64,000 nucleotides of DNA from Kangiella taiwanensis (GTDB lineage Bacteria; Pseudomonadota; Gammaproteobacteria; Enterobacterales; Kangiellaceae): the NCBI RefSeq assembly GCF_020005165.1, contig NZ_JAHCLT010000002.1, positions 496,001-560,000 on the forward strand, in the 5' to 3' direction. Below, in pieces: positions 1 to 64,000 of this stretch. The translations under genes were made by a program, and so were the position numbers. A model generated the notes under the pieces. That model had not been told where the DNA came from, searched no databases, and saw only the letters and a program-made list of their open reading frames with translations. Position 1 is the first letter of the stretch. Each line of letters begins with the position of its first letter.

Positions 1-37
1 CCAATAACAACGCTAATGCGAAAAAAGATTTGCTTCT

Positions 38-1456
38 TTATTTCTTTTTGCGCTGAGGAGGAAGGTCAGTACAAACACCTTCATAAACCTCTGCCGCAAA
101 GCTCACTGACTCAGAAAGCGTTGGGTGCGCATGAATGGTTAAGCCGATGTCTTCAGCATCACAGCCCATTTCAATCGCCAAACCAACTTCTGCAATCAAC
201 TCACCAGCGTTAACACCGACGATTGCACCACCGATTACGCGGTTGTTTTTCTTATCAAACAACAACTTAGTGAAGCCTTCTTTACGGTCAACGCCAATCG
301 CACGACCTGATGCAGCCCATGGGAATTTACCCACGCCGTAATCAACGCCTTGCTCTTTGGCTTCTTTTTCAGTCAAGCCAACCCATGCGACTTCTGGATC
401 AGTGTAAGCAACTGAAGGAATCGTTAGTGGATCGAAATAATGCTTCTTACCAGCAATCACTTCTGCTGCTACGTGCGACTCAGCTGTTGCTTTGTGCGCT
501 AGCATAGGTTGTCCAACAATATCACCGATCGCATAGATGTGCGGTACATTGGTACGCATCTGCTTATCAGTGTTGATGAAACCACGCTCTGTCACTTCAA
601 CGCCTGCTTTATCAGCATCAATTAAGTCACCGTTAGGGCGGCGACCCACTGCCGACAAAATCATGTCGAATTTTTGTGGCTTTTCTGGAGCGTTTTTACC
701 TTCAAAAGTCACGTACAAGCCATCTTTCTTAGCGTCAACTTTAGTCACGCTTGTTTCCATCAAGATGTTTTCGTACTTACCTTTGACATACTTCTCAAGT
801 ACTTTCACCACGTCTTTATCAGCCGCAGGAATCATCTGATCAGCCATCTCAACCACAGTAATCTTAGCACCTAGTGCACGATAGACTGTCGCCATTTCAA
901 GACCAATAATACCACCACCGATAACCAACATGTGCTTAGGAACTTCACGTAGTTCTAAAGCACCGGTCGAATCTACGATACGGTCGTCTTCAGGCAAGAA
1001 TGGCAAATCAACTACACGCGAACCTGCTGCGATGATAGCGTTATCAAAGGTGACTTTTTGCTTTTTACCATCATGCTCAACTTCAATCTCGTTAGCACCA
1101 GTAAACTTACCGTAACCTTGGACCGTTTTAACTTTACGGCCTTTCGCCATACCAGCCAAACCGCCAGTCAATTGCTTAATTACGCCATCTTTGTAATCGC
1201 GAATTTTATCGATGTCGAACTTTGGCTTACCAAAGCTAACACCGTGAGCAGACATTTCTTCCGCTTCATCAATCACTTTTGCAGTGTGTAACAAAGCTTT
1301 TGAAGGGATACAGCCTACGTTTAAGCAAACACCACCAAGCGTGTCATACTTTTCAATCAAGATAACATCCATACCTAAGTCAGCGGCACGGAAAGCTGCG
1401 TTGTAGCCGCCTGGGCCACTACCTAAAACTACGACTTGAGCGTGTAAATTACTCAT
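38..1456 (-). CDS. lpd: Dihydrolipoamide dehydrogenase (E3)
   Basis: FAD-dependent E3 subunit that reoxidises the dihydrolipoyl arms of AceF and passes electrons to NAD+. The 472-residue protein has the usual family length. It shows an N-terminal FAD motif GSGPGG (12-17), the redox-active disulfide C44/C49 in GGVCLNVGC, a second dinucleotide motif GGGIIGLE in the NAD domain, and the C-terminal HPTLSE motif with catalytic His444. The start ATG is preceded by GAGGAACTC. It is the third gene after aceE and aceF, 122 bases downstream of aceF, so it may be both cotranscribed and separately transcribed. It may also serve 2-oxoglutarate dehydrogenase, as in other gammaproteobacteria (inference). Confidence 0.97.
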   Translation of the reverse strand: MSNLHAQVVVLGSGPGGYNAAFRAADLGMDVILIEKYDTLGGVCLNVGCIPSKALLHTAKVIDEAEEMSAHGVSFGKPKFDIDKIRDYKDGVIKQLTGGLAGMAKGRKVKTVQGYGKFTGANEIEVEHDGKKQKVTFDNAIIAAGSRVVDLPFLPEDDRIVDSTGALELREVPKHMLVIGGGIIGLEMATVYRALGAKITVVEMADQMIPAADKDVVKVLEKYVKGKYENILMETSVTKVDAKKDGLYVTFEGKNAPEKPQKFDMILSAVGRRPNGDLIDADKAGVEVTERGFINTDKQMRTNVPHIYAIGDIVGQPMLAHKATAESHVAAEVIAGKKHYFDPLTIPSVAYTDPEVAWVGLTEKEAKEQGVDYGVGKFPWAASGRAIGVDRKEGFTKLLFDKKNNRVIGGAIVGVNAGELIAEVGLAIEMGCDAEDIGLTIHAHPTLSESVSFAAEVYEGVCTDLPPQRKKK

Positions 1457-1578
1457 GAGTTCCTCTTTTCTATCTGAATTTAGAGTATCAACTCTTAAAT
1501 CTTAAGCGCTTATTTTGCGCGTATTTTACCTAATTTGGCCGAAAAATCATCAAACAATTCAATATAACACCGAGCGCG

Positions 1579-3261
1579 CTATAGAATCGTTCGACGAATA
1601 TCCGCTAACATTTTGCCCAGATGAACAATAAACCTTGCTGCCACAGCGCCATCAATCACACGGTGGTCGTACGACAACGACATTGGCAACATCATGCGCG
1701 GCTCAAAGTCCTTACCATTCCATACCGGCTTAACCTGATTCCGTGACAAGCCTAGAATCGCAACATCTGGCCAATTAACGATTGGCGTAAACGAAGTACC
1801 ACCAATACCTCCCAGAGACGATATCGTCATTGAGCTGCCCTGCATATCTTTCGCAGTGAGCTTTTTGTCACGAGCTTTTTCTGACATTTCACCCAACTCA
1901 GTTGCCAGTTCGTAGACGGACTTTTTATCGACGTCACGAATCACTGGCACCACCAAACCGTCTGGCGTATCGACCGCGACACCAATATTGAAGTATTTTT
2001 TCAATATTAAGGTTTCGCCATCCGCTGCCAGCGATGAGTTAAACGTAGGGAACGCTTTGAGACTCGCGACCAAGGCTTTCATAATAAATGCCAATGGTGT
2101 TAGACGTACTCCTTCCTTAGCAGCCTCTTCCTTCATCGACTTACGGAAGTTATCTAACTCTGTAATATCCGCTTCATCATGCTGCGTCACATGCGGAATC
2201 AAGTTCCAGTTACGCTGCAAGGTCACGCTGCTAATTTTCTGGATGCGCGACAGTGACTTTTCTTCCACTTCACCAAACTTAGTGAAGTCAATCTCTGGTA
2301 AGTCAGCTGATGCAGCTGCGCCAGTATTTGCTGTGGCTTTTGGACGTGATAGTTCGAACTTGATATAAGATTGCACATCTTCTTTCAAGATTCGGTTTTT
2401 ACGTCCAGACCCTTTAACTTTCGACAAGTCTGCACCAAACTCACGCGCCAAGCGACGAACTGCTGGACTAGCATGAATCACTTCGCCTTCGCGTCGCTCA
2501 TAAGGCTCTACGGTTACTGGCGCAGGCTTATAGTCTGACTTTGGCATCGGCTCGTCTTTGACACTGGTTTCTTTCTCAACCTGCTGCCCTGAAGAGTCAC
2601 CGCTTGACTCATCCTCTGAGCCATCATCAGCATCATCTGTAACTTTCATCGAGCCAATCTGATCACCCTGGCTGACTTTGTCACCCACTTTTACGGTTAT
2701 CGACTCAATGGTACCGGCGAATGGCGACGGAACTTCCATCGTCGCCTTCTCAGTTTCGAGAACAATTAAGCTGTCGTCTTGCTCTACCTCATCACCTTCT
2801 TTAACGCTGACCTCAATAACGTCAACGCCTTCTGAGTCACCAATATCAGGGATAGTAATCGCTTCTGTACGACTACCGCCTGATGACTTCTTCTTACTTG
2901 GCGCTTCAGAAGATGCTTGCTGTGATGAGTCTTCTGTGGACGAACCTTCTGAAGTCTGTTCAGTTTCGTTAGATTCGTTACTATCTGCTGAATCTTCAGA
3001 GGCGTCATCACCAGAAGCTTGGCTTGCTTCGAGCTGTAGAATCAAATCGCCTTCTGACACTTTATCGCCAACTTTTAACTCGATCGACTTGACCACACCT
3101 GCTTCGCTAGACGGCACTTCCATGGTCGCTTTGTCGGTTTCTAATACGATTAAGCTGTCATCAACATCAATTTCATCACCGACATTAACCAACACCTCAA
3201 TAACATCAACCCCACTGGCATCGCCAATATCGGGGACTTTTACTTGCGTTACATTTGCCAA
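1579..3261 (-). CDS. aceF: Pyruvate dehydrogenase E2, dihydrolipoamide acetyltransferase
   Basis: Core acetyltransferase of the pyruvate dehydrogenase complex. I place the start at the TTG at 3261 (560 residues, M-ANVTQVKVPDIG) because GGAGGAG lies 6 bases upstream (3268-3274); the longer frame from 3276 begins inside that ribosome site. Domains: two lipoyl domains with the ETDKA/ETEKA lysines near K44 and K172, joined and followed by acidic Ser/Glu/Asp-rich linkers; an E3-binding domain around 263-300 (HASPAVRR to KNRILKEDV); and a catalytic domain ending in DHRVIDG with active His533. E. coli has three lipoyl domains; two is common in other gammaproteobacteria. It starts 15 bases after the aceE stop. 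Confidence 0.96.
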   Translation of the reverse strand: MANVTQVKVPDIGDASGVDVIEVLVNVGDEIDVDDSLIVLETDKATMEVPSSEAGVVKSIELKVGDKVSEGDLILQLEASQASGDDASEDSADSNESNETEQTSEGSSTEDSSQQASSEAPSKKKSSGGSRTEAITIPDIGDSEGVDVIEVSVKEGDEVEQDDSLIVLETEKATMEVPSPFAGTIESITVKVGDKVSQGDQIGSMKVTDDADDGSEDESSGDSSGQQVEKETSVKDEPMPKSDYKPAPVTVEPYERREGEVIHASPAVRRLAREFGADLSKVKGSGRKNRILKEDVQSYIKFELSRPKATANTGAAASADLPEIDFTKFGEVEEKSLSRIQKISSVTLQRNWNLIPHVTQHDEADITELDNFRKSMKEEAAKEGVRLTPLAFIMKALVASLKAFPTFNSSLAADGETLILKKYFNIGVAVDTPDGLVVPVIRDVDKKSVYELATELGEMSEKARDKKLTAKDMQGSSMTISSLGGIGGTSFTPIVNWPDVAILGLSRNQVKPVWNGKDFEPRMMLPMSLSYDHRVIDGAVAARFIVHLGKMLADIRRTIL

Positions 3262-3276
3262 GGGAAACTCCTCCAA

Positions 3277-5958
3277 TTATAGGGTTGCAGGGTCAGCTTT
3301 ATCAGCGTCAATGTTATAACGCTTAATCGCTTTATTCACTTCTTTAACATCGATCTCACCTTCATCTGCAAGCGCTTTAAGTGCAGCGACAACGATGTAG
3401 TAACGATCCACTTCAAAGAAGCGACGTAAATTTTCACGGCTATCAGAGCGTCCAAAACCGTCTGTACCTAATACGGTATAGCTCATTGGTACAAATGGAC
3501 GAATCTGATCGGCGAATGACTTCATGTAATCCGTTGCAGCGATTGCTGGGCCTTTTTGCTTTTCAAGGCACTTCTCAACGTAAGACTTTTTAGCTTTCTT
3601 GTCTGGGTGCAGCATGTTTTCACGCTCAACCGCTAAGCCTTCACGACGAAGCTCTGTGAAACTTGGTACTGACCAGATGTCCGAAAGTACACCGAAGTCT
3701 TCTTCAAGCAACTCAGCAGCATGTTCTACTTCACGCAAAATCGAACCACTTCCCATCAACTGAACGCGTGGCGCTTTCTTGCGCGATTTGTTCGCTTTCA
3801 GTTGATACATACCTTTGATGATGCCTTCTTCTGCATCTTCTGGCATCTCAGGATGAACGTAATTTTCGTTCAAGGTCGAAATGTAGTAGAAAACATTTTC
3901 TTGGTCTTTGTACATTCGACGCATACCTTCGCGTACGATGACCGCCACTTCATATGCGTAGGTCGGATCGTAGCTAACGCAGTTTGGAACGGTTGCTGCG
4001 ATCAAGTGGTTATGACCGTCTTGGTGCTGTAAGCCCTCACCGTTCAATGTTGTACGGCCAGAAGTCGCACCAATTAAGAAGCCACGCGCCTGCATGTCAC
4101 CAGCAGCCCAAGCCAAGTCACCAATACGCTGGAAACCAAACATCGAGTAGAAGATATAGAATGGAATCATTGGCAGGTTATTGCTTGAATAACTGGTCGC
4201 AGCGGCAATCCACGACGACATAGCGCCAGCTTCGTTGATGCCCTCTTCAAGTATCTGACCTTTCTTATCTTCGCGATAGTACATGATTTGGTCTGAGTCT
4301 ACTGGATCGTAAAGCTGACCAACTGATGAGTAAATTCCGATTTGACGGAACATACCTTCCATACCAAAAGTACGCGCCTCGTCAGGAATAATTGGTACGA
4401 TTCGCTCTTTTAAGCTTTTGTCCTTTAACAAGACGTTCAAGCCACGAACAAAGGCCATGGTTGTCGAAATTTCTCGATCACCACTCGACTTTAGCAGTGG
4501 TTCAAATGCATCTAATGATGGAATATCAAGACTATCCGACTCAGGGCGACGGGTCGGCAAATGGCCGCCAAGTTTTTCGCGACGCTCTTGCAGGTACTTA
4601 ATTTCTTCGCTGTCTTCACCGGGGTGATAGAAAGGAACGTCTTCTAACTTGTCGTCTGGAATTGGTACATTAAAGCGGTCGCGGAAATGCTTCAACGCTT
4701 CTAAGTTCATCTTCTTTACCTGGTGAGCAGCGTTTTTACCTTCACCAGAATTACCCATACCGTAACCTTTGACCGTTTTGGCTAAAATAACGGTTGGTTG
4801 ACCTTCGGTATTGACCGCACGGTGGTAAGCAGCGTAAACCTTGTGCGGATCGTGTCCACCACGGTTCAAACGCCAAATGTCTTCGTCAGACATGTTAGCT
4901 ACCATTTCTTTTAACTTAGGATCTTTGCCGAAGAAGTGTTCGCGAGTATAGGCGCCACCTTTGGCCTTACAATTCTGGTACTCACCGTCGACGGTTTCTT
5001 CCATCACTTTACGCAAGCGACCTTCTGTGTCACGAGCCAATAGCGGATCCCAGTAACGACCCCAGATAACTTTTAAGACATTCCAACCAGAGCCACGGAA
5101 TTCGCCTTCCAACTCTTGAATGATTTTACCGTTACCACGGACAGGGCCATCCAAGCGCTGTAAGTTACAGTTGATAACAAAAATAAGATTATCCAACTTC
5201 TCACGCCCAGCGAGGCTGATCGCACCCAAAGATTCCGGCTCATCCATCTCACCATCACCTAGGAAAGCCCACACCTTACGACCTTTGGTGTCAGCCAAGC
5301 CACGATTTTCTAGGTACTTTAAGAAACGAGCTTGGTAGATTGCTTGGATCGGACCTAAACCCATAGATACGGTTGGGAACTGCCAGAACTCAGGCATCAA
5401 CCAAGGATGCGGATAAGATGATAAGCCTTTACCGTCAACCTCTTGGCGGAAATTACTCAACTGATCTTCAGTTAAGCGGCCTTCCAAGAAGGCACGAGCA
5501 TAAATACCCGGAGACGAGTGTCCCTGATAGTAAATTAAGTCGCCTTTATCTTCATTGTTGCCTTTGAAGAAGTGGTTAAAACCTACGTCATACAGTGTTG
5601 CACTTGATGCAAAGCTTGATAAGTGACCACCGAGTTCTAATTCTTTGTTCGATGCTTGTAACACGATAGCGATCGCGTTCCAGCGAATGATTGCTCGTAA
5701 ACGACGCTCCATTTCCTGATCACCAGGCATATGCGCTTCTTGCGATGGAGGGATGGTATTAAGGTATGCCGTGGTTAAATCGAACGGTAAGTTAGCGCCT
5801 GCTCTGCGTGCTTTTGCTACTAACTTTTCTAAAAGGAAGTGTGCACGCTCCACACCTTCCTCAGCCATCACCGCATCCAACGCATCAATCCATTCTTGAG
5901 TTTCTATGGGATCGACATCCTGAGCTGCTGCGGTTCGTTTTAAATCGTTATCAGACAT
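3277..5958 (-). CDS. aceE: Pyruvate dehydrogenase E1 component, homodimeric type
   Basis: Thiamine-diphosphate enzyme that decarboxylates pyruvate and acetylates the lipoyl arm of AceF. At 893 residues it matches the single-chain E1 of gammaproteobacteria. The ThDP/Mg2+ motif is visible as GDGEMDEPES with a downstream NCNLQRLDG, and the family segments GHSSPGIYARAFLEGRL and GLQHQDGHNH are intact. It is the first gene of the aceE-aceF-lpd operon. A palindromic operator candidate lies about 140 bases upstream (see 6101-6110). No pdhR gene is next to it, unlike E. coli. Confidence 0.97.
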   Translation of the reverse strand: MSDNDLKRTAAAQDVDPIETQEWIDALDAVMAEEGVERAHFLLEKLVAKARRAGANLPFDLTTAYLNTIPPSQEAHMPGDQEMERRLRAIIRWNAIAIVLQASNKELELGGHLSSFASSATLYDVGFNHFFKGNNEDKGDLIYYQGHSSPGIYARAFLEGRLTEDQLSNFRQEVDGKGLSSYPHPWLMPEFWQFPTVSMGLGPIQAIYQARFLKYLENRGLADTKGRKVWAFLGDGEMDEPESLGAISLAGREKLDNLIFVINCNLQRLDGPVRGNGKIIQELEGEFRGSGWNVLKVIWGRYWDPLLARDTEGRLRKVMEETVDGEYQNCKAKGGAYTREHFFGKDPKLKEMVANMSDEDIWRLNRGGHDPHKVYAAYHRAVNTEGQPTVILAKTVKGYGMGNSGEGKNAAHQVKKMNLEALKHFRDRFNVPIPDDKLEDVPFYHPGEDSEEIKYLQERREKLGGHLPTRRPESDSLDIPSLDAFEPLLKSSGDREISTTMAFVRGLNVLLKDKSLKERIVPIIPDEARTFGMEGMFRQIGIYSSVGQLYDPVDSDQIMYYREDKKGQILEEGINEAGAMSSWIAAATSYSSNNLPMIPFYIFYSMFGFQRIGDLAWAAGDMQARGFLIGATSGRTTLNGEGLQHQDGHNHLIAATVPNCVSYDPTYAYEVAVIVREGMRRMYKDQENVFYYISTLNENYVHPEMPEDAEEGIIKGMYQLKANKSRKKAPRVQLMGSGSILREVEHAAELLEEDFGVLSDIWSVPSFTELRREGLAVERENMLHPDKKAKKSYVEKCLEKQKGPAIAATDYMKSFADQIRPFVPMSYTVLGTDGFGRSDSRENLRRFFEVDRYYIVVAALKALADEGEIDVKEVNKAIKRYNIDADKADPATL

Positions 5959-6016
5959 ATTAGTTATCGCCTTTTGACAGCCACGTGCATTTAATTAACA
6001 CATGTTAAACAGAATT

Positions 6017-6048
6017 AGTATAATTCACAAAGGCAACATCTTAGTCAA
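6017..6048 (-). promoter_or_regulatory. Candidate proximal aceE promoter
   Basis: Read on the minus strand, TTGACT (6043-6048) is followed after 17 bases by AATTAT (6020-6025), which overlaps TATACT (6017-6022). It lies about 60-90 bases upstream of the aceE start. This is a pattern match only. Confidence 0.4.
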
Positions 6049-6097
6049 AAGCTCAATAAAAAGATACCGTACAGGGCAAAAAACAGGCAATATCGCA

Positions 6098-6139
6098 AAG
6101 TGGTCAGACCTTATGATATACCTTTAAATTATTTAACAA
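6098..6139 (-). promoter_or_regulatory. GntR-family (PdhR/FadR-like) operator with distal promoter
   Basis: TGGTCAGACC at 6101-6110 contains the perfect 9-base palindrome GGT-CAG-ACC, resembling the TGGT(C)N(G)ACCA half sites used by PdhR/FadR-type GntR regulators. On the minus strand it begins two bases after a -10-like TATCAT (6113-6118), with TTGTTA (6134-6139) 15 bases further upstream, so a bound protein would cover the start point. The same core recurs upstream of petA at 53153-53163. The regulator identity is inferred. Confidence 0.5.
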
Positions 6140-6163
6140 AGGTTAATTAGTGTCGACTAGCGT

Positions 6164-7027
6164 TTAAACGAAGGTCCAACCGAGGAACGTAGCCACGGCA
6201 ATCACAGCAAATAAGATCACACCAGCACGTTGCGATAAACTGATTGCACAATGGTTAGAAGCGCAAGCACCAGCGTCTTCATCGTCAATGTAAGCTCCCA
6301 TACTTGCAGTTGCTACCGTATTAAGTAGATCACGACCGCTGATCTCAAGGTCAAAGAATTGTCCTTTGCTATTCTCTATGCCGTTTGCCATATCGCCCGC
6401 GAGGAGGTAAGTGAGTGCCGATAGGCGAAAAGCAAACCACTCCATGGCGTAGTGGACTTTACTGCCGAATGTACCCAGCTTGCCGTCTTGTTGCTGCCAC
6501 AACAGCATGCGATACAACAATGCCCCTGCTGGCCCAAGAATCACAAACCAAATAGCAACACTGAAATATTGACTTTCAATATTGTAGAAAATGCTATTGG
6601 TAACATCCTTAACCATCTGCTCTTGGTCATCCGATTCTTTTCCAGTATAGGTTTTGGCATACTCATAAGCCGCCTGTTGGTCATCATTTTCCATAGCATT
6701 GAAGTAGCCTTGGAGTTGCTTACTGGGTAATTGAGGACCGAAAGCGTGGACTAGAACTAGAACCATTAGGGCGAGCACGATAACAGAAGCAATAAAGCCG
6801 TCATCGAATAACTTGAACAGCACAAAAACGAGTACGGCCGGTAACAAGACTTCAAAAACTTCTTTGAGCCAAGACTTGTACCAGCTCTTGTCACCAAAGG
6901 TTTTATCTAGAAAACGTAAGTAACCGAAATACCAGTTGTCGCTACTTAATTTATCGCGAGCCACCGACTGGTTACCGTGATAATAACGCTCAATCAGTAT
7001 TGCAATAACTAAGGCTAATAACGCCAT
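6164..7027 (-). CDS. ampE: AmpE family inner-membrane protein
   Basis: Polytopic membrane protein of the AmpE/CobD-like family, encoded beside ampD as in enterics and pseudomonads; AmpE has been proposed as a sensory membrane partner in the murein-recycling/beta-lactamase pathway. The 287 residues show hydrophobic segments at about 1-12, 61-78, 82-97, 153-175 and 266-285, and the family stretch FVILGPAGALLYRM. It lies 75 bases after ampD in the same direction. The biochemical activity of the family is unsettled. Confidence 0.88.
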   Translation of the reverse strand: MALLALVIAILIERYYHGNQSVARDKLSSDNWYFGYLRFLDKTFGDKSWYKSWLKEVFEVLLPAVLVFVLFKLFDDGFIASVIVLALMVLVLVHAFGPQLPSKQLQGYFNAMENDDQQAAYEYAKTYTGKESDDQEQMVKDVTNSIFYNIESQYFSVAIWFVILGPAGALLYRMLLWQQQDGKLGTFGSKVHYAMEWFAFRLSALTYLLAGDMANGIENSKGQFFDLEISGRDLLNTVATASMGAYIDDEDAGACASNHCAISLSQRAGVILFAVIAVATFLGWTFV

Positions 7028-7102
7028 ATCCCCACCCTGATCAATTAAAAAGGAACTATTTCAGTACAGTTATACCATAAGAGAAAAGGATAAAGCAGAC
7101 CA

Positions 7103-7693
7103 TCAAACATTCTTATTCAATAATTTACGATAGTGCTGCCAATCGAAGGCTGGGCCAGGGTCTGTTTTGCGGCCAGGAGCGATATCAGAATGCCCCGCAA
7201 TACGTTGAAGAGTAATATCTGGATAGGCTCTTAAAATTAATTTCGTCAATTTCAACAACACTTGATACTGAACTTCCTCATAAGGAATGTCGTCCGCTCC
7301 CTCAAGTTCGATACCTATGGAAAAATCATTACACTTCTCTCGTCCATCGAAACTTGATGCTCCAGCGTGCCAGGCGCGTTTATGCAGGGGTACATATTGC
7401 ACCACTTCTCCATCACGCCGAATTAGCAGATGACTCGACACTCGAATACCAGCGATTTCTTGAAAAAAAGGATGATCATCAGGACTAAGACAACCACCAA
7501 ATAACTGATCGATATAGGGTCCACCAAATTCTTTGGGCGGTAAGCTGATGTTGTGAATGACCAACAAGCTAATATCCACGATACCATTGGCATCACCCTC
7601 GCGCTCGTCAAAATGAGTACACGGAGCTTGACGAGCATTTTCAATCAAGCCAGTGTGTAAATTTATATAATATTCCTGCTTAGCGGACGGCAT
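7103..7693 (-). CDS. ampD: 1,6-anhydro-N-acetylmuramyl-L-alanine amidase AmpD
   Basis: Cytoplasmic zinc amidase that removes the peptide from 1,6-anhydroMurNAc during murein recycling. The 196-residue protein has the Amidase_2 fold signatures: VIHNISLPP with zinc ligand His47, the GIELEG segment with Glu129, and AGHSDIAPGRKTDPGP with ligands His168 and Asp178. No signal peptide is seen, consistent with the cytoplasmic AmpD type. AGGAATAGC precedes the ATG. It is divergent from nadC, 92 bases away, and followed by ampE. Confidence 0.95.
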   Translation of the reverse strand: MPSAKQEYYINLHTGLIENARQAPCTHFDEREGDANGIVDISLLVIHNISLPPKEFGGPYIDQLFGGCLSPDDHPFFQEIAGIRVSSHLLIRRDGEVVQYVPLHKRAWHAGASSFDGREKCNDFSIGIELEGADDIPYEEVQYQVLLKLTKLILRAYPDITLQRIAGHSDIAPGRKTDPGPAFDWQHYRKLLNKNV

Positions 7694-7785
7694 GCTATTC
7701 CTAAACCGGTTTTTTGAGATTACAATACCACAGATTGAGCAGAATATGATGCTGACACTTTACGCGAAAATTTACGGACCCAAGT

Positions 7786-8655
7786 ATGATCGACATTCCT
7801 TATCAAGCCAAACTTCAACAAAACATCCAGTACCAAGTACAAAAAGCTCTTGAAGAAGATTTAGGTAGCCTTGAAGGTGTTGATGTCACAGCAGAGCTCA
7901 TTGAAGCTGACAAAGCTGCTAAAGGACGATTAATCACCCGTGAAGATTGCGTGGTTTGTGGTATTGACTGGTTTAACGCTGTGTTCGAAGCGCTTGACCC
8001 AGCCATCAAGTTATCTTGGAAGTGCCAAGATGGTGATAAAATGTCCGCAAACGATACACTCTGTGAAATAGAAGGCAACGCACGTAATATCCTTACCGCC
8101 GAACGCAGCGCGATGAACTTTTTACAAACTCTGTCCGGAACTGCCACCATAACTGCTCGTTATGTGCGTGAGCTGAAAGGAACCGACTGCCAGCTACTAG
8201 ACACCCGTAAAACCATCCCACTAATGCGCCTAGCCCAAAAGTATGCTGTCTATTGCGGCGGTGGAAAAAACCACCGTATGGGGTTATTTGACGCGTTTTT
8301 AATTAAAGAAAACCATATTGTGTCTACAGGCTCCATTGAAAACGCGGTTAAGACCGCTCGCCGCAACCACCCTGACACTCTGGTCGAAGTCGAAGTCGAA
8401 ACCTTTGCCCAGTTAGATCAAGCTTTAGACGCGGGTGCAGATGTGATTATGCTAGACAATTTTAGTATCGATGACATGCGGACAGGTGTTGCAATCAACC
8501 AAATGCACTCGCATACTGCGAAAATTGAAGCTTCTGGTAATGTCACTATCGACACTTTGCGTGATATTGCAGATACAGGCGTTGATTTTATATCGGTAGG
8601 CGCTTTAACGAAGCATGTTAAGGCTGTAGATTTGTCACTTCGCTTGGAAATGTAA
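7786..8655 (+). CDS. nadC: Nicotinate-nucleotide pyrophosphorylase (carboxylating)
   Basis: Quinolinate phosphoribosyltransferase of de novo NAD synthesis, converting quinolinate and PRPP to nicotinate mononucleotide. The 289 residues show the family signatures: the N-terminal EEDLG segment, AERSAMNFLQTLSG, LLDTRKTIP, GGGKNHRMGL and the barrel end VEVEVET with DVIMLDNFS. The ampD-nadC divergent pairing is conserved in many gammaproteobacteria. Confidence 0.96.
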   Translation: MIDIPYQAKLQQNIQYQVQKALEEDLGSLEGVDVTAELIEADKAAKGRLITREDCVVCGIDWFNAVFEALDPAIKLSWKCQDGDKMSANDTLCEIEGNARNILTAERSAMNFLQTLSGTATITARYVRELKGTDCQLLDTRKTIPLMRLAQKYAVYCGGGKNHRMGLFDAFLIKENHIVSTGSIENAVKTARRNHPDTLVEVEVETFAQLDQALDAGADVIMLDNFSIDDMRTGVAINQMHSHTAKIEASGNVTIDTLRDIADTGVDFISVGALTKHVKAVDLSLRLEM

Positions 8656-8666
8656 TAGGGGCTTAA

Positions 8667-9434
8667 TCAGCAAATCGCCAGTTCAAAATCGAAGTCATTT
8701 GAGACTGGCTTTAATTGGTCCTCTAACTTTTCTATAAACCGAATACTAAAATAGTGTTTAGAGCCGCTAATCTCTGGAAAGTATGCCGACTGACTTGGCA
8801 ACATGACCCTCAGCAGCTGCGGGTTTGACCTGTTAGACAAGCTGCTTTGAAACACGCCTTGTTTGCAGCTAACGGTTTCAAATGCTCCATTTTCCCGGAA
8901 CAAACGCAAAAGGATCTTGATACACTGGCCTAGACCGTCGAGGTGAGCAAACCAGGTTTTCAAACAGTCTTGGCGGTACTGGGTCGACTTATTCAGAAAC
9001 TGATGCAACTCAGGGAGATCAAAGCTACAGGTTCCGCCCGGCATGCGAATACGGTTTTTGAGCATATCAATAAATCGGTCTGAGCGAAGTTTTGCACCAA
9101 ACTTGCCCTGATAACGCCCGAGCCAGTCAAGTAATTGGTTGAGTTGTTCTAAAAAACGCTTGAGCTTTAAGCCATCAATATAAGGACTTTCTTCAAGCTG
9201 TTCGAAATGTATCCTTTGCGCTTCCAGCTCTTTGATTAACTCACCCTTGATGTCTCCACGGTCAAGGCAGTCTAGAATTTCCCACAAATTACGCAACGCG
9301 CCCACATGACAGAAAGTAGACTCTTGGTCACGTAAGTGTAACTGAATCGCAAACAGTTGTTCTAAGCGCAAGTAGGTTCTCACCTGCTCGCTCAGGGGGT
9401 GCTCATACAGAATAGACTCAACAGCGTCACTCAT
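8667..9434 (-). CDS. zapD: Cell division protein ZapD
   Basis: FtsZ-bundling protein that binds the conserved FtsZ C-terminal tail at the Z ring. The 255 residues align with the ZapD (YacF) family by the N-terminal YEHPLSEQVRTYLRLEQLF, the GGTCSFDLPELHQF segment and a beta-rich C-terminus ending in DFDFELAIC. It lies 4 bases after coaE, the usual coaE-zapD order, though yacG, the third member in E. coli, is separated here (16904-17104). Confidence 0.93.
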   Translation of the reverse strand: MSDAVESILYEHPLSEQVRTYLRLEQLFAIQLHLRDQESTFCHVGALRNLWEILDCLDRGDIKGELIKELEAQRIHFEQLEESPYIDGLKLKRFLEQLNQLLDWLGRYQGKFGAKLRSDRFIDMLKNRIRMPGGTCSFDLPELHQFLNKSTQYRQDCLKTWFAHLDGLGQCIKILLRLFRENGAFETVSCKQGVFQSSLSNRSNPQLLRVMLPSQSAYFPEISGSKHYFSIRFIEKLEDQLKPVSNDFDFELAIC

Positions 9435-9438
9435 GGAG

Positions 9439-10059
9439 TTAGCTCCTTGCTAATTCACGATAATGCTTGTCTAAGTTTATAACTTGTTGTTTTAGTGATT
9501 GCAAATCTGAATTGTTAGCAATAACGTCATCGGCTATGGATAAACGCTCAGAACGACTAGCTTGACTCACCATCAAGGCTTTCGCACGATGGATGTCGGT
9601 ATCATCTCTTTGCATTAAACGCGATAATTGCTTACCTTCGTCCGCATCAACAACGAGCACTCTTTGATAATTCTGAGCCTCATCAGTTCCATGAATCGTT
9701 TCAAAGTAAAGAGGAATGACGCTGATTGTATAAGGTTCTCCGCAGCTTTCAGCGGCTGACCTTGCTTGTAGCATTTTGTCTCTAATCATTGGGTGCAGCA
9801 ATTGATTTAACCAGTGCCTTTTAGAATCGTCAGAAAAAACGATATCTCTTAATGCTTTCCTATCCAATGAGCCGTCATCGAGCAATACGTCCTCACCAAA
9901 GTATTGTGTGATTGCCTGTAAACCCTCAGAGCCGAGCTCAACGACCTCTCTCGCGACAATATCAGCATCGATAACTCTAACACCAAGCTCTGCAAAAAAA
10001 CGACTAACAGCGGACTTGCCACTAGCAACACCACCGGTCAGTACAAAGTGCAAAGTCAT
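9439..10059 (-). CDS. coaE: Dephospho-CoA kinase
   Basis: Last enzyme of coenzyme A synthesis, phosphorylating the 3'-hydroxyl of dephospho-CoA. The P-loop GGVASGKS is at residues 9-16, followed by VIDADIVAREVVE typical of the family and LLHPMIRDKM in the CoA domain. At 206 residues it has normal length. It sits between pilD (7 bases upstream) and zapD (4 bases downstream), an arrangement shared with Pseudomonas-type pilBCD-coaE clusters. Confidence 0.95.
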   Translation of the reverse strand: MTLHFVLTGGVASGKSAVSRFFAELGVRVIDADIVAREVVELGSEGLQAITQYFGEDVLLDDGSLDRKALRDIVFSDDSKRHWLNQLLHPMIRDKMLQARSAAESCGEPYTISVIPLYFETIHGTDEAQNYQRVLVVDADEGKQLSRLMQRDDTDIHRAKALMVSQASRSERLSIADDVIANNSDLQSLKQQVINLDKHYRELARS

Positions 10060-10066
10060 GTGTAGA

Positions 10067-10975
10067 TTAAGGAGCCAATAAGTTGAGATAGAGCTCGGTC
10101 AATGGTTGCCCCCAGATTAAGGTAATCCAGCCTGCAATTGCCAGAAATGGGCCAAACGGAATGGTGTAGTCGCGGCCTTTTTTATTAATAATCATGGCAA
10201 TGATGCCTAACACAGCACCCGTTACGGTCGACAAGATTATAACAAGGGGCAGCATTTTAAAGCCTACAAAAGCACCAATGGCAGCCAAAAGTTTAAAGTC
10301 ACCATGCCCCATGCCCTCTTTTCCAGTCAAAATTTTAAACAGCCAATAGATTGACCATAAGACCAGATAGCCACAGAGGGCTCCAATCACCGAAGACTCT
10401 AGATCTGGAGCAAAACTGTGCTGGATTTCTGAAGGCTGTAAAAATAGGAAAGTACTTATGCCAATCCATACCAAGGGCAAGGTTAACTGATCGGGAAGTA
10501 TTTTATGATCATAATCAATAAAGCTTCCTACAATCAGGAAGGAAGTAAATATCAGTGCAAAAAGTAGTAACCAGTTAAAGCCAAATACCCAAGCGCAAGT
10601 AGCGAATGTTATCGCAGTCAGCAGTTCCACAAATGGATAGCGAATGGATATGGATGTTTTGCAAGAGAGGCACTTCCCTTTGAGAAACAACCAACTAAAA
10701 ATAGGAATATTTTCAAGCGCCGTGATTTTGTGCCCACACTTAGGACAAGCCGAGCGTGGTGTTACTAAGCTATATTTCTCAGGTAAGTCTTCTTTCGGGC
10801 AGCTGACATCACACTTCGCTTCCTTCAAGATTTCTGAAGCTGTTGAACGCCACTCTCTATTGAGAATCTTTGGTAACCGATGAATTACAACATTAAAGAA
10901 GCTACCAAAAAGCAAGCCCAGTATAAAAACAAAACCTGCCAATAAAGGCAGGTTATTTGACAATAGTTCAATCAT
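10067..10975 (-). CDS. pilD: Type IV prepilin peptidase/N-methyltransferase PilD
   Basis: Inner-membrane aspartyl protease that cleaves prepilin leaders and methylates the new N-terminus; substrates here would include PilA at 15933-16373. In the 302 residues, a cytoplasmic zinc-type domain carries two CxxC pairs (C77/C80 and C102/C105), followed by about seven membrane segments. The catalytic aspartates lie in SFIDYDHKILPD (154/156) and GMGHGDFKLL (D226), the GxGD motif. It follows pilC by 31 bases and precedes coaE. Confidence 0.95.
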   Translation of the reverse strand: MIELLSNNLPLLAGFVFILGLLFGSFFNVVIHRLPKILNREWRSTASEILKEAKCDVSCPKEDLPEKYSLVTPRSACPKCGHKITALENIPIFSWLFLKGKCLSCKTSISIRYPFVELLTAITFATCAWVFGFNWLLLFALIFTSFLIVGSFIDYDHKILPDQLTLPLVWIGISTFLFLQPSEIQHSFAPDLESSVIGALCGYLVLWSIYWLFKILTGKEGMGHGDFKLLAAIGAFVGFKMLPLVIILSTVTGAVLGIIAMIINKKGRDYTIPFGPFLAIAGWITLIWGQPLTELYLNLLAP

Positions 10976-11006
10976 AGAGTTTTATTTTTCTTCTTTATTA
11001 CTAAGA

Positions 11007-12251
11007 TTAGAATGCATCACCGAGTTTAAAGATTGGAAGATACATCGCAACAATAATTGTACCAACCAGACCACCAATGAATACAATAACGAATGGCTCA
11101 ATCAAAGAGCTCAGACCGTCAACAGCATCATCAACCTCAGCTTCATAAATATCAGCCACTTTTGATAACATGGTGTCAACCGCACCTGACTCTTCACCAA
11201 TTGCAACCATTTGGTTTACCATATTAGGGAATACTCCCGTAGACGTCATCGCCATATTTATTTGCAAACCGCTGGTAACATCTTCTTTAATCTTTAAAAT
11301 CGCCTTTTTGTATACCGTATTACCTGAAGCGCCAGCAGCAGAGTCTAAAGCGTCCACAAGCGGTACACCGGCAGCAAAGGTCGTTGCCAAAGTTCGAGCA
11401 TAACGGGCCACCGCTGCTTTTTGCACTAATGGTCCAAATATAGGAACTTTTAGTAAAAATCTATCTTTTGCCTCTCGAAATTGGGGGGAATGCTTGTTTG
11501 CTTGAACAAAACCGACCACAATTGCAATCAAGATCCCTAAATAGATATACCAATTGGCTTGTACATTTTCTGAAGCGCCAACAACCATTCCTGTTAATGC
11601 AGGTAAGTCCGCTCCCGCACCCGAGAACAGGTCTTTAAACATCGGTACCACGTAAATCAATAGTACGGCTGTTACCGCAAGCGATACCACAATAACCGCT
11701 GTCGGATACATCATTGCTTTTTTAATCTTGGATTTTAGAGCCTCAGATTTTTCTTTATAGGTCGCAATACGGTCCAGCATCTGCTCCAATGTACCTGACT
11801 GTTCACCAGCATGGATCAAGTCGCAGACCAGCTCATCGAAATATTTGGGATGGCCGCGAAGTGCCGTAGCGAAGGGATTACCTGCCTCAACGTCTTCCTT
11901 GATTTTCAGGACAAGCTCTTGAACACTAGCGTTTTCATGACCTTTACCAATGATATCGAACGACTGTACAAGTGGAACACCCGCTTTCATCATTGTCGCT
12001 AATTGTCGAAGGAAAACAGCAATATCAACAGGCTTAATCGGTTTTTTGCCACCACCTATAGAAGCAAATAAATCAGCATTAACGGCTTTTGGCGTGATCC
12101 CCTGCTTCCGCAGCGACGCCTTAACTTCGTCAGGACCAACTGCGGGCATTGAGCCCTTAACTTTCTGACCTTGCTTATTGACACCTTTCCACTGAAAAAC
12201 TTTTTGTTTTTTTTGTTTGGTTGCTTTACGTTTTTTTACCGCAGTCGCCAT
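11007..12251 (-). CDS. pilC: Type IV pilus inner-membrane platform protein PilC
   Basis: Platform protein that couples the assembly ATPase PilB to pilin insertion. The 414 residues contain a basic, Lys-rich N-terminus, then two T2SF domains, each with a cytoplasmic helical part and transmembrane helices (about 210-230, 260-280 and 380-405). Family motifs such as FLRQLATMMKAGVPLVQ and YARTLATTFAAGVPLVDAL mark the two repeats. It is the middle gene of pilB-pilC-pilD. Confidence 0.95.
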   Translation of the reverse strand: MATAVKKRKATKQKKQKVFQWKGVNKQGQKVKGSMPAVGPDEVKASLRKQGITPKAVNADLFASIGGGKKPIKPVDIAVFLRQLATMMKAGVPLVQSFDIIGKGHENASVQELVLKIKEDVEAGNPFATALRGHPKYFDELVCDLIHAGEQSGTLEQMLDRIATYKEKSEALKSKIKKAMMYPTAVIVVSLAVTAVLLIYVVPMFKDLFSGAGADLPALTGMVVGASENVQANWYIYLGILIAIVVGFVQANKHSPQFREAKDRFLLKVPIFGPLVQKAAVARYARTLATTFAAGVPLVDALDSAAGASGNTVYKKAILKIKEDVTSGLQINMAMTSTGVFPNMVNQMVAIGEESGAVDTMLSKVADIYEAEVDDAVDGLSSLIEPFVIVFIGGLVGTIIVAMYLPIFKLGDAF

Positions 12252-12342
12252 GATGTGCTACCTTTCGCCCTTAGTCCTACCAATATAGCAAATAAAAGTT
12301 AATTGCCCCAATAAATACAACAACTACTTCGTAGTCTTGCCT

Positions 12343-14055
12343 TTAATCTTGAGTTACACGGTTTACTTCTTCTAAACTGGTGGCCCCTAATTTAATCTTA
12401 TTAAGACCAGCTCTGCGCAGGTCTGGAATGTTTTCTTTTCTCGCCTGATCTGCGATATCAATTGCATTACCTCCTTCCATGATAATGCGCCCCATCGCAT
12501 CTGAAACAGGCATAACTTGGAATAAGCCCACACGCCCTTTATAACCTAATGTACATTTATCGCAACCGACAGGTTCATAAACTGTGAGTTCGTTCAGCTC
12601 TTCTTGAAGGAAACCTTCCTCCAATAACGCTTCGTCAGGTAGTTCTGACGGCTTCTTGCAGTGTTCACATAAGCGTCTTGCCAGCCGCTGTGCTACTACG
12701 ATATTCACAGTTGTAGCAATATTAAACGGTGCAACCCCCATATTGACGAGACGTGTCAATGTTTCTGGAGCCGAGTTTGTATGGAGCGTCGATAATACTA
12801 AGTGGCCTGTTTGGGATGCCTTAATTGCAATTTCAGCAGTTTCCAAGTCTCGAATTTCACCTACCAGTACAATATCGGGATCCTGACGTAAGAATGCTCT
12901 TAACGCTGAAGCAAACGTCAAACCAGCCTTTATATTAACGTTTACCTGGTTAACACCAGCTAAGTTGATTTCAACAGGATCTTCAGCGGTAGAAATATTT
13001 TTATGCTCATCATTAAGAATATTAACGCCGGTATAAAGTGTTACGGTTTTACCCGAGCCAGTAGGTCCTGTAACCAACACCATCCCTTGCGGTTTGTTAA
13101 TGGCTTCCATGAAATACTTTTTCTGCTGTGCTTCAAAACCCAGCGCATCGACCCCTAACATCGCACTTGTAGGGTCAAGAATACGCATTACAATCTTTTC
13201 ACCAAAAAGTGTCGGTAACGTATTCACACGAAAGTCGATAGCTTTTGTTTTTGATAATTTAAGTTTAACACGACCATCTTGCGGAACACGGCGCTCTGAA
13301 ATATCAAGGTTTGAGAGTACTTTCAGACGGGCTGAGATTCTTGCAGAAAGCTGAATTGGAGGGCTCGCCACCTCATGCAAAAGACCGTCAATACGAAACC
13401 TTACACGATACTTCTTCTCGTAAGGCTCGAAGTGTAAATCCGATGCGCCTTTCCTGATCGCCTCAACCAGCATTTTCTTAACGAACTTAACTACTGGTGC
13501 ATCATCTTTATCTGCACCAGCACCTACATCATCCGATTCTTCAGGATCAACCGCATCGAGATCAATGTTGTCTAAATCAGCGTCATCGAAGTCCGATAGG
13601 GACTCACTTTCCTTCTCGTCAATAAGCTTATTAACTAGAGAATCAAGCTTCGATGGTTCGACAAGGACAGCTTCGATGGAGCAGTTGGTTTGAAACCTAA
13701 CCTCTTCTAAACTTTTTAAGTTAGTTGCGTCAGACACACCTACAAATAAACGTGTGCCCCGCTTATATAAAGGTAGAACGCGATGCTTTCGCATCATGTT
13801 TAGATCAATAATATCTTTCGGTAAGTTGTCAGGGTTTATTGAAGATGCATCAAAATAAGGGGCACCAAAGTTCACACCTTGGGCTTTTACAGCATCCGCA
13901 CCTTTAATAGCACCAGAGCTCACAAGCCAGTCAATTAAACCAACTTTCTCTTCTTTCGCAAGCTTGATCGCTTCTTTAACTTTTTCTTTCTGGATCAAGC
14001 CTTCTGCTACAAGCATATGTGCCAAACCAGTTAAGCCTGTTTCTACTAATGCCAT
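12343..14055 (-). CDS. pilB: Type IV pilus assembly ATPase PilB
   Basis: Hexameric extension motor for pilus assembly. I start at ATG 14055 (570 residues), which has AAGGAAG 6 bases upstream; the in-frame TTG before it lies in the spacer. Domains: an N-terminal MshEN-type domain (about 1-150), an acidic Asp/Glu linker (150-185), and a GspE-type ATPase with Walker A GPTGSGKT at 330-337, a Walker B region DIVLVGEIRD near 400, and a tetracysteine zinc motif (CEHC and CDKC) near the C-terminus. It is followed by pilC after 91 bases. Confidence 0.95.
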   Translation of the reverse strand: MALVETGLTGLAHMLVAEGLIQKEKVKEAIKLAKEEKVGLIDWLVSSGAIKGADAVKAQGVNFGAPYFDASSINPDNLPKDIIDLNMMRKHRVLPLYKRGTRLFVGVSDATNLKSLEEVRFQTNCSIEAVLVEPSKLDSLVNKLIDEKESESLSDFDDADLDNIDLDAVDPEESDDVGAGADKDDAPVVKFVKKMLVEAIRKGASDLHFEPYEKKYRVRFRIDGLLHEVASPPIQLSARISARLKVLSNLDISERRVPQDGRVKLKLSKTKAIDFRVNTLPTLFGEKIVMRILDPTSAMLGVDALGFEAQQKKYFMEAINKPQGMVLVTGPTGSGKTVTLYTGVNILNDEHKNISTAEDPVEINLAGVNQVNVNIKAGLTFASALRAFLRQDPDIVLVGEIRDLETAEIAIKASQTGHLVLSTLHTNSAPETLTRLVNMGVAPFNIATTVNIVVAQRLARRLCEHCKKPSELPDEALLEEGFLQEELNELTVYEPVGCDKCTLGYKGRVGLFQVMPVSDAMGRIIMEGGNAIDIADQARKENIPDLRRAGLNKIKLGATSLEEVNRVTQD

Positions 14056-14127
14056 CAAATACTTCCTTGGGAGAGCTATATTAAATACATGAGTTTATAT
14101 AGTTGATTAAATCAATACCAATGTCAA

Positions 14128-15864
14128 TCAATCCGTATATAATGACTTTTTATATCCCTTTGACTCCATGTGTTTATAGAAGCTTTCCAGCCATCTTTTT
14201 ATTCTACTTGAAGGGTAGTAATAACCTAATCTATCAGCAGTCTTAAAAGCCTCCTTTATTTGTCCAGTGTTTTCATAGGCATAAATTAAAGATATGTAAT
14301 AATCTGATTTTGGTGCAAGCCTGATACTTTGAGTTGCCCATTCAATATAAGGTTGGCTTAGTTCTGCTTGACCACTTTTTATTCCAATCTGCGAAATACT
14401 AGCAAAATAAATATAGTTATAAGTGTTTTCCCAACCGATTTTCAAGTAAACATTTTGAATATCTGATACTTCCCTATTCTGGTCTTTTAAAAAAGCATTA
14501 AGCTTATTTAGCGACAGAATGTTCAAACTCAAAATAGTAAGAAAAAGAGAACCTAACAGCCCCCCGATAACTGGCATAAAACTTAGTTTTGAGGGGATGC
14601 AGTATATCACTTTCTGTTTAACGTTTTGCTTATCTTTGGTATATAGAAAGCAAACAAAAAGGATTGCCAGCACCACCAGATGTAAAGCTGACTGATAGAA
14701 AGGCATTTCAACCATAGAATGTAGAACGATAGGGAGTAAAACTCCAATTGAGCTGAAGAACCTAAGCCCCTTACCCCACAAAGCACTCACGCATATGCAA
14801 GCTAAACCCACCAAGGAAAGAGCGGCTGTTAAGCCACCCTCTAACCCCCACAAAAGCAACTCGTTATGCGGGTGCACTAAGTTCCCATGCCCACTTCCTT
14901 CAGGTAACTGGCCACTATGATACAGCTCAGCAAATTTTTCTAGAAAAACTCTTTGAAAACTTCCGAGTCCATGTCCAAATATCGGAGCATCGAGCATAGC
15001 TTGCAAGCTGGTAATATACATTCCTACTCTGGCGCCCCCATCAGCTAACTCTTTCTCTACTCGTCCAGTATGATTTAACAAAATTAGGGCTATAATTAAC
15101 CCGGTAAATGCTGAAGCTAACCACAACAAGCATTTTACTTTATCTTTTTTCAGAGCATACGGCATCACAAAAATCACACCTAGAAGAGCTCCGAGGTATG
15201 CGGCCCTAGAGTTACTAAAAACTAAAGTAAAAACAGCTAAACTTGCAAGGGCTAAATGCCAAACATAGCTAACTCTTTCAAAGCTAGACTTGTCATGTTT
15301 ATACCTTGAAAAGATGTATAAACTTAGCGCTAGCCCCGTTGCTAAAAAGCTTCCGAAAGTATTTCTTTGATTAAACACCCCTAAAGCTGCTGGGTCTATC
15401 ATTAGTTGTTCATGGGTACTGTTAACCATTACCGCGTGAAAAGTTTGCGCCCCTCCCCAGAGTATTTCAACCGTTATGCAACATAATATTAGGATAATTA
15501 ATCTATCCGGCTTAAGTCGAACTAAGTCAAACTGGATTATTCCAAGTATAAAAAACCAGGTTATTACAAGCCCGAGTGGCAGTAAGTAGCCTTCACTTAC
15601 ATAGTCTTTATTGGCAAATGCAAAAGGCAGAAGAGCTAGCAGTATAAATGCAGTTCCCTTCCACCAAAAATCAGGAATCACTATTTTCTTTTGTTTTGAG
15701 ATAACGAAACAACTTAAACTTAGAGATACACCAACAAACATCCAAGTGAAATTGTTTTGCTGCAACCCTAACCCTACCACTCCATGACTAGTGTATAAAA
15801 TATGACATACAAGCAAAAAAAACACACAAAAGGCTGCAAATACTATTTTATTTATTAATATCAT
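14128..15864 (-). CDS. O-antigen ligase/PglL-type membrane protein, possible pilin glycosyltransferase
   Basis: Polytopic protein of the Wzy_C (O-antigen ligase, polymerase or PglL/TfpO O-oligosaccharyltransferase) superfamily. Ten or more hydrophobic segments are followed by a soluble C-terminal helical tail of about 110 residues that looks TPR-like. The periplasmic loop holds the Wzy_C signature HPHNELLLWGLEGG. The open frame reaches 15906, but that start lies inside the pilA terminator hairpin; I prefer ATG 15864 (578 residues), with a weak AGAAG upstream. Its place directly after pilA suggests pilin O-glycosylation, as for TfpO/PglL next to pilins. Specificity cannot be read from sequence. 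Confidence 0.72.
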   Translation of the reverse strand: MILINKIVFAAFCVFFLLVCHILYTSHGVVGLGLQQNNFTWMFVGVSLSLSCFVISKQKKIVIPDFWWKGTAFILLALLPFAFANKDYVSEGYLLPLGLVITWFFILGIIQFDLVRLKPDRLIILILCCITVEILWGGAQTFHAVMVNSTHEQLMIDPAALGVFNQRNTFGSFLATGLALSLYIFSRYKHDKSSFERVSYVWHLALASLAVFTLVFSNSRAAYLGALLGVIFVMPYALKKDKVKCLLWLASAFTGLIIALILLNHTGRVEKELADGGARVGMYITSLQAMLDAPIFGHGLGSFQRVFLEKFAELYHSGQLPEGSGHGNLVHPHNELLLWGLEGGLTAALSLVGLACICVSALWGKGLRFFSSIGVLLPIVLHSMVEMPFYQSALHLVVLAILFVCFLYTKDKQNVKQKVIYCIPSKLSFMPVIGGLLGSLFLTILSLNILSLNKLNAFLKDQNREVSDIQNVYLKIGWENTYNYIYFASISQIGIKSGQAELSQPYIEWATQSIRLAPKSDYYISLIYAYENTGQIKEAFKTADRLGYYYPSSRIKRWLESFYKHMESKGYKKSLYTD

Positions 15865-15891
15865 AATTTTAGAGCTTCTAATCGTACACAT

Positions 15892-15921
15892 AAAAAAAGC
15901 GAGCATAGGCTCGCTTTTTTT
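15892..15921. terminator. Bidirectional-looking terminator after pilA
   Basis: Inverted repeat GCGAGC-ATAG-GCTCGC flanked by seven A and seven T residues. It lies 12 bases after the pilA stop and would end pilA transcription before the ligase gene. Confidence 0.88.
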
Positions 15922-15932
15922 CTTAGTTAATA

Positions 15933-16373
15933 TTAACGACAGCTGGCAGGTGCTAAACCACTATTTTCAAGAGTATTAGTACAGTTCCAACCAAAGATAT
16001 CCGCACCAGAAGCTGCTGCGCCAGATGAGTCAACAGGGCTTAAAACGATAGTGCCGTTAGAACCATCACCAACTTCAGCATCATTGATCTCTACACTGAT
16101 AACTCCACCAGCAGCAACAGTTAACGAGTCAACATATTGCGAACCACCTGAACATCCAGCACTTGTGGCTGATCCAGGTAGGGCGTTATTTGCTGCAGCG
16201 TATTCTGCCACAGATGTTTTACAAGCTCCAGCTGTTGCCATTGCTTCAGAGATCTTAGAACGCTTGATGTAATCTTGGTAAGCTGGAATAGCTACTGCAG
16301 CCAAGATACCTACGATCGCAACTACGATCATTAATTCGATCAGGGTGAAACCCGCTTGTTTTTTAGTTTGCAT
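15933..16373 (-). CDS. pilA: Type IV major pilin PilA
   Basis: Type IVa pilin subunit of 146 residues. A short basic leader (MQTKKQAG) ends in Gly8, followed by the methylation/cleavage motif [22 protein letters not shown] with Glu5 of the mature protein. The C-terminal disulfide loop is bounded by C131 and C145, and the protein ends in APASCR. AGGAGAGAG precedes the ATG, a strong site as expected for an abundant protein. It is monocistronic in appearance: a terminator follows, and a 530-base noncoding region lies upstream. Confidence 0.96.
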
Positions 16374-16903
16374 GAGACTCTCTCCTATACATTTTGCAAA
16401 AAATTAGTCACAAAATTTGCTCTCACAAGAATTTATTGTTTTACTAAGCGTTCCCTCAAGTGGTTGATTTGCTTAGTTGCACAAGCCGTTCAGTATTGAA
16501 CGAATCCGTTTGAACAAATTCTGTAGTCAAATATAACTGTGGAATTCAAAGATAGCAACTAACGATTGTAAAATTTCTCGACACACCTATTAAAACAATG
16601 ACTTAAGTCACATTTATATGCGAGCTTGCATCCTTTTTCTCGTATTTTAGTACAAAAAATCAACCAATTAGCGTTCAAATTGACACTTTTTGTCACTCTT
16701 ACGGTTGAGTTTTTTATCGATATAAACTGCTTTAGGCCTTAAAAAAACCTTAACCTATTGTTTTATAAGAAACTTTATTAACTAAAAAGTTAGAGTCAGG
16801 GCGAGCACTTATTTTACAATGTCGTAAAATATTCATATTGGGTCGATTTCTTGTCCTAGAATCAGTATCCTCCCTAAATCAATAGCGTAAAACAAAATTA
16901 CTC
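16374..16903. promoter_or_regulatory. Long pilA/yacG intergenic region with palindromes
   Basis: 530 bases, A+T-rich, between divergent pilA and yacG. It holds the perfect 12-base palindrome TGACTTAAGTCA (16599-16610) inside a CRP/Vfr-like AATGA-N6-TCACA (16597-16612), and a TGACA-N6-TGTCA inverted repeat near 16680. A GG-N10-GC pair on the minus strand near 16625 only weakly resembles a sigma-54 site. No coding frame with a ribosome site was seen. Confidence 0.4.
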
Positions 16904-17104
16904 ATGTCTGAAACAATGATCGTTAAGTGCCCGACCTGCTCAAAATCCGTAGCTTGGACTTCGAGCAATGACTTTAAACCGTTTTGTAGTAATCGTTGTA
17001 AACTGATCGATTTAGGAGAGTGGGCCAGCGAAGGACACAAAATTGCTGGTCAGCAAATGGATCCTCATACGGTTAGTGAGCTGGCGAAAGAGGAAAGTCA
17101 GTAG
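16904..17104 (+). CDS. yacG: DNA gyrase inhibitor/zinc-binding protein YacG
   Basis: Small zinc-ribbon protein (66 residues); E. coli YacG binds GyrB and inhibits gyrase. Four zinc cysteines are visible at C9, C12 (CPTC) and C28, C32 (CSNRC), followed by the family segment [16 protein letters not shown]. Its stop is directly adjacent to the stop of the converging Nudix gene (17104/17105). In enterics it follows coaE-zapD; here it stands apart. Confidence 0.93.
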
Positions 17105-17482
17105 TTAGATTAACCCTAGAATGGCTTGATTTGCTTTTGGGAAATCGTAGTTATTTAGTGATGAAATGGGGCACCAAACCAGAGGTTGCCCTTCTTTTCC
17201 CATAGGAACACCCAGATAATCAGTAATTAAACAAACCTTCAACCGCACCGACTTATCAGTATATTGGTGCTCAATAATAGTGAGCGGTTCAATCCGTGTC
17301 GGGAATATGTCCAACTCCTCGAAGCACTCTCTTCTAAGCGCATTTTCGACTGACTCGTCATCTTCTATTTTACCACCGGGAAATTCCCACAGCCCGCCTT
17401 GATGCTGATGCTCGGCTCGTTTCGCAATAAGTATGCGGCCAGATATCTTGATGACAGCGACCGCTACATTGACTACCGACAT
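17105..17482 (-). CDS. mutT: MutT-like Nudix hydrolase (8-oxo-dGTP diphosphatase)
   Basis: Nudix hydrolase of 125 residues that likely sanitises 8-oxo-dGTP. The Nudix box runs from Gly37 to about residue 59 (GKIEDDES, ALRRECFEEL), matching GX5EX7REUXEEXGU. It lies 5 bases after secA, the secA-mutT order found in E. coli, and is convergent with yacG. Nudix substrate range cannot be told from sequence; position supports MutT. Confidence 0.88.
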   Translation of the reverse strand: MSVVNVAVAVIKISGRILIAKRAEHQHQGGLWEFPGGKIEDDESVENALRRECFEELDIFPTRIEPLTIIEHQYTDKSVRLKVCLITDYLGVPMGKEGQPLVWCPISSLNNYDFPKANQAILGLI

Positions 17483-17487
17483 TCTTA

Positions 17488-20202
17488 TTAAGAAGCTTTA
17501 CCGTGACAGTGTTTGAACTTTTTGCCTGAGCCACAAGGACACGGGTCGTTTCGTCCCACTTTAGGCTGCTCACGAACAAAGGTTTCTGCTTGACGCTGAG
17601 TTTGGCTGGCTTGGTCTTGCGGCATAGCAGACGCTGAATCATGCTGTGTATTCATTGTTGAGGCATCGCGCTGCTGTCGCTCCATAGCTTCAACTTCTTC
17701 AGGCATACGGAATTTCACTTTAGACAATACCGTCACAACATCATGCTTCAAGTTATCCAGTAAACCAGAGAACAATTCGAAAGCTTCTCGCTTATACTCT
17801 TGCTTCGGATTTTTCTGTGCGTAGCTACGCAAGTGAATACTTTGGCGCAAGTGGTCCATATTGCCCAGATGCTCTTTCCAGTGCATATCCAAATGCTGCA
17901 ACATGACCTGCTTTTCAAGCTGACGCATCATCTTGGGTTCTGGTAAAGCCTCTTCCTTAGCTTGCATCGCTGACTGAATTTCTTGATAGATTTTCTCGCG
18001 AAGCTCTTCTTCAGCAAATTTATCATCGTCATCAAGCCACTTCTGGACCGGCAACTCAATGTCAAAATCTTGATCCAGTCGCTGCTCTAAGCCCTGTATG
18101 TCCCACATTTCCTCAATCGACTGTGGTGGAACATACTGACTGATGACGTCCTGTACCACGTCATAACGCATATCTTCTATCGTTTCATGGATATCATCCG
18201 ATTCCATGAGTTCATTACGCTGTTCATAAATCACACGGCGCTGATCATTGGCCACATCATCATATTCAAGCAGATTTTTGCGCATATCAAAGTTACGTTG
18301 CTCAACTTTACGCTGGGCATTTTCAATCGCACGTGAGACCATTTTATGCTCAAGTGCTTCGCCTTCTTCCCAACCCAATCGCTGCATCATCATGCCCAAA
18401 CGCTCTGAAGCAAAAATTCGCATCAAATCATCTTCTAGCGACAAGTAGAAACGGCTTAAGCCTGGATCGCCCTGACGGCCAGAACGGCCTCGCAGCTGGT
18501 TATCAATACGGCGTGACTCATGACGCTCTGTACCGATAATAGCCAAGCCACCCGCTTCTAATACGGCGTCATGGCGTTTCTGCCACTCTTCTTTAGCTTT
18601 CGCTATTTGTTCTTCACTTGGATTTTCACCTAACGCAGCAATATCCGCTTGCAAGTTACCACCAAGGACAATATCCGTACCACGCCCCGCCATATTGGTG
18701 GCAATGGTTACTGAGCCAGCGCGACCTGCTTGCGCGATAATGTCGGCTTCTTTCGCATGAAACTTTGCGTTGAGCACTTGGTGTTTGATTTTCGCTTTTT
18801 TCAAGGCACGCGAAATCAATTCCGAGGACTCAATCGATACCGTACCGACCAGGATCGGCTGCCCCTTCGCTTGCAGCTCTTTAATTTCTTCAATAATTGC
18901 CGCGTACTTTTCTTCTTTGCTTAAGTAAATTAGATCTGGCAAGTCCTGACGCTGCATAGGCTTATTGGTCGGAATAACGACCACTTCCAACCCATAAATC
19001 ATATGCAGTTCTGTCGCTTCGGTATCAGCTGTACCCGTCATACCAGATAATTTGTTGTACAGTCGGAAGTAATTCTGGAAGGTAATCGAAGCTAACGTTT
19101 GGTTTTCATTTTGGATGTTAACGCCTTCTTTGGCTTCAATCGCTTGGTGAAGACCGTCTGACCAACGACGCCCTGGCATAGTACGGCCGGTATGCTCATC
19201 GACAATAATCACTTCATTGTCTTTAACCACGTAGTCGACATCTTTCTTAAATAGCTTGTGGGCGCGAAGCGCAGCATTCACATGGTGCAACAGCATGATA
19301 CTGGCAGGGCTGTACAAGCTTTGACCTTCTGGAAGCAGACCTGTTTGACGTAACAATTCTTCTATACGTTCTTGGCCTCGCTCAGTAAGGTTCGCTTGCT
19401 TACCTTTCTCGTCGATGGTGTAGTCGCCAGTATCTTCTTCACCTTCCTGCGATTCATTTTCTTGCGCTTCAAGCTTAGGAATAAGCTGGTTTATCGCACG
19501 ATACATTTCAGAGCTGTCTTCTGCTTGCCCTGAAATAATAAGCGGCGTACGGGCCTCATCAATTAAAATTGAGTCAACCTCATCAATAACAGCAAAGTTT
19601 AGTTCGCGCTGTACACGTTGCTCTTTCTCAAACGCCATATTGTCGCGCAAGTAATCAAAACCGTATTCGTTGTTGGTACCATAGGTAATATCTGAACCAT
19701 AAGCTTCTTTCTTTTGCTCATGCGTTTGGCCAGAAAGAATGACGCCAACCGACATGCCCAAGAAATCATACACAGGCGCCATCCACTCAGCGTCACGCTG
19801 AGCTAGATAGTCGTTGACCGTAATGACGTGAACACCCTTACCGGTTAAGGCATTAAGATATACCGGTAAGGTTGCAACTAAGGTTTTACCCTCACCGGTA
19901 CGCATCTCACCAATTTTCCCTTGGTGTAACGTCATGCCACCAATTAACTGAACGTCAAAGTGGCGCATACCCAATGTACGTTTACTAGCCTCACGAACAG
20001 CTGCAAAAGCTTCTGGAAGCAAGCTATCAAGAGTTTCCCCTTTTTCTAGGCGTTCTTTAAACTCAGCAGTCTTCGCTTTGACTTGCTCATCACTTAAAGA
20101 CTCAAAATCCGCTTCAAGCTGGTTAATGCGCTCAACCTGCTTGCCCATGCGTTTGATTGTGCGTTGATTTCGACTGCCAAAAATTTTACTTAGAAAACTC
20201 AT
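17488..20202 (-). CDS. secA: Preprotein translocase ATPase SecA
   Basis: Motor ATPase of Sec-dependent protein export. At 904 residues it has the normal family length. Walker A MRTGEGKT is near 100-107, the DEAD-like [19 protein letters not shown] segment follows, then the preprotein cross-linking domain, helicase motif [16 protein letters not shown] and the C-terminal zinc/SecB-binding motif with C888, C890, C899 and H900. No SecM-like arrest gene lies upstream; an M23 peptidase gene occupies that position, ended by a terminator. Confidence 0.97.
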
Positions 20203-20473
20203 GCTATTGGTTCTTTTATCAGGTTATTAAACTATTGCTGACTATTTTTTAAGCGTCATGCCGGTATTGTTTGAGGCAACAATAGCTTAGGGAATTATCA
20301 TTAAGCACTCGATTGTACCGATATTCTAGAAGCTGTAAATGTCTTATCGGCCATTTCGAGCAAGTATTTCCAACTAATGGGGGCTATGACGAAAGATTTC
20401 AATAGCAGGATGGCTATGTCCCCGAATCACAAATTTGAGAGTTAGGAGTCAGCAATATCACCTGCTTGAATAA
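20203..20473 (-). promoter_or_regulatory. secA upstream region
   Basis: About 270 noncoding bases between the M23 gene terminator and secA. It must contain the secA promoter, but I see no strong -35/-10 pair, no arrest-peptide frame and no notable repeat. Confidence 0.3.
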
Positions 20474-20500
20474 GAAAAAACCGAGCCTGGGCTCGGTTTT
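20474..20500 (-). terminator. Rho-independent terminator after the M23 peptidase gene
   Basis: On the minus strand, AACCGAGCC pairs with GGCTCGGTT through a short loop, followed by a run of T. It lies 35 bases past the peptidase stop and separates it from secA. Confidence 0.88.
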
Positions 20501-20534
20501 AAATCAACTATTTAGAGAAGCTTAAATCTTTACG

Positions 20535-21458
20535 TTACGATTCCTTTAAGTAGCGCCAAGGGTTAACACGCTTACCGTTACGAGTAACTTCGTAATGGAC
20601 ATGGGGGCCGGTTGAACGACCAGTGCTACCGACTTTGGCAATCGTTTCGCCTTTTTCAACCAAGTCGCCTTTTTTCACTAAAACGGTTTTGTTGTGACCA
20701 TAACGAGTCGTGTAGCCATCACCATGACTTACCTCAACAAAAATACCATAACCCGCTTTACGCTCTACAGTTGTTACCACGCCCGCCGCTGTCGCTACAA
20801 CGTCTGAGCCTGCTAAAGCAGAAAAATCAATGCCAGCATGCCATGCACGCTTACCAGTGAAAGGATCAGCTCGGTACCCATAAGGTGACGATAACCATCC
20901 CGTATTAACAGGACGTCCTGTGATTTTCTGCTCTGCGCTAATGTTCTTATCGAGTAGCAATGACTCCAGTGCAAACAGCTGTTGTTCTTTAGCTTCAATC
21001 GAACTTTGAATTGTATCGAGTGATGATGCGACATCTTGATAAGTTGCTTTGTTCGCGTCTTCATCTTCTGTCGGGCCGCCCATCGCAGGAGCTGCCCCAA
21101 AGCCAAACTCATCAGTGATACCAGCTTCTTCCGCTAAACGCGCGCCAGCAGCATCTAAACGCAAGATATGAGCTTGCATCGAGGCTAAACGACTGGATAA
21201 AGCCTGAACCTTATCTTCAGACAGCTTTTTTGCACGCTCTAACTCTTCTTTTTGTTGAGAAAGCTCTGCCTGCCATTTATAAATAGCCGACTCACTAACC
21301 AAGTCTTGTTGAAGCACCCACTTAGTGGTGTAAAAAGTGGCAGCAATAACAGCTAGCAGAGTGAAAGCACTCAGCAACGCCGTCACAACCAATTTAGAAC
21401 GTCCTAATTCCAAAGCCTTGATTCCTTTCTGATCACTTTTAATAATCGTAATACGCAT
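20535..21458 (-). CDS. M23 (LytM-type) murein metalloendopeptidase, membrane anchored
   Basis: Likely envelope peptidoglycan DD-endopeptidase or LytM-domain amidase activator. I start at ATG 21458 (307 residues) rather than the TTG seven codons upstream, since it begins MRITIIKSDQKG without the extra hydrophobic residues. A single membrane segment (about 22-45) is followed by a coiled coil (about 60-110), then the M23 domain with HAGIDFS and HVHYE zinc ligands and a GYGIFVEVSHGDGYTTRYGH core. M23 genes next to secA or lpxC occur in pseudomonads. Active-site residues appear intact, so it is probably catalytic. Confidence 0.88.
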   Translation of the reverse strand: MRITIIKSDQKGIKALELGRSKLVVTALLSAFTLLAVIAATFYTTKWVLQQDLVSESAIYKWQAELSQQKEELERAKKLSEDKVQALSSRLASMQAHILRLDAAGARLAEEAGITDEFGFGAAPAMGGPTEDEDANKATYQDVASSLDTIQSSIEAKEQQLFALESLLLDKNISAEQKITGRPVNTGWLSSPYGYRADPFTGKRAWHAGIDFSALAGSDVVATAAGVVTTVERKAGYGIFVEVSHGDGYTTRYGHNKTVLVKKGDLVEKGETIAKVGSTGRSTGPHVHYEVTRNGKRVNPWRYLKES

Positions 21459-21609
21459 AATCAACCAAAAGTTACTCAAGTCATCGAAATTGCAAAACGT
21501 GAAGGTTTACAAATTTTTGCGGTTTATACCGCCGTTTCGGATGACAAATTCAACTACGTCAGCATACAATAGTAGCTAACACCTAACTTAGCCCAGAAGC
21601 ATAAAGCTT

Positions 21610-21927
21610 ATGAAGCGTCCTTCCCGCGCCAAGTCCGTGGCCGACATTCTAGATACACCTGACGGTGTATTAAAAGGGCTGTTGAAACAATCCAACAACC
21701 TTAAGTCCATTAACGATAGCGTACAACAAATGCTACCCGACGAGCTAAAAGACCATTGCCAGGTCTCAGAGTTCAATCAGACTAGTCTTATCATTACTGC
21801 AGAAAATGCAGCTTGGAGTACACGTCTTCGTTATATTTCTTCAGAACTGTTAGCCAACCTAAGAAAGGCTGGCCACTATTCACTGGCTAATATTCAAATA
21901 AAAATAAAGCCAAGTCAATTCCGATAG
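21610..21927 (+). CDS. dciA: DciA-like protein (DUF721), predicted replicative helicase operator
   Basis: 105 residues with the DUF721 core: an N-terminal basic helical part, then a compact domain with ENAAWSTRLRYISSELLANLR. DciA proteins load or assist DnaB in bacteria that lack phage-derived DnaC/DnaI loaders, and the gene lies between secA and lpxC in pseudomonads as here. The exact role in this organism is inferred from family and position. Confidence 0.82.
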   Translation: MKRPSRAKSVADILDTPDGVLKGLLKQSNNLKSINDSVQQMLPDELKDHCQVSEFNQTSLIITAENAAWSTRLRYISSELLANLRKAGHYSLANIQIKIKPSQFR

Positions 21928-21967
21928 TTAAAAAGTATTAAAACACCAGAAGTTATTTACGGTTAGT

Positions 21968-22882
21968 TTAAACCGAAAGAACTGGGTTCATTATGTATGA
22001 AATCGGTGCGGTTTTAGCATCTTCATAAGTCGCCAACTCCCAAGTAGACTCATCCGCCATTAGCGTACGAATCAACTGGTTGTTCAGTGCATGTCCTGAC
22101 TTATAGCCAGTAAACGAACCAATTAAGCTGTGACCTAATAAGAATAAATCACCAATCGCATCAAGAATCTTATGCTTGACGAACTCATCGTCATAACGCA
22201 ATCCATCTTCGTTCAGTACACGATAATCATCCATAACAATAGCGTTATCTTGACTACCACCTAACGCAAGATTGTTGGCACGAAGAAACTCAATATCCTT
22301 CATAAAACCAAACGTACGCGCACGGCTAACTTCTTTTACAAACGATGTTGTCGAAAAGTCTATAACTGATGTTTGGCTACTTTTCTTAAACACTGGGTGA
22401 TCAAAATCAATTGTGAACGCGACCTTAAAACCATCAAATGGCTCAAATGTTGCTTTTTTATCACCGTCTTCGACAGTGACTTTCTTTTTAATTTTGATAA
22501 ATTTCTTAGGTGCATTCTGCTCAGTTACTCCGGCAGACTGCAATAAAAATACAAACGGGCTCGCACTGCCGTCCATAATAGGGACTTCAGGTGCAGAGAC
22601 ATCAATGTATGCATTATCTAAACCAAGACCTGCCATCGCTGACAACAAGTGCTCAACGGTAGAGATACGCACTCCGTCTTTCACCAAACAGGTGGAAAGC
22701 GTGGTATCACCAACATTTTCAGGTTTAGCATCAATTTCTACAATCGGGTCAAGATCAACGCGACGGAACACAATCCCTGTATCCACTGGTGCTGGTCGTA
22801 GGGTTAAATACACTTTATCTCCAGTGTGCAAACCTACGCCAGTGGCGCGAATGGTTGTTTTCAACGTACGTTGTCGTATCAT
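21968..22882 (-). CDS. lpxC: UDP-3-O-acyl-N-acetylglucosamine deacetylase LpxC
   Basis: Zinc deacetylase that commits UDP-GlcNAc to lipid A synthesis. In 304 residues the zinc ligands are H78 (TVEHLLSA), H237 and D241 (HKILDAIGD), with catalytic H264 (SGHALNN). The family length is normal. It stands downstream of ftsZ as in E. coli, but 355 noncoding bases separate them, with a notable palindrome just upstream of the ribosome site, so it probably has its own promoter. Confidence 0.97.
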
Positions 22883-22899
22883 TCAGTGTTTTCTCCAAC

Positions 22900-22917
22900 T
22901 TCTTGATATATCAAGAA
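22900..22917 (-). promoter_or_regulatory. 18-bp perfect palindrome in the lpxC leader
   Basis: TTCTTGATATATCAAGAA is perfectly symmetric and ends within three bases of the lpxC ribosome site (GGAG then AAAACACTGA and ATG). It could be a DNA operator or an RNA stem next to the ribosome site. It does not match the FNR consensus, because the half sites are separated by 2 rather than 4 bases. Confidence 0.45.
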
Positions 22918-22971
22918 TTTAGGGTGGAAGATGTCGAAATTTTAGCGCATGTTACCACAATATTTCTATTG

Positions 22972-23012
22972 TTTGAACAATTTTTGAACGTTTTTTGAAC
23001 ATTTGTTTGAAT
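22972..23012 (-). repeat. Four TTTGAA(C/T) direct repeats upstream of lpxC
   Basis: TTTGAAC occurs at 22972, 22983 and 22994 and TTTGAAT at 23006, so the starts are 11, 11 and 12 bases apart, about one helical turn. On the minus strand (GTTCAAA) the array runs into the likely -35 region of an extended -10 promoter candidate (TGGTAACAT). Confidence 0.45.
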
Positions 23013-23095
23013 TCGCATCTTCCGCACAAATTCCCACATTATCCCTAATTTTATCATCACACCCTTAATCGGCACTGAATGCAGAGCAAGGCGAG

Positions 23096-23126
23096 TTAAG
23101 GAGGCTCGAAGGGATTGCCTCCTTAA
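23096..23126. other. Ten-bp hairpin after ftsZ
   Basis: TTAAGGAGGC and GCCTCCTTAA form a perfect stem with an 11-base loop, about 110 bases past the ftsZ stop. No T-run follows on either strand, so it is a weak or Rho-type terminator, an RNA-stability stem or an attenuator. Confidence 0.4.
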
Positions 23127-23237
23127 TCTCTATGAACGCGAGTGTTGCGTTTAGTTTCATTAAATCAGAACACGACACCTCTAACGTCTTGCATGTATTA
23201 CTCCATTACCTTGTTCATCGGTTCAAAATACTACCGG

Positions 23238-24407
23238 TTAGTCCGCTTGCTTTCTCAGGAACGCCGGAATATCAAGAAAGTTATCAACATCACTTCCAAC
23301 CGCCATTTTTTGTGTCCTTTCAGACTCGTCAACACCAGCCTGCTTTCGAGCGGCAGGTGGAACGTCAAGCTTATTGAAGTCCAGCTCACCACTTGGCTTA
23401 CGAACATCCTTCTCTTTGTTATCAGCAACTAAACGCATGCCTGCCTCTTGGCCTAAGCCTGTTGCAACAACGGTCACGCGCATTTCATCGCCCATTGAAT
23501 CATCAATAGCTGTACCAACAACCACAATAGCATCTTCGTGAGCTATATCTTCGATGACTTCACACACTTCCGAGAATTCGTCGATAGTGAACTCTTCGTT
23601 TGCAGTGACGTTAACCAAAATACCGCGAGCACCTGACAGGTCTACATCTTCTAGCAATGGACTCGCAACCGCCATATCCGCAGCCACTTGTGCACGGCCT
23701 TCACCTGATGCAATACCAGTACCCATCATCGCTTGGCCTTGCTCTGCCATAACGGTACGAACGTCCGCAAAGTCAACGTTGATTAAGCCAGGGCATGTAA
23801 TTAACTCAGCGATACCTTGTACTGCGCCATGCAATACAGAGTTTGCTGATGCAAAAGCTTCAGTTAAACGTAGGCCAGCGAATTGAGATACTAGCTTATC
23901 ATTTGGGATGATGATTAATGAATCAACCACGTTACGCAACTCATCAATACCGGCTTCCGCTAGCTTCATGCGCTTTTTGCGCTCAAACTTAAACGGCTTA
24001 GTCACCACTGCAACGGTCAAGATACCCATCTCTTTGGCAATCTCAGCAATCACTGGCGCAGCTCCTGTACCGGTACCACCGCCCATACCAGCCGTAATAA
24101 AGACCATGTCAGAGCCTTGTAGCACTTCCATTAGTCTTTCGCGATCTTCAAGCGCAGCTTGGCGGCCCACATCAGGGTTAGCGCCCGCGCCGAGACCGCG
24201 AGTAATGTTTTGACCAATTTGGATGGTCGTTTTTGCCGTTGAAGATTCCAACGCCTGAGCATCCGTATTGGCACAAATAAATTCAACACCATCAATGTTG
24301 GCTTTCACCATGTGCTCAACGGCGTTACCACCGCCGCCACCAACACCAACGACCTTTATCACTGCACTGTTCTGGCAGCTATCTACGAGTTCAAACATAT
24401 TAGGCAT
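23238..24407 (-). CDS. ftsZ: Cell division protein FtsZ
   Basis: Tubulin-like GTPase that forms the Z ring. The 389 residues include the tubulin signature GGGTGTG at 109-115, the N-terminal GVGGGGGNAV loop, and the conserved C-terminal tail LDIPAFLRKQ, which binds FtsA and also ZapD (encoded at 8667-9434). It is the last gene of the dcw cluster, 111 bases after ftsA. Confidence 0.98.
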   Translation of the reverse strand: MPNMFELVDSCQNSAVIKVVGVGGGGGNAVEHMVKANIDGVEFICANTDAQALESSTAKTTIQIGQNITRGLGAGANPDVGRQAALEDRERLMEVLQGSDMVFITAGMGGGTGTGAAPVIAEIAKEMGILTVAVVTKPFKFERKKRMKLAEAGIDELRNVVDSLIIIPNDKLVSQFAGLRLTEAFASANSVLHGAVQGIAELITCPGLINVDFADVRTVMAEQGQAMMGTGIASGEGRAQVAADMAVASPLLEDVDLSGARGILVNVTANEEFTIDEFSEVCEVIEDIAHEDAIVVVGTAIDDSMGDEMRVTVVATGLGQEAGMRLVADNKEKDVRKPSGELDFNKLDVPPAARKQAGVDESERTQKMAVGSDVDNFLDIPAFLRKQAD

Positions 24408-24518
24408 AACTATATCCCCTTCGATTGTTTAGCCAATTTTTCACTTAAGCCTTGTACACAATATTTAAAGCACATAAGTGACTTCTCCACTTTAATCACT
24501 AGCTGAAAAAGCTAATCA

Positions 24519-25745
24519 TTAAAATCCACTAAACCAGCTTTTCATGCGCTCCCAGAGCCCATTAAAACCAGTCACATTTCGTTCACGGTGATGGCCTACG
24601 TCTTGTTTACCGTAAATTAATAGACCAACGCCCGTGGCATAAATTGGATTGCGCACAACATCCACTAAACCTTTAATGTGCTGTGGCATCCCTTGACGAA
24701 CTGGCATGTGGAACACTTCCTCCGCCAACTCCATCAAACCTTCCATCTTCGAGCCGCCACCAGTGATGACCATGCCCGAAGCAATTAAATTCTCAAATCC
24801 GCTACGACGAATTTCTGCGTGAACCAACTCAAACAGTTCGCTGTAACGTGGCTCAACGACTTCCGCCAAAATCTGACGCGAGACACGACGCGGTTGACGT
24901 TCACCAACACCGGGTACCTCGATTGTTTCATCCAAATTCGTCAACTGCCTTAACGCACAGGCATACTTCACTTTGATATCTTCTGCATGCTGTGTCGGTG
25001 TTCTCAGCGCTACTGCTATATCGTTCGTTACTTGATCACCGGCAATTGGAATCACTGCGGTATGACGAATCGCGCCACCCGTGAAAATTGCGATATCCGT
25101 CGTTCCGCCGCCGATATCAATCAAACAAACGCCTAACTCTTTTTCGTCTTCAGTCAATACCGAATAACTCGAAGCCAACTGCTCCAAAATCACGTCTTCT
25201 GTTTCCAAACCACAGCGAGCCACACACTTAGTGATGTTCTGCGCGGCACTGACTGCACCAGTGACCATGTGAACTTTCGCTTCAAGGCGCACACCGGACA
25301 TGCCAATCGGTTCACGAATACCTTCTTGGTTGTCGATTACAAACTCTTGTGGCAGTACGTGCATAATTTTTTGGTCCGCTGGAATCGCTACAGCCTTCGC
25401 TGCATCGATAACCCGATCCACATCACTTTGTGCGACTTCGTTATCTTTAATCGCCACAATACCGTGCGAGTTCAAACTCTTAATGTGGCTACCTGCAATA
25501 CCGGTATACACTGAGTGGATCTGACAGCCCGCCATTAATTCTGCTTCTTCAACGGCACGTTGGATTGACGCAACTGTCGACTCAATATTAACCACCACAC
25601 CTTTTTTCATACCGCGTGATGGGTGTGAGCCTATGCCGATAATATCGACCGTGTCATCAGCACCAACTTCTCCAACAATGGCCACCACTTTGGATGTACC
25701 AATATCAAGCCCCACAATTAATCGTTTATCTGTTGATTTAGACAT
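24519..25745 (-). CDS. ftsA: Cell division protein FtsA
   Basis: Actin-like ATPase that anchors FtsZ to the membrane. I start at ATG 25745 (408 residues) because MSKSTDKRLIVGLDIGT aligns with the E. coli FtsA N-terminus; a GTG at 25769 inside ftsQ would add eight residues. The phosphate motif VGLDIGTSKV, the IDIGGGTTDIAIF motif, and the C-terminal amphipathic end GLWERMKSWFSGF for membrane binding are clear. It starts 4 bases after the ftsQ stop. Confidence 0.97.
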   Translation of the reverse strand: MSKSTDKRLIVGLDIGTSKVVAIVGEVGADDTVDIIGIGSHPSRGMKKGVVVNIESTVASIQRAVEEAELMAGCQIHSVYTGIAGSHIKSLNSHGIVAIKDNEVAQSDVDRVIDAAKAVAIPADQKIMHVLPQEFVIDNQEGIREPIGMSGVRLEAKVHMVTGAVSAAQNITKCVARCGLETEDVILEQLASSYSVLTEDEKELGVCLIDIGGGTTDIAIFTGGAIRHTAVIPIAGDQVTNDIAVALRTPTQHAEDIKVKYACALRQLTNLDETIEVPGVGERQPRRVSRQILAEVVEPRYSELFELVHAEIRRSGFENLIASGMVITGGGSKMEGLMELAEEVFHMPVRQGMPQHIKGLVDVVRNPIYATGVGLLIYGKQDVGHHRERNVTGFNGLWERMKSWFSGF

Positions 25746-25749
25746 AGTC

Positions 25750-26535
25750 TTATCTGCTGCCTCCGTCACTCACGACTGACGTTTCGTTTTCTAACCATTG
25801 CGCCGCCATACCATTCTGGTATCGCAGATCAACGTATGCCAAAGTGGCTTCTTTTTGTTGTTTTACACTATCGATATACTGCATAAATCTCTCAATCCGC
25901 TCTTCCACATGCACATTCCCTAGCCGTACCTCTAAGCCATCCGTTAGGACCAAACTAATCGCGCCACGTTGGCTTAACTCCATTCTGTCGATAATCATGT
26001 TCTTCTCTAAAAGTTGCTGCTGATACAGTTGTAGCAACTCCGTTAAATCTTTCGCTAAAGCATCTGGACCACTTAACTTAACCCAGTCACCCTGTGGCTG
26101 CGTTACTGGATAAAACACTTCGCCTTCCATCGAAACGATGCCTTTGTCGCCCCAATAAGCCATGGGCTGATGCTCAACGACAGAAACCTGCAATGTCTCA
26201 GGCCATACCTTTCGTAACTGCACTGATTTTATCCAAGGCAGTTCGACTAAACGCTCCTCAACTTGCTGCATATCCATGGTGAAGAAACCGCGATCATCGA
26301 TACTCCGTAGCACTTCATAGACGCCAACAGCATGTGTAAATTTATGTTTCTTCAACTCAACTTTATTGATTGGAAACACATTGTCAGTGTTAACGCTAAA
26401 CACCCAGATCCCACCAAATACAAGAGCTATGGCAACTAAAGCACCCGCAAACAAACCAGCAGCCCATTTCAAAGGTTTTTTAAGACCTTCAAAAGTGTGC
26501 TCCTTTTTGTCGCCACGTGTTGCCATCTTTGCCAT
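25750..26535 (-). CDS. ftsQ: Cell division protein FtsQ
   Basis: Bitopic divisome protein linking early and late division proteins. The 261 residues comprise a short basic cytoplasmic part, one membrane segment (about 29-49), a POTRA domain (from FPINKVEL to about 115) and the FtsQ/DivIB beta domain with WPETLQVSVVEHQPMAYW. It lies between ddl and ftsA, as in most proteobacterial dcw clusters. Confidence 0.95.
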   Translation of the reverse strand: MAKMATRGDKKEHTFEGLKKPLKWAAGLFAGALVAIALVFGGIWVFSVNTDNVFPINKVELKKHKFTHAVGVYEVLRSIDDRGFFTMDMQQVEERLVELPWIKSVQLRKVWPETLQVSVVEHQPMAYWGDKGIVSMEGEVFYPVTQPQGDWVKLSGPDALAKDLTELLQLYQQQLLEKNMIIDRMELSQRGAISLVLTDGLEVRLGNVHVEERIERFMQYIDSVKQQKEATLAYVDLRYQNGMAAQWLENETSVVSDGGSR

Positions 26536-26540
26536 AACAA

Positions 26541-27557
26541 TTAACCCTTTTCTTGCGTCTGAATGGCATCTCTAAACAAACCATCCTGTTGCTCAAAACT
26601 AGTGTCTAAAACCTTTAACACTAACTGTTCAAAGCTGATGCCTTTAACTTTAGCCGCCTTTGGTACTAGCGATGTTTGCGTCATCCCAGGTACCGTATTT
26701 ACTTCTAGCAATAGCCATTTATTGGTTTTGCTATCATGCATAAAATCCACACGCCCCCAACCATAACAGCCAAGTGACTTAAACGCCTTTTCACTTAATT
26801 CTGCTAGCTCTGATTCTTCCTCTTGCGTCAATCCACTCGGGCAGTGATACTCTGTAGTGTTACTTTTGTACTTAGCCGTAAAATCGTAAAACGCATGAGG
26901 TGTTTTCACTCGAATACTCGGCAACGCTTTACCATCTAAAATGGATACTGTGTATTCTTCACCATAGATCCACTGCTCTAGCATAATTTCAGTATCAAAC
27001 TGCTGCGCATCTGCCACAGCTTGCTGCAGTTGTGCGGCATTATCTGCCCGAGCCATACCAACACTAGAGCCTTCATGGATTGGTTTCACCATCACACAAC
27101 CATTTAGCTCATCTAATAGTGCTTGTGCTTCACTCTCGGACAGTTCACCCGTTGTTACCATTAAGTGCTTCGCCACTGGTAGGCCCTGAGCACTCCATAA
27201 CAGCTTGGTTCTCAACTTATCCATGGCGATTGCAGACGCCATCACCCCACAACCTGTGTATGGGATCTGGTGCAGCTCAAGGAAACCTTGAATAACGCCA
27301 TCCTCACCGCCACGCCCATGTAGTGCATTCCATACCCGATCAAAGCCTTGCTCGGTTAAAGCACTCAAACCATCTACTTTTGGATCCACTTTGTATGCAT
27401 CCACGCCAGCTTTCACTAACGCCTGATATACGGTCTCACCTGAAATCAGTGAGATCTCTCGCTCAGCCGAAAAACCACCATAAGCCACAGCAACTTTACC
27501 GTAGTCTGCTGGCAAGCGACTTGCTTGCGATGTGTGGTCAATTGAACTCAAGCTCAT
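26541..27557 (-). CDS. ddl: D-alanine--D-alanine ligase
   Basis: ATP-grasp ligase that makes the D-Ala-D-Ala dipeptide used by MurF. The 338 residues have the N-terminal [16 protein letters not shown], the HGRGGEDG loop, the [14 protein letters not shown]-grasp segment and [11 protein letters not shown] near the metal site. An extra 18-20 residues precede the usual start. The ATG overlaps the murC stop by 4 bases (ATGA), suggesting translational coupling. Confidence 0.96.
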
Positions 27558-29008
27558 TCATCTTCCTTTTTCATCAAGCGCTCAAAATCTAAGCCCACTT
27601 GGACCCATGACGGCGCTAACGAACCAACATTACCTGCACCTTGGGTCACTAACACATCACCGTCTTCTAGAATGTGGTGTAATGCCTCGGGTAACTCTGC
27701 TATCGACTCTACAAATATCGGTTCAATTTTTCCGCGCTGACGAATACTACGACATAAAGAACGACTGTCCGCACCGGGTACAGCCTCTTCTCCTGCCGAG
27801 TACACTTCTAGCATTAACAGTTCATCTACCTCTGATAGCACCGAACAGAAATCTTCGTATAAGTCACGTGTTCGTGAATATCGGTGGGGTTGATACACCA
27901 TCACCAAGCGGCGCTCAGGCCAACTTTTTCGCAATGCTTTAATCGTCGCACCAACTTCACTTGGGTGATGGCCATAGTCATCTATCAAAGTGACCGTCTT
28001 ACCATTCACAGTAAAATCACCGTACATCTGGAAGCGTCGGCCAATTCCTTCAAATTCACTTAATGCTTTTTGTATGGCCTTATCACTAACGCCATCATCT
28101 GTTGCTACAGCGATCGCTGCCAAAGCGTTCTGTACGTTATGCATCCCAGGAAGGTTCAACTCGATATCCAGTTGACCGACACAGTCTCTACGCACTACTT
28201 TAAAATAGCTTTTTGTCCCTTTTTGTTCGAAATCGATGGCACGAACATCAGCTTTTTTACTGAAACCATATGTGATCGTTGGGCGAGATAATTGAGGTAT
28301 TAGCTCTTGTACCGTCTCATCGTCTACACACATTACAGCTAAACCGTAAAACGGTAAGTTATGTAAAAACTCAATAAAATTACTTTCCAAGTTTTTAAAA
28401 TCACCGCCATAAGTATCCATATGATCAGCTTCTATATTGGTCACTACCGATACCATGGGCTGTAGATGTAAAAACGATGCATCACTTTCATCAGCTTCTG
28501 CGATGAAGTAACGGCTTTTCCCTAGTTTAGCGTTAGAGCCAGCACTATTGAGCAGGCCACCGATAACAAAAGTTGGATCATAACCACCTTCAGCATAAAT
28601 ACTGGCCAGCAAACTGGTCGTCGTTGTTTTACCGTGCGTACCGGCCACCGCAATCCCATGCCTAAAGCGCATTAACTCAGCCAACATTTCAGCTCGGCGA
28701 ACAATCGGAACACGTCGCTCTTTTGCTGCTTCTATTTCAGGGTTATGCTTTGGTATTGCTGTAGAACAAACCACGACATCAACGTCTAAAATATTGTTAC
28801 TACGATGACCCAGGAAAATTTCTGCCCCTAGGCTTTTTAATCGTTCAGTGACATGACTTTGACGCAAATCTGATCCACTCACGGCATAACCTAAGTTCAA
28901 TAACACTTCAGCGATGCCACTCATCCCCGCACCACCGATACCAATAAAGTGGATACGCTTGATGCGGCGCATTTCAGGAATCGTTTGTAGTAAATTATCG
29001 TTGCTCAT
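27554..29008 (-). CDS. murC: UDP-N-acetylmuramate--L-alanine ligase
   Basis: Adds L-Ala to UDP-MurNAc, the first amino-acid step of murein precursor synthesis. I start at ATG 29008 (484 residues) because GGAGAG lies just upstream. Visible are the N-terminal Rossmann motif [11 protein letters not shown], the ATP loop [11 protein letters not shown], the central EADESDASF and the C-terminal [10 protein letters not shown]. The start lies within murG (14-base overlap) and the stop overlaps ddl. Confidence 0.97.
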
Positions 29009-30185
29009 TAGCACTCTCCGCAGCGTTATCTTTTACCGCGCCTGATCGCGCATCACTGCTACTTTCTGTATCGCTCATAATCTCAAACTGACCTACCGCT
29101 GCTCGTTTGCAATACTCAGCCACTTGTGTCGTCGCTTTTGGTTTTGCCAAACTTTTAGCGACTGTGGCCATGTCTATTATTCGTTGTTTGTCATTCGCCA
29201 AAGCCGTAATTTGATGGGCCAAACGCTGCTCATCCAAATCATGTTGCTGGATAATCAGCGCTCCACCTTGATTCGCCAAATAACGGGCGTTATGTGTTTG
29301 ATGGTCATCAACGGCATGAGGATATGGAATAAATATCGCCGCACAGCCTGCCATAGCAATCTCAGCAACGGTTAGCGCACCGGCACGGCAAATAACTAAG
29401 TCTGCCCATTCGTATGCCGCAGCCATGTCATCAATAAATTCCGTCACATCATGTTCAACTAGAGTGTTTGTCAACTCTTTATATCGAGCAGCAACATCTC
29501 CAAGGTTCCCCCTTCCGCATTGGTGACGGACGTTCACTCTTAAACCACCATTGATGATGTTCAACATCGCTGGTACCTTTTGGTTCAAGACTAAAGCACC
29601 ACGGCTTCCACCAACCACTAATAAATTAATACTTCCTTCTTCTGTATTGATACGCTCTTTCGCTGAAGGTAACGCCATGAGATCTGTTCTCACAGGGTTT
29701 CCTACGGTAGCAATCTTCTTAGCTTCAACAAATGCTCCTGGGTATGCCTGCAAGGTGATATTGCTAAAACGGTTGAGCTGTTGGTTTGTCATTCCGGCAA
29801 TGGCATTTTGTTCGTGCAACACCAGTGGCACGCCACTAAGCTTCGCCGCTAAGCCGCCCGGTCCACTGGCAAAGCCTCCCATGCCAAGCGCTACATCAGG
29901 CTTGATTTTCTTGATGGCTTTTCTCGCCAACATCACACTTTTAAACAGCTGAAATGGAGCTTTAATTAATGAAGCTAGACCTTTATTGCGCACGCCCTTA
30001 ACCGGCAACAATGTCATGTTAATACCATGCTTTGGCACTAACTCTTCTTCCATGCCCCCTTCTGAACCAAGCCAGTGCAATGTCCAACCTTGCTGTTGTA
30101 ACTCTTTACCTACAGCTAACGCAGGGAAAATATGGCCACCAGTACCACCCGCCATCAATAGGATCGTTTTATTCGATTTATTCAT
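28995..30185 (-). CDS. murG: UDP-GlcNAc:lipid I GlcNAc transferase MurG
   Basis: Peripheral inner-membrane glycosyltransferase that converts lipid I to lipid II. I start at ATG 30185 (396 residues), preceded by GAGGAGG at the end of ftsW; the open frame extends further back only inside ftsW. The [11 protein letters not shown] loop, [10 protein letters not shown] and the UDP-GlcNAc site ([14 protein letters not shown]) are present. About 35 Ser/Ala/Glu-rich residues follow the usual end, making it longer than E. coli MurG (355). It overlaps ftsW by 8 bases and murC by 14. Confidence 0.96.
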
Positions 30186-31404
30186 CACGACCTCCTCGGC
30201 TTTTGCCGCGGTATGACTGCTTCGCTGACACATATTCATGCTCTTTTCGGCGAACTTCAAAATCTACTCGTAGTAAAACTGCAATAGCAACACAGCTGAC
30301 AATGAGTGAGTTACCACCATAACTAATAAACGGCAGAGTTAGGCCTTTAGTTGGCAACGAGCCACTAGCGACGCCTATGTTAATTAACGCTTGTAAACTC
30401 AACCAAAACCCAAACCCGTACGACATGTAAGCCGCAAAATAATGTTCCATCTTGAGTGCGCGGCGACCAATACTTAAACTTTTCATAAAAATGATCGCGA
30501 ATAAGGTAATCACTAACGCAACCCCAATAAAGCCAAACTCTTCAGCAAATACTGCGAATACAAAGTCGGTGTGCGCTTCGGGTAAGTACGATAATTTCTG
30601 AACACTGTTACCTAACCCAGCGCCAAACCAGTCACCACGACCAAAAGCAATTAATGATTGCACTAGCTGATACCCACTTCCAAACTGATCCGCCCAAGGG
30701 TCTAGAAAGCTGGTCAGTCGCTTCATTCGATAGGGCTCCTGCCAAGCAACTAAGCCCATAACGATGCCAACGAACGCTGTCAGCGTAATAAACTGCCACA
30801 AACGTGCGCCTGCTAAGAACATCATGGCTAATGCAGTCGCAACAATCACTGCCGAAGTTCCAAAGTCAGGCTGCAGTAATAAGAAGGCAACCACTAACCC
30901 CAGTACAATCAATGGTTTAATAAAACCTCGAATTTGTGTTTGTAATTCATCGCTGCGGCGGACTAAGTAACCCGCTAAATAAATTACGATAAAAAACTTC
31001 ATCAGCTCAGCTGGCTGTAGGGTTAATGGCCCAACGCCAATCCAACGTTTACTGCCGTTGACTTCCCGACCAACAAATAGCACCGCGACCAGTAACAACA
31101 CGCCAAGCACCAAAAACTTAGGGCCGTTTTCTTGCCAGAAGCGCGTATCTAGCTGCAAAGCAAACACTGCCGCAGCTAAGGCTATGCATAAGTAAATGCA
31201 GTGACGAACGAGGAAGTGGAATTCATTCCCGTTCATATGGTCTTCGGCATAAGGCATCGAGCTTGAAGCCACCATGACCACACCAATCGCTAGTAGTGCT
31301 ATAACAGGGCCTAACAACCAAGGGTCCAATCGAGTACGTGGATCGGACAACTTTAACTGCTCGACGAAGTCGTTTAAGCGAAGGACTTGTGTAATGCTAC
31401 TCAT
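30178..31404 (-). CDS. ftsW: SEDS peptidoglycan polymerase FtsW
   Basis: Septal glycan polymerase that works with FtsI. The 408 residues show about ten membrane segments, with family signatures RWIGVGPLTLQPAE, LLQPDFGTSAV and FAEEFGFIGV and the C-terminal PTKGLTLPFISYGG. The start overlaps the murD stop by 4 bases, and the stop overlaps the murG start by 8. Confidence 0.97.
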   Translation of the reverse strand: MSSITQVLRLNDFVEQLKLSDPRTRLDPWLLGPVIALLAIGVVMVASSSMPYAEDHMNGNEFHFLVRHCIYLCIALAAAVFALQLDTRFWQENGPKFLVLGVLLLVAVLFVGREVNGSKRWIGVGPLTLQPAELMKFFIVIYLAGYLVRRSDELQTQIRGFIKPLIVLGLVVAFLLLQPDFGTSAVIVATALAMMFLAGARLWQFITLTAFVGIVMGLVAWQEPYRMKRLTSFLDPWADQFGSGYQLVQSLIAFGRGDWFGAGLGNSVQKLSYLPEAHTDFVFAVFAEEFGFIGVALVITLFAIIFMKSLSIGRRALKMEHYFAAYMSYGFGFWLSLQALINIGVASGSLPTKGLTLPFISYGGNSLIVSCVAIAVLLRVDFEVRRKEHEYVSAKQSYRGKSRGGRDE

Positions 31405-32726
31405 AGCGCCCCCACTAACTGTTCAAATTGTTCACCACGCTCAATATAATTTTTGAACATGTCCCAACTGGCGCACGCTGGTGACAACAGTACACAGTCG
31501 CCTTTTTTAGCCGAAACCACTGCCTGTTCTACAGCTTGCTGTAAATTGTTGACAGTGATGGATTTTTCCTGCGCTAGCCCAGCGATCTCTGCTCCATCTT
31601 TGCCGAAACAAATGACGGTTTTGACATGGTCTCTGATGCTTTGCTGTAAACTTGTAAGGTCTGCACCTTTTGCATCTCCACCCGCAATCAAGATGATTCT
31701 CTGCCCGAACTCCGGTGCGAAGCTATTAATGGCTGCTACCGTAGCTCCTACATTCGTAGCTTTGGAATCGTTGATGTAAGTGACGCCACTTTTAACAGCC
31801 ACTAACTGGCTACGGTGCGGCATGCCACTGTAGCGCTTAGCACAATCAATTACCGCCTCATCAACAATAACGCCTGCTGCTTCTAACAAGGCAAAAGAGG
31901 CTGCGACGTTCAGCGCATTGTGCGCACCTTGTAGCGTCAATTCGTTTAACTTAAGAACCGTGCGTTCTGCTCGCTTTAAGGTTCCCCCGGGAATATCCAC
32001 CTGCCAATCGCTATTCGCAGAAAAACCGAACGATAAGCGTTTTGCTTGCGTCGAGCGAGGTTGAGTTAATTCATCTTCTGAATTCTCAATAATGGTCTCT
32101 GCGTTATCGAAAATACGTTGCTTTGCCTCGACATAGGCTTTGTAGTCAGCGTAACGATCAAGGTGGTCTTCACTTAGATTTAAAATGGTTGCTGCGGCTG
32201 GTTTCAACGAATACGTTGTTTCTAGCTGGAAGCTTGATAACTCCAACACCACCACAGCATCATCGCTTGCGTTAGATAACAAATCCAATGCAGGAAGCCC
32301 GATATTACCGCCTACCAAGGCTTTTAACCCCGAAGCCTCCAACAGCTTCCCAACCAGTTCCGTCACGGTGCTTTTACCGTTGGAGCCAGTGATGGCGATA
32401 ACCGGTAAACGGTTGGCTTGTGCAAACAACTCAATGTCACCAGCAATTTCAACGCCATAATCATGCGCTTTAGCAATATCCGGCTGGGTTACGGCAATAC
32501 CAGGGCTAACGACTAATTGGTCATAACCCAACATTTGCTCACCGTTCCAAGGAATCAATGCTTTGCTATCGATTTGTGCAAGCTTGTCAGCACCTGGCGC
32601 TTGCTCTCTGGTATCCATTACTTTAAACGGTTGATTATTCGCAGATAAATAACGCGCAACCGAAAGCCCGGTCTGTCCCAGACCGAGAATCAAGCGATTT
32701 TTCTGTTCAATTGCGTGCGTTTGCAT
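31401..32726 (-). CDS. murD: UDP-N-acetylmuramoyl-L-alanine--D-glutamate ligase
   Basis: Adds D-Glu to UDP-MurNAc-L-Ala. I start at ATG 32726 (441 residues; a TTG lies immediately before it), with AGGTAAG about 8 bases upstream. The ATP loop GSNGKSTVTEL, the LELSSFQLE segment and INDSKATN are typical. It follows mraY by 15 bases and couples to ftsW through an ATGA overlap. Confidence 0.96.
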   Translation of the reverse strand: MQTHAIEQKNRLILGLGQTGLSVARYLSANNQPFKVMDTREQAPGADKLAQIDSKALIPWNGEQMLGYDQLVVSPGIAVTQPDIAKAHDYGVEIAGDIELFAQANRLPVIAITGSNGKSTVTELVGKLLEASGLKALVGGNIGLPALDLLSNASDDAVVVLELSSFQLETTYSLKPAAATILNLSEDHLDRYADYKAYVEAKQRIFDNAETIIENSEDELTQPRSTQAKRLSFGFSANSDWQVDIPGGTLKRAERTVLKLNELTLQGAHNALNVAASFALLEAAGVIVDEAVIDCAKRYSGMPHRSQLVAVKSGVTYINDSKATNVGATVAAINSFAPEFGQRIILIAGGDAKGADLTSLQQSIRDHVKTVICFGKDGAEIAGLAQEKSITVNNLQQAVEQAVVSAKKGDCVLLSPACASWDMFKNYIERGEQFEQLVGAL

Positions 32727-32741
32727 CAACGTTTCTTACCT

Positions 32742-33821
32742 TTAGCGTATTTTCAAGGTCGCTAGACCAATCAGTACCAATATCAGTGAAATAATCCAGA
32801 AGCGCACAATCACGCGCGGCTCTGGCCATCCTTTTAATTCATAGTGATGGTGCAATGGCGCCATCTTAAAAATTCTTTTGCCGGTTAACTTGTAGGATCC
32901 GACCTGCAATATCACGGACACGGTTTCAATGACAAACACACCGCCCATGATGAATAGCACTAACTCTTGACGGACCAATACGGCGATTGTGCCGAGAGCA
33001 GCTCCAAGCCCTAATGCGCCGACATCACCCATAAAGACTTGCGCTGGGTAAGTGTTAAACCATAAGAAGCCGAGTCCCGCGCCGACAATTGCGGCACAAA
33101 AAATCACAAGCTCTCCGACGCCTTGGATATAAGGAATAGCTAAGTACTCGGAAAACACTTGGTTACCCGTTAAGTAAGCAAAAATACCTAAACCACCAGC
33201 GACTAATACTGTTGGTAGGATTGCTAAACCATCTAAGCCGTCCGTCAAGTTCACAGCATTGCTGGTTCCCACAATCACGAAATAGGTCATGAAGATGAAC
33301 ATCAATCCAAGCTGTGGCATCACGTCTTTAACAAACGGAATCAGTAGCTGCGTTTCTTGTGGACTAGCGGTATAAAACAAATAAATCGCGATGCCCGCGC
33401 CAATCAACGACTGCCACAAATATTTCCAGCGCGCGATCAAACCTTTTGGATCTTTGCGTACCAGCTTGATGTAATCATCTGCAAGTCCAATTAAACCGAA
33501 ACCAACAATTGCAATCAGACACACCCACAAATAACGGTTATCAAGCTCACCCCACAACAAGCAAGCAAGTACGATTGCTACAATAATCAAAGCGCCACCC
33601 ATGGTTGGAGTGCCGGCTTTACTCAAGTGTGTTTGAGGGCCGTCGTCGCGTACCGTTTGCCCAATCTGGTAACTGCTCAAGCGACGGATCATTGGAGGTC
33701 CCACTATCAACGAAATACCCAATGCAGTTAACACGCTCAATATCGAACGGAACGTTAAATATTGGAAAACGTTAAAGCCTGAGTAATACTGCGATAGATA
33801 TTCTGCCAACCAGGTTAGCAT
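32742..33821 (-). CDS. mraY: Phospho-MurNAc-pentapeptide transferase MraY
   Basis: Integral membrane enzyme that transfers phospho-MurNAc-pentapeptide to undecaprenyl phosphate to give lipid I. At 359 residues with about ten membrane segments it has the usual length. The family motifs [29 protein letters not shown] and [13 protein letters not shown] are clear. It begins 2 bases after murF. Confidence 0.98.
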
Positions 33822-33823
33822 GG

Positions 33824-35221
33824 TTAACCTCCCCTTTTTTCTGTTTGTTGTGGCTCTTGTAACGCCTGTACTACTTGCTCCATGCGAGCACTGCGCGAGC
33901 CTTTTATTAAAATAACTTGCGTTGAATCTAGCTGTCCCCGAACAGCATCAATTAACGCGTTATTATCAATGAAAAATTCTGCACCGTCCCCAAAAGCCTT
34001 TACGGTATGAGCAACCTCCGTGCCGAAAGCGAATAATTTTTTTACGCCTTTCTGCTTAGCGTAATCGCCAATTTCTTTATGATAACGAGCACTTTCTGTG
34101 CCCAGTTCACCCATGTCCCCAAATGCAAAAATAGGTTCACCTTGTTTACTCACAAGTACATCAATTGCCGCTTTTACCGAGCCAACGCTGGCGTTGTAGG
34201 TATCATCAATGATGAGACACCCCTGCAATCCCGCGATAAGGTTCAATCGGCCTTTTACAGAACCAGCTTGTTCTAAACCACGCTTGATCGTGTCTAATTC
34301 AACGTCAAACTGGCTACAAATTGCGGCTGCCACCAATGCGTTAGAAACATTATGCAAACCCGCTAATTGCAACGTTACTGTGACTGAGTCTTTCCCCGTC
34401 AAATGTCGTTTAATCAAATCAAATGTCACCAAACCTTCGGAGTTTAAGTGCACATTATTGGCGCTAAAGTGGGCATCATTATGGCGAGAGACTGTAACTT
34501 TATGACAGTCAATAAACTCTTCTAGCCATTGCGAAGCAAACTCACAATCAAGGTTGATAATCGCCGTACCGCTTTCACCAAGCGATTGATATATTTCAGA
34601 TTTTGCCTCTGCAACACCTTCAATTGAACCAAAGCCTTCTAAGTGAGCTGGTTCAACGTTATTAATGACACTAACGTTCGGTTTGGCAAGGCTAGCGCAA
34701 TACGCTATTTCACCTTTATGGTTTGCCCCCATTTCAATAACCGCATATTCATGTTCTTTGTTGAGATCTAATAAAGTCAGCGGCACACCAATATGGTTAT
34801 TAAAGTTCCCTTTTGTGGCTAAAACGCTTTCTTTAGAACCTGTGTCTACCAAACGCAGTATTGAAGCAACGAGCTCTTTGACCGTCGTCTTGCCCGCGCT
34901 TCCAGTAATACCCACAACCTTTGGGTTTACTTCTTGGCGCACAAACCGAGCCAACTGCCCTAATGCTTTTTCCGTATCTTCTACAATTATTTGCGGCAGC
35001 TCACTATCCACTTTACGGCTAACCATGAGCGCTATTGCACCCTGGTTTTCAGCAGTATTAATAAATTCATGTGCATCAAATCGCTCGCCGACTAAGGCCA
35101 CAAATAATGCGTCCGTACAGTCCGCTCGGCTGTCTGTCATGACTTTTTCTACAGTTAAGTCCTTGCCATGCAATTTACCAACACAGAAATCTGCTATTGC
35201 AGAAAGTTTCAATGGAATCAT
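33824..35221 (-). CDS. murF: UDP-MurNAc-tripeptide D-Ala-D-Ala ligase MurF
   Basis: Adds D-Ala-D-Ala, completing the pentapeptide. The 465 residues show the ATP loop [11 protein letters not shown], the central [12 protein letters not shown] and the C-terminal [16 protein letters not shown]. It overlaps murE by 4 bases (ATGA) and is followed by mraY after 2 bases, so the stretch murE-murF-mraY is tightly coupled. Confidence 0.97.
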
Positions 35222-36777
35222 GACTGCACCTCCATTAAAGTTTTAACGGAATCTAAGTCGCTGTAATCAATCTTTTCAGTACCAATAACTTGGTAATCTT
35301 CATGCCCTTTACCTGCAACCAAGATCATGTCTTCTGTACTGGCGTTTTCTAATGCATATTTAATGGCTTCAAATCGACTGCTGATGTAAGGCACGTCTTT
35401 ATTTTTCATCCCCTGACGAATCATATCGACAATTGCTTCACGCTTTTCTGTCCGAGGGTTATCATCGGTAATAATGACTTCATCGGCGTTAGCCTCAACC
35501 ACTTGTCCCATGATGGATCGTTTTGAATTATCACGATCACCGCCACAACCAAAGATGCCCCACACTTTGCCTTTTTCGCAGTGAGCTTTTAGCGCTGATA
35601 ATGCTTTCTCTAAGGCGTCTGGCGTATGAGCATAGTCCACTACAACGGTTGGTTTGCCAGCAGCACTGAACTGCTGCATACGACCTGGAACCGGGTTGGC
35701 TGAATTCAACGCAATAATCCATTTGTGGCTATCGCCTAACATCACGCCTAACGCACCAGCGACCGCCATCAAATTTGATAAGTTAAACTGCCCCAGAAGG
35801 CGAGAATGTAACTTTGCACTACCCCAAGGCGTATGCAGGTCCGCTTTTAAACCATTTAAACTGAGCTCCGCATTATCTGCGGTAATCCAATGTTCAGTTG
35901 GCAGCTCATGGTGTTCGGCAGAGTCCTTACTGAACTGGCTATAAGCTATTTTCTGACACTTGATCTTATTGTCTTTTAATAAACGGCGGCCGTACTCATC
36001 ATCCGCATTAATCACGACCGCTTTCAAATCTTTGTTTAAGAACAGCTGACGTTTCGCTTGGAAGTACGACTCCATATCGCCGTGGTAGTCCAAATGATCG
36101 ACCGACAAATTGGTAAACAAGGCAACGGTAAACTCAACACCATTCACACGACCTTGCAGCAAACCATGGGACGAAACTTCCATGGTCATATAATGATTCT
36201 TGTGCTGTAAATACTCCGCGCAGATACGCTGTAACGACACTGCATCAGGCGTGGTATTTGTTGTCGCTTGTAAGTTTGTTGGGTTACCGTTACCAATCGT
36301 GCTTAGCATTAAGGTTGGATAATTCAAGAACTCCAGTGCTTGAGCTAATAAGTAGCAGCAACTTGTTTTACCATTAGTACCAGTAATTCCTGTTACTGAC
36401 ATTTTACGCGTTGGATTACCGTAAAAACGCGCAGCAATATCTCCGCTCGCCTGAGCTAAGTTTTCGATGGCTATTAGCGGCACGCCTGAAAACTCTGCGA
36501 CATCACTTTTAACAGTCGCAAATTTTTCCAGATCTTCTTTTTCAACAACCAGAGCACTTGCACCAGCATCAACAGCTTGCTGTAAGTACTGGCGACCATC
36601 AGATTGATGTCCTGGGTACGCAATAAACATCACGCCCTCGGAAACAGCTCGACTGTCTAAACTGACGCCAGACACATCCAGCGAAGCAAATTCGCCTAAC
36701 TGCTCTTTGTTAAAGTGCTTTTTCAGTACTTTTGACAAAGCCTTTGGTTTAAAGCTTGTACCTTGGAAGCTAGTCAT
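35218..36777 (-). CDS. murE: UDP-MurNAc-L-Ala-D-Glu--meso-diaminopimelate ligase
   Basis: Adds meso-diaminopimelate. The ATP loop GTNGKTSCCYLLAQ and the diaminopimelate-selecting DNPR motif (in ITDDNPRTEKRE) mark it as the DAP type, as expected for a Gram-negative. Length 519, slightly longer than E. coli (495) at the N-terminus. It overlaps ftsI by 8 bases and murF by 4. Confidence 0.97.
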   Translation of the reverse strand: MTSFQGTSFKPKALSKVLKKHFNKEQLGEFASLDVSGVSLDSRAVSEGVMFIAYPGHQSDGRQYLQQAVDAGASALVVEKEDLEKFATVKSDVAEFSGVPLIAIENLAQASGDIAARFYGNPTRKMSVTGITGTNGKTSCCYLLAQALEFLNYPTLMLSTIGNGNPTNLQATTNTTPDAVSLQRICAEYLQHKNHYMTMEVSSHGLLQGRVNGVEFTVALFTNLSVDHLDYHGDMESYFQAKRQLFLNKDLKAVVINADDEYGRRLLKDNKIKCQKIAYSQFSKDSAEHHELPTEHWITADNAELSLNGLKADLHTPWGSAKLHSRLLGQFNLSNLMAVAGALGVMLGDSHKWIIALNSANPVPGRMQQFSAAGKPTVVVDYAHTPDALEKALSALKAHCEKGKVWGIFGCGGDRDNSKRSIMGQVVEANADEVIITDDNPRTEKREAIVDMIRQGMKNKDVPYISSRFEAIKYALENASTEDMILVAGKGHEDYQVIGTEKIDYSDLDSVKTLMEVQS

Positions 36778-38536
36778 TACCCGCCCCCTTTTGTGTTATT
36801 CCGCCGGTAGCTGTAGCAACCGCTGGGCGATCAAGCTCACCGTCAGGGGCCACGTTCAGTAAGTGCAATGCGGTATCTGCTACTTTAGAAAAGACTGGCG
36901 CAGAAACCGTACCGCCGTAATAACTATCACCAGCGGGTTCATCAACCATAACCACAATGGCAAACTTTGGATCAGTAGCGGGTACTAAACCTGCAAAGTA
37001 AGTCACATACTCATCGCCATAGCCGCCACGAATCGCTTTCCGCGAAGTACCAGTTTTACCTGCAACACGGTAACCATCGACTCGAGCACGCGTACCAGTA
37101 CCACCTTTTTGCGTTACTTGCTCCATCATCTTCACGACCTGCGAGGCAATTTCAGGTTGAATCACACGCTCCCCCTCAATTTCCTCATGCTCAGGACGCT
37201 TTAATAAAGTTGGGATTCTTTTGATACCACCCGCACCCAGAATTGAGTATGCTTGCGCAAGCTGCATCGGCGTTACCATAAAGCCATAACCATAAGACCA
37301 AGTTGCTTTCTCATGTCGTGACCAATTTGGGCGAGGTGATAACCGACCTTCTGCTTCGCCTTGAATACCCAGTCCAGTGTTCACGCCAAAACCAACGGCA
37401 TATAGCGTGCTTAAAAATTCTTCATCGGTTAGTTCGAGTGCGATTTTAGACACACCCATGTTGCTCGACTTTTTAATAATTCCATCAAGATCTAGCACGC
37501 CGTAATTACGAGTATCTCTTACCCACGCGTAATCCAAATACATACGCCCTGGTGACGTATCGATTTCAGTGTCTAGTCCAAACTTCCCACTGCTCAATCC
37601 ACTAATCACTGTTAGCGGTTTGACTGTTGAGCCTGGTTCAAACATGTCAGTTATAGAGCGATTACGTGTTAGCTCTGGCAAGCGGCTATCTGAACGATTC
37701 GGGTTAAACGACGGTTGGCTAGCCATCGCTAACACTTCGCCCGTATCAACATCCATCACGACAACCGAGCCACCTTTCGCTCCATTGGACAAGACCGCTT
37801 TCTTTAATTCTTTGTAGGCAGCCGCTTGAATACGCGAGTCGATGCTTAGTTGTAAATCATTGCCTTGCTCAGCTTTGGCAAGAACGCCGCGCTCTTCAAC
37901 CACGCGTCGATACAGATCAACCACGACTTTTTCTTTGCCTGGTTTACCTGTTAAGAAACTGTCGAATGCTTTTTCTACACCTTCCAAACCTTTGTCATCA
38001 ACACCGGTAAAACCGACCACATGCGCAGCAACTTCCGCACTTGGATAATAACGGCGATATTCGGTTTTAAAATTTACACCCTTAATATCAAGGCGTTTAA
38101 TGTAGAGCGATACGTTAGGGTCTACCTGACGCTCTAGCCATACAAACTGGCGCTCTGAGCGATTCATAACCCACTGATTTAATTCATTTTCATTTCGCTT
38201 TAGCGCTGCAGCAAAGGCTTTCCACTGCTCACTTTGTAATACTTTTGGCGTTTGCAATAAGGTTTTTACATCCAGCCATACCGACTCGGTTGGTACCGAA
38301 CGCGCTAACTCAACACCGTTTCGATCGAGAATTAATCCCCGATGGCTTGAAATACCTTTGACCCTTACTGAGCGAGAGTCTCCTGCTTTAGCAAGGTCAT
38401 CAGCGCTGACTACTTGTAAGTAAGCCGCTCGGCCCATCAACGCAACGAAACCGCACAATAGCACTACGATCATGACGTAAAAACGCCATGTACACAGTGG
38501 TACTGTTTTAACTTTGCGGTTTCTAACCTTCTTCAT
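36770..38536 (-). CDS. ftsI: Peptidoglycan transpeptidase FtsI (PBP3)
   Basis: Septal class B penicillin-binding protein. The 588 residues comprise a basic cytoplasmic stub, a membrane anchor (about 18-41), the pedestal domain with the RG(L)ILDRNG motif, and a transpeptidase domain with S303-T-V-K306, S357-S-N and K494-T-G-T. It begins 39 bases after ftsL and overlaps murE by 8 bases. Confidence 0.97.
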   Translation of the reverse strand: MKKVRNRKVKTVPLCTWRFYVMIVVLLCGFVALMGRAAYLQVVSADDLAKAGDSRSVRVKGISSHRGLILDRNGVELARSVPTESVWLDVKTLLQTPKVLQSEQWKAFAAALKRNENELNQWVMNRSERQFVWLERQVDPNVSLYIKRLDIKGVNFKTEYRRYYPSAEVAAHVVGFTGVDDKGLEGVEKAFDSFLTGKPGKEKVVVDLYRRVVEERGVLAKAEQGNDLQLSIDSRIQAAAYKELKKAVLSNGAKGGSVVVMDVDTGEVLAMASQPSFNPNRSDSRLPELTRNRSITDMFEPGSTVKPLTVISGLSSGKFGLDTEIDTSPGRMYLDYAWVRDTRNYGVLDLDGIIKKSSNMGVSKIALELTDEEFLSTLYAVGFGVNTGLGIQGEAEGRLSPRPNWSRHEKATWSYGYGFMVTPMQLAQAYSILGAGGIKRIPTLLKRPEHEEIEGERVIQPEIASQVVKMMEQVTQKGGTGTRARVDGYRVAGKTGTSRKAIRGGYGDEYVTYFAGLVPATDPKFAIVVMVDEPAGDSYYGGTVSAPVFSKVADTALHLLNVAPDGELDRPAVATATGGITQKGAGND

Positions 38537-38575
38537 TCTCTATACTGGTCCTAAGCCTATTTACTTAACCGTCAA

Positions 38576-38923
38576 CTACTCTTTGTCTCTAAGAGCAGGT
38601 TTCATGATGATTTCGTCATCATTGTTTGTATGTTTCATTTGTAACTTTTCTTGCGCCAACTGCTCGATTCTGCTGTGGTCAGCTAAGGCGCTCTGCTCCA
38701 GCCGTAACTTTTGCCATTGCAAATCCAGCGCTGTTTGCTCGTCCTGCAGCTTCTTTAACTCAATCGTTGCCTGACGAAGCTGGTGTGTTTGGTACGCCAC
38801 GACTACTGCCGATACTACAACCACTACACCTAGAGCAATCACTCCAAAGCGTCTTGCGAATGCTGCCATCAAACTATAAAAAGGCCATAAGCTATTGGTT
38901 TCTTTAACCTTTTTCTTGCTCAA
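38576..38923 (-). CDS. ftsL: Cell division protein FtsL
   Basis: Small bitopic divisome protein that partners FtsB and FtsQ. Of 115 residues, a membrane segment spans about 24-45 and is followed by a coiled coil (LRQATIELKKLQDEQTALDL and on). Sequence conservation in the family is low; size, topology and position between rsmH and ftsI make the call. It overlaps rsmH by 4 bases (ATGA). Confidence 0.94.
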   Translation of the reverse strand: MSKKKVKETNSLWPFYSLMAAFARRFGVIALGVVVVVSAVVVAYQTHQLRQATIELKKLQDEQTALDLQWQKLRLEQSALADHSRIEQLAQEKLQMKHTNNDDEIIMKPALRDKE

Positions 38924-39864
38924 GAGAGTTTCTCCGCAACACGCATAACCGCGCTACGCGCGCGGTTATTTCGTTCTAACTCTTTATCACCTGCTTTGGT
39001 GAATTTACCCACCTTCTTCATTCGTCGGTTAATCATGTCTTCCGTAACCGGCAAGCCAGGTGGAAAATCCTGGCCTTTTTCCTGTTTCTGTATAAACCGT
39101 TTGACCATTCGATCTTCCAGCGAATGGAAACTGATGGCGACCATCCGGCCACCGACTTTCAAGCACTCTAAAGATTGCTCTAAAGTTTTTTGTAAATCAT
39201 CCAGCTCACTGTTGACGGCAATGCGAATTGCCTGAAAACAGCGAGTTGCTGGGTGCTTATGCTTTTCCCAACGCGGATGCGCCTCTTTTATAATGGCCGC
39301 TAACTCTAAGGTGCGGTTAATTGAGGCTTTTTGTCGCTTCTCAATGATCGCTCTCGCGATTCGTTTGGCATAACGCTCTTCACCATAGGTTTTGAACGCC
39401 CACACCATATCTTCTTCTTTAGTTTCAGCAATCCACTCTTCAGCCGTTTGGCCGCGCGTGGTGTCCATGCGCATATCCAAAGGCCCGTCTTGCATAAAAC
39501 TAAAGCCGCGTTCCGCCTGATCTAACTGTGGTGACGACACGCCTAAATCCATTAAGATGCCATCGATTTCACCGACCAACTGCTTTTCGCTAACCTTTTG
39601 TTCTAAAAGGGAAAAGCTCTCGTGGATGATTTCAAATCTTGCATCTTCTCGCTCTAATGCTTTACCTTCTTTTATCGCCTGAGGATCTTTATCAAACGCC
39701 AACAAACGACCGTTTTCAGACAGCACTGACAGTACCGCTCGACTATGGCCGCCACGGCCAAAGGTGCAGTCAATGTAAATACCGTCAGGGTTGATCACCA
39801 GAGCCTCCACTGCCTCATCGAGTAGAACCGAATCGTGTGCAGTCTTTTCATGACTAGAGTTCAT
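38920..39864 (-). CDS. rsmH: 16S rRNA (cytosine-1402-N4) methyltransferase RsmH
   Basis: SAM-dependent methyltransferase for C1402 in the 30S P site (old name MraW). The 314 residues show the SAM motif DCTFGRGGHSRAVL, DGILMDLGVSSPQLD and the C-terminal VAISFHSLEDRMVKRF. RsmI, which modifies the same nucleotide's ribose, is encoded at 44771-45670. It begins 2 bases after mraZ. Confidence 0.97.
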   Translation of the reverse strand: MNSSHEKTAHDSVLLDEAVEALVINPDGIYIDCTFGRGGHSRAVLSVLSENGRLLAFDKDPQAIKEGKALEREDARFEIIHESFSLLEQKVSEKQLVGEIDGILMDLGVSSPQLDQAERGFSFMQDGPLDMRMDTTRGQTAEEWIAETKEEDMVWAFKTYGEERYAKRIARAIIEKRQKASINRTLELAAIIKEAHPRWEKHKHPATRCFQAIRIAVNSELDDLQKTLEQSLECLKVGGRMVAISFHSLEDRMVKRFIQKQEKGQDFPPGLPVTEDMINRRMKKVGKFTKAGDKELERNNRARSAVMRVAEKLS

Positions 39865-39866
39865 GA

Positions 39867-40322
39867 TTAAAACGCCAGGTCCGGTAAATTCTCTGTATCT
39901 AATGGACCCTCGCCCAACGCAGCCACATCATCTTCGATCTTCTTGTGCCAGTTGGTTTCATTCCAAATCTGGAACGTTTTACCTTGGCCCGCTAATAACA
40001 CTTCTTTTTCAAGATGTGCATATTCACGAAGAACTGGAGGTAGTAAAATACGGCCGTTACCGTCGATCTCATGCTCAGAGGCATGGCCGAGTAACATGCG
40101 CTTAATACGTCGTTGGTTAGGGTCAGTATTGGAAAAAGTGTCTAAAGTGGTTTCGAGTTGTTCCCATTGGGGAAGCGGGAAAAGCAGTAAACACGGGTCA
40201 AACAGGTCAATGGTCACCACGATTTGATTTGCACAAGCATCATGAAAACGCGAACGGTACTTCGCCGGAATGGCGATACGACCTTTCGCGTCCATATTGA
40301 TTGCTGTTGCGCCTCTAAACAT
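39867..40322 (-). CDS. mraZ: Transcriptional regulator MraZ
   Basis: DNA-binding regulator of the dcw cluster, first gene of the operon. The 151 residues contain two SpoVT-AbrB-type MraZ domains (about 5-52 and 81-124) with the DAKGRIAIPAKYR and DGNGRILLPPVLR motifs. MraZ proteins bind direct repeats in their own promoter; four such repeats with 10-base spacing are seen upstream (40517-40550). Confidence 0.96.
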   Translation of the reverse strand: MFRGATAINMDAKGRIAIPAKYRSRFHDACANQIVVTIDLFDPCLLLFPLPQWEQLETTLDTFSNTDPNQRRIKRMLLGHASEHEIDGNGRILLPPVLREYAHLEKEVLLAGQGKTFQIWNETNWHKKIEDDVAALGEGPLDTENLPDLAF

Positions 40323-40384
40323 TGGCTTCTCTTAACCCCGATTAACTCGACTGTTGCATCATTAAGGGCAGTTTTAGAAAGAAG

Positions 40385-40431
40385 CTTGAAAGAGGATTGC
40401 TAGGAGAGAGATTAAGCAAGGCTCTTTCAAG
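40385..40431 (-). other. Long hairpin in the mraZ leader
   Basis: CTTGAAAGAG (40385-40394) is a perfect inverted repeat of CTCTTTCAAG (40422-40431), with an inner TTGCT/AGCAA stem. It lies between the predicted promoter and mraZ; the minus-strand transcript continues with a pyrimidine-rich CTTCTTTCT. It may be an attenuator or a stabilising leader stem. Confidence 0.4.
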
Positions 40432-40516
40432 GGTCTTTTTCAAAGCTCGCCATCACTAATGATGGTTTGTTACAACGCACAGTAAATCGATTTGATCGTC
40501 ACTGATCCTTTACGAT

Positions 40517-40550
40517 CCACTTTGCGACACTTTTCTCCACTTCTCTACAC
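40517..40550 (-). promoter_or_regulatory. MraZ-box array (four 10-bp direct repeats)
   Basis: On the minus strand GTGT, GTGG, GTGT and GTGG recur at exactly 10-base intervals (plus-strand ACAC/CCAC ending at 40550, 40540, 40530 and 40520), the two promoter-distal ones in the context AAAGTG(T/G). Known MraZ operators are GTGG-type direct repeats with a 10-bp period. The first repeat overlaps the -10 box and the rest cover the start point, fitting autorepression. Confidence 0.75.
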
Positions 40551-40577
40551 TATATGAAGTTTGGGTGATTTTTGCAA
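40549..40577 (-). promoter_or_regulatory. Pmra promoter of the dcw cluster
   Basis: On the minus strand TTGCAA (40572-40577), 17 bases, TATAGT (40549-40554), a good sigma-70 pair. The predicted start point near 40542 gives a leader of about 220 bases before mraZ. Confidence 0.7.
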
Positions 40578-40959
40578 GGCAAATCTGCATGCAAAATGTG
40601 AAAAATGTCCTTATTTGACAAACACTTAGCGAAAGTTAGTTGGCACTAACAAACAGGCAAAAATAAAAGCGAGACTTTTCATCAAATTAGCGTTATAAGT
40701 TAGAAACTACTTTAAGTTAGAAGGCGATTTATTTTCACTTTCGAACTCAAAAATCGGCTGAAACGACCAAATATCGGGCAATTCGGTAAAACAATTTTAC
40801 AATTACAGCTTAAATTCCAGGAGATAGCGCAAAATGTCTAAAGACATTGCCTACTTTCCTTTTAAACATATAGCCTAACGGCATAAGCTCAGATTTGAGG
40901 GTAGCAATTCCACTGATAGTTGCATAGACTGTGATAAGCACTCAGCGAAGTCTAAGGTT
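40578..40959. other. Noncoding region upstream of Pmra and glsA
   Basis: About 380 A+T-rich bases between the divergent Pmra promoter and glsA. No frame with a ribosome site and no repeat beyond short ones was seen; it presumably carries the glsA promoter. TAAGGTT precedes the glsA ATG. Confidence 0.3.
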
Positions 40960-41910
40960 ATGAATTACAAAGAGATTTTCGAACAAATCAGCGACGAACT
41001 GAACGATTTTGACGAAATAGGACAAGTTGCGACCTATATTCCGGCCTTGGCAAAGGCTAACCCCAATAAGTTTGGTATGTATTTGGTGACCGAAGAAGGT
41101 CACGAATACGACCATGGTGATGTTGATGAAAACTTTTCCATCCAGAGTATTTCTAAAGTTCTATCACTTGTCTACGCTTTCAAGTTAGTAGGTACTGACT
41201 TATGGAAACGAGTGGGGGTCGAACCATCAGGCAGCCCCTTTAACTCATTAGTGCAGCTTGAATACGAACAAGGGGTCCCTCGTAACCCGCTCATCAATGC
41301 TGGAGCCATTGTCGTTTGTGACATTCTGGTAAGTCAGCTCGATAACCCATACCAAGACTTTATTCAGTTCGTTCGTAATTTAGCAGGTAACCCAAACATC
41401 GATTACTGCAAAGAAACAGCTGAGTCCGAAAAAGAGTGTGGCTTTAAGAATAATGCTCACATCAATCTAATGAAGTCTTACGGCAATATCGATAACGACG
41501 TTGAGGAAGTCCTCGATTTATACTTCCACCTTTGCTCTATCGAAATGTCATGCAAAGATCTGGCGCAAACCTTCATGTTTCTGGCCCGAGGCGGAAAAAA
41601 TCCGCTCAATAATGAACGTATACTGACCGCACAAGAAACGAAACGTATCAACGCCATAATGTTGCTCTGCGGTTTTTATGACGAAGCGGGCGAATTTGCC
41701 TTTAAAGTCGGGCTACCAGGCAAAAGTGGCGTTGGTGGCGGTATTGTTGCCATTTACCCCGACCAATACAGTATCGCCGTGTGGAGTCCTGGTTTAAACA
41801 GCAAAGGTAATTCCAGCAAAGGCATTAAAGCCCTGGAAATCTTTACAACGATTACTCAATCCAACGTTTTCGGGCCTTCGCCAATCTTCGACGAACTCGA
41901 ATACGAATAG
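40960..41910 (+). CDS. glsA: Glutaminase
   Basis: Serine-dependent beta-lactamase-fold glutaminase, converting glutamine to glutamate and ammonia. The 316 residues show the catalytic S63-I-S-K66 (FSIQSISKVLSL), RNPLINAGAI with the substrate-binding Asn, and the C-terminal GLPGKSGVGGGI loop. It is the first gene of the accessory block between mraZ and rsmI and seems to be transcribed alone. Enterics use such enzymes for acid resistance; the role here is not shown by context. Confidence 0.93.
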   Translation: MNYKEIFEQISDELNDFDEIGQVATYIPALAKANPNKFGMYLVTEEGHEYDHGDVDENFSIQSISKVLSLVYAFKLVGTDLWKRVGVEPSGSPFNSLVQLEYEQGVPRNPLINAGAIVVCDILVSQLDNPYQDFIQFVRNLAGNPNIDYCKETAESEKECGFKNNAHINLMKSYGNIDNDVEEVLDLYFHLCSIEMSCKDLAQTFMFLARGGKNPLNNERILTAQETKRINAIMLLCGFYDEAGEFAFKVGLPGKSGVGGGIVAIYPDQYSIAVWSPGLNSKGNSSKGIKALEIFTTITQSNVFGPSPIFDELEYE

Positions 41911-41934
41911 AGACACGTGAATTCGTAACCCAAC

Positions 41935-41952
41935 TGTAGTCGATCTCTCACA
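41935..41952 (+). promoter_or_regulatory. GacA/UvrY-like upstream box
   Basis: TGTAGT-N6-CTCACA resembles the TGTAAG-N6-CTTACA element bound by GacA/UvrY upstream of CsrB/RsmZ-type RNAs (4 of 6 and 5 of 6 matches). It lies about 60 bases before the likely RNA start. An A+T-rich -10 candidate (TATTAT/TAAATA) lies at 41991-42002. Confidence 0.5.
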
Positions 41953-42004
41953 AAAGCTTCATCGAATACACCTAGTTTGTCACCTCTGTTTATTATTAAA
42001 TAGC

Positions 42005-42200
42005 ACTGAACCGACGGAATGGTTCTGCTCTTAAGGACGAGAGTATCAGGGACACCTCAGGAAGAGGTTTTAATGGACCGTCTCAGGAAGAGACAATATT
42101 CTAAGGAAAGAAGGCTCAGGATGAGCATGTTGATGAAAAGGGAATGGCACAGGACGTGCTACTTCCCTTTCAACATCCTTCCCAGTAGCAAAAACCTAAC
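42005..42200 (+). ncRNA. CsrB/RsmZ-type CsrA-sequestering RNA
   Basis: About 200 bases with at least ten GGA motifs, most placed in hairpin loops. Stems: GAACC/GGTTC (42008-42025, loop with GGA), CTCT/AGAG (42028-42043), ACCTC-AGGAA-GAGGT (42054-42068), GTCTC-AGGAA-GAGAC (42080-42094), TTCT/AGAA (42099-42112), GCTC-AGGAT-GAGC (42114-42126), and a long arm AAAGGGAA/TTCCCTTT (42137-42170) topped by GCAC-AGGAC-GTGC. Four loops match the CAGGA consensus for CsrA. Such RNAs titrate CsrA/RsmA. The 3' end is uncertain because no T-run follows; further GGA motifs occur at about 42201, 42213 and in the next ribosome site. Translated as protein the region gives only a meaningless Arg-rich frame. Confidence 0.78.
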
Positions 42201-42236
42201 GGATGTATTAACGGAAACAACGAAAAGGACTTTACT

Positions 42237-42467
42237 ATGGCGATCAAGCTGATTCAAAAATACCAAGGCTGGTGGGACTCTAGCCAAAACCGCGGCCACT
42301 TCTGGTTTACCTATTACGATAACACTCGCGAACGAAGCGTTTATGTCAATGCAGCAGAGTTCCAGATCATGATGGATATGCTACGCAACGAAAAACCTGT
42401 CTACGGCGACCATACTCGCGCCCTAGTCACTACCCAATCTGAAGAAACGGGTGAAGAAGAATCGTAA
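42237..42467 (+). CDS. Small hypothetical protein, 76 residues
   Basis: Unrecognised. The ribosome site AAAAGGAC lies 8 bases before the ATG and is itself a GGA motif, so translation may be controlled by CsrA. The protein is aromatic in its first half (WW, FWFTYY) and acidic at the end (SEETGEEES), with no signal peptide or membrane segment. It reads well as a real gene: good start, intact frame and a terminator afterwards. It directly follows the CsrB-like RNA with no terminator between, so the two may share one transcript. No function is assigned. Confidence 0.7.
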   Translation: MAIKLIQKYQGWWDSSQNRGHFWFTYYDNTRERSVYVNAAEFQIMMDMLRNEKPVYGDHTRALVTTQSEETGEEES

Positions 42468-42537
42468 TCGAACCCCCTAATCGAAACAATTGTTGAAATC
42501 ATAGTTAACTAATTCTTACTCAGCTTTACTTCAGTGT

Positions 42538-42613
42538 AACAGCCAGCGCAGTCTTCTAACCAAGACACTGACTACCCCTTAGTAACCCTTCGCGCTGGCT
42601 GTTTTTTGTTTTT
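42538..42613 (+). terminator. Terminator with a long branched loop
   Basis: AACAGCCAGCGC (42538-42549) pairs perfectly with GCGCTGGCTGTT (42592-42603), followed by T6-G-T5. The 42-base apical region contains its own small stem (GTCTT/AAGAC), unusual for a simple terminator. It would end the RNA/small-gene transcript. Confidence 0.75.
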
Positions 42614-42700
42614 ACCCAACACCACTTTGATACAATCCCTATTTGCTAAACCAAACCTGCTCAGGCAAACTAATCACAACCTAATAAAGCTGACGCTGTC

Positions 42701-43228
42701 ATGAGCAACAGACAACTCGAACACGCCGATCACTTAGAAAACAAAAACACAAAAAAGAAAGGCAATCGCCAGATCAGTCTACTTGCACACAACATCACCG
42801 TACCCATGAACGTCGGCAGCCTCTTCCGTATTTCGGACGCACTCGGTGTCGAAAAAATCTACGTATCAGGCGACACACCGATTCCGCCTAATAATAAGAT
42901 CCGCAAAACCTCACGCAGCACAGAAAAATATGTGCCCTATGAAACAGTAGAAAACCTTGTTGAATTAATAAATAGACTAAAAGAAGAAAACTACACCATC
43001 ATCGCCCTCGAAATCACCAGTGACAGCGTTCCATTACAAGAAATACAACTAGGAAAAACTCAGAAAGTTTGCCTCATACTCGGCTCAGAAAATACTGGCG
43101 TCAGCGAAGAGTTACTCAAGCTATCAGACATCACCACCCACATCCCCATGCTCGGCCACAACTCCTCCATGAATGTCGCGACGGCTTGTGGGATAGCGGT
43201 TTATAGTCTTACTTTAATCAATAATTAA
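42701..43228 (+). CDS. SpoU/TrmH-family RNA 2'-O-methyltransferase
   Basis: SPOUT methyltransferase of 175 residues that should methylate a ribose in tRNA or rRNA. Motif 1 NVGSLFRISDALG, motif 2 LILGSENTGVSEELL and motif 3 IPMLGHNSSMNVATACGIAVY form the knotted SAM site. There is no extra substrate-binding domain, so the target cannot be assigned; TrmL- or TrmH-like are options. Codon use looks richer in AAA, ATA and AGA than its neighbours, a possible sign of transfer (by eye only). Confidence 0.88.
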   Translation: MSNRQLEHADHLENKNTKKKGNRQISLLAHNITVPMNVGSLFRISDALGVEKIYVSGDTPIPPNNKIRKTSRSTEKYVPYETVENLVELINRLKEENYTIIALEITSDSVPLQEIQLGKTQKVCLILGSENTGVSEELLKLSDITTHIPMLGHNSSMNVATACGIAVYSLTLINN

Positions 43229-43241
43229 TTTTAGATGTTCA

Positions 43242-43684
43242 TTTTCTTTGTTTGCCCAAAGAAAACGAACCAAAAGAAAAGGCACCCCAGATCGTTAGGT
43301 CCTTCGGACTTCCCTCGCTCATCAAAGTTACATACGCGTCGTCAAACGAAACGTCCTTGTTTCGTCTTAGCTAAATTAGGCTCCATGCCTAATTTACGCT
43401 ATAACTTTTTCTCTCTCGGCTAACTTTAAGGGGGTATTAACAGCACAAGCCTGCACAAATTTCCCCTTATATTGAGCTGTGCTATTTACAAAATATAGCA
43501 AACCAAAATCGTGGATGATTTTGGTAAGAGTTTTCAGCACAAGGAAGTGCTGTAAACTCTGATGCGTTAAGTATTTTGGAAATAGAGCAGGAAGTCATGT
43601 TCACATGACCTCAATATCGGGGCGTGTTTCTTTTTGGTCACTTTTTCTTGCTCGCACAAGAAAAAGTGACTCGCCGAGGGGCGA
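43242..43684. repeat. Array of palindromes (possible nonautonomous element)
   Basis: The trmH-rnpB spacer holds a chain of hairpins with loops mostly of 5-6 bases: TTTTCTTTG/CAAAGAAAA (43242-43265), ACGAAAC/GTTTCGT (43346-43365), TAAATTAGGC/GCCTAATTTA (43372-43396), ACCAAAATC/GATTTTGGT (43502-43525), AGAGTTT-T-CAGCAC/GTGCTG-T-AAACTCT (43527-43560), GTCATG/CATGAC (43594-43609), a 14-base perfect stem at 43637-43670 (GTCACTTTTTCTTG left arm) and TCGCC/GGCGA (43671-43684). The two ends share an ACCAAAA(A)GAAA...CCCC segment in opposite orientation, like diverged terminal inverted repeats. No credible gene lies within. Confidence 0.65.
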
Positions 43685-43783
43685 AATAGATTGCTAATAA
43701 TATAACTAGATTCCAAGTTACCTAAAGGTATTGCCATTGGCCACAGTTTGGAATGACAAGAAAAGTCAGAAGGAAGAAAAAGA

Positions 43784-44133
43784 AAAGCTGGCCGATAAGC
43801 CGGATTCTGTCGTGGACAGTCATTCGTCTAGGCCACCAATCGCTCGATGGCTCCAGCAACCTACCCGGTTCCAACGCGAGCAACGCCGTACGGAACCCTA
43901 TTTGGTCTTGCTTCGGGTGGGGTTTACCTCGCCGCTTACTGTTACCAGAAGCGCGGTGCGCTCTTACCGCACCATTTCAACCTTACCTGCTCCGAGGAAC
44001 ATAGGCGGTATATTTTCTGCTGCACTTGCCGTCGGCTTGCGCCGCCCAGGCGTTACCTGGCACCCTGCTCTGTGAAGTCCGGACTTTCCTCTCCCTATGA
44101 AAATCATAGGCAGCGACTGTCTGGCCAGCTTTG
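43784..44133 (-). ncRNA. rnpB: RNase P RNA, bacterial type A
   Basis: Catalytic RNA of RNase P, which matures tRNA 5' ends. On the minus strand the RNA opens with AAAGCTGGCCAGACAGTCGC and ends with the universal ACAGAATCCGGCTTATCGG then CCAGC, closing helix P1 (GCTGGCC with GGCCAGC). The P4 strand and conserved region GAGGAAAGTCCGGACT is near 44085. Length about 350 bases is typical. A pyrimidine-rich tract (TTTTCTTTTTCTTCC) follows. In Pseudomonas rnpB also lies between mraZ and rsmI. Several open frames here are artefacts. Confidence 0.95.
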
Positions 44134-44135
44134 CA

Positions 44136-44167
44136 GCAAGTTTAGTCGCCGTACAAAAAAAGGCAAG
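44136..44167 (-). promoter_or_regulatory. rnpB promoter candidate
   Basis: On the minus strand TTGCCT, 16 bases, TAAACT ends about seven bases before the RNA 5' end. The -35 box and the T-run behind it are shared with the terminator of the upstream DUF3016 gene. Confidence 0.55.
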
Positions 44168-44189
44168 GAAAACTTAACTTCCCTACCTT
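44155..44189 (-). terminator. Terminator of the DUF3016 gene
   Basis: On the minus strand AAGGTAGGGAA pairs with TTCCTTGCCTT (two G-T wobbles) around an 8-base loop, followed by seven T. It lies about 35 bases past the DUF3016 stop and overlaps the rnpB promoter. Confidence 0.75.
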
Positions 44190-44222
44190 TTCGGGGCAAA
44201 ATTTGTGTATGGCTTAAAGCAA

Positions 44223-44759
44223 CTAGTTTTTACCTAACGTATCTTCATACCACTCTCTGAACATACGCTTCTCATAATAGAAGCCTTCTCTGTACCGTTT
44301 CCAAGATTTTTCATGATACAAGTAGTTCATGTCTTTAATTTTCGCTTCACCCTGCTTGATCACGTTACCATCAGCTCCTGTTAGCGTGTAACTGAACTCC
44401 ATGCGTGGGAAGTCAATGTCTCGCATCACACGAAAATCTCGCGTACCTGACATCTGAACGTGACCTGCCAAGTCTAAATCTTTAATTTCAATAGATAATG
44501 TTTGGCCTTCTGGTAATTCTTTACCGTAATCATTAAAGAATTTGTCGAAGCTCTTTTTAACGCGCTTATGAAATGTACCTTTCGGCTCAGTAGCAGCGCG
44601 AACATCACGATAGTCATCAAAGTCTTTCCATTGCACTTTAATCGCTGACGTAGACTGAGCGGTATTCTTGGAAGCGCTAGAATCAGCAATGCTCACGCCA
44701 GCCCAGCTCAAGGCTAAGGCACTAACGGCAGTGATAAAAATGTGTTTGTAGTTTTTCAT
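44223..44759 (-). CDS. Secreted DUF3016 family protein
   Basis: 178 residues from ATG 44759, which has TGGAGG 5 bases upstream (the frame extends back 13 codons without a ribosome site). A signal peptide (MKNYKHIFITAVSALALSWAGVSIA) precedes a domain with the DUF3016 features: VQWKDFDDYRDVRA near the start, LSIEIKDLDLAG in the middle and a Tyr/Trp-rich end (KSWKRYREGFYYEKRMFREWYEDTL). Probably periplasmic; the function of the family is unknown to me. It lies 11 bases after rsmI and may be cotranscribed. Confidence 0.85.
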   Translation of the reverse strand: MKNYKHIFITAVSALALSWAGVSIADSSASKNTAQSTSAIKVQWKDFDDYRDVRAATEPKGTFHKRVKKSFDKFFNDYGKELPEGQTLSIEIKDLDLAGHVQMSGTRDFRVMRDIDFPRMEFSYTLTGADGNVIKQGEAKIKDMNYLYHEKSWKRYREGFYYEKRMFREWYEDTLGKN

Positions 44760-44770
44760 AAAACCTCCAC

Positions 44771-45670
44771 TTAATCTGTCTTTTGCTGTAGCGCCCACTG
44801 ATACAGGTCTTTCTTTTTTGCACCTGTGATTTGAGCTGCCAGCTTTGCCGCTTTGTTTGGCGGTAATTCCGATACCAAGTGCGACATGATATGTTTCGCT
44901 TCGCTACTGATACTTTCGTCTGCAACAGCTTTAGTGACGCCTTCGACCATCAACACAAACTCACCTTTTTGTTGATTCGGGTCGTTTATTACCTGTTGTA
45001 GTACTATAGACGCAGTACCCGACAAGATCGTTTCAAAGTTTTTGGTGATTTCTCGCGCAATCACTATATGTCTATCACCCATTACATCGCTCAAATCCTT
45101 TAAACTATCGACAATACGGTGAGAAGATTCATAAAAAACCAGCGTTTCTTTATTATCAGCCAAAGCTTGATACCGTTCGCATCTCGCCTTCGACTTTGAC
45201 GGCAGAAAGCCCCAAAAACTGAAACTGTCAGTAGCTAACCCAGCGACAGATAAGGCTGAGATTAAAGCACTAGCACCAGGGACAGGACTAATCTTGGCGC
45301 TGTGTTGACGTAGGCCTCTCACTAACTTGAACCCTGGGTCACTAATCAGCGGCGTACCCGCGTCAGAAATTAATGCAATCGATTCACCAGTACCTAGCTT
45401 CGCTGCGATTTGCTCGATTCGAGCTTCTTCGTTGTGCTCATGCAACGACATCATAGGTGTTGTAATACCGTAGTGTGACATGAGTCGCTGACTGTGCCGC
45501 GTATCTTCAGCACAAATTAAGCTAACCTGCTTTAAGGTTTCGATTGCACGGTAAGAAATATCGTGAATATTACCAATCGGCGTCGCCACAACATACAAAG
45601 TTCCTGCTGCAATCTGGAACTGTTTGATTTGTTGTGAATTTTTGTTGTGAGAATCTGTCAAATCTGCCAT
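44771..45670 (-). CDS. rsmI: 16S rRNA (cytidine-1402-2'-O) methyltransferase RsmI
   Basis: SAM-dependent ribose methyltransferase acting on C1402 of 16S rRNA, the partner of RsmH. The 299 residues show the tetrapyrrole-methylase fold signatures LYVVATPIGNI, AEDTRHSQRLM and SDAGTPLISDPG. About 20 polar residues precede the conserved start. It is divergent from lpoA, the arrangement known from E. coli and Pseudomonas. Confidence 0.96.
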   Translation of the reverse strand: MADLTDSHNKNSQQIKQFQIAAGTLYVVATPIGNIHDISYRAIETLKQVSLICAEDTRHSQRLMSHYGITTPMMSLHEHNEEARIEQIAAKLGTGESIALISDAGTPLISDPGFKLVRGLRQHSAKISPVPGASALISALSVAGLATDSFSFWGFLPSKSKARCERYQALADNKETLVFYESSHRIVDSLKDLSDVMGDRHIVIAREITKNFETILSGTASIVLQQVINDPNQQKGEFVLMVEGVTKAVADESISSEAKHIMSHLVSELPPNKAAKLAAQITGAKKKDLYQWALQQKTD

Positions 45671-45735
45671 TGGTTCTTTGCCTTGTCATGCATGAGCGCT
45701 TAGAATAACACCATCTACTTCTTGAGAATGGAATT

Positions 45736-47583
45736 ATGACAAAAAAGTCCTTTAACAAGAACCTATCATTAGCGATTTGTAGCTTTTTAGTCGTTTCTTG
45801 TGTCACGACTCAACCTCGTCAGTCAACGTCAGACGATGGTATTCGTGATCGTGTCGCGCAGTCGCCCGACTTTTATTTACAGCAAGCTGAGCAACAACAA
45901 GGAACGGCTCAATCACCTTTTAAGCTCAAAGCGGCTATTGCATACCAAGAAATGGGCCAGCCAACAGAGTCTTATGCCCTATTACGCAGCTTTCAGCCAA
46001 CCGAGCTTCCAGCCGATGAGCGCGATGCATATTACCTCCTACTAGGTGAAGTTGCTTTGACGCAGGATAAGCCTTTTGAGTCTATTCGTGCGCTACAGTC
46101 TATCGGCAATCCTCAAACCCATAGCCAAAACTGGCAAGCCCACTACGCCAAGACGCTTGCGGATAGTTTGGCGGCTAACAACCGACTGGCTGATGCTGCG
46201 GTTGTACGCTTAAAAGCGGAGCCTCTGATAGAAGATTATCGGATCCTTGAATCACAATTCGAGAAAGCATGGCAGGAGTTATTAGCTTCACCTGTAGGTG
46301 CCATCGAGCTTAAACGATCGCGTGCTTCAGATCACAACATTCTTGGTTGGTTAGACATGGCGATTATCCGTCATCGTTATATGCGAAACGCTTCGAATAT
46401 GTCGGTCGCCATGGAAGAGTGGTCACAAATCTATCCTGAACATCCTGCGATTGATTATCTTGATATGAGTCAAATGGGCTCGTTTGACTTCACAATATCA
46501 GCTCCAACAAAGATCGGTTTGTTCGTGCCATTATCCGGCAACCTAGCACCAGTTGGCCAACTAATACGAGATGGCTTCATGGCTGGCTATTATGAGCAAG
46601 CCATCACTGCTGAGTCTGCGGACGTGGTCGTTTATGATACTCACGGTATTGATATGCAAACCCTCTACCAAAGAGCTTTTGAAGAAGGTGTGGACTTTGT
46701 GGTGGGGCCATTACTTAAGTCCAATATGGAAGACTTAGCGGCACAGCCGAGTTTACCTATCCCGACACTGGCGCTAAACCGCTTGGACTCACACTATATC
46801 CCGAGCAACTTTTTCCAGTTTGGCTTACCGATAGAAGATGAGGCGCGACAAATTGCACGCCACGCCATGCGCCAAGGGCAAGACAGAGCGTTTGTTATCA
46901 ACGCAGACTCATCACTAGGTAAACGTGCAGTCGAAGCGTTCACACAAGAGTTTGAGCAAATGGGGGGTTACATCGTTAAAGTAGCCAATATCTCACACAA
47001 CCAAAACGTAAAAGCTGCAGTCATGACCATGCTCGGAGCTGATCAAGCTGAAAAGCGCGCGCAAGATCTGCAAAATTTCCTCAACGTACCTATTGAGGCC
47101 AGTGGGCAAGGCTCCGCTACAGCCGACTTTATTTTCCTCATATCAAAAGTCGACAAAGCTAGAATTATTAAGCCTTATTTGAATTACTATTACGCCTACG
47201 ATTTACCGGTGTACGCGACTTCAAACGTCTACGAAGGATACACCAACCCGACTCGCGACAATGACTTGGATGGTATTTCGTTTACCGACGCCCCTTGGAT
47301 GTTAGGTAGTACTGAGTCCATCAAAGACAGTCGTACAAAAATGAATCAATTAGTTCCAAACTCAACTGGAACCTTGGCACGTTTCTTTGCTTTGGGCCAC
47401 GATGCTTACGCTATCATCCCTCAATTAGCTGAATTTGCTCAAAACCCCAACCATTTTATAGAAGGCTTGTCCGGCACTTTGAGTATGGACTCTTATGGTC
47501 AATTTATACGACAACTGTCTTGGGGAATGTTCAAGAACGGCAAGATGATACCAGTTAGTGTGCAAACGAGCTTGGACCGGTAA
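45736..47583 (+). CDS. lpoA: Outer-membrane lipoprotein LpoA, activator of PBP1a
   Basis: Outer-membrane lipoprotein that reaches through the periplasm to stimulate the glycan synthase PBP1a. The 615 residues begin with a lipoprotein signal (LVVSC, Cys22), then a helical TPR-like N-domain (about 45-240) and a periplasmic-binding-protein-like LppC domain (from KIGLFVPLSGNLAPVG). It is the first gene of lpoA-yraN-diaA-dolP. Confidence 0.95.
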   Translation: MTKKSFNKNLSLAICSFLVVSCVTTQPRQSTSDDGIRDRVAQSPDFYLQQAEQQQGTAQSPFKLKAAIAYQEMGQPTESYALLRSFQPTELPADERDAYYLLLGEVALTQDKPFESIRALQSIGNPQTHSQNWQAHYAKTLADSLAANNRLADAAVVRLKAEPLIEDYRILESQFEKAWQELLASPVGAIELKRSRASDHNILGWLDMAIIRHRYMRNASNMSVAMEEWSQIYPEHPAIDYLDMSQMGSFDFTISAPTKIGLFVPLSGNLAPVGQLIRDGFMAGYYEQAITAESADVVVYDTHGIDMQTLYQRAFEEGVDFVVGPLLKSNMEDLAAQPSLPIPTLALNRLDSHYIPSNFFQFGLPIEDEARQIARHAMRQGQDRAFVINADSSLGKRAVEAFTQEFEQMGGYIVKVANISHNQNVKAAVMTMLGADQAEKRAQDLQNFLNVPIEASGQGSATADFIFLISKVDKARIIKPYLNYYYAYDLPVYATSNVYEGYTNPTRDNDLDGISFTDAPWMLGSTESIKDSRTKMNQLVPNSTGTLARFFALGHDAYAIIPQLAEFAQNPNHFIEGLSGTLSMDSYGQFIRQLSWGMFKNGKMIPVSVQTSLDR

Positions 47584-47642
47584 CGCCCAGCTCTTCGGAA
47601 CTTTAATCCGTTGTAGGGTCAAAGTCATTATCAAGGATTGAT

Positions 47643-48616
<974 letters not shown>

Positions 48617-48619
48617 TTC

Positions 48620-49147
48620 ATGAATTTAAAACAAACTTTGCGCATATTTAGCCTAGTCATCGTGACAGCGACCTTTTTACCGGCCTGCACAACATTCGGC
48701 ACCTTGGCGGAAGATAGTAGCATTGAAAGCCGTGTATACACGATTACAGACGCTATCGAAGCGAAAAATAAACCATCCTTCATTGGCGTTGAAAGTCATA
48801 ACCTTTATGTTTTGATTTACGGGCAGGTACCTTCTGATGAAGTAAAAGCACAAGTTTCAAGAGAAGTAAAAGGCATCCCTGAGATCCGTAAAGTCTTTAA
48901 TGAACTCCGCATAGCAGATCCTGATTCTGTCAGCACCATGTCTGATACTTGGATCACGACCAAGGTAAAGTCCAGTCTTGCGGCAGAAAAAGGTCTAGAC
49001 TCCAAACGCATCAACGTCACCACAGAAGCAGGTGAGGTTTTCCTGATGGGTCTGGTCACCCGCGAAGAAGGTGATAAAGCAGCTTTAGTAGCCCGTAATA
49101 TTTCAGGCGTTAAGAAAGTCGTTAAGATCTTTGAATACATTAACTAA
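48620..49147 (+). CDS. dolP: Outer-membrane lipoprotein DolP (dual BON domains)
   Basis: 175-residue lipoprotein (lipobox FLPAC, Cys23) with two BON domains (about 50-105 and 115-172). In E. coli DolP (YraP) supports outer-membrane integrity and the BAM complex. It starts 3 bases after diaA and ends at a terminator. Confidence 0.93.
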   Translation: MNLKQTLRIFSLVIVTATFLPACTTFGTLAEDSSIESRVYTITDAIEAKNKPSFIGVESHNLYVLIYGQVPSDEVKAQVSREVKGIPEIRKVFNELRIADPDSVSTMSDTWITTKVKSSLAAEKGLDSKRINVTTEAGEVFLMGLVTREEGDKAALVARNISGVKKVVKIFEYIN

Positions 49148-49164
49148 AGCCCTGACCACAGCTA

Positions 49165-49195
49165 TAAAAAAGCCCAGCATTTGCTGGGCTTTTTT
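49165..49195. terminator. Bidirectional terminator between dolP and sspB
   Basis: A6-GCCCAGCA-TT-TGCTGGGC-T6: a perfect stem with A and T tracts on both sides, serving the converging dolP and sspB. The sspB stop codon lies in the T tract. Confidence 0.93.
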
Positions 49196-49625
49196 ATTTA
49201 ACAACTTTTAAGTTTGGTCGGCCTTTTGGAGGCGTCGGCGGTTCATCATCTGGGCCATCATCATTACCATTGTTTTCCGATGATTGAGGCGACTCACCAT
49301 CACCGTACATGTTTGGCGAGAACATGATGCCTTGATCGTTCTCTCGTGCGTAAATGGCAACGATCGAGTTCATTGGAATATAAATGTTAAGAGACTTGCC
49401 AGAAAACCGAGCGCTAAAACTTAAAAAGTCATGATTAAGCTCAAAGTTAGCCACTGCTTCTGGTGCAATATTAAGTACGATTTTGCCATCATTCGCGAAT
49501 TGCTGAGGGACATCTACCTCTGGGTGAGAACAATCGACGAGAACTTGAGGGGTCCAGCCATTATCTATCATCCACTCATAGTAAGCGATGAGAAGATAAG
49601 GCTGTAATGGCGTGGTATCCGCCAT
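49194..49625 (-). CDS. sspB: ClpXP specificity-enhancing factor SspB
   Basis: Adaptor that delivers ssrA-tagged proteins to ClpXP. The 143 residues have the dimeric substrate-binding domain (TPLQPYLLIAYYEWMIDNGWTP start, FSARFSGKSLNIYIP), a Gly/Asn/Pro-rich linker and the ClpX-binding tail GRPNLKVVK. Its ATG overlaps the sspA stop by one base. Confidence 0.95.
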   Translation of the reverse strand: MADTTPLQPYLLIAYYEWMIDNGWTPQVLVDCSHPEVDVPQQFANDGKIVLNIAPEAVANFELNHDFLSFSARFSGKSLNIYIPMNSIVAIYARENDQGIMFSPNMYGDGESPQSSENNGNDDGPDDEPPTPPKGRPNLKVVK

Positions 49626-50257
49626 TACATTAAGCCTAGTTTCATTTCACGCTCTTCTTCAGTCAAACTGACTTTGAAAGATTCGCGCTCAAAGATTTTT
49701 TCCATGTATTCGTGGATGGCTTTGCTGCCACGGCCACTGATTTCGATACCCAGCTGGTCTGCGCGCCACAATAAAGGTGCGATAACGCAATCAACCAACG
49801 AGAACTCTTCACTCATGAAATATGGGTTGCTCGCAAATACCGGAGATAACGCTAAAATGCTTTCTTGTAGCTCTTTACGCGCTTTCTTTGCTTTAGCTTC
49901 GGTACCGTTCACAATGATTTCGTATTGGCTGTACCACTCTTTCTGGATACGATGCATCATTAAACGACTGCGGCCACGAGTGACAGGATAAACAGGCATC
50001 AATGGCGGATGAGGAAAGCGCTCATCTAAATATTCCATCACGATACTTGCTTCATACAACACAAGATCACGGTCAATTAGAGTTGGTACTGAGCCATACG
50101 GGTTCAGATCCATTAAATCTTCCGGGACTTTGTCAGAAGTCACTTCTACCACTTCATAATTCACACCTTTTTCAGCCAGCACAATACGTGCCTGATGACT
50201 GTAAACATCATTGCCTGAATAAAGTGTCATTACTGAACGTTTGGCAACTACGGCCAT
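49625..50257 (-). CDS. sspA: Stringent starvation protein A
   Basis: GST-fold protein that binds RNA polymerase and aids stationary-phase and acid-stress gene expression. I start at ATG 50257 (210 residues), which has AGGAG 8 bases upstream. The thioredoxin-like N-domain (VMTLYSGNDVYSHQARIVLAEKG) and the helical C-domain with FSLVDCVIAPLLWR are clear. It lies 51 bases after petC. Confidence 0.94.
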   Translation of the reverse strand: MAVVAKRSVMTLYSGNDVYSHQARIVLAEKGVNYEVVEVTSDKVPEDLMDLNPYGSVPTLIDRDLVLYEASIVMEYLDERFPHPPLMPVYPVTRGRSRLMMHRIQKEWYSQYEIIVNGTEAKAKKARKELQESILALSPVFASNPYFMSEEFSLVDCVIAPLLWRADQLGIEISGRGSKAIHEYMEKIFERESFKVSLTEEEREMKLGLM

Positions 50258-50278
50258 ACTTTTTCTCCTAAACAGTAA

Positions 50279-50297
50279 GGGCCTCTGAGCGAGGCCC
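50279..50297 (-). terminator. Weak terminator or attenuator after petC
   Basis: On the minus strand GGGCCTC-GCTCA-GAGGCCC is followed only by TTACTGTTT. It may partly terminate petABC transcription before sspA. Confidence 0.5.
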
Positions 50298-50308
50298 ATC
50301 AAACCGAA

Positions 50309-51196
50309 TTACTTCTTCTTAATGTCTTTCCAGAACTCTTTCTTCAAGAAGTAAGCTAATACCAGTAGGATCAATAAGAACAATAATGTCCAAAGACCGA
50401 TAGCCTTACTCTTCAATTTCACTGGATTAGCGGTATACGCCATGAAAGCAACCAAGTCGCGCATCGCGTGGTCATACTCTTCCGGCGTCATTTCACCTTC
50501 TTCTACGATAGTGAACATATTGCCTTCACGAGCAATCTTAGTAACTTCCAACTCAGCGTCATGCACTTCTTCTTCAATCAATGCAATCTCTTCTTCTGCT
50601 TTAGCTACCGCCTCAGCTGAAGCTTCTGAGTTCTTTAGCGTTGCTTTTAGCTCTTCGATACGAGCTTTGCCACTAGCAATAGTGTCTTCAACGGCTAATA
50701 GTTCGTCGCTTTTGCGCTGCAAGCCTTGTAAATCTGACAATACGTGCGGCATACCAACACTTGGGAAAACTGTGTTGTTCACGCCATATGGACGAGCATC
50801 GTCAAGGTAGAAAGCACGCAGGTAGTTATATACCCAGTCATTGCCTCGAACACGTGCCACTAACGATAAATCGAGTGGATTAACGCCGAACCATTTCTCA
50901 GCAAGATCGTTATCCATCGCTTTATCCATAGTGTCACCAAGCTTGCCTTCACCTAGAATCAGCTCTGACGCTTGTTCTTCAGTTAAGTCCAAGTCTTGTG
51001 CAATACGTGAATAGCGTACGTACTCCATTGAGTGACAACCTTGACAATAGTTAACGAATAACTTGGCGCCATTCTGAATCGACGCCTTATCACCATAGTT
51101 GACGTTTGCCTTATCGTTTGGATAAGTCGTACCACCACCCGCAGCAATAGCGGCGACAGGTAGCAGGAATAAAATAGCTGTGATTAACTTTTTCAT
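50309..51196 (-). CDS. petC: Cytochrome c1 of the bc1 complex, with coiled-coil insertion
   Basis: Heme subunit of ubiquinol-cytochrome c reductase. The 295 residues have a signal peptide, the heme motif C51-Q-G-C54-H55, the likely axial Met149 (VGMPHV), and a C-terminal membrane anchor (about 266-284). Between DLQG and the FTIVEEGEMTPEEYD segment lies an extra ~60-residue Glu/Ala/Lys-rich stretch (161-222) with coiled-coil character, which replaces a short loop in the usual family. This makes it longer than the ~260 residues of Pseudomonas c1. The start overlaps petB by 4 bases. Confidence 0.93.
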   Translation of the reverse strand: MKKLITAILFLLPVAAIAAGGGTTYPNDKANVNYGDKASIQNGAKLFVNYCQGCHSMEYVRYSRIAQDLDLTEEQASELILGEGKLGDTMDKAMDNDLAEKWFGVNPLDLSLVARVRGNDWVYNYLRAFYLDDARPYGVNNTVFPSVGMPHVLSDLQGLQRKSDELLAVEDTIASGKARIEELKATLKNSEASAEAVAKAEEEIALIEEEVHDAELEVTKIAREGNMFTIVEEGEMTPEEYDHAMRDLVAFMAYTANPVKLKSKAIGLWTLLFLLILLVLAYFLKKEFWKDIKKK

Positions 51197-52404
51197 TTGT
51201 CTGTTACCCTCTCTGGTACTGGCTTCGTTTTCTCAAACTTCGGTAAGAACCAAAGCGCGATAAAGAAGAAGAAGTAGTAAGCCGTACAAATTTGACCCAG
51301 TAGCGCTGTTGTTGGTGTAACTGCAATGACACCCAACACGCCTAGGATGATGAACGATACAACGAAGAAGAACAATAGAACTTTAAACGAAGTACCACGG
51401 TAACGAATTGACTTCACTTTCTGACGGTCTAACCATGGCAATAGGAATAAAATCACAATCGCCAATGCCATCACCACAAAGCCACCAAACGGATCTGGAA
51501 CTGCACGTAACATCGTATAGAACGGTGTAAAGTACCAAACTGGAGCAATGTGAGGCGGTGTCTTCAGCGGATTCGCTGGCTCAAAGTTTGGACGCTCTAG
51601 GAAATAGCCGCCAAAGTCAGGAGCAAAGAACACGATGCTTAAGAAGATCATCAAGAAGACCACCACGCCCACAATGTCTTTCACTGTGTAGTATGGGTGG
51701 AATGGGATACCGTCTAGTGGGATACCGTTCTCGTCTTTCTTCTCTTTGATTTCAACGCCGTCAGGGTTGTTAGAGCCGACTTTGTGTAGTGCAACGATGT
51801 GTAAGAACACCATAGCAACAAGTGCTAATGGTACTGCAACCACGTGTAACGCAAAGAAACGGTTAAGAGACGCAAGGGACAAAGTAAAGTCACCACGAAT
51901 CCACTCAACCAAGTCAGGACCGATGACTGGGATAGTACCGAAGAGGTTAATAATTACCTGAGCACCCCAGAACGACATCTGACCCCATGGCAATAAGTAG
52001 CCCATGAACGCTTCAGCCATTAATAGTACAAAAATAATCATACCGAAGATCCACACTAACTCGCGCGGCTTCTTGTATGAACCATAAATAATGCCACGGA
52101 ACATGTGTAAGTAAACGACCACAAAGAAGGCAGAAGCACCTGTCGAGTGTAGATAACGGATAATCCAACCCATGTCGACATCACGCATGATGTACTCTAC
52201 AGACGCAAACGGCTCGCTTGGGCTGTAGAACATGGTTAACCAGATACCGGTTAATAGTTGGTTAACTAGCACAAGAAGTGCTAATGAACCGAAGAAATAC
52301 CAAAAGTTAAAGTTCTTTGGCGCATAGTATTCAGCAAGATGCTCATTCCAAACTTTTGTCGCAGGGAAACGTGCGTCAAGCCATGACATAAAGCTTTTAA
52401 ACAT
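51193..52404 (-). CDS. petB: Cytochrome b of the bc1 complex
   Basis: Membrane core of complex III, carrying both b hemes and the quinone sites. The 403 residues span eight membrane helices; paired heme-ligand histidines appear in the HSTGASAFFVVVYLHMFRG and FALHVVAVPLALVAMVFLHI helices, and the PEWY-like Qo motif reads APVWYFTPFY, where the usual Glu position is Val-Trp context, i.e. PVWY as in many proteobacteria. It overlaps petA by one base and petC by four. Confidence 0.95.
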   Translation of the reverse strand: MFKSFMSWLDARFPATKVWNEHLAEYYAPKNFNFWYFFGSLALLVLVNQLLTGIWLTMFYSPSEPFASVEYIMRDVDMGWIIRYLHSTGASAFFVVVYLHMFRGIIYGSYKKPRELVWIFGMIIFVLLMAEAFMGYLLPWGQMSFWGAQVIINLFGTIPVIGPDLVEWIRGDFTLSLASLNRFFALHVVAVPLALVAMVFLHIVALHKVGSNNPDGVEIKEKKDENGIPLDGIPFHPYYTVKDIVGVVVFLMIFLSIVFFAPDFGGYFLERPNFEPANPLKTPPHIAPVWYFTPFYTMLRAVPDPFGGFVVMALAIVILFLLPWLDRQKVKSIRYRGTSFKVLLFFFVVSFIILGVLGVIAVTPTTALLGQICTAYYFFFFIALWFLPKFEKTKPVPERVTDK

Positions 52405-52991
52405 TAGGCACCCCCATCTTCGCCCACAACGATAACTTTGCTCGCTGTGTCAATTGTGTAAGGCGGAACTTCCAAGTTAGCGTTCGCTGGTACGCCCGCG
52501 TAAACACGGCCAGCCAAGTCAAACTTAGAACCATGACATGGGCAGTAGAAACCACCAAGCCAATCGTTTTCCAATGAACCAGCTTCAGCGTAAAGCGTTG
52601 GTGAACACCCTAAGTGTGTACACAAACCAACAGCAACGAAGATCTCAGGCTCAATTGAGCGGAACTCGTTTTTACAATAAGCAGGTTGTTGATCAGCTTC
52701 TGAGTTTGGATCCGCAACTTTCTCTTCACTATTAGAGATGCTGCCTAGCATTTTCTGATCACGACGGATAATCCATACCGGCTTACCACGCCACTCAACA
52801 GTAATCTGCTGACCAACTTCTAGTTTGCTATATTCTTGCTCTACTGGCGCACCGGCGGATTGTGCTTTCGCACTCGGTGCCCAGGAACGTACAAAAGGTA
52901 CAGCCGCACCAATCACACCAACCGCGCCTACTGCTGAAGTAGCCCCGATTAGGAGATTCCTGCGTCCTTTGTTAACGCCCTGATTACTCAT
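52404..52991 (-). CDS. petA: Rieske iron-sulfur subunit of the bc1 complex
   Basis: 2Fe-2S subunit that oxidises ubiquinol and reduces cytochrome c1. I start at ATG 52991 (195 residues, MSNQGVNKGRRNLL), with GGGGAG upstream; the longer GTG frame adds ten unlikely residues. A twin-arginine signal-anchor (GRRNLL plus a hydrophobic helix) precedes the cluster ligands C124/H126 and C150/H153 in CTHLGC and CPCHGS, with C129 and C152 as the disulfide pair. It is the first gene of petABC; a GGTCAGACC palindrome lies about 160 bases upstream. Confidence 0.96.
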   Translation of the reverse strand: MSNQGVNKGRRNLLIGATSAVGAVGVIGAAVPFVRSWAPSAKAQSAGAPVEQEYSKLEVGQQITVEWRGKPVWIIRRDQKMLGSISNSEEKVADPNSEADQQPAYCKNEFRSIEPEIFVAVGLCTHLGCSPTLYAEAGSLENDWLGGFYCPCHGSKFDLAGRVYAGVPANANLEVPPYTIDTASKVIVVGEDGGA

Positions 52992-53152
52992 TCGAATAGT
53001 CTCCCCACGAAGAAAACCCACCTGTTACAACAACACGTGGGACAAAATCAATATTGATAAATAAACTGCGCCAAACCGCTCGAATCGAAACACGGTGTCA
53101 GTGGCAGGTTACTGGGCGCATATCTTATAGGAATTGTGGGGTTATTACAATG

Positions 53153-53163
53153 TGGTCAGACCA
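53153..53163 (-). promoter_or_regulatory. GntR-family (PdhR/FadR-like) operator upstream of petABC
   Basis: TGGTCAGACCA is a perfect 11-base palindrome (odd centre), containing the same GGTCAGACC core as the site upstream of aceE (6101-6110). It lies about 160 bases before petA. A second perfect palindrome, ATCAATATTGAT (53047-53058), lies closer to the gene. Confidence 0.5.
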
Positions 53164-53229
53164 GAAGTCAACTTTAAGAAGGTTTCAGCGGATTGAAGTT
53201 AAGTCTTTGAAAATAATACTGTCTAAACA

Positions 53230-53257
53230 AAAACACCCGCCATATGGCAGGTGTTTT
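53230..53257 (-). terminator. Terminator after rpsI
   Basis: On the minus strand AAAACACC-TGCCATATGGC-GGGTGTTTTT: an 8-base outer stem plus the inner GCCATATGGC, then T residues. It ends the rplM-rpsI transcript. Confidence 0.8.
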
Positions 53258-53301
53258 CGTAATCCAGTTTTCTCGAACTTTCGAAAAAGTTGCGTAATAA
53301 A

Positions 53302-53691
53302 TTAACGCTTAGAGAACTGAGGACGTTTACGTGCTTTGTGAAGACCAACTTTCTTACGCTCAACAGCACGTGCATCACGAGTCACATAACCCGCTTGACG
53401 TAGTGGCGTACGAAGCTCTTCGTCATATTCCATAAGTGCACGAGTAATACCGTGGCGGATTGCACCCGCTTGGCCAGTACCACCGCCACCAGAAACAGTA
53501 ACGTAAACATCGAATTTTTCTAGAAGCTCAGTCAACTCAAGTGGTTGACGAACGACCATACGTGACGTCTCACGACCAAAATATTGGTCTAAGCTCTTTT
53601 GGTTTACAGTGATCGCACCGCTACCAGGACGCAAGAATACGCGAGCTGTTGAGCTTTTACGACGACCTGTACCGTAATATTGTTCAGCCAT
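53302..53691 (-). CDS. rpsI: 30S ribosomal protein S9
   Basis: S9 of 129 residues with the typical [19 protein letters not shown] start, [20 protein letters not shown] and the basic tail ending KRPQFSKR, whose final Arg contacts P-site tRNA. It follows rplM by 11 bases, the universal pairing. Confidence 0.98.
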
Positions 53692-53702
53692 GATTTCCTA
53701 CC

Positions 53703-54131
53703 TTAAATATCTAATTCAATAGGTTGCTGAGCGGCATGGTTATGCTCAGAGCCTGCGTAAACTTTCAATTTGCGGAACATTTCACGGCCTAATGGGTTCT
53801 TAGGCAACATACCTTTAACCGCCTTCTCAATAATCATTTCAGGCTTTTCAGCTTGAAGTTTATTGAAGTTAGTCTCTTTGATACCACCAGGGTAACCAGA
53901 GTGACGGTAGTACATCTTATCGTCCGCTTTCTTACCAGTTACGGTAACTTTCTCAGCATTGATGATAACGATGTAATCGCCAGTATCAACGTGAGGTGTG
54001 TATTCAGCTTTATGCTTGCCTTTTAAACGGCGAGCGACTTCAGTCGCCAAGCGACCTAATGTTTTGCCTTCTGCATCAACGACATACCAGTCGCGTTTTA
54101 CAGTCTCAGGCTTTGCACTAAATGTTTTCAT
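53703..54131 (-). CDS. rplM: 50S ribosomal protein L13
   Basis: L13, an early assembly protein of the 50S subunit. I start at ATG 54131 (142 residues, the E. coli length), with GGAG upstream; the frame continues back for twelve spurious codons. Signatures: [31 protein letters not shown] and [20 protein letters not shown]13 represses its own operon through the mRNA leader in E. coli; the leader here is also structured. Confidence 0.98.
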
Positions 54132-54473
54132 ATTCGTTAAGCTCCAAAAAGCCATTTGCACTCGCAAAAATAAGCCGTCATAGACGACCTATCAGACCGC
54201 TGACGCTCGCTATAAGTCAGTCACCAGCCCATAAAAAAGAGCGCAAATCATACAGAACCCGCCCCTATATTACAAGTGGCAGGCGAAGGATTTACTAAAT
54301 TTATGTTTCGTCTTGGGCAAATTTACGAATTTTCAAACAAATCCTTTCAAAAAGACTTTATTTACGGGGCTTTTAACGCTATAAATAAAACTGCGTTGGG
54401 AGAGTCAATTTTGCATTGCTCGCCAAGACAGTACGTATTTTAACAGTCAAACAACCCAAGAGGCAAAGGAAAA
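54132..54473. promoter_or_regulatory. Divergent rplM/HU-like promoter region and L13 leader
   Basis: About 340 noncoding bases. The part nearest rplM could form an L13-type leader (for example CTGAC/GTCAG near 54196-54220 on the minus strand). On the plus side a TATAAAT near 54380 may serve the HU-like gene. No precise operator or start point can be given. Confidence 0.35.
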
Positions 54474-54815
54474 ATGGCAGATAATAAAGCTCGCAAGATT
54501 ACTGCGGTCAAAGAGAAGTTCACCAAAACCCAAATTTTAAATGAAATCGCTGCTCAAACAGGCCTTACTAAGAAAGATGTAGGTGCTGTAATTGATGAAC
54601 TAGGGATTGTTATTGAGCGTCATATCAAGAAACGTTCCGTAGGCGAATTCACCCTTCCTGGATTATTAAAAATTAGCACAGTGAAAAAGCCTGCTGTTAA
54701 AGCACGTAAAGGTATCAACCCTTTCACTGGGGAAGAAACCACCTTTAAAGCAAAGCCTGCTTCTACAGCGGTTAAAGTTCGTCCTCTTAAAAAGCTAAAG
54801 GATATGGCGAAGTAA
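54474..54815 (+). CDS. HU-family DNA-binding protein
   Basis: 113-residue histone-like protein of the HU/IHF superfamily. The helical dimer part (TKTQILNEIAAQTGLTKKDVGAVIDELG) is followed by the beta arm region (GEFTLPGLLKISTVKKPAVKARKGINPFTGE) and a Lys-rich tail. It is longer and more divergent than HU proper (90 residues), with an extra Lys/Arg N-terminus; similar proteins are known in other proteobacteria. AAAGGA precedes the ATG. A terminator follows. Confidence 0.88.
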   Translation: MADNKARKITAVKEKFTKTQILNEIAAQTGLTKKDVGAVIDELGIVIERHIKKRSVGEFTLPGLLKISTVKKPAVKARKGINPFTGEETTFKAKPASTAVKVRPLKKLKDMAK

Positions 54816-54836
54816 AACTGCCTTAAAGAATTCCTT

Positions 54837-54863
54837 AAAAGCTGGCCGAGGCCAGCTTTTTTT
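54837..54863. terminator. Terminator between the HU-like gene and zapE
   Basis: AAAAGCTGGCC-GAG-GCCAGC-T7, a perfect stem serving the plus-strand HU-like gene and, with its A side, perhaps zapE on the other strand. Confidence 0.9.
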
Positions 54864-54873
54864 ATGCCTATGT

Positions 54874-55962
54874 CTAAGCCAAGTGCTCCAAGCTAAGATA
54901 TTCTTTACTCTGCATTTCCTGCAAACGACTTAGGGTTCGCTTAAATTCAAAAGCGAGCCCTTTGCCGATATACAGCTCGTCCATCGGTACTTCTGCCGAA
55001 ATGATTAATTTCACATGGCGTTCGTAAAACTCATCAATTAGAGCAATAAAGCGACGCACTGCGTCATTCAGCGAGTCATCCATCTGCGGTACTTGTCCAA
55101 CAAAAACCGTATGGTAACCACGTGAGATCTCGATATAGTCAGAAGCTGAACGCTCCGTTCGACAAATCGCATCAAAGGTAAACCAAACCACACTGTCTGA
55201 AAGCCTGACCGCATCAATTAAGCGCCCCTCAACTTTCAACTTGCAATGCTCCTTCCCTTCGGTCGCTGCTAACTGCTTGAAATATTCACGCATGTTCGCA
55301 TTGGCCGCTTGATCCAGTGGATAGTGGTAAATTTCCGCCTTCTCCAAGGTTCTCATGCGGTAATCAATACCTGCATCCACATTAAGAACTTCGCAGTTTT
55401 CTTTGATTAACTCAATTGCCGGCAAAAATCTATCGCGCTGCAAACCATTCCAATACAGGCGATCAGGTGGAATATTTGAGGTTGCCACTAACACTACGTG
55501 GCGCTTGAATAACTCCTCGAACAAACTGCCCAATATCATGGCATCGGTAATGTCCGTAACGAAGAACTCGTCAAAGCATATAATCTTAGCTCTTTCAGCC
55601 AGCTGATCAGCGATTTTGATTAATGGATTCTTTTCGCCTGCCAAAGACTTGAGCTCGTTATGAACTTCGTGCATAAAGCGGTGGAAGTGAAGCCTGATTT
55701 TGGCTTTCAAGGGTAGCAGATTAAAGAAAGTATCCATCAAATAGGTCTTACCGCGACCTACGCCACCCCACATATACAAACCTTTTACCGGCTGACTATC
55801 ACCAGACAGCCAGCGCGTCAGCTTCTGCATAAAGCCAGCCGAAGGACGCGACTCCATCAGATCGTCATAGACTTTCTGCAATGCTTTCACGGCTTCTTCT
55901 TGAGCTGGGTCTTTGGTAAACCCGCTAGCCAAGTCTTGCTGGTACTTCTCTAAGGGCGTCAT
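54874..55962 (-). CDS. zapE: Cell division ATPase ZapE (AFG1-like)
   Basis: ATPase that associates with the Z ring during constriction in E. coli. The 362 residues show Walker A GGVGRGKT at 66-73, Walker B IICFDEFFVTD near 132-142, and the AFG1 signatures LVATSNIPPDRLYWNGLQR and DFEDVC-like region near the end. It lies near rplM-rpsI, as in enterics, though here the HU-like gene intervenes. Confidence 0.93.
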   Translation of the reverse strand: MTPLEKYQQDLASGFTKDPAQEEAVKALQKVYDDLMESRPSAGFMQKLTRWLSGDSQPVKGLYMWGGVGRGKTYLMDTFFNLLPLKAKIRLHFHRFMHEVHNELKSLAGEKNPLIKIADQLAERAKIICFDEFFVTDITDAMILGSLFEELFKRHVVLVATSNIPPDRLYWNGLQRDRFLPAIELIKENCEVLNVDAGIDYRMRTLEKAEIYHYPLDQAANANMREYFKQLAATEGKEHCKLKVEGRLIDAVRLSDSVVWFTFDAICRTERSASDYIEISRGYHTVFVGQVPQMDDSLNDAVRRFIALIDEFYERHVKLIISAEVPMDELYIGKGLAFEFKRTLSRLQEMQSKEYLSLEHLA

Positions 55963-55965
55963 TGG

Positions 55966-56604
55966 CTATCGCTCTTGTGGCAGGAGTGGCTTTAGTGAAG
56001 ACTCTAAATGTTCACGTAACTCGACCAGCCGGCCATGGAAAAAATGCCCGGCACCTTCCATCTTGACCATCTCAGGTTGAGGCTTCAGCTCATCAACCCA
56101 ATCAAATACAGCCTGAGGATCAACCACCTCATCGGCATCACCCATCACCACTAACCACGGGCAGTCAGGAATTTCAAAGTCATCAAAACTAAAGCGGTTC
56201 ACAGGAGGAGCAATAGACACCAGTTGCTCGGCTCCTTGCTTTTTCGCTTGAAGCGCAGCAATCCAGGAACCAAAACTAAAGCCCGCTAACCACAAGGGGC
56301 GACCAGGATACTCAGCTTTAGCCCACTGTATTACAGCAATTAGGTCACCCTGCTCACCTCGCCCTTCGTCATACTCCCCTTCAGAACGACCAACACCGCG
56401 GAAGTTGAAGCGAATGGATGGGATGCCTAAACCAGCAATTGTTCGAGATACGGTATAGATCACTTTATTGGTCATGGCACCGCCATGAACGGGATGAGGG
56501 TGACAACAAATTGCCACAGCGTTTAATTCAGTACCTTCTGGCGCATCCAATGTGGCTTCGATATCACCGGCAGGGCCGTCAATTAAAAAGTTATCTTTGC
56601 TCAA
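55966..56604 (-). CDS. Alpha/beta hydrolase, COG2945 type
   Basis: 212-residue soluble hydrolase. The family start CCHPHPVHGGAMTNKV and SIRFNFRGVGRSEG are followed by the nucleophile elbow GFSFGS (S110), GDADEVV (D156) and the catalytic His187 (GAGHFFHG). The substrate is not known; relatives are generic esterase/peptidase-like proteins. It lies 3 bases before zapE and is probably cotranscribed. Confidence 0.88.
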   Translation of the reverse strand: MSKDNFLIDGPAGDIEATLDAPEGTELNAVAICCHPHPVHGGAMTNKVIYTVSRTIAGLGIPSIRFNFRGVGRSEGEYDEGRGEQGDLIAVIQWAKAEYPGRPLWLAGFSFGSWIAALQAKKQGAEQLVSIAPPVNRFSFDDFEIPDCPWLVVMGDADEVVDPQAVFDWVDELKPQPEMVKMEGAGHFFHGRLVELREHLESSLKPLLPQER

Positions 56605-56734
56605 AATGATAAAAGGAATAGGGACTTATAGAATTATTTTCGCATGTTTTCAGGAGTCATGGAACCTGCTTCAATAAGCACTCGATTTTGGTATGTTGGA
56701 GCATGTATGCCCAGTGACCTCTATGCACACAAAA

Positions 56735-56756
56735 AAGGAGCCCCGAAGGACTCCTT
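56735..56756 (-). terminator. Terminator after the coiled-coil protein gene
   Basis: On the minus strand AAGGAG and CTCCTT pair around a short G/C loop and are followed by six T. Confidence 0.7.
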
Positions 56757-56801
56757 GCTCTGTTTTTCAAGAGCACCATGATCGTGACTGGCTAAGCAGT
56801 C

Positions 56802-57152
56802 TTATTTCTCGTCTTCGAAACTTGCTTCCGCTTCAGCCTCAGTATCTGCTTTAATTCGGGCATCCTTTTCTTCCTCTGAAACTTCAGCCTTACTCTCTGA
56901 TTTAGCTTTAGCCTTAGCCTCAGCTTTAGCTTCTGCCGCACGTTCCTTCGCTCGCTCTGCGCGCTCTTTCGCTTCTTCAGCACGCTCACGAGCCGCTTCA
57001 CGCTCTTCCTGTGCTTTTTCCATAGCTTTTTCAGTCGATTCCTGTACTTCCAGTTTTTTCTCTACTTCAACCTGACTTTTCACGCCGACTGCTGAAGCAC
57101 CAGCGGATAAAGACATCGCGATAATTGTTGCAATTGCTAATTGTGTTTTCAT
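56802..57152 (-). CDS. Secreted charged coiled-coil protein
   Basis: Unrecognised. From ATG 57152 (AGGTG upstream) the protein has 116 residues: a signal peptide (MKTQLAIATIIAMSLSAGASA), then almost pure Glu/Lys/Arg/Ala helix from residue about 30 to the end, with AREAAEEAKERAE-type heptads and a more acidic end. There are no aromatics after the signal peptide. It should be a long exported helix, perhaps binding the envelope or acting as a chaperone; this is speculation. A terminator follows, and it is flanked by 180-200 noncoding bases on each side, so it is likely monocistronic. Confidence 0.75.
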   Translation of the reverse strand: MKTQLAIATIIAMSLSAGASAVGVKSQVEVEKKLEVQESTEKAMEKAQEEREAARERAEEAKERAERAKERAAEAKAEAKAKAKSESKAEVSEEEKDARIKADTEAEAEASFEDEK

Positions 57153-57336
57153 AATCAACACCTGCTGTTTTTCTCAAAGTGGACTTTCAGGCTATCTCAA
57201 GATCTCCTTATCATCTAGCGATTGAAGCTTAAAAAAGCCATCTTTTACACTTTTTAATAGAATTTAGCTTTTTCGTGAAATAACTCACACTGGTTCATCG
57301 ACTAACGGTATAAATCCTTAGTAAACAGATGGTTAT

Positions 57337-58035
57337 CTATATTTTATCGTGTTCTCCCAGTGGCCGTTTATCTTTTACACTAAAAGAGTCACTCCACTCC
57401 TTGGCAAAGTCGCGTTGCCACTTGAAATTAATGCCAGCCACGATCAACATCGTGATCAACGCGCCGATACTGGCTAGTGCCATGTCCTTATGAGCATCCC
57501 AAACATCCCCTTGTGTTCCAAGGTAAGCAATCCCCAGGTCTCCCCCAAAATATTCTGCGGCACCCCATTCGATTAACTCAAAGATCATCGACGTCGACAT
57601 GGTCAAATCTAGCGGTAAGAAGTACCCCCAAAAACCTTTGACGTTGCCTACACGAACGAAAACTTCCCTAATTGGGTAAGCAAAAAGTAAACCGTATAAA
57701 AAATGTACTAAGCGATCGAAATGATTACGCTCCCAGCCAAACCAACTGTTAAGCTCTGAGCCAAACACCGCTAACGTCCAATCATTGTAGGGAACCTTAG
57801 CGTAGGTGTAATGTGAACCGATCTCGTGTAAACAGAGAAAAATAAAGATACAGGTATAAGAAATTTTTGATAACGGAAAAACTCTGTACGTAGCCGCTAG
57901 CCCAATAACGAACAGCACCGTTAGAACATTTTCCAACATCCAGTCAGCACGATCATGAGGGTTAATCGCACAAATCGTAAAGACGATGCCAAAAAGTACC
58001 CCAAGAATCATTAAAAAACGCGTATTGTGTGTCAT
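57337..58035 (-). CDS. YjdF-like inner-membrane protein (DUF2238)
   Basis: 232 residues from ATG 58035 (AGAAG upstream; the frame extends back 38 codons over the divergent promoter). Six hydrophobic segments, with the family signatures HEIGSHYTYAKVP, NHFDRLVHFLYGLLFAYP, FELIEWGAAEYFGG and GTQGDVWDAHKDM. The His/Asp/Glu-rich loops suggest a metal or lipid site, but the function is unknown. Divergent from yhcB. Confidence 0.85.
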   Translation of the reverse strand: MTHNTRFLMILGVLFGIVFTICAINPHDRADWMLENVLTVLFVIGLAATYRVFPLSKISYTCIFIFLCLHEIGSHYTYAKVPYNDWTLAVFGSELNSWFGWERNHFDRLVHFLYGLLFAYPIREVFVRVGNVKGFWGYFLPLDLTMSTSMIFELIEWGAAEYFGGDLGIAYLGTQGDVWDAHKDMALASIGALITMLIVAGINFKWQRDFAKEWSDSFSVKDKRPLGEHDKI

Positions 58036-58161
58036 TATTCTTCTCGAACTTTGCCTTATAATTTGTGTATCATAAGCGTAAAGCACTGAAGTCCGCAATT
58101 TTGTAGGGCTCACTGACGATGAACTCTGTTCTGAATGTAACACCGACAAAAGGATATCTGA

Positions 58162-58869
58162 ATGTCACCAGTTGTTAGTATCATTCTTATTTTAATCGCT
58201 GCCGTAGCAGCTTTCTTCATTGGTCGCTGGCATGGCTTATCCACTGGCACCAAAGAGCTCACTAAAGAGTTAGAATCCAAAGATAAAGAATTAGATGAAT
58301 TAAAGTCAGGCGTTGATGAACACTTTGACGAAACGGCGCGACTATTTTCCAACCTAACCGAAGAGTATAAAACGCTATATAAACACCTAGCGACTGGTGC
58401 CAACAAGCTGTCAAAACGTGAGTTTAAGGTCAAACTATCAGCCCCAGTCGGGCAAGAAGCTTTGCCGTCGGAAGCAAATGCGGCTGAAGTGATCGACGCT
58501 GAAGAACACTTGAGTAAAGATATCGACACGTCAAAAGAAGACCAGTCCCATGAAGAAGAAAGCTTTATTCGTGATAATGAACCTAATGCCGACCTATCAG
58601 AGGTAGACAACGAAAAAGACGGTCAAGCCGATGAAGAAAACAAGCCTGACTTAGATATTGAGGTCTCGCCACCAAAAGATTGGGCTGATGGCGACATGGA
58701 TGACGATTACCACCCGAACGATTCGAAAGTGAAAGAGTCAGAGTTTAGTGACCTAGCGAACGAAGAGGTCAAAACACCTAGTGCACCAGGTTATGACAAA
58801 GAGAGTAACGATACACCTAGCGACGATAATGACGAGAGCGATGGCAAGTCTCAGACCACTAAAGCATAA
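58162..58869 (+). CDS. yhcB: YhcB/ZapG-like membrane protein (DUF1043) with acidic tail
   Basis: Bitopic inner-membrane protein involved in envelope growth and division in E. coli. The 235 residues have an N-terminal membrane segment (4-21), a coiled coil (about 30-50), the conserved segment HFDETARLFSNLTEEYKTLYKHLATGA, and then about 140 residues of low-complexity Asp/Glu/Ser that E. coli YhcB (132 residues) lacks. It is followed by degS after 15 bases, as in the enteric yhcB-degQ-degS order. Confidence 0.88.
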   Translation: MSPVVSIILILIAAVAAFFIGRWHGLSTGTKELTKELESKDKELDELKSGVDEHFDETARLFSNLTEEYKTLYKHLATGANKLSKREFKVKLSAPVGQEALPSEANAAEVIDAEEHLSKDIDTSKEDQSHEEESFIRDNEPNADLSEVDNEKDGQADEENKPDLDIEVSPPKDWADGDMDDDYHPNDSKVKESEFSDLANEEVKTPSAPGYDKESNDTPSDDNDESDGKSQTTKA

Positions 58870-58884
58870 CAACACGAGCGTATA

Positions 58885-60054
58885 ATGAAGTTACTGGAAT
58901 TTTTAGGTTTTATCATCAAGTACTTACTCATAGGGCTTGGCATTGCAGCATTGTTTATCGTATTTATGCCCGAACGCTTTTCGTCTCAGAAAGATGAAAA
59001 GCCACACACCTCTCAGACAACTCAACCCATAATTGAGAACAACAAACCGCAACAAGGCTTTGCTGATATGCTGGAATCAGTGACACCGGCGGTGGTTGGA
59101 ATCAAAGCTCGCTCTCAGGCGTTTCCTTTAAACAGCGAAGCTTGTAGCTCACGCCTGCAAGCACTTCCACCAGAAACAAACGCCTGTGCATTCTTAAACA
59201 ACGGCTCAGGTGTTTTTATTGATGATAAAGGCTACCTTGTCACCAATGCCCATGTTTTGGATAAAGCGTCGACTATCGTAGTTGAACTGACATCAGGACA
59301 GCAACTCAAGGCTCAGGTCATAGGTGTTGATGTTGAATCCGACATTGCCCTACTGAAAGTTGATGCAGAGCCCAGCCACTTTCTATCGCTACCAGAAACT
59401 GATCAAAGTCGTGTTGGTGACTGGGTCTTTGCGATAGGAACACCAAATATGGCGTTCAACCAAACCGTCACTCAAGGTATTATCAGCTCAAAGTTCTTTT
59501 CCCGCGTTAGCCACTATATTCAGACTGACGCTGCGCTAAAGCCTGGTAACTCCGGCGGCGCGCTTGTCAATGCTCAGGGCGAATTGATTGGTATCACATC
59601 ACTTAGCACCCAAAATGAGCAAGGTGAAAAGCACTACCAAAGCTATGCCATCGTCGCCAACAACGTTGCTCATGTTGTCGAGCAGCTCAAAGAGCACGGT
59701 GAAGTTCGTCGTGGCTGGCTTGGGCTTGATGGGGATATGACGATTAACCTCGATTCAATCAGCATGGAGTTGAGTCTTAACCCAGAGCAAAAGCAACGCT
59801 TACAACAACGAATAAACCAACTACCTTACGGCAAAGGTATTGTTGTAACTGGCATTAACCCACAAGGCCCAGCCGACCAGGCTCAATTGCAACCTTTAGA
59901 TATCATCACTAAAGTCAATGGCAAACCAATCTACAACAGTATTGACTTGATTTCCGCCATCTGGAACCTCCCTCCACAAAGCACCGTCAATGTCGAATAC
60001 ATGCGGGCCGGGAAAAAGTACAACCAAGATATCGTGCTTGGGCAAAGAGGATAA
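58885..60054 (+). CDS. degS: Membrane-anchored periplasmic serine protease DegS
   Basis: Site-1 protease that cleaves RseA when misfolded outer-membrane proteins bind its PDZ domain, triggering the sigma-E response. The 389 residues have an N-terminal anchor (about 7-28), a trypsin-like domain with H123 (TNAHV), D153 (ESDIALLKV) and S223 (GNSGGAL), and one PDZ domain (about 265-385). An insertion before the protease core carries two cysteines (C87, C101) absent from E. coli DegS. One PDZ and a membrane anchor favour DegS over DegQ/DegP. Confidence 0.92.
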   Translation: MKLLEFLGFIIKYLLIGLGIAALFIVFMPERFSSQKDEKPHTSQTTQPIIENNKPQQGFADMLESVTPAVVGIKARSQAFPLNSEACSSRLQALPPETNACAFLNNGSGVFIDDKGYLVTNAHVLDKASTIVVELTSGQQLKAQVIGVDVESDIALLKVDAEPSHFLSLPETDQSRVGDWVFAIGTPNMAFNQTVTQGIISSKFFSRVSHYIQTDAALKPGNSGGALVNAQGELIGITSLSTQNEQGEKHYQSYAIVANNVAHVVEQLKEHGEVRRGWLGLDGDMTINLDSISMELSLNPEQKQRLQQRINQLPYGKGIVVTGINPQGPADQAQLQPLDIITKVNGKPIYNSIDLISAIWNLPPQSTVNVEYMRAGKKYNQDIVLGQRG

Positions 60055-60069
60055 TTGAAACAACTCACT

Positions 60070-60096
60070 AAAAAAGGCGCCAACGGGCGCCTTTTT
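60070..60096. terminator. Bidirectional terminator between degS and murA
   Basis: AAAAAGGCGCC-AACG-GGCGCC-T6, serving converging degS and murA. Confidence 0.93.
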
Positions 60097-60116
60097 TAAA
60101 ATGACTTCTAAAGCAT

Positions 60117-61385
<1,269 letters not shown>

Positions 61386-61413
61386 TTAATACGTTCGCTA
61401 ACTTAAACCATTG

Positions 61414-61659
61414 TTATACAAATAACTTCGCTTTTTCCCACTCAGCAGGAGTGTAAGCCTTAATCGTCAAGGCATGAATCTCACCGCTGGCGATGTGTTC
61501 ATTCACAGCTGCGTAAACCATCTGTTGTTTTTTTACAGGACGTAAACCGTCAAACTGTTCACTCACCACGATCACTTGGTAATGACTGCCATCGCCATCA
61601 ACGCGAAGTTCGGTCGTATTAATCTCTTGCTCAATTAGTTTTTTAATCTCTTCTATCAT
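61414..61659 (-). CDS. ibaG: BolA-family protein IbaG
   Basis: 81-residue BolA-like protein from ATG 61659 (the frame extends back 37 codons without support). It has the BolA helix-turn pattern: MIEEIKKLIEQEI, DGSHYQVIVVSEQFDGLRPVKKQQMVYAAV, and a final TIKAYTPAEWEKA. IbaG partners monothiol glutaredoxins in Fe-S and acid-stress roles. In E. coli it ends the mla operon; mla genes are not present here. Confidence 0.92.
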   Translation of the reverse strand: MIEEIKKLIEQEINTTELRVDGDGSHYQVIVVSEQFDGLRPVKKQQMVYAAVNEHIASGEIHALTIKAYTPAEWEKAKLFV

Positions 61660-62012
61660 TAGGAAATTCTTTATATTGCTGATAAATGACTGATTAGCCC
61701 ACAGTATGACGTCTGATATTGACGAATTAAAGCCCGAAAAAGGCCACGGAGCTATCAAATGTGACTGCAAAGTGGCGCGATTTTACCGCAAAACTGCTCA
61801 ATAAACACCTATTCTAGTCCACATTCCACACAGAAATCCTACACGGAGAGTTCAGCGAGCTCTTAATGACAAGCTCACAGCGACCTAGTACAATGGCCCG
61901 CTCAATTAGGGTTTCAGGGCTCCACACGGCAAATCTTAGTTACACTTTGTTGCTGTAATTCAATCGCTTACTGAGCCTATAATAGTCACCAGAACAGTCC
62001 ATTAAGGTCCTC
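61660..62012. promoter_or_regulatory. Divergent ibaG/antiporter intergenic region
   Basis: About 350 bases without a supported gene. It must contain promoters for ibaG-murA and for the antiporter-kdsD pair; I see no clear operator or repeat. Confidence 0.3.
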
Positions 62013-63002
62013 ATGTTAGAACATATTGCGTATATCGTTATCGGTATTACTCTTTTAATGTGGAGCGCGGATCGCTTCACAGACGGTGCGGCTGCTATTG
62101 CACGCAACTTGGGCGTATCACGTCTCATCGTGGGTTTGACTATTGTGGCTATCGGGTCCTCCGCCCCTGAGATTTTCGTCTCAATCCTCGACTCACTCAA
62201 AACTTGTGCTCCCGACAAACCTGACTGTGGCCCCGAAGTAGCTATCGGTAATGCCCTTGGCTCTAATATCACCAATATCGCATTAGTGCTTGGTATTACA
62301 GCTCTGGTTCGCCCTCTGATGATCCACTCAGGGTTGCTAAAGCGTGAAATACCCATCCTATTTTTAAGTTCAGCCGCCGCTTTTGTGTTTTTCTGGGATT
62401 ATAAATTAAGCCACACTGAAGGCTTTATCCTCCTAACAGGACTGGTTTTATACTTTATCTGGTTGGTTCGTGTTGGCATACAGTCACGAAAAAATCACGA
62501 TCCGATGGTCGATGAAATGATTGAAGAGCTACCCGAAGGCATGCCCACGGGTAAAGCGACGTTTTGGGTTATTGTTGGCCTAGTGCTTCTTGTCGGAAGC
62601 TCAAAATTATTAATCGAAGGCGCCAGCGGTATCGCCCTAGCCTTCGGTGTCTCAGAAACAGTGATCGGTTTAACCATTGTTGCCCTTGGCACCAGCTTGC
62701 CAGAACTTGGAGCATCGGTAGCCAGCGTTCTGAAAAATGAACATGAAATCGCCATTGGTAACGTCATTGGCTCGAACATCTTTAATCTTCTTGGTGTACT
62801 GGGCATCCCTGCAGCGATTGCGGCGCCGACGATTGAGAAGAATATTCTGAATATTGACTATCCTCTGATGCTAGGGTTAATTATTGCTATGGCAGTCATG
62901 GCTTATGGCTTCCGTGGACCAGGCAAAATCAACCGTATTGAAGGGACTATTTTAGTTGCTGTCTTCCTAGGGTATTATATAGTTCGGTTCTTCGTGCTAT
63001 AG
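62013..63002 (+). CDS. yrbG: Calcium/sodium antiporter YrbG
   Basis: CaCA-family exchanger of 329 residues with ten membrane segments in two inverted halves. Each half has an alpha repeat with the ion-binding acid: GLTIVAIGSSAPEIFVS (near 49-65) and GLTIVALGTSLPELGAS (near 218-234), with the paired GNALGSNITN and GNVIGSNIFN. It precedes kdsD by 45 bases, the enteric yrbG-kdsD order. Confidence 0.94.
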   Translation: MLEHIAYIVIGITLLMWSADRFTDGAAAIARNLGVSRLIVGLTIVAIGSSAPEIFVSILDSLKTCAPDKPDCGPEVAIGNALGSNITNIALVLGITALVRPLMIHSGLLKREIPILFLSSAAAFVFFWDYKLSHTEGFILLTGLVLYFIWLVRVGIQSRKNHDPMVDEMIEELPEGMPTGKATFWVIVGLVLLVGSSKLLIEGASGIALAFGVSETVIGLTIVALGTSLPELGASVASVLKNEHEIAIGNVIGSNIFNLLGVLGIPAAIAAPTIEKNILNIDYPLMLGLIIAMAVMAYGFRGPGKINRIEGTILVAVFLGYYIVRFFVL

Positions 63003-63047
63003 ACACCCCGAAAAAACCATACAACCCAAAGAGTTAGGGAGCAAAGT

Positions 63048-64000
63048 TTGAGTCAGAAACCGACTAAAGCACAACTATTAGACAGTGCCGCACGCGTGAT
63101 CAGTATCGAGAGCCAAGCTGTATCAGCGTTAGCTCAACAGCTCAATGATGATTTTGTTGCAGCTTGCCAACGTTTGCTCGACTGCAAGGGCAAAGTCGTC
63201 GTTATTGGCATGGGTAAATCAGGCCATATTGGGGGCAAAATGGCTGCCACACTTGCCAGCACAGGCACTCCCGCTTTTTTTGTACACCCAGCTGAGGCGA
63301 GTCATGGCGACTTAGGCATGATTGAGGAGCGTGATGTGGTAATTGCCCTCTCTAATTCTGGTGAAACCCATGAAGTAACAGCATTAATCCCTGTGATTAA
63401 ACGCCGTGACATTCCACTAATCAGCATCACCAGTAACCCGAATTCAAGCTTAGCTAAAGCCAGCGAAACGCACCTCACGGTCAAAGTCGAGCAAGAAGCC
63501 TGTCCTCATAACTTGGCGCCAACGGCATCGACTACCGCAGTATTAGCATTAGGCGATGCCATAGCCGTCAGCCTACTGGAAGCCAAAGGTTTTACGCCCG
63601 ATGATTTTGCCCTATCCCATCCAGGCGGCAGTTTGGGCAAACGTTTACTCTTGCATGTGGATGACTTAATGCACACAGCTGAAAATTTTCCAGCTGTCTC
63701 GCCACAGACTTCAATCAAAGACGCTTTATTGGAAATTACCGACAAGCGACTAGGCATGACAGCAATCCTAGACAGCGATAAGCATTTAATGGGTATTTTC
63801 ACAGATGGTGACTTACGCCGAGCCTTCGAGAAAGGAATTAGCGTCGACACCGCAATCGAGCAGGTCATGACCACTGGCGGTAAAACCATTGCTGCTGATG
63901 CGCTAGCAGTAGACGCTGTTGGTTTGATGGAACAAAACAGCATTACCTGCCTTATTGTGGTTGATGGTGACAATAAACCCATTGGCGCGGTTCATATGCA
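63048..64000 (+). CDS. kdsD: Arabinose-5-phosphate isomerase KdsD (partial, cut by window end)
   Basis: Makes D-arabinose 5-phosphate for Kdo in lipopolysaccharide. I start at TTG 63048, which has AGGGAG 6 bases upstream and gives MSQKPTKAQLLDSAARVI. About 317 residues are visible of an expected ~325. The SIS domain shows IGMGKSGHIGGKMAATLASTG and ALSNSGETHEV, HPGGSLGKRL follows, and then two CBS domains (from DDLMHTAENFP), the second incomplete. Confidence 0.94.
   Translation, partial: MSQKPTKAQLLDSAARVISIESQAVSALAQQLNDDFVAACQRLLDCKGKVVVIGMGKSGHIGGKMAATLASTGTPAFFVHPAEASHGDLGMIEERDVVIALSNSGETHEVTALIPVIKRRDIPLISITSNPNSSLAKASETHLTVKVEQEACPHNLAPTASTTAVLALGDAIAVSLLEAKGFTPDDFALSHPGGSLGKRLLLHVDDLMHTAENFPAVSPQTSIKDALLEITDKRLGMTAILDSDKHLMGIFTDGDLRRAFEKGISVDTAIEQVMTTGGKTIAADALAVDAVGLMEQNSITCLIVVDGDNKPIGAVHM

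Follow-up and report, generated by a model that had tools for sequence, protein, structure and literature searches.

The plus-strand segment from 42008 to 42176 of the window, that is, of the 64,000-nucleotide stretch of Kangiella taiwanensis DNA analysed here, very probably encodes a CsrA-soaking RNA of the known CsrB/RsmZ kind that is activated by UvrY (we put the probability at roughly 85%), and it is one of three Csr-type candidates in this 2.56-Mb genome (G000). The more novel point is the arrangement around it, as a conserved gene for a small protein lies directly 3' of the RNA and no obvious stop signal separates the two, which is unusual. The locus also appears to extend beyond the feature originally described in an earlier note on this DNA and to include an upstream activator-like site, a 76-aa ORF and a terminator (Table 1).

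According to the proposed mechanism, a UvrY/GacA-type response regulator would bind the near-palindrome at 41935-41952 and so switch on transcription from about position 42005, and the seven GGA hairpins of the resulting RNA would bind CsrA dimers. A CsrA-dimer site comprises about two GGA hairpins, and seven hairpins would therefore sequester a few dimers; while the two-component system is active the RNA would draw these off their mRNA targets.

Table 1. Features of the candidate CsrA-titrating locus, its neighbours and related RNAs. Positions are those of the window unless a contig (C) of the genome is given.
Feature	Position	Strand	Remarks
Glutaminase gene (Pfam PF04960)	40960-41910	+	upstream neighbour
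Candidate UvrY/GacA site, near-palindrome TGTGAGAGATCGACTACA	41935-41952	-	centre about 65 nt upstream of first hairpin
Possible -10 region TTATTATTAAAT	41990-42001	+	similar T/A block here in 7/7 loci
CsrB-like RNA domain, seven GGA-loop hairpins	42008-42176	+	fold, hairpin test, Rfam CsrB 34.6 bits, covariation
Individual hairpins	42008-42025, 42026-42045, 42054-42068, 42080-42094, 42099-42112, 42114-42126, 42127-42176	+	
Long 3' hairpin, AGGA in apical loop	42127-42176	+	no U-run after it; three helices with 100% paired cells in 7 sequences
ORF, 76 aa (stop included), SD-like AAAAGGA	42237-42467	+	in 6/20 Kangiella genomes
Intrinsic terminator CAGCCAGCGC ... GCGCTGGCTGTTTTTT	42540-42607	+	first one downstream of the RNA
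SpoU-type methyltransferase gene	42701-43228	+	downstream of the 76-aa ORF
TwoAYGGAY RNA (RF01731)	43470-43597	+	51.5 bits, above cut-off
Core Csr-type RNA, own terminator	G000:C1:535148-535287 (L092:1501-1640)		model R1
Third Csr-type candidate, 8 GGA, terminator GCGGC..GCCGCTTTTATTTT	G000:C3:524484-524646 (L146)	-	

The GGA hairpin array and its conservation

The sequence at 42005-42200 on the plus strand agrees with the description given in the earlier note, which had reported ten GGA motifs within about 155 bases; the number was right and the span is 139 bases (starts at 42016, 42035, 42050, 42060, 42075, 42086, 42105, 42119, 42141 and 42152, with the last motif ending at 42154). The minimum-energy fold places seven of the ten in hairpin loops, in line with the claim that at least seven are presented in this way, and the four stem-AGGA-stem units quoted at the time are all found exactly as quoted, together with a fifth perfect unit, TTCT-AAGGAA-AGAA. 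When GGA hairpins were defined by a loop of 3-7 bases that contains GGA and a perfect closing stem of at least 4 pairs, five motifs qualified, a number reached by 0 of 2000 dinucleotide shuffles (mean 0.35, maximum 3). Scanning both strands of the 64 kb in 12762 segments of 196 bases (step 10) yielded 16 segments with at least 4 such hairpins, all of them at this locus. The raw count of GGA is only modestly above chance (shuffle mean 6.9, SD 1.7; ten reached by 115 of 2000), and the signal therefore lies in the placement of GGA in hairpin loops and not in the number of GGA. The predicted fold of 42000-42250 has an energy corresponding to z = -2.83, and 2 of 200 shuffles were as stable.

The direct neighbours of the array are the glutaminase and SpoU-type methyltransferase genes, and the placement in an mraZ-rsmI interval given in the earlier note was not upheld, as mraZ and rsmI lie farther away. 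A class A RNase P RNA is encoded at 43780-44132 on the minus strand (342 bits). Seven of 20 Kangiella genomes (G000, G017, G019, G021, G022, G033 and G034) have the RNA in the corresponding position, and all of them keep the gene order glutaminase, RNA, ORF (where present) and methyltransferase; this restricted occurrence counts against the proposed assignment. R2, a covariance model built from the RNAs of these seven genomes, necessarily recovers its own seven sources (E <= 8e-36) and finds none in the rest of the 20-genome genus set. Three more Kangiella genomes possess the glutaminase gene (G018, G026 and G028), and R2 detects no RNA there; neither the ORF nor the methyltransferase gene was found near glutaminase in these three (in G028, 733 bases downstream were covered), and in G018 and G026 it is mraZ that adjoins glutaminase. 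Among 20 other genomes of the family, R2 gave two weak matches, in G035 (E 0.0011) and G013 (E 0.0033), of which the former, a purine-rich low-complexity stretch, was rejected as a homologue.

In the alignment of the seven sequences, 14 of 45 pairs are changed on both sides, in 23 cells, compared with shuffled means of 6.4 and 8.2, counts that lean towards the structure inasmuch as it was derived from the same seven sequences. Neither count was reached in any of 500 shuffles, and pairing dropped from 90.3% to 39-48% when the partner was slid by 1-3 columns; one of five covariation measures, that for further pair types, was not significant (48 of 500 shuffles). Because the structure came from the aligned sequences, and because MAFFT alignments misplace hairpins where their number differs between genomes, each genome was also tested singly. 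Between 3 and 7 GGA hairpins were detected per genome, and the observed number was reached by 0 of 1000 shuffles for G000, G033, G019, G022 and G021, by 1 for G017 and by 2 for G034, the weakest cases being G034 (3 GGA hairpins) and G017 (4 GGA hairpins). The stems around AGGA vary (ACCTC/GAGGT, GTCTC/GAGAC, ATCTC/GAGAT, TATTCTC/GAGAATA and others) and change with compensation, and the loops keep their GGA, which bears out the earlier suggestion that selection acts on the loop and not on the stem sequence. The hairpins are thus conserved with covariation in relatives, a point on which the earlier note had made its proposal depend.

A functionless purine-rich stretch of low complexity, or hairpins clustered by chance, would be in keeping with a GGA count that 115 of 2000 shuffles attain, and one weak R2 match at another place (L112) did prove to be purine-rich sequence of this sort. 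Given the excess of hairpins, the covariation and the upstream site conserved in seven genomes, this explanation is highly improbable.

Searching Rfam at gathering scores returned nothing at the locus, and CsrB appears only in an E-value search, in which RF00018 was the best family over the whole domain (E 8.5e-8, 801 bases searched). A comparison with Rfam models had been proposed at the outset, and its outcome is divided: CsrB is the best family match, and the 34.6 bits fall short of the gathering cut-off of 71, so that membership by the curated score failed. At E <= 10, three Rfam matches are listed for 41900-42700, two lower-scoring overlapping matches of the same clan being left out unnamed; matches to P31 (16.9 bits, E 1.9) and to isrN on the minus strand (E 4.7) were taken as chance. 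At E <= 1, CsrB matches nothing else in this genome. For the corresponding loci, RF00018 gave E-values of 3.2e-8 (G017), 6.7e-8 (G000), 8.4e-8 (G022) and 2.3e-7 (G021), with weaker values of 3.9e-6 (G019), 3.2e-5 (G033) and 0.29 (G034), and it exceeded its cut-off in 0 of 20 Kangiella genomes. For comparison, RF00018 was also run on 14 control genomes and gave some match at E <= 1 in five, exceeding the cut-off in one of these. Both the scores below cut-off throughout the genus and the matches in controls count against the assignment to CsrB.

The upstream site and its predicted regulator

The promoters of another Kangiella RNA, the core RNA described below, share two conserved sites, A (like TTGTAAGAGATCGTCCAT) and B (like TTGTAAGAGATCTCTCAA), and a weight matrix for each was learned from 18 promoters of this RNA out of 22 loci. 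Left out were L085 (G026), where the contig is cut, and three loci from outside the genus, those of G012 and G037, in which the two sites are not seen, and that of G015, which belongs to another genus and has similar sites. Each matrix ranks the site at 41936-41953 on the minus strand first among the 127,966 positions of the window, with 18.2 bits for A (next 16.2) and 16.9 bits for B (next 13.7). When the 3.2-kb loci of the seven genomes were scanned, the best A site fell at -72 to -74 relative to the first hairpin in 7/7 (18.2-26.8 bits), always on one and the same strand, and matrix B put the same place first in 7/7, in some of them with a narrow lead (11.9 versus 11.8 in G022). In three glutaminase loci without the RNA, which served as a control, the site A score does not go beyond 6.1-9.1 bits. 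The second-best match for site A in the window (GTGTGAGATATTGGCTAC, 46981-46998, minus strand, 16.2 bits) lies within an ORF at 45736-47583, and no 196-base segment with at least 3 GGA hairpins occurs around it.

The A/B motif resembles UvrY/GacA sites published for csrB of E. coli, given as TGTGAGAGATCTCTTACA, and csrC of Salmonella, given as TGTGAGACATTGACCATT, in the available portion of PMC4682653. When the csrB repeat of E. coli was searched for with a tolerance of 3 mismatches, 41935-41952 was the sole match in the window (0 of 100 shuffles), and the whole genome contains three matches at two places, namely this site and a palindrome at C3:524816 that is counted on both strands. The same search marks the locus in only one of the seven genomes (G000), and a reversed control pattern gives 2 matches in G000, with genus totals of 71 for the csrB repeat and 19 for the control. 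Taken by itself, the csrB repeat therefore counts for little, and it is the matrices that carry the argument.

Both regulators that the proposed mechanism calls for are encoded by the genome, a UvrY/SirA/GacA equivalog with 325 bits (cut-off 280) and CsrA with 120.9 bits (cut-off 73), the latter being a gene whose presence the earlier note had singled out for checking. Transcription probably starts near 42003-42007, to judge from the possible -10 region, and a sigma-70 scan showed no consensus promoter at the locus. The site lies nearer to the RNA than is the case for the core RNA, whose two sites of the UvrY/GacA type have their centres about 167 and 190 nt ahead of it, or for the third candidate, which the palindrome TGTGCGAGATCTCGCACA precedes by 178 nt; a distance of about 183 nt is stated for csrB of E. 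coli in the accessible text of PMC4682653. This short distance, the lack of a sigma-70 consensus and the occurrence of the csrB repeat in 1/7 also count against the main reading.

As to the hallmarks of the CsrB/RsmZ class, GGA is present in hairpin loops beyond chance, also in each of the seven genomes alone; stems covary around a conserved loop GGA, in a structure derived from those same seven sequences; the genome encodes CsrA/RsmA; and an inverted repeat of the UvrY/GacA type occurs upstream, together with a gene for such a regulator, the evidence for this last feature being one of sequence. An own intrinsic terminator behind a non-coding transcript was not seen at the locus, which again counts against the assignment. 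With CsrB as the best Rfam family, although below cut-off, and with the covariation, csrA and the UvrY/GacA-type site and gene, the CsrA-titrating RNA that the earlier note had proposed is supported as a candidate.

The downstream ORF and the mode of action

No run of five T occurs between the last hairpin and the ORF in 7/7 loci, and the first such runs are situated 207-425 bases past the last hairpin, so that transcription would enter the ORF unless it were terminated by Rho or the transcript processed. Both arms of the terminator downstream of the ORF were matched by script in 4/7 loci (G000, G033, G022 and G034), and in the other 3/7, where only the 3' side was compared, a U-run follows a similar 3' arm. 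A terminator-like match at 42145-42161 on the plus strand corresponds to the last hairpin, its tail CTTCCCTTTC being part of a longer stem, and was not counted; three minus-strand terminator-like matches were obtained in the same scan.

The six genomes carrying the ORF all have the RNA too. Strong purifying selection on the ORF is indicated by pairwise dN/dS values of 0.005-0.064 in those 10 of 15 pairs for which dS is finite (synonymous sites are saturated in the other five). No match to its product was found in Pfam or NCBIfam, and the best match in PHROGs reached only E 0.071. Structure prediction yielded a beta-sheet plus helix with moderate confidence (mean pLDDT 71.8, pTM 0.52). Homologues with 38-43% identity exist in cyanobacterial MAGs (Coleofasciculus, Symploca), where the 250 bases upstream contain 8, 2 and 4 GGA and no hairpin array by eye, and this patchy distribution could mean transfer. 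In G022 the ORF is absent, with only a tail-like remnant resembling its last codons recognized by eye, yet its upstream site has the highest A score of the seven (26.8), and the terminator is retained along with five GGA hairpins, a persistence that counts in favour of a CsrA-titrating RNA.

The RNA could act as a separate molecule, released by processing or by Rho-dependent termination, or as the 5' leader of the ORF mRNA. It is conceivable, at somewhat less than even chances, that a complete CsrB-type sponge with seven CsrA half-sites forms the leader of a UvrY-activated small-protein mRNA and is not a stand-alone sRNA, and equally so that one UvrY-activated transcript of about 600 nt has a dual function, titrating CsrA by its leader and encoding the small protein. 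The layout of the locus speaks for such a transcript, with the ORF coming next in 6/7, no U-run intervening, the terminator placed past the ORF and the ORF itself under purifying selection, and there is precedent in mRNA leaders that titrate CsrA, flaA of C. jejuni and fimAICDHF of Salmonella, according to the accessible text of PMC4894983. Against this, the interval from 42176 to 42237 may contain a promoter or a processing site, termination may be Rho-dependent, and G022 dispenses with the ORF. A dual function is compatible with the main reading, and the two do not exclude each other. If the sponge were a leader, a single transcript would free the CsrA regulon and yield a protein whose gene is dispensable in at least one relative.

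The same layout, in which an ORF with an SD-like AAAAGGA follows the hairpins in 6/7 loci without a U-run between and under strong purifying selection, with the terminator coming after it, might also be that of a chiefly cis-regulatory 5' leader, on whose GGA hairpins CsrA would control translation or stability of the ORF mRNA, titration being incidental. Control by CsrA in cis usually needs fewer than seven GGA hairpins, so that the array comprises more than would be required, and the stretch from the last hairpin to the SD-like sequence is poorly conserved. As moreover G022 has lost the ORF and still retains the site, the hairpins and the terminator, a mainly cis-regulatory role seems unlikely, and titration of CsrA is preferred.

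Related RNAs in Kangiella and in other bacteria

Weaker CsrB matches in G030, G027, G025, G029, G028 and G018 were rejected as representatives of the same RNA, since their surroundings showed neither glutaminase nor ORF nor methyltransferase and they differ in sequence and have their own terminator. They constitute a separate core RNA of about 140 nt that is also present in G000. R1, a model of this core RNA built from six genomes, detects it in 19 of the 20 Kangiella genomes (E <= 5.5e-29; six of the 19 being R1's own sequences), the sole miss being G023, a genome that is 55% complete. The best Rfam match of the core RNA is PrrB_RsmZ with 17.8 bits (cut-off 44). It resembles the RNA at 42008-42176 in its upstream sites of the same motif and differs from it in primary sequence, in genomic place and in having an intrinsic terminator of its own. 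For the third Csr-type candidate, no Rfam match was obtained at E <= 1, and a similar layout was recognized by eye in 8 of 9 further loci of the genus (the exception being L138).

With CsrB and CsrC of E. coli (RF00018), the RNA has in common tandem GGA hairpins with variable stems, retained loop GGA and a number of hairpins that varies among relatives, as well as an upstream inverted repeat of the UvrY type, which in G000 is 3 mismatches away from that of E. coli csrB. It is shorter, with about 170 nt against the 356 positions of the CsrB model, and unlike CsrB and CsrC it has no own intrinsic terminator in sight, a nearer activator site and, in 6/7, a protein gene directly 3'. RsmX, RsmY and RsmZ of Pseudomonas (RF00166, clan CL00106) likewise contain several GGA hairpins and are controlled by GacA, a control that is predicted in the case of Kangiella. 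No match to these families is among those listed at the locus, where two overlapping same-clan matches are unnamed, and the weak match to PrrB_RsmZ belongs to the core RNA instead. One genome can hold several Rsm siblings, of which RsmX-2 was found by means of its GacA site (available part of PMC7911923), and sibling csrB copies within one genome are described for Vibrio (available part of PMC6262261). As regards flaA and fimAICDHF, the latter from S. Typhimurium, the part of PMC4894983 at hand indicates that RNA with CsrA sites 5' of a coding sequence can sequester CsrA; the candidate in Kangiella has the same position, and would be co-transcribed with its ORF, and in contrast to the flaA leader, which probably binds one dimer, it would be an array of seven hairpins.

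Sequence drift makes Csr-type RNAs difficult to recognize beyond enterics and pseudomonads, and none of the three candidates in G000 reaches an Rfam cut-off. GGA hairpins combined with a UvrY/GacA-type site reveal such RNAs and provide Kangiella with a testable Gac/Csr circuit, and in the six genomes with the ORF and the one without it, nature itself allows the joining or separation of a CsrA sponge and a protein gene to be compared. Within the literature searched, no publication contains Kangiella together with CsrB, and the one containing Kangiella together with CsrA is a Legionella paper.

The TwoAYGGAY RNA at 43470-43597 belongs to the same clan as CsrB, CL00106, and lies 1.3 kb away from the array, so that the array might be a copy or relative of it. 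RF01731 is absent from the three matches listed at 41900-42700, and CsrB is the only CL00106 match listed there (two lower same-clan matches being unnamed), and as TwoAYGGAY copies are dispersed and have by eye a layout of two hairpins, such a descent is extremely improbable. TwoAYGGAY is represented at E <= 1 by 16 matches in G000 and by 1 to 29 matches in 17 of 20 Kangiella genomes. Twelve copies in G000, compared by blastn, have stretches of up to about 240 bases in common among the matches listed and two GGA hairpins by eye, and TwoAYGGAY thus presents itself as an RNA-like repeat within the CsrB clan that occurs in many copies.
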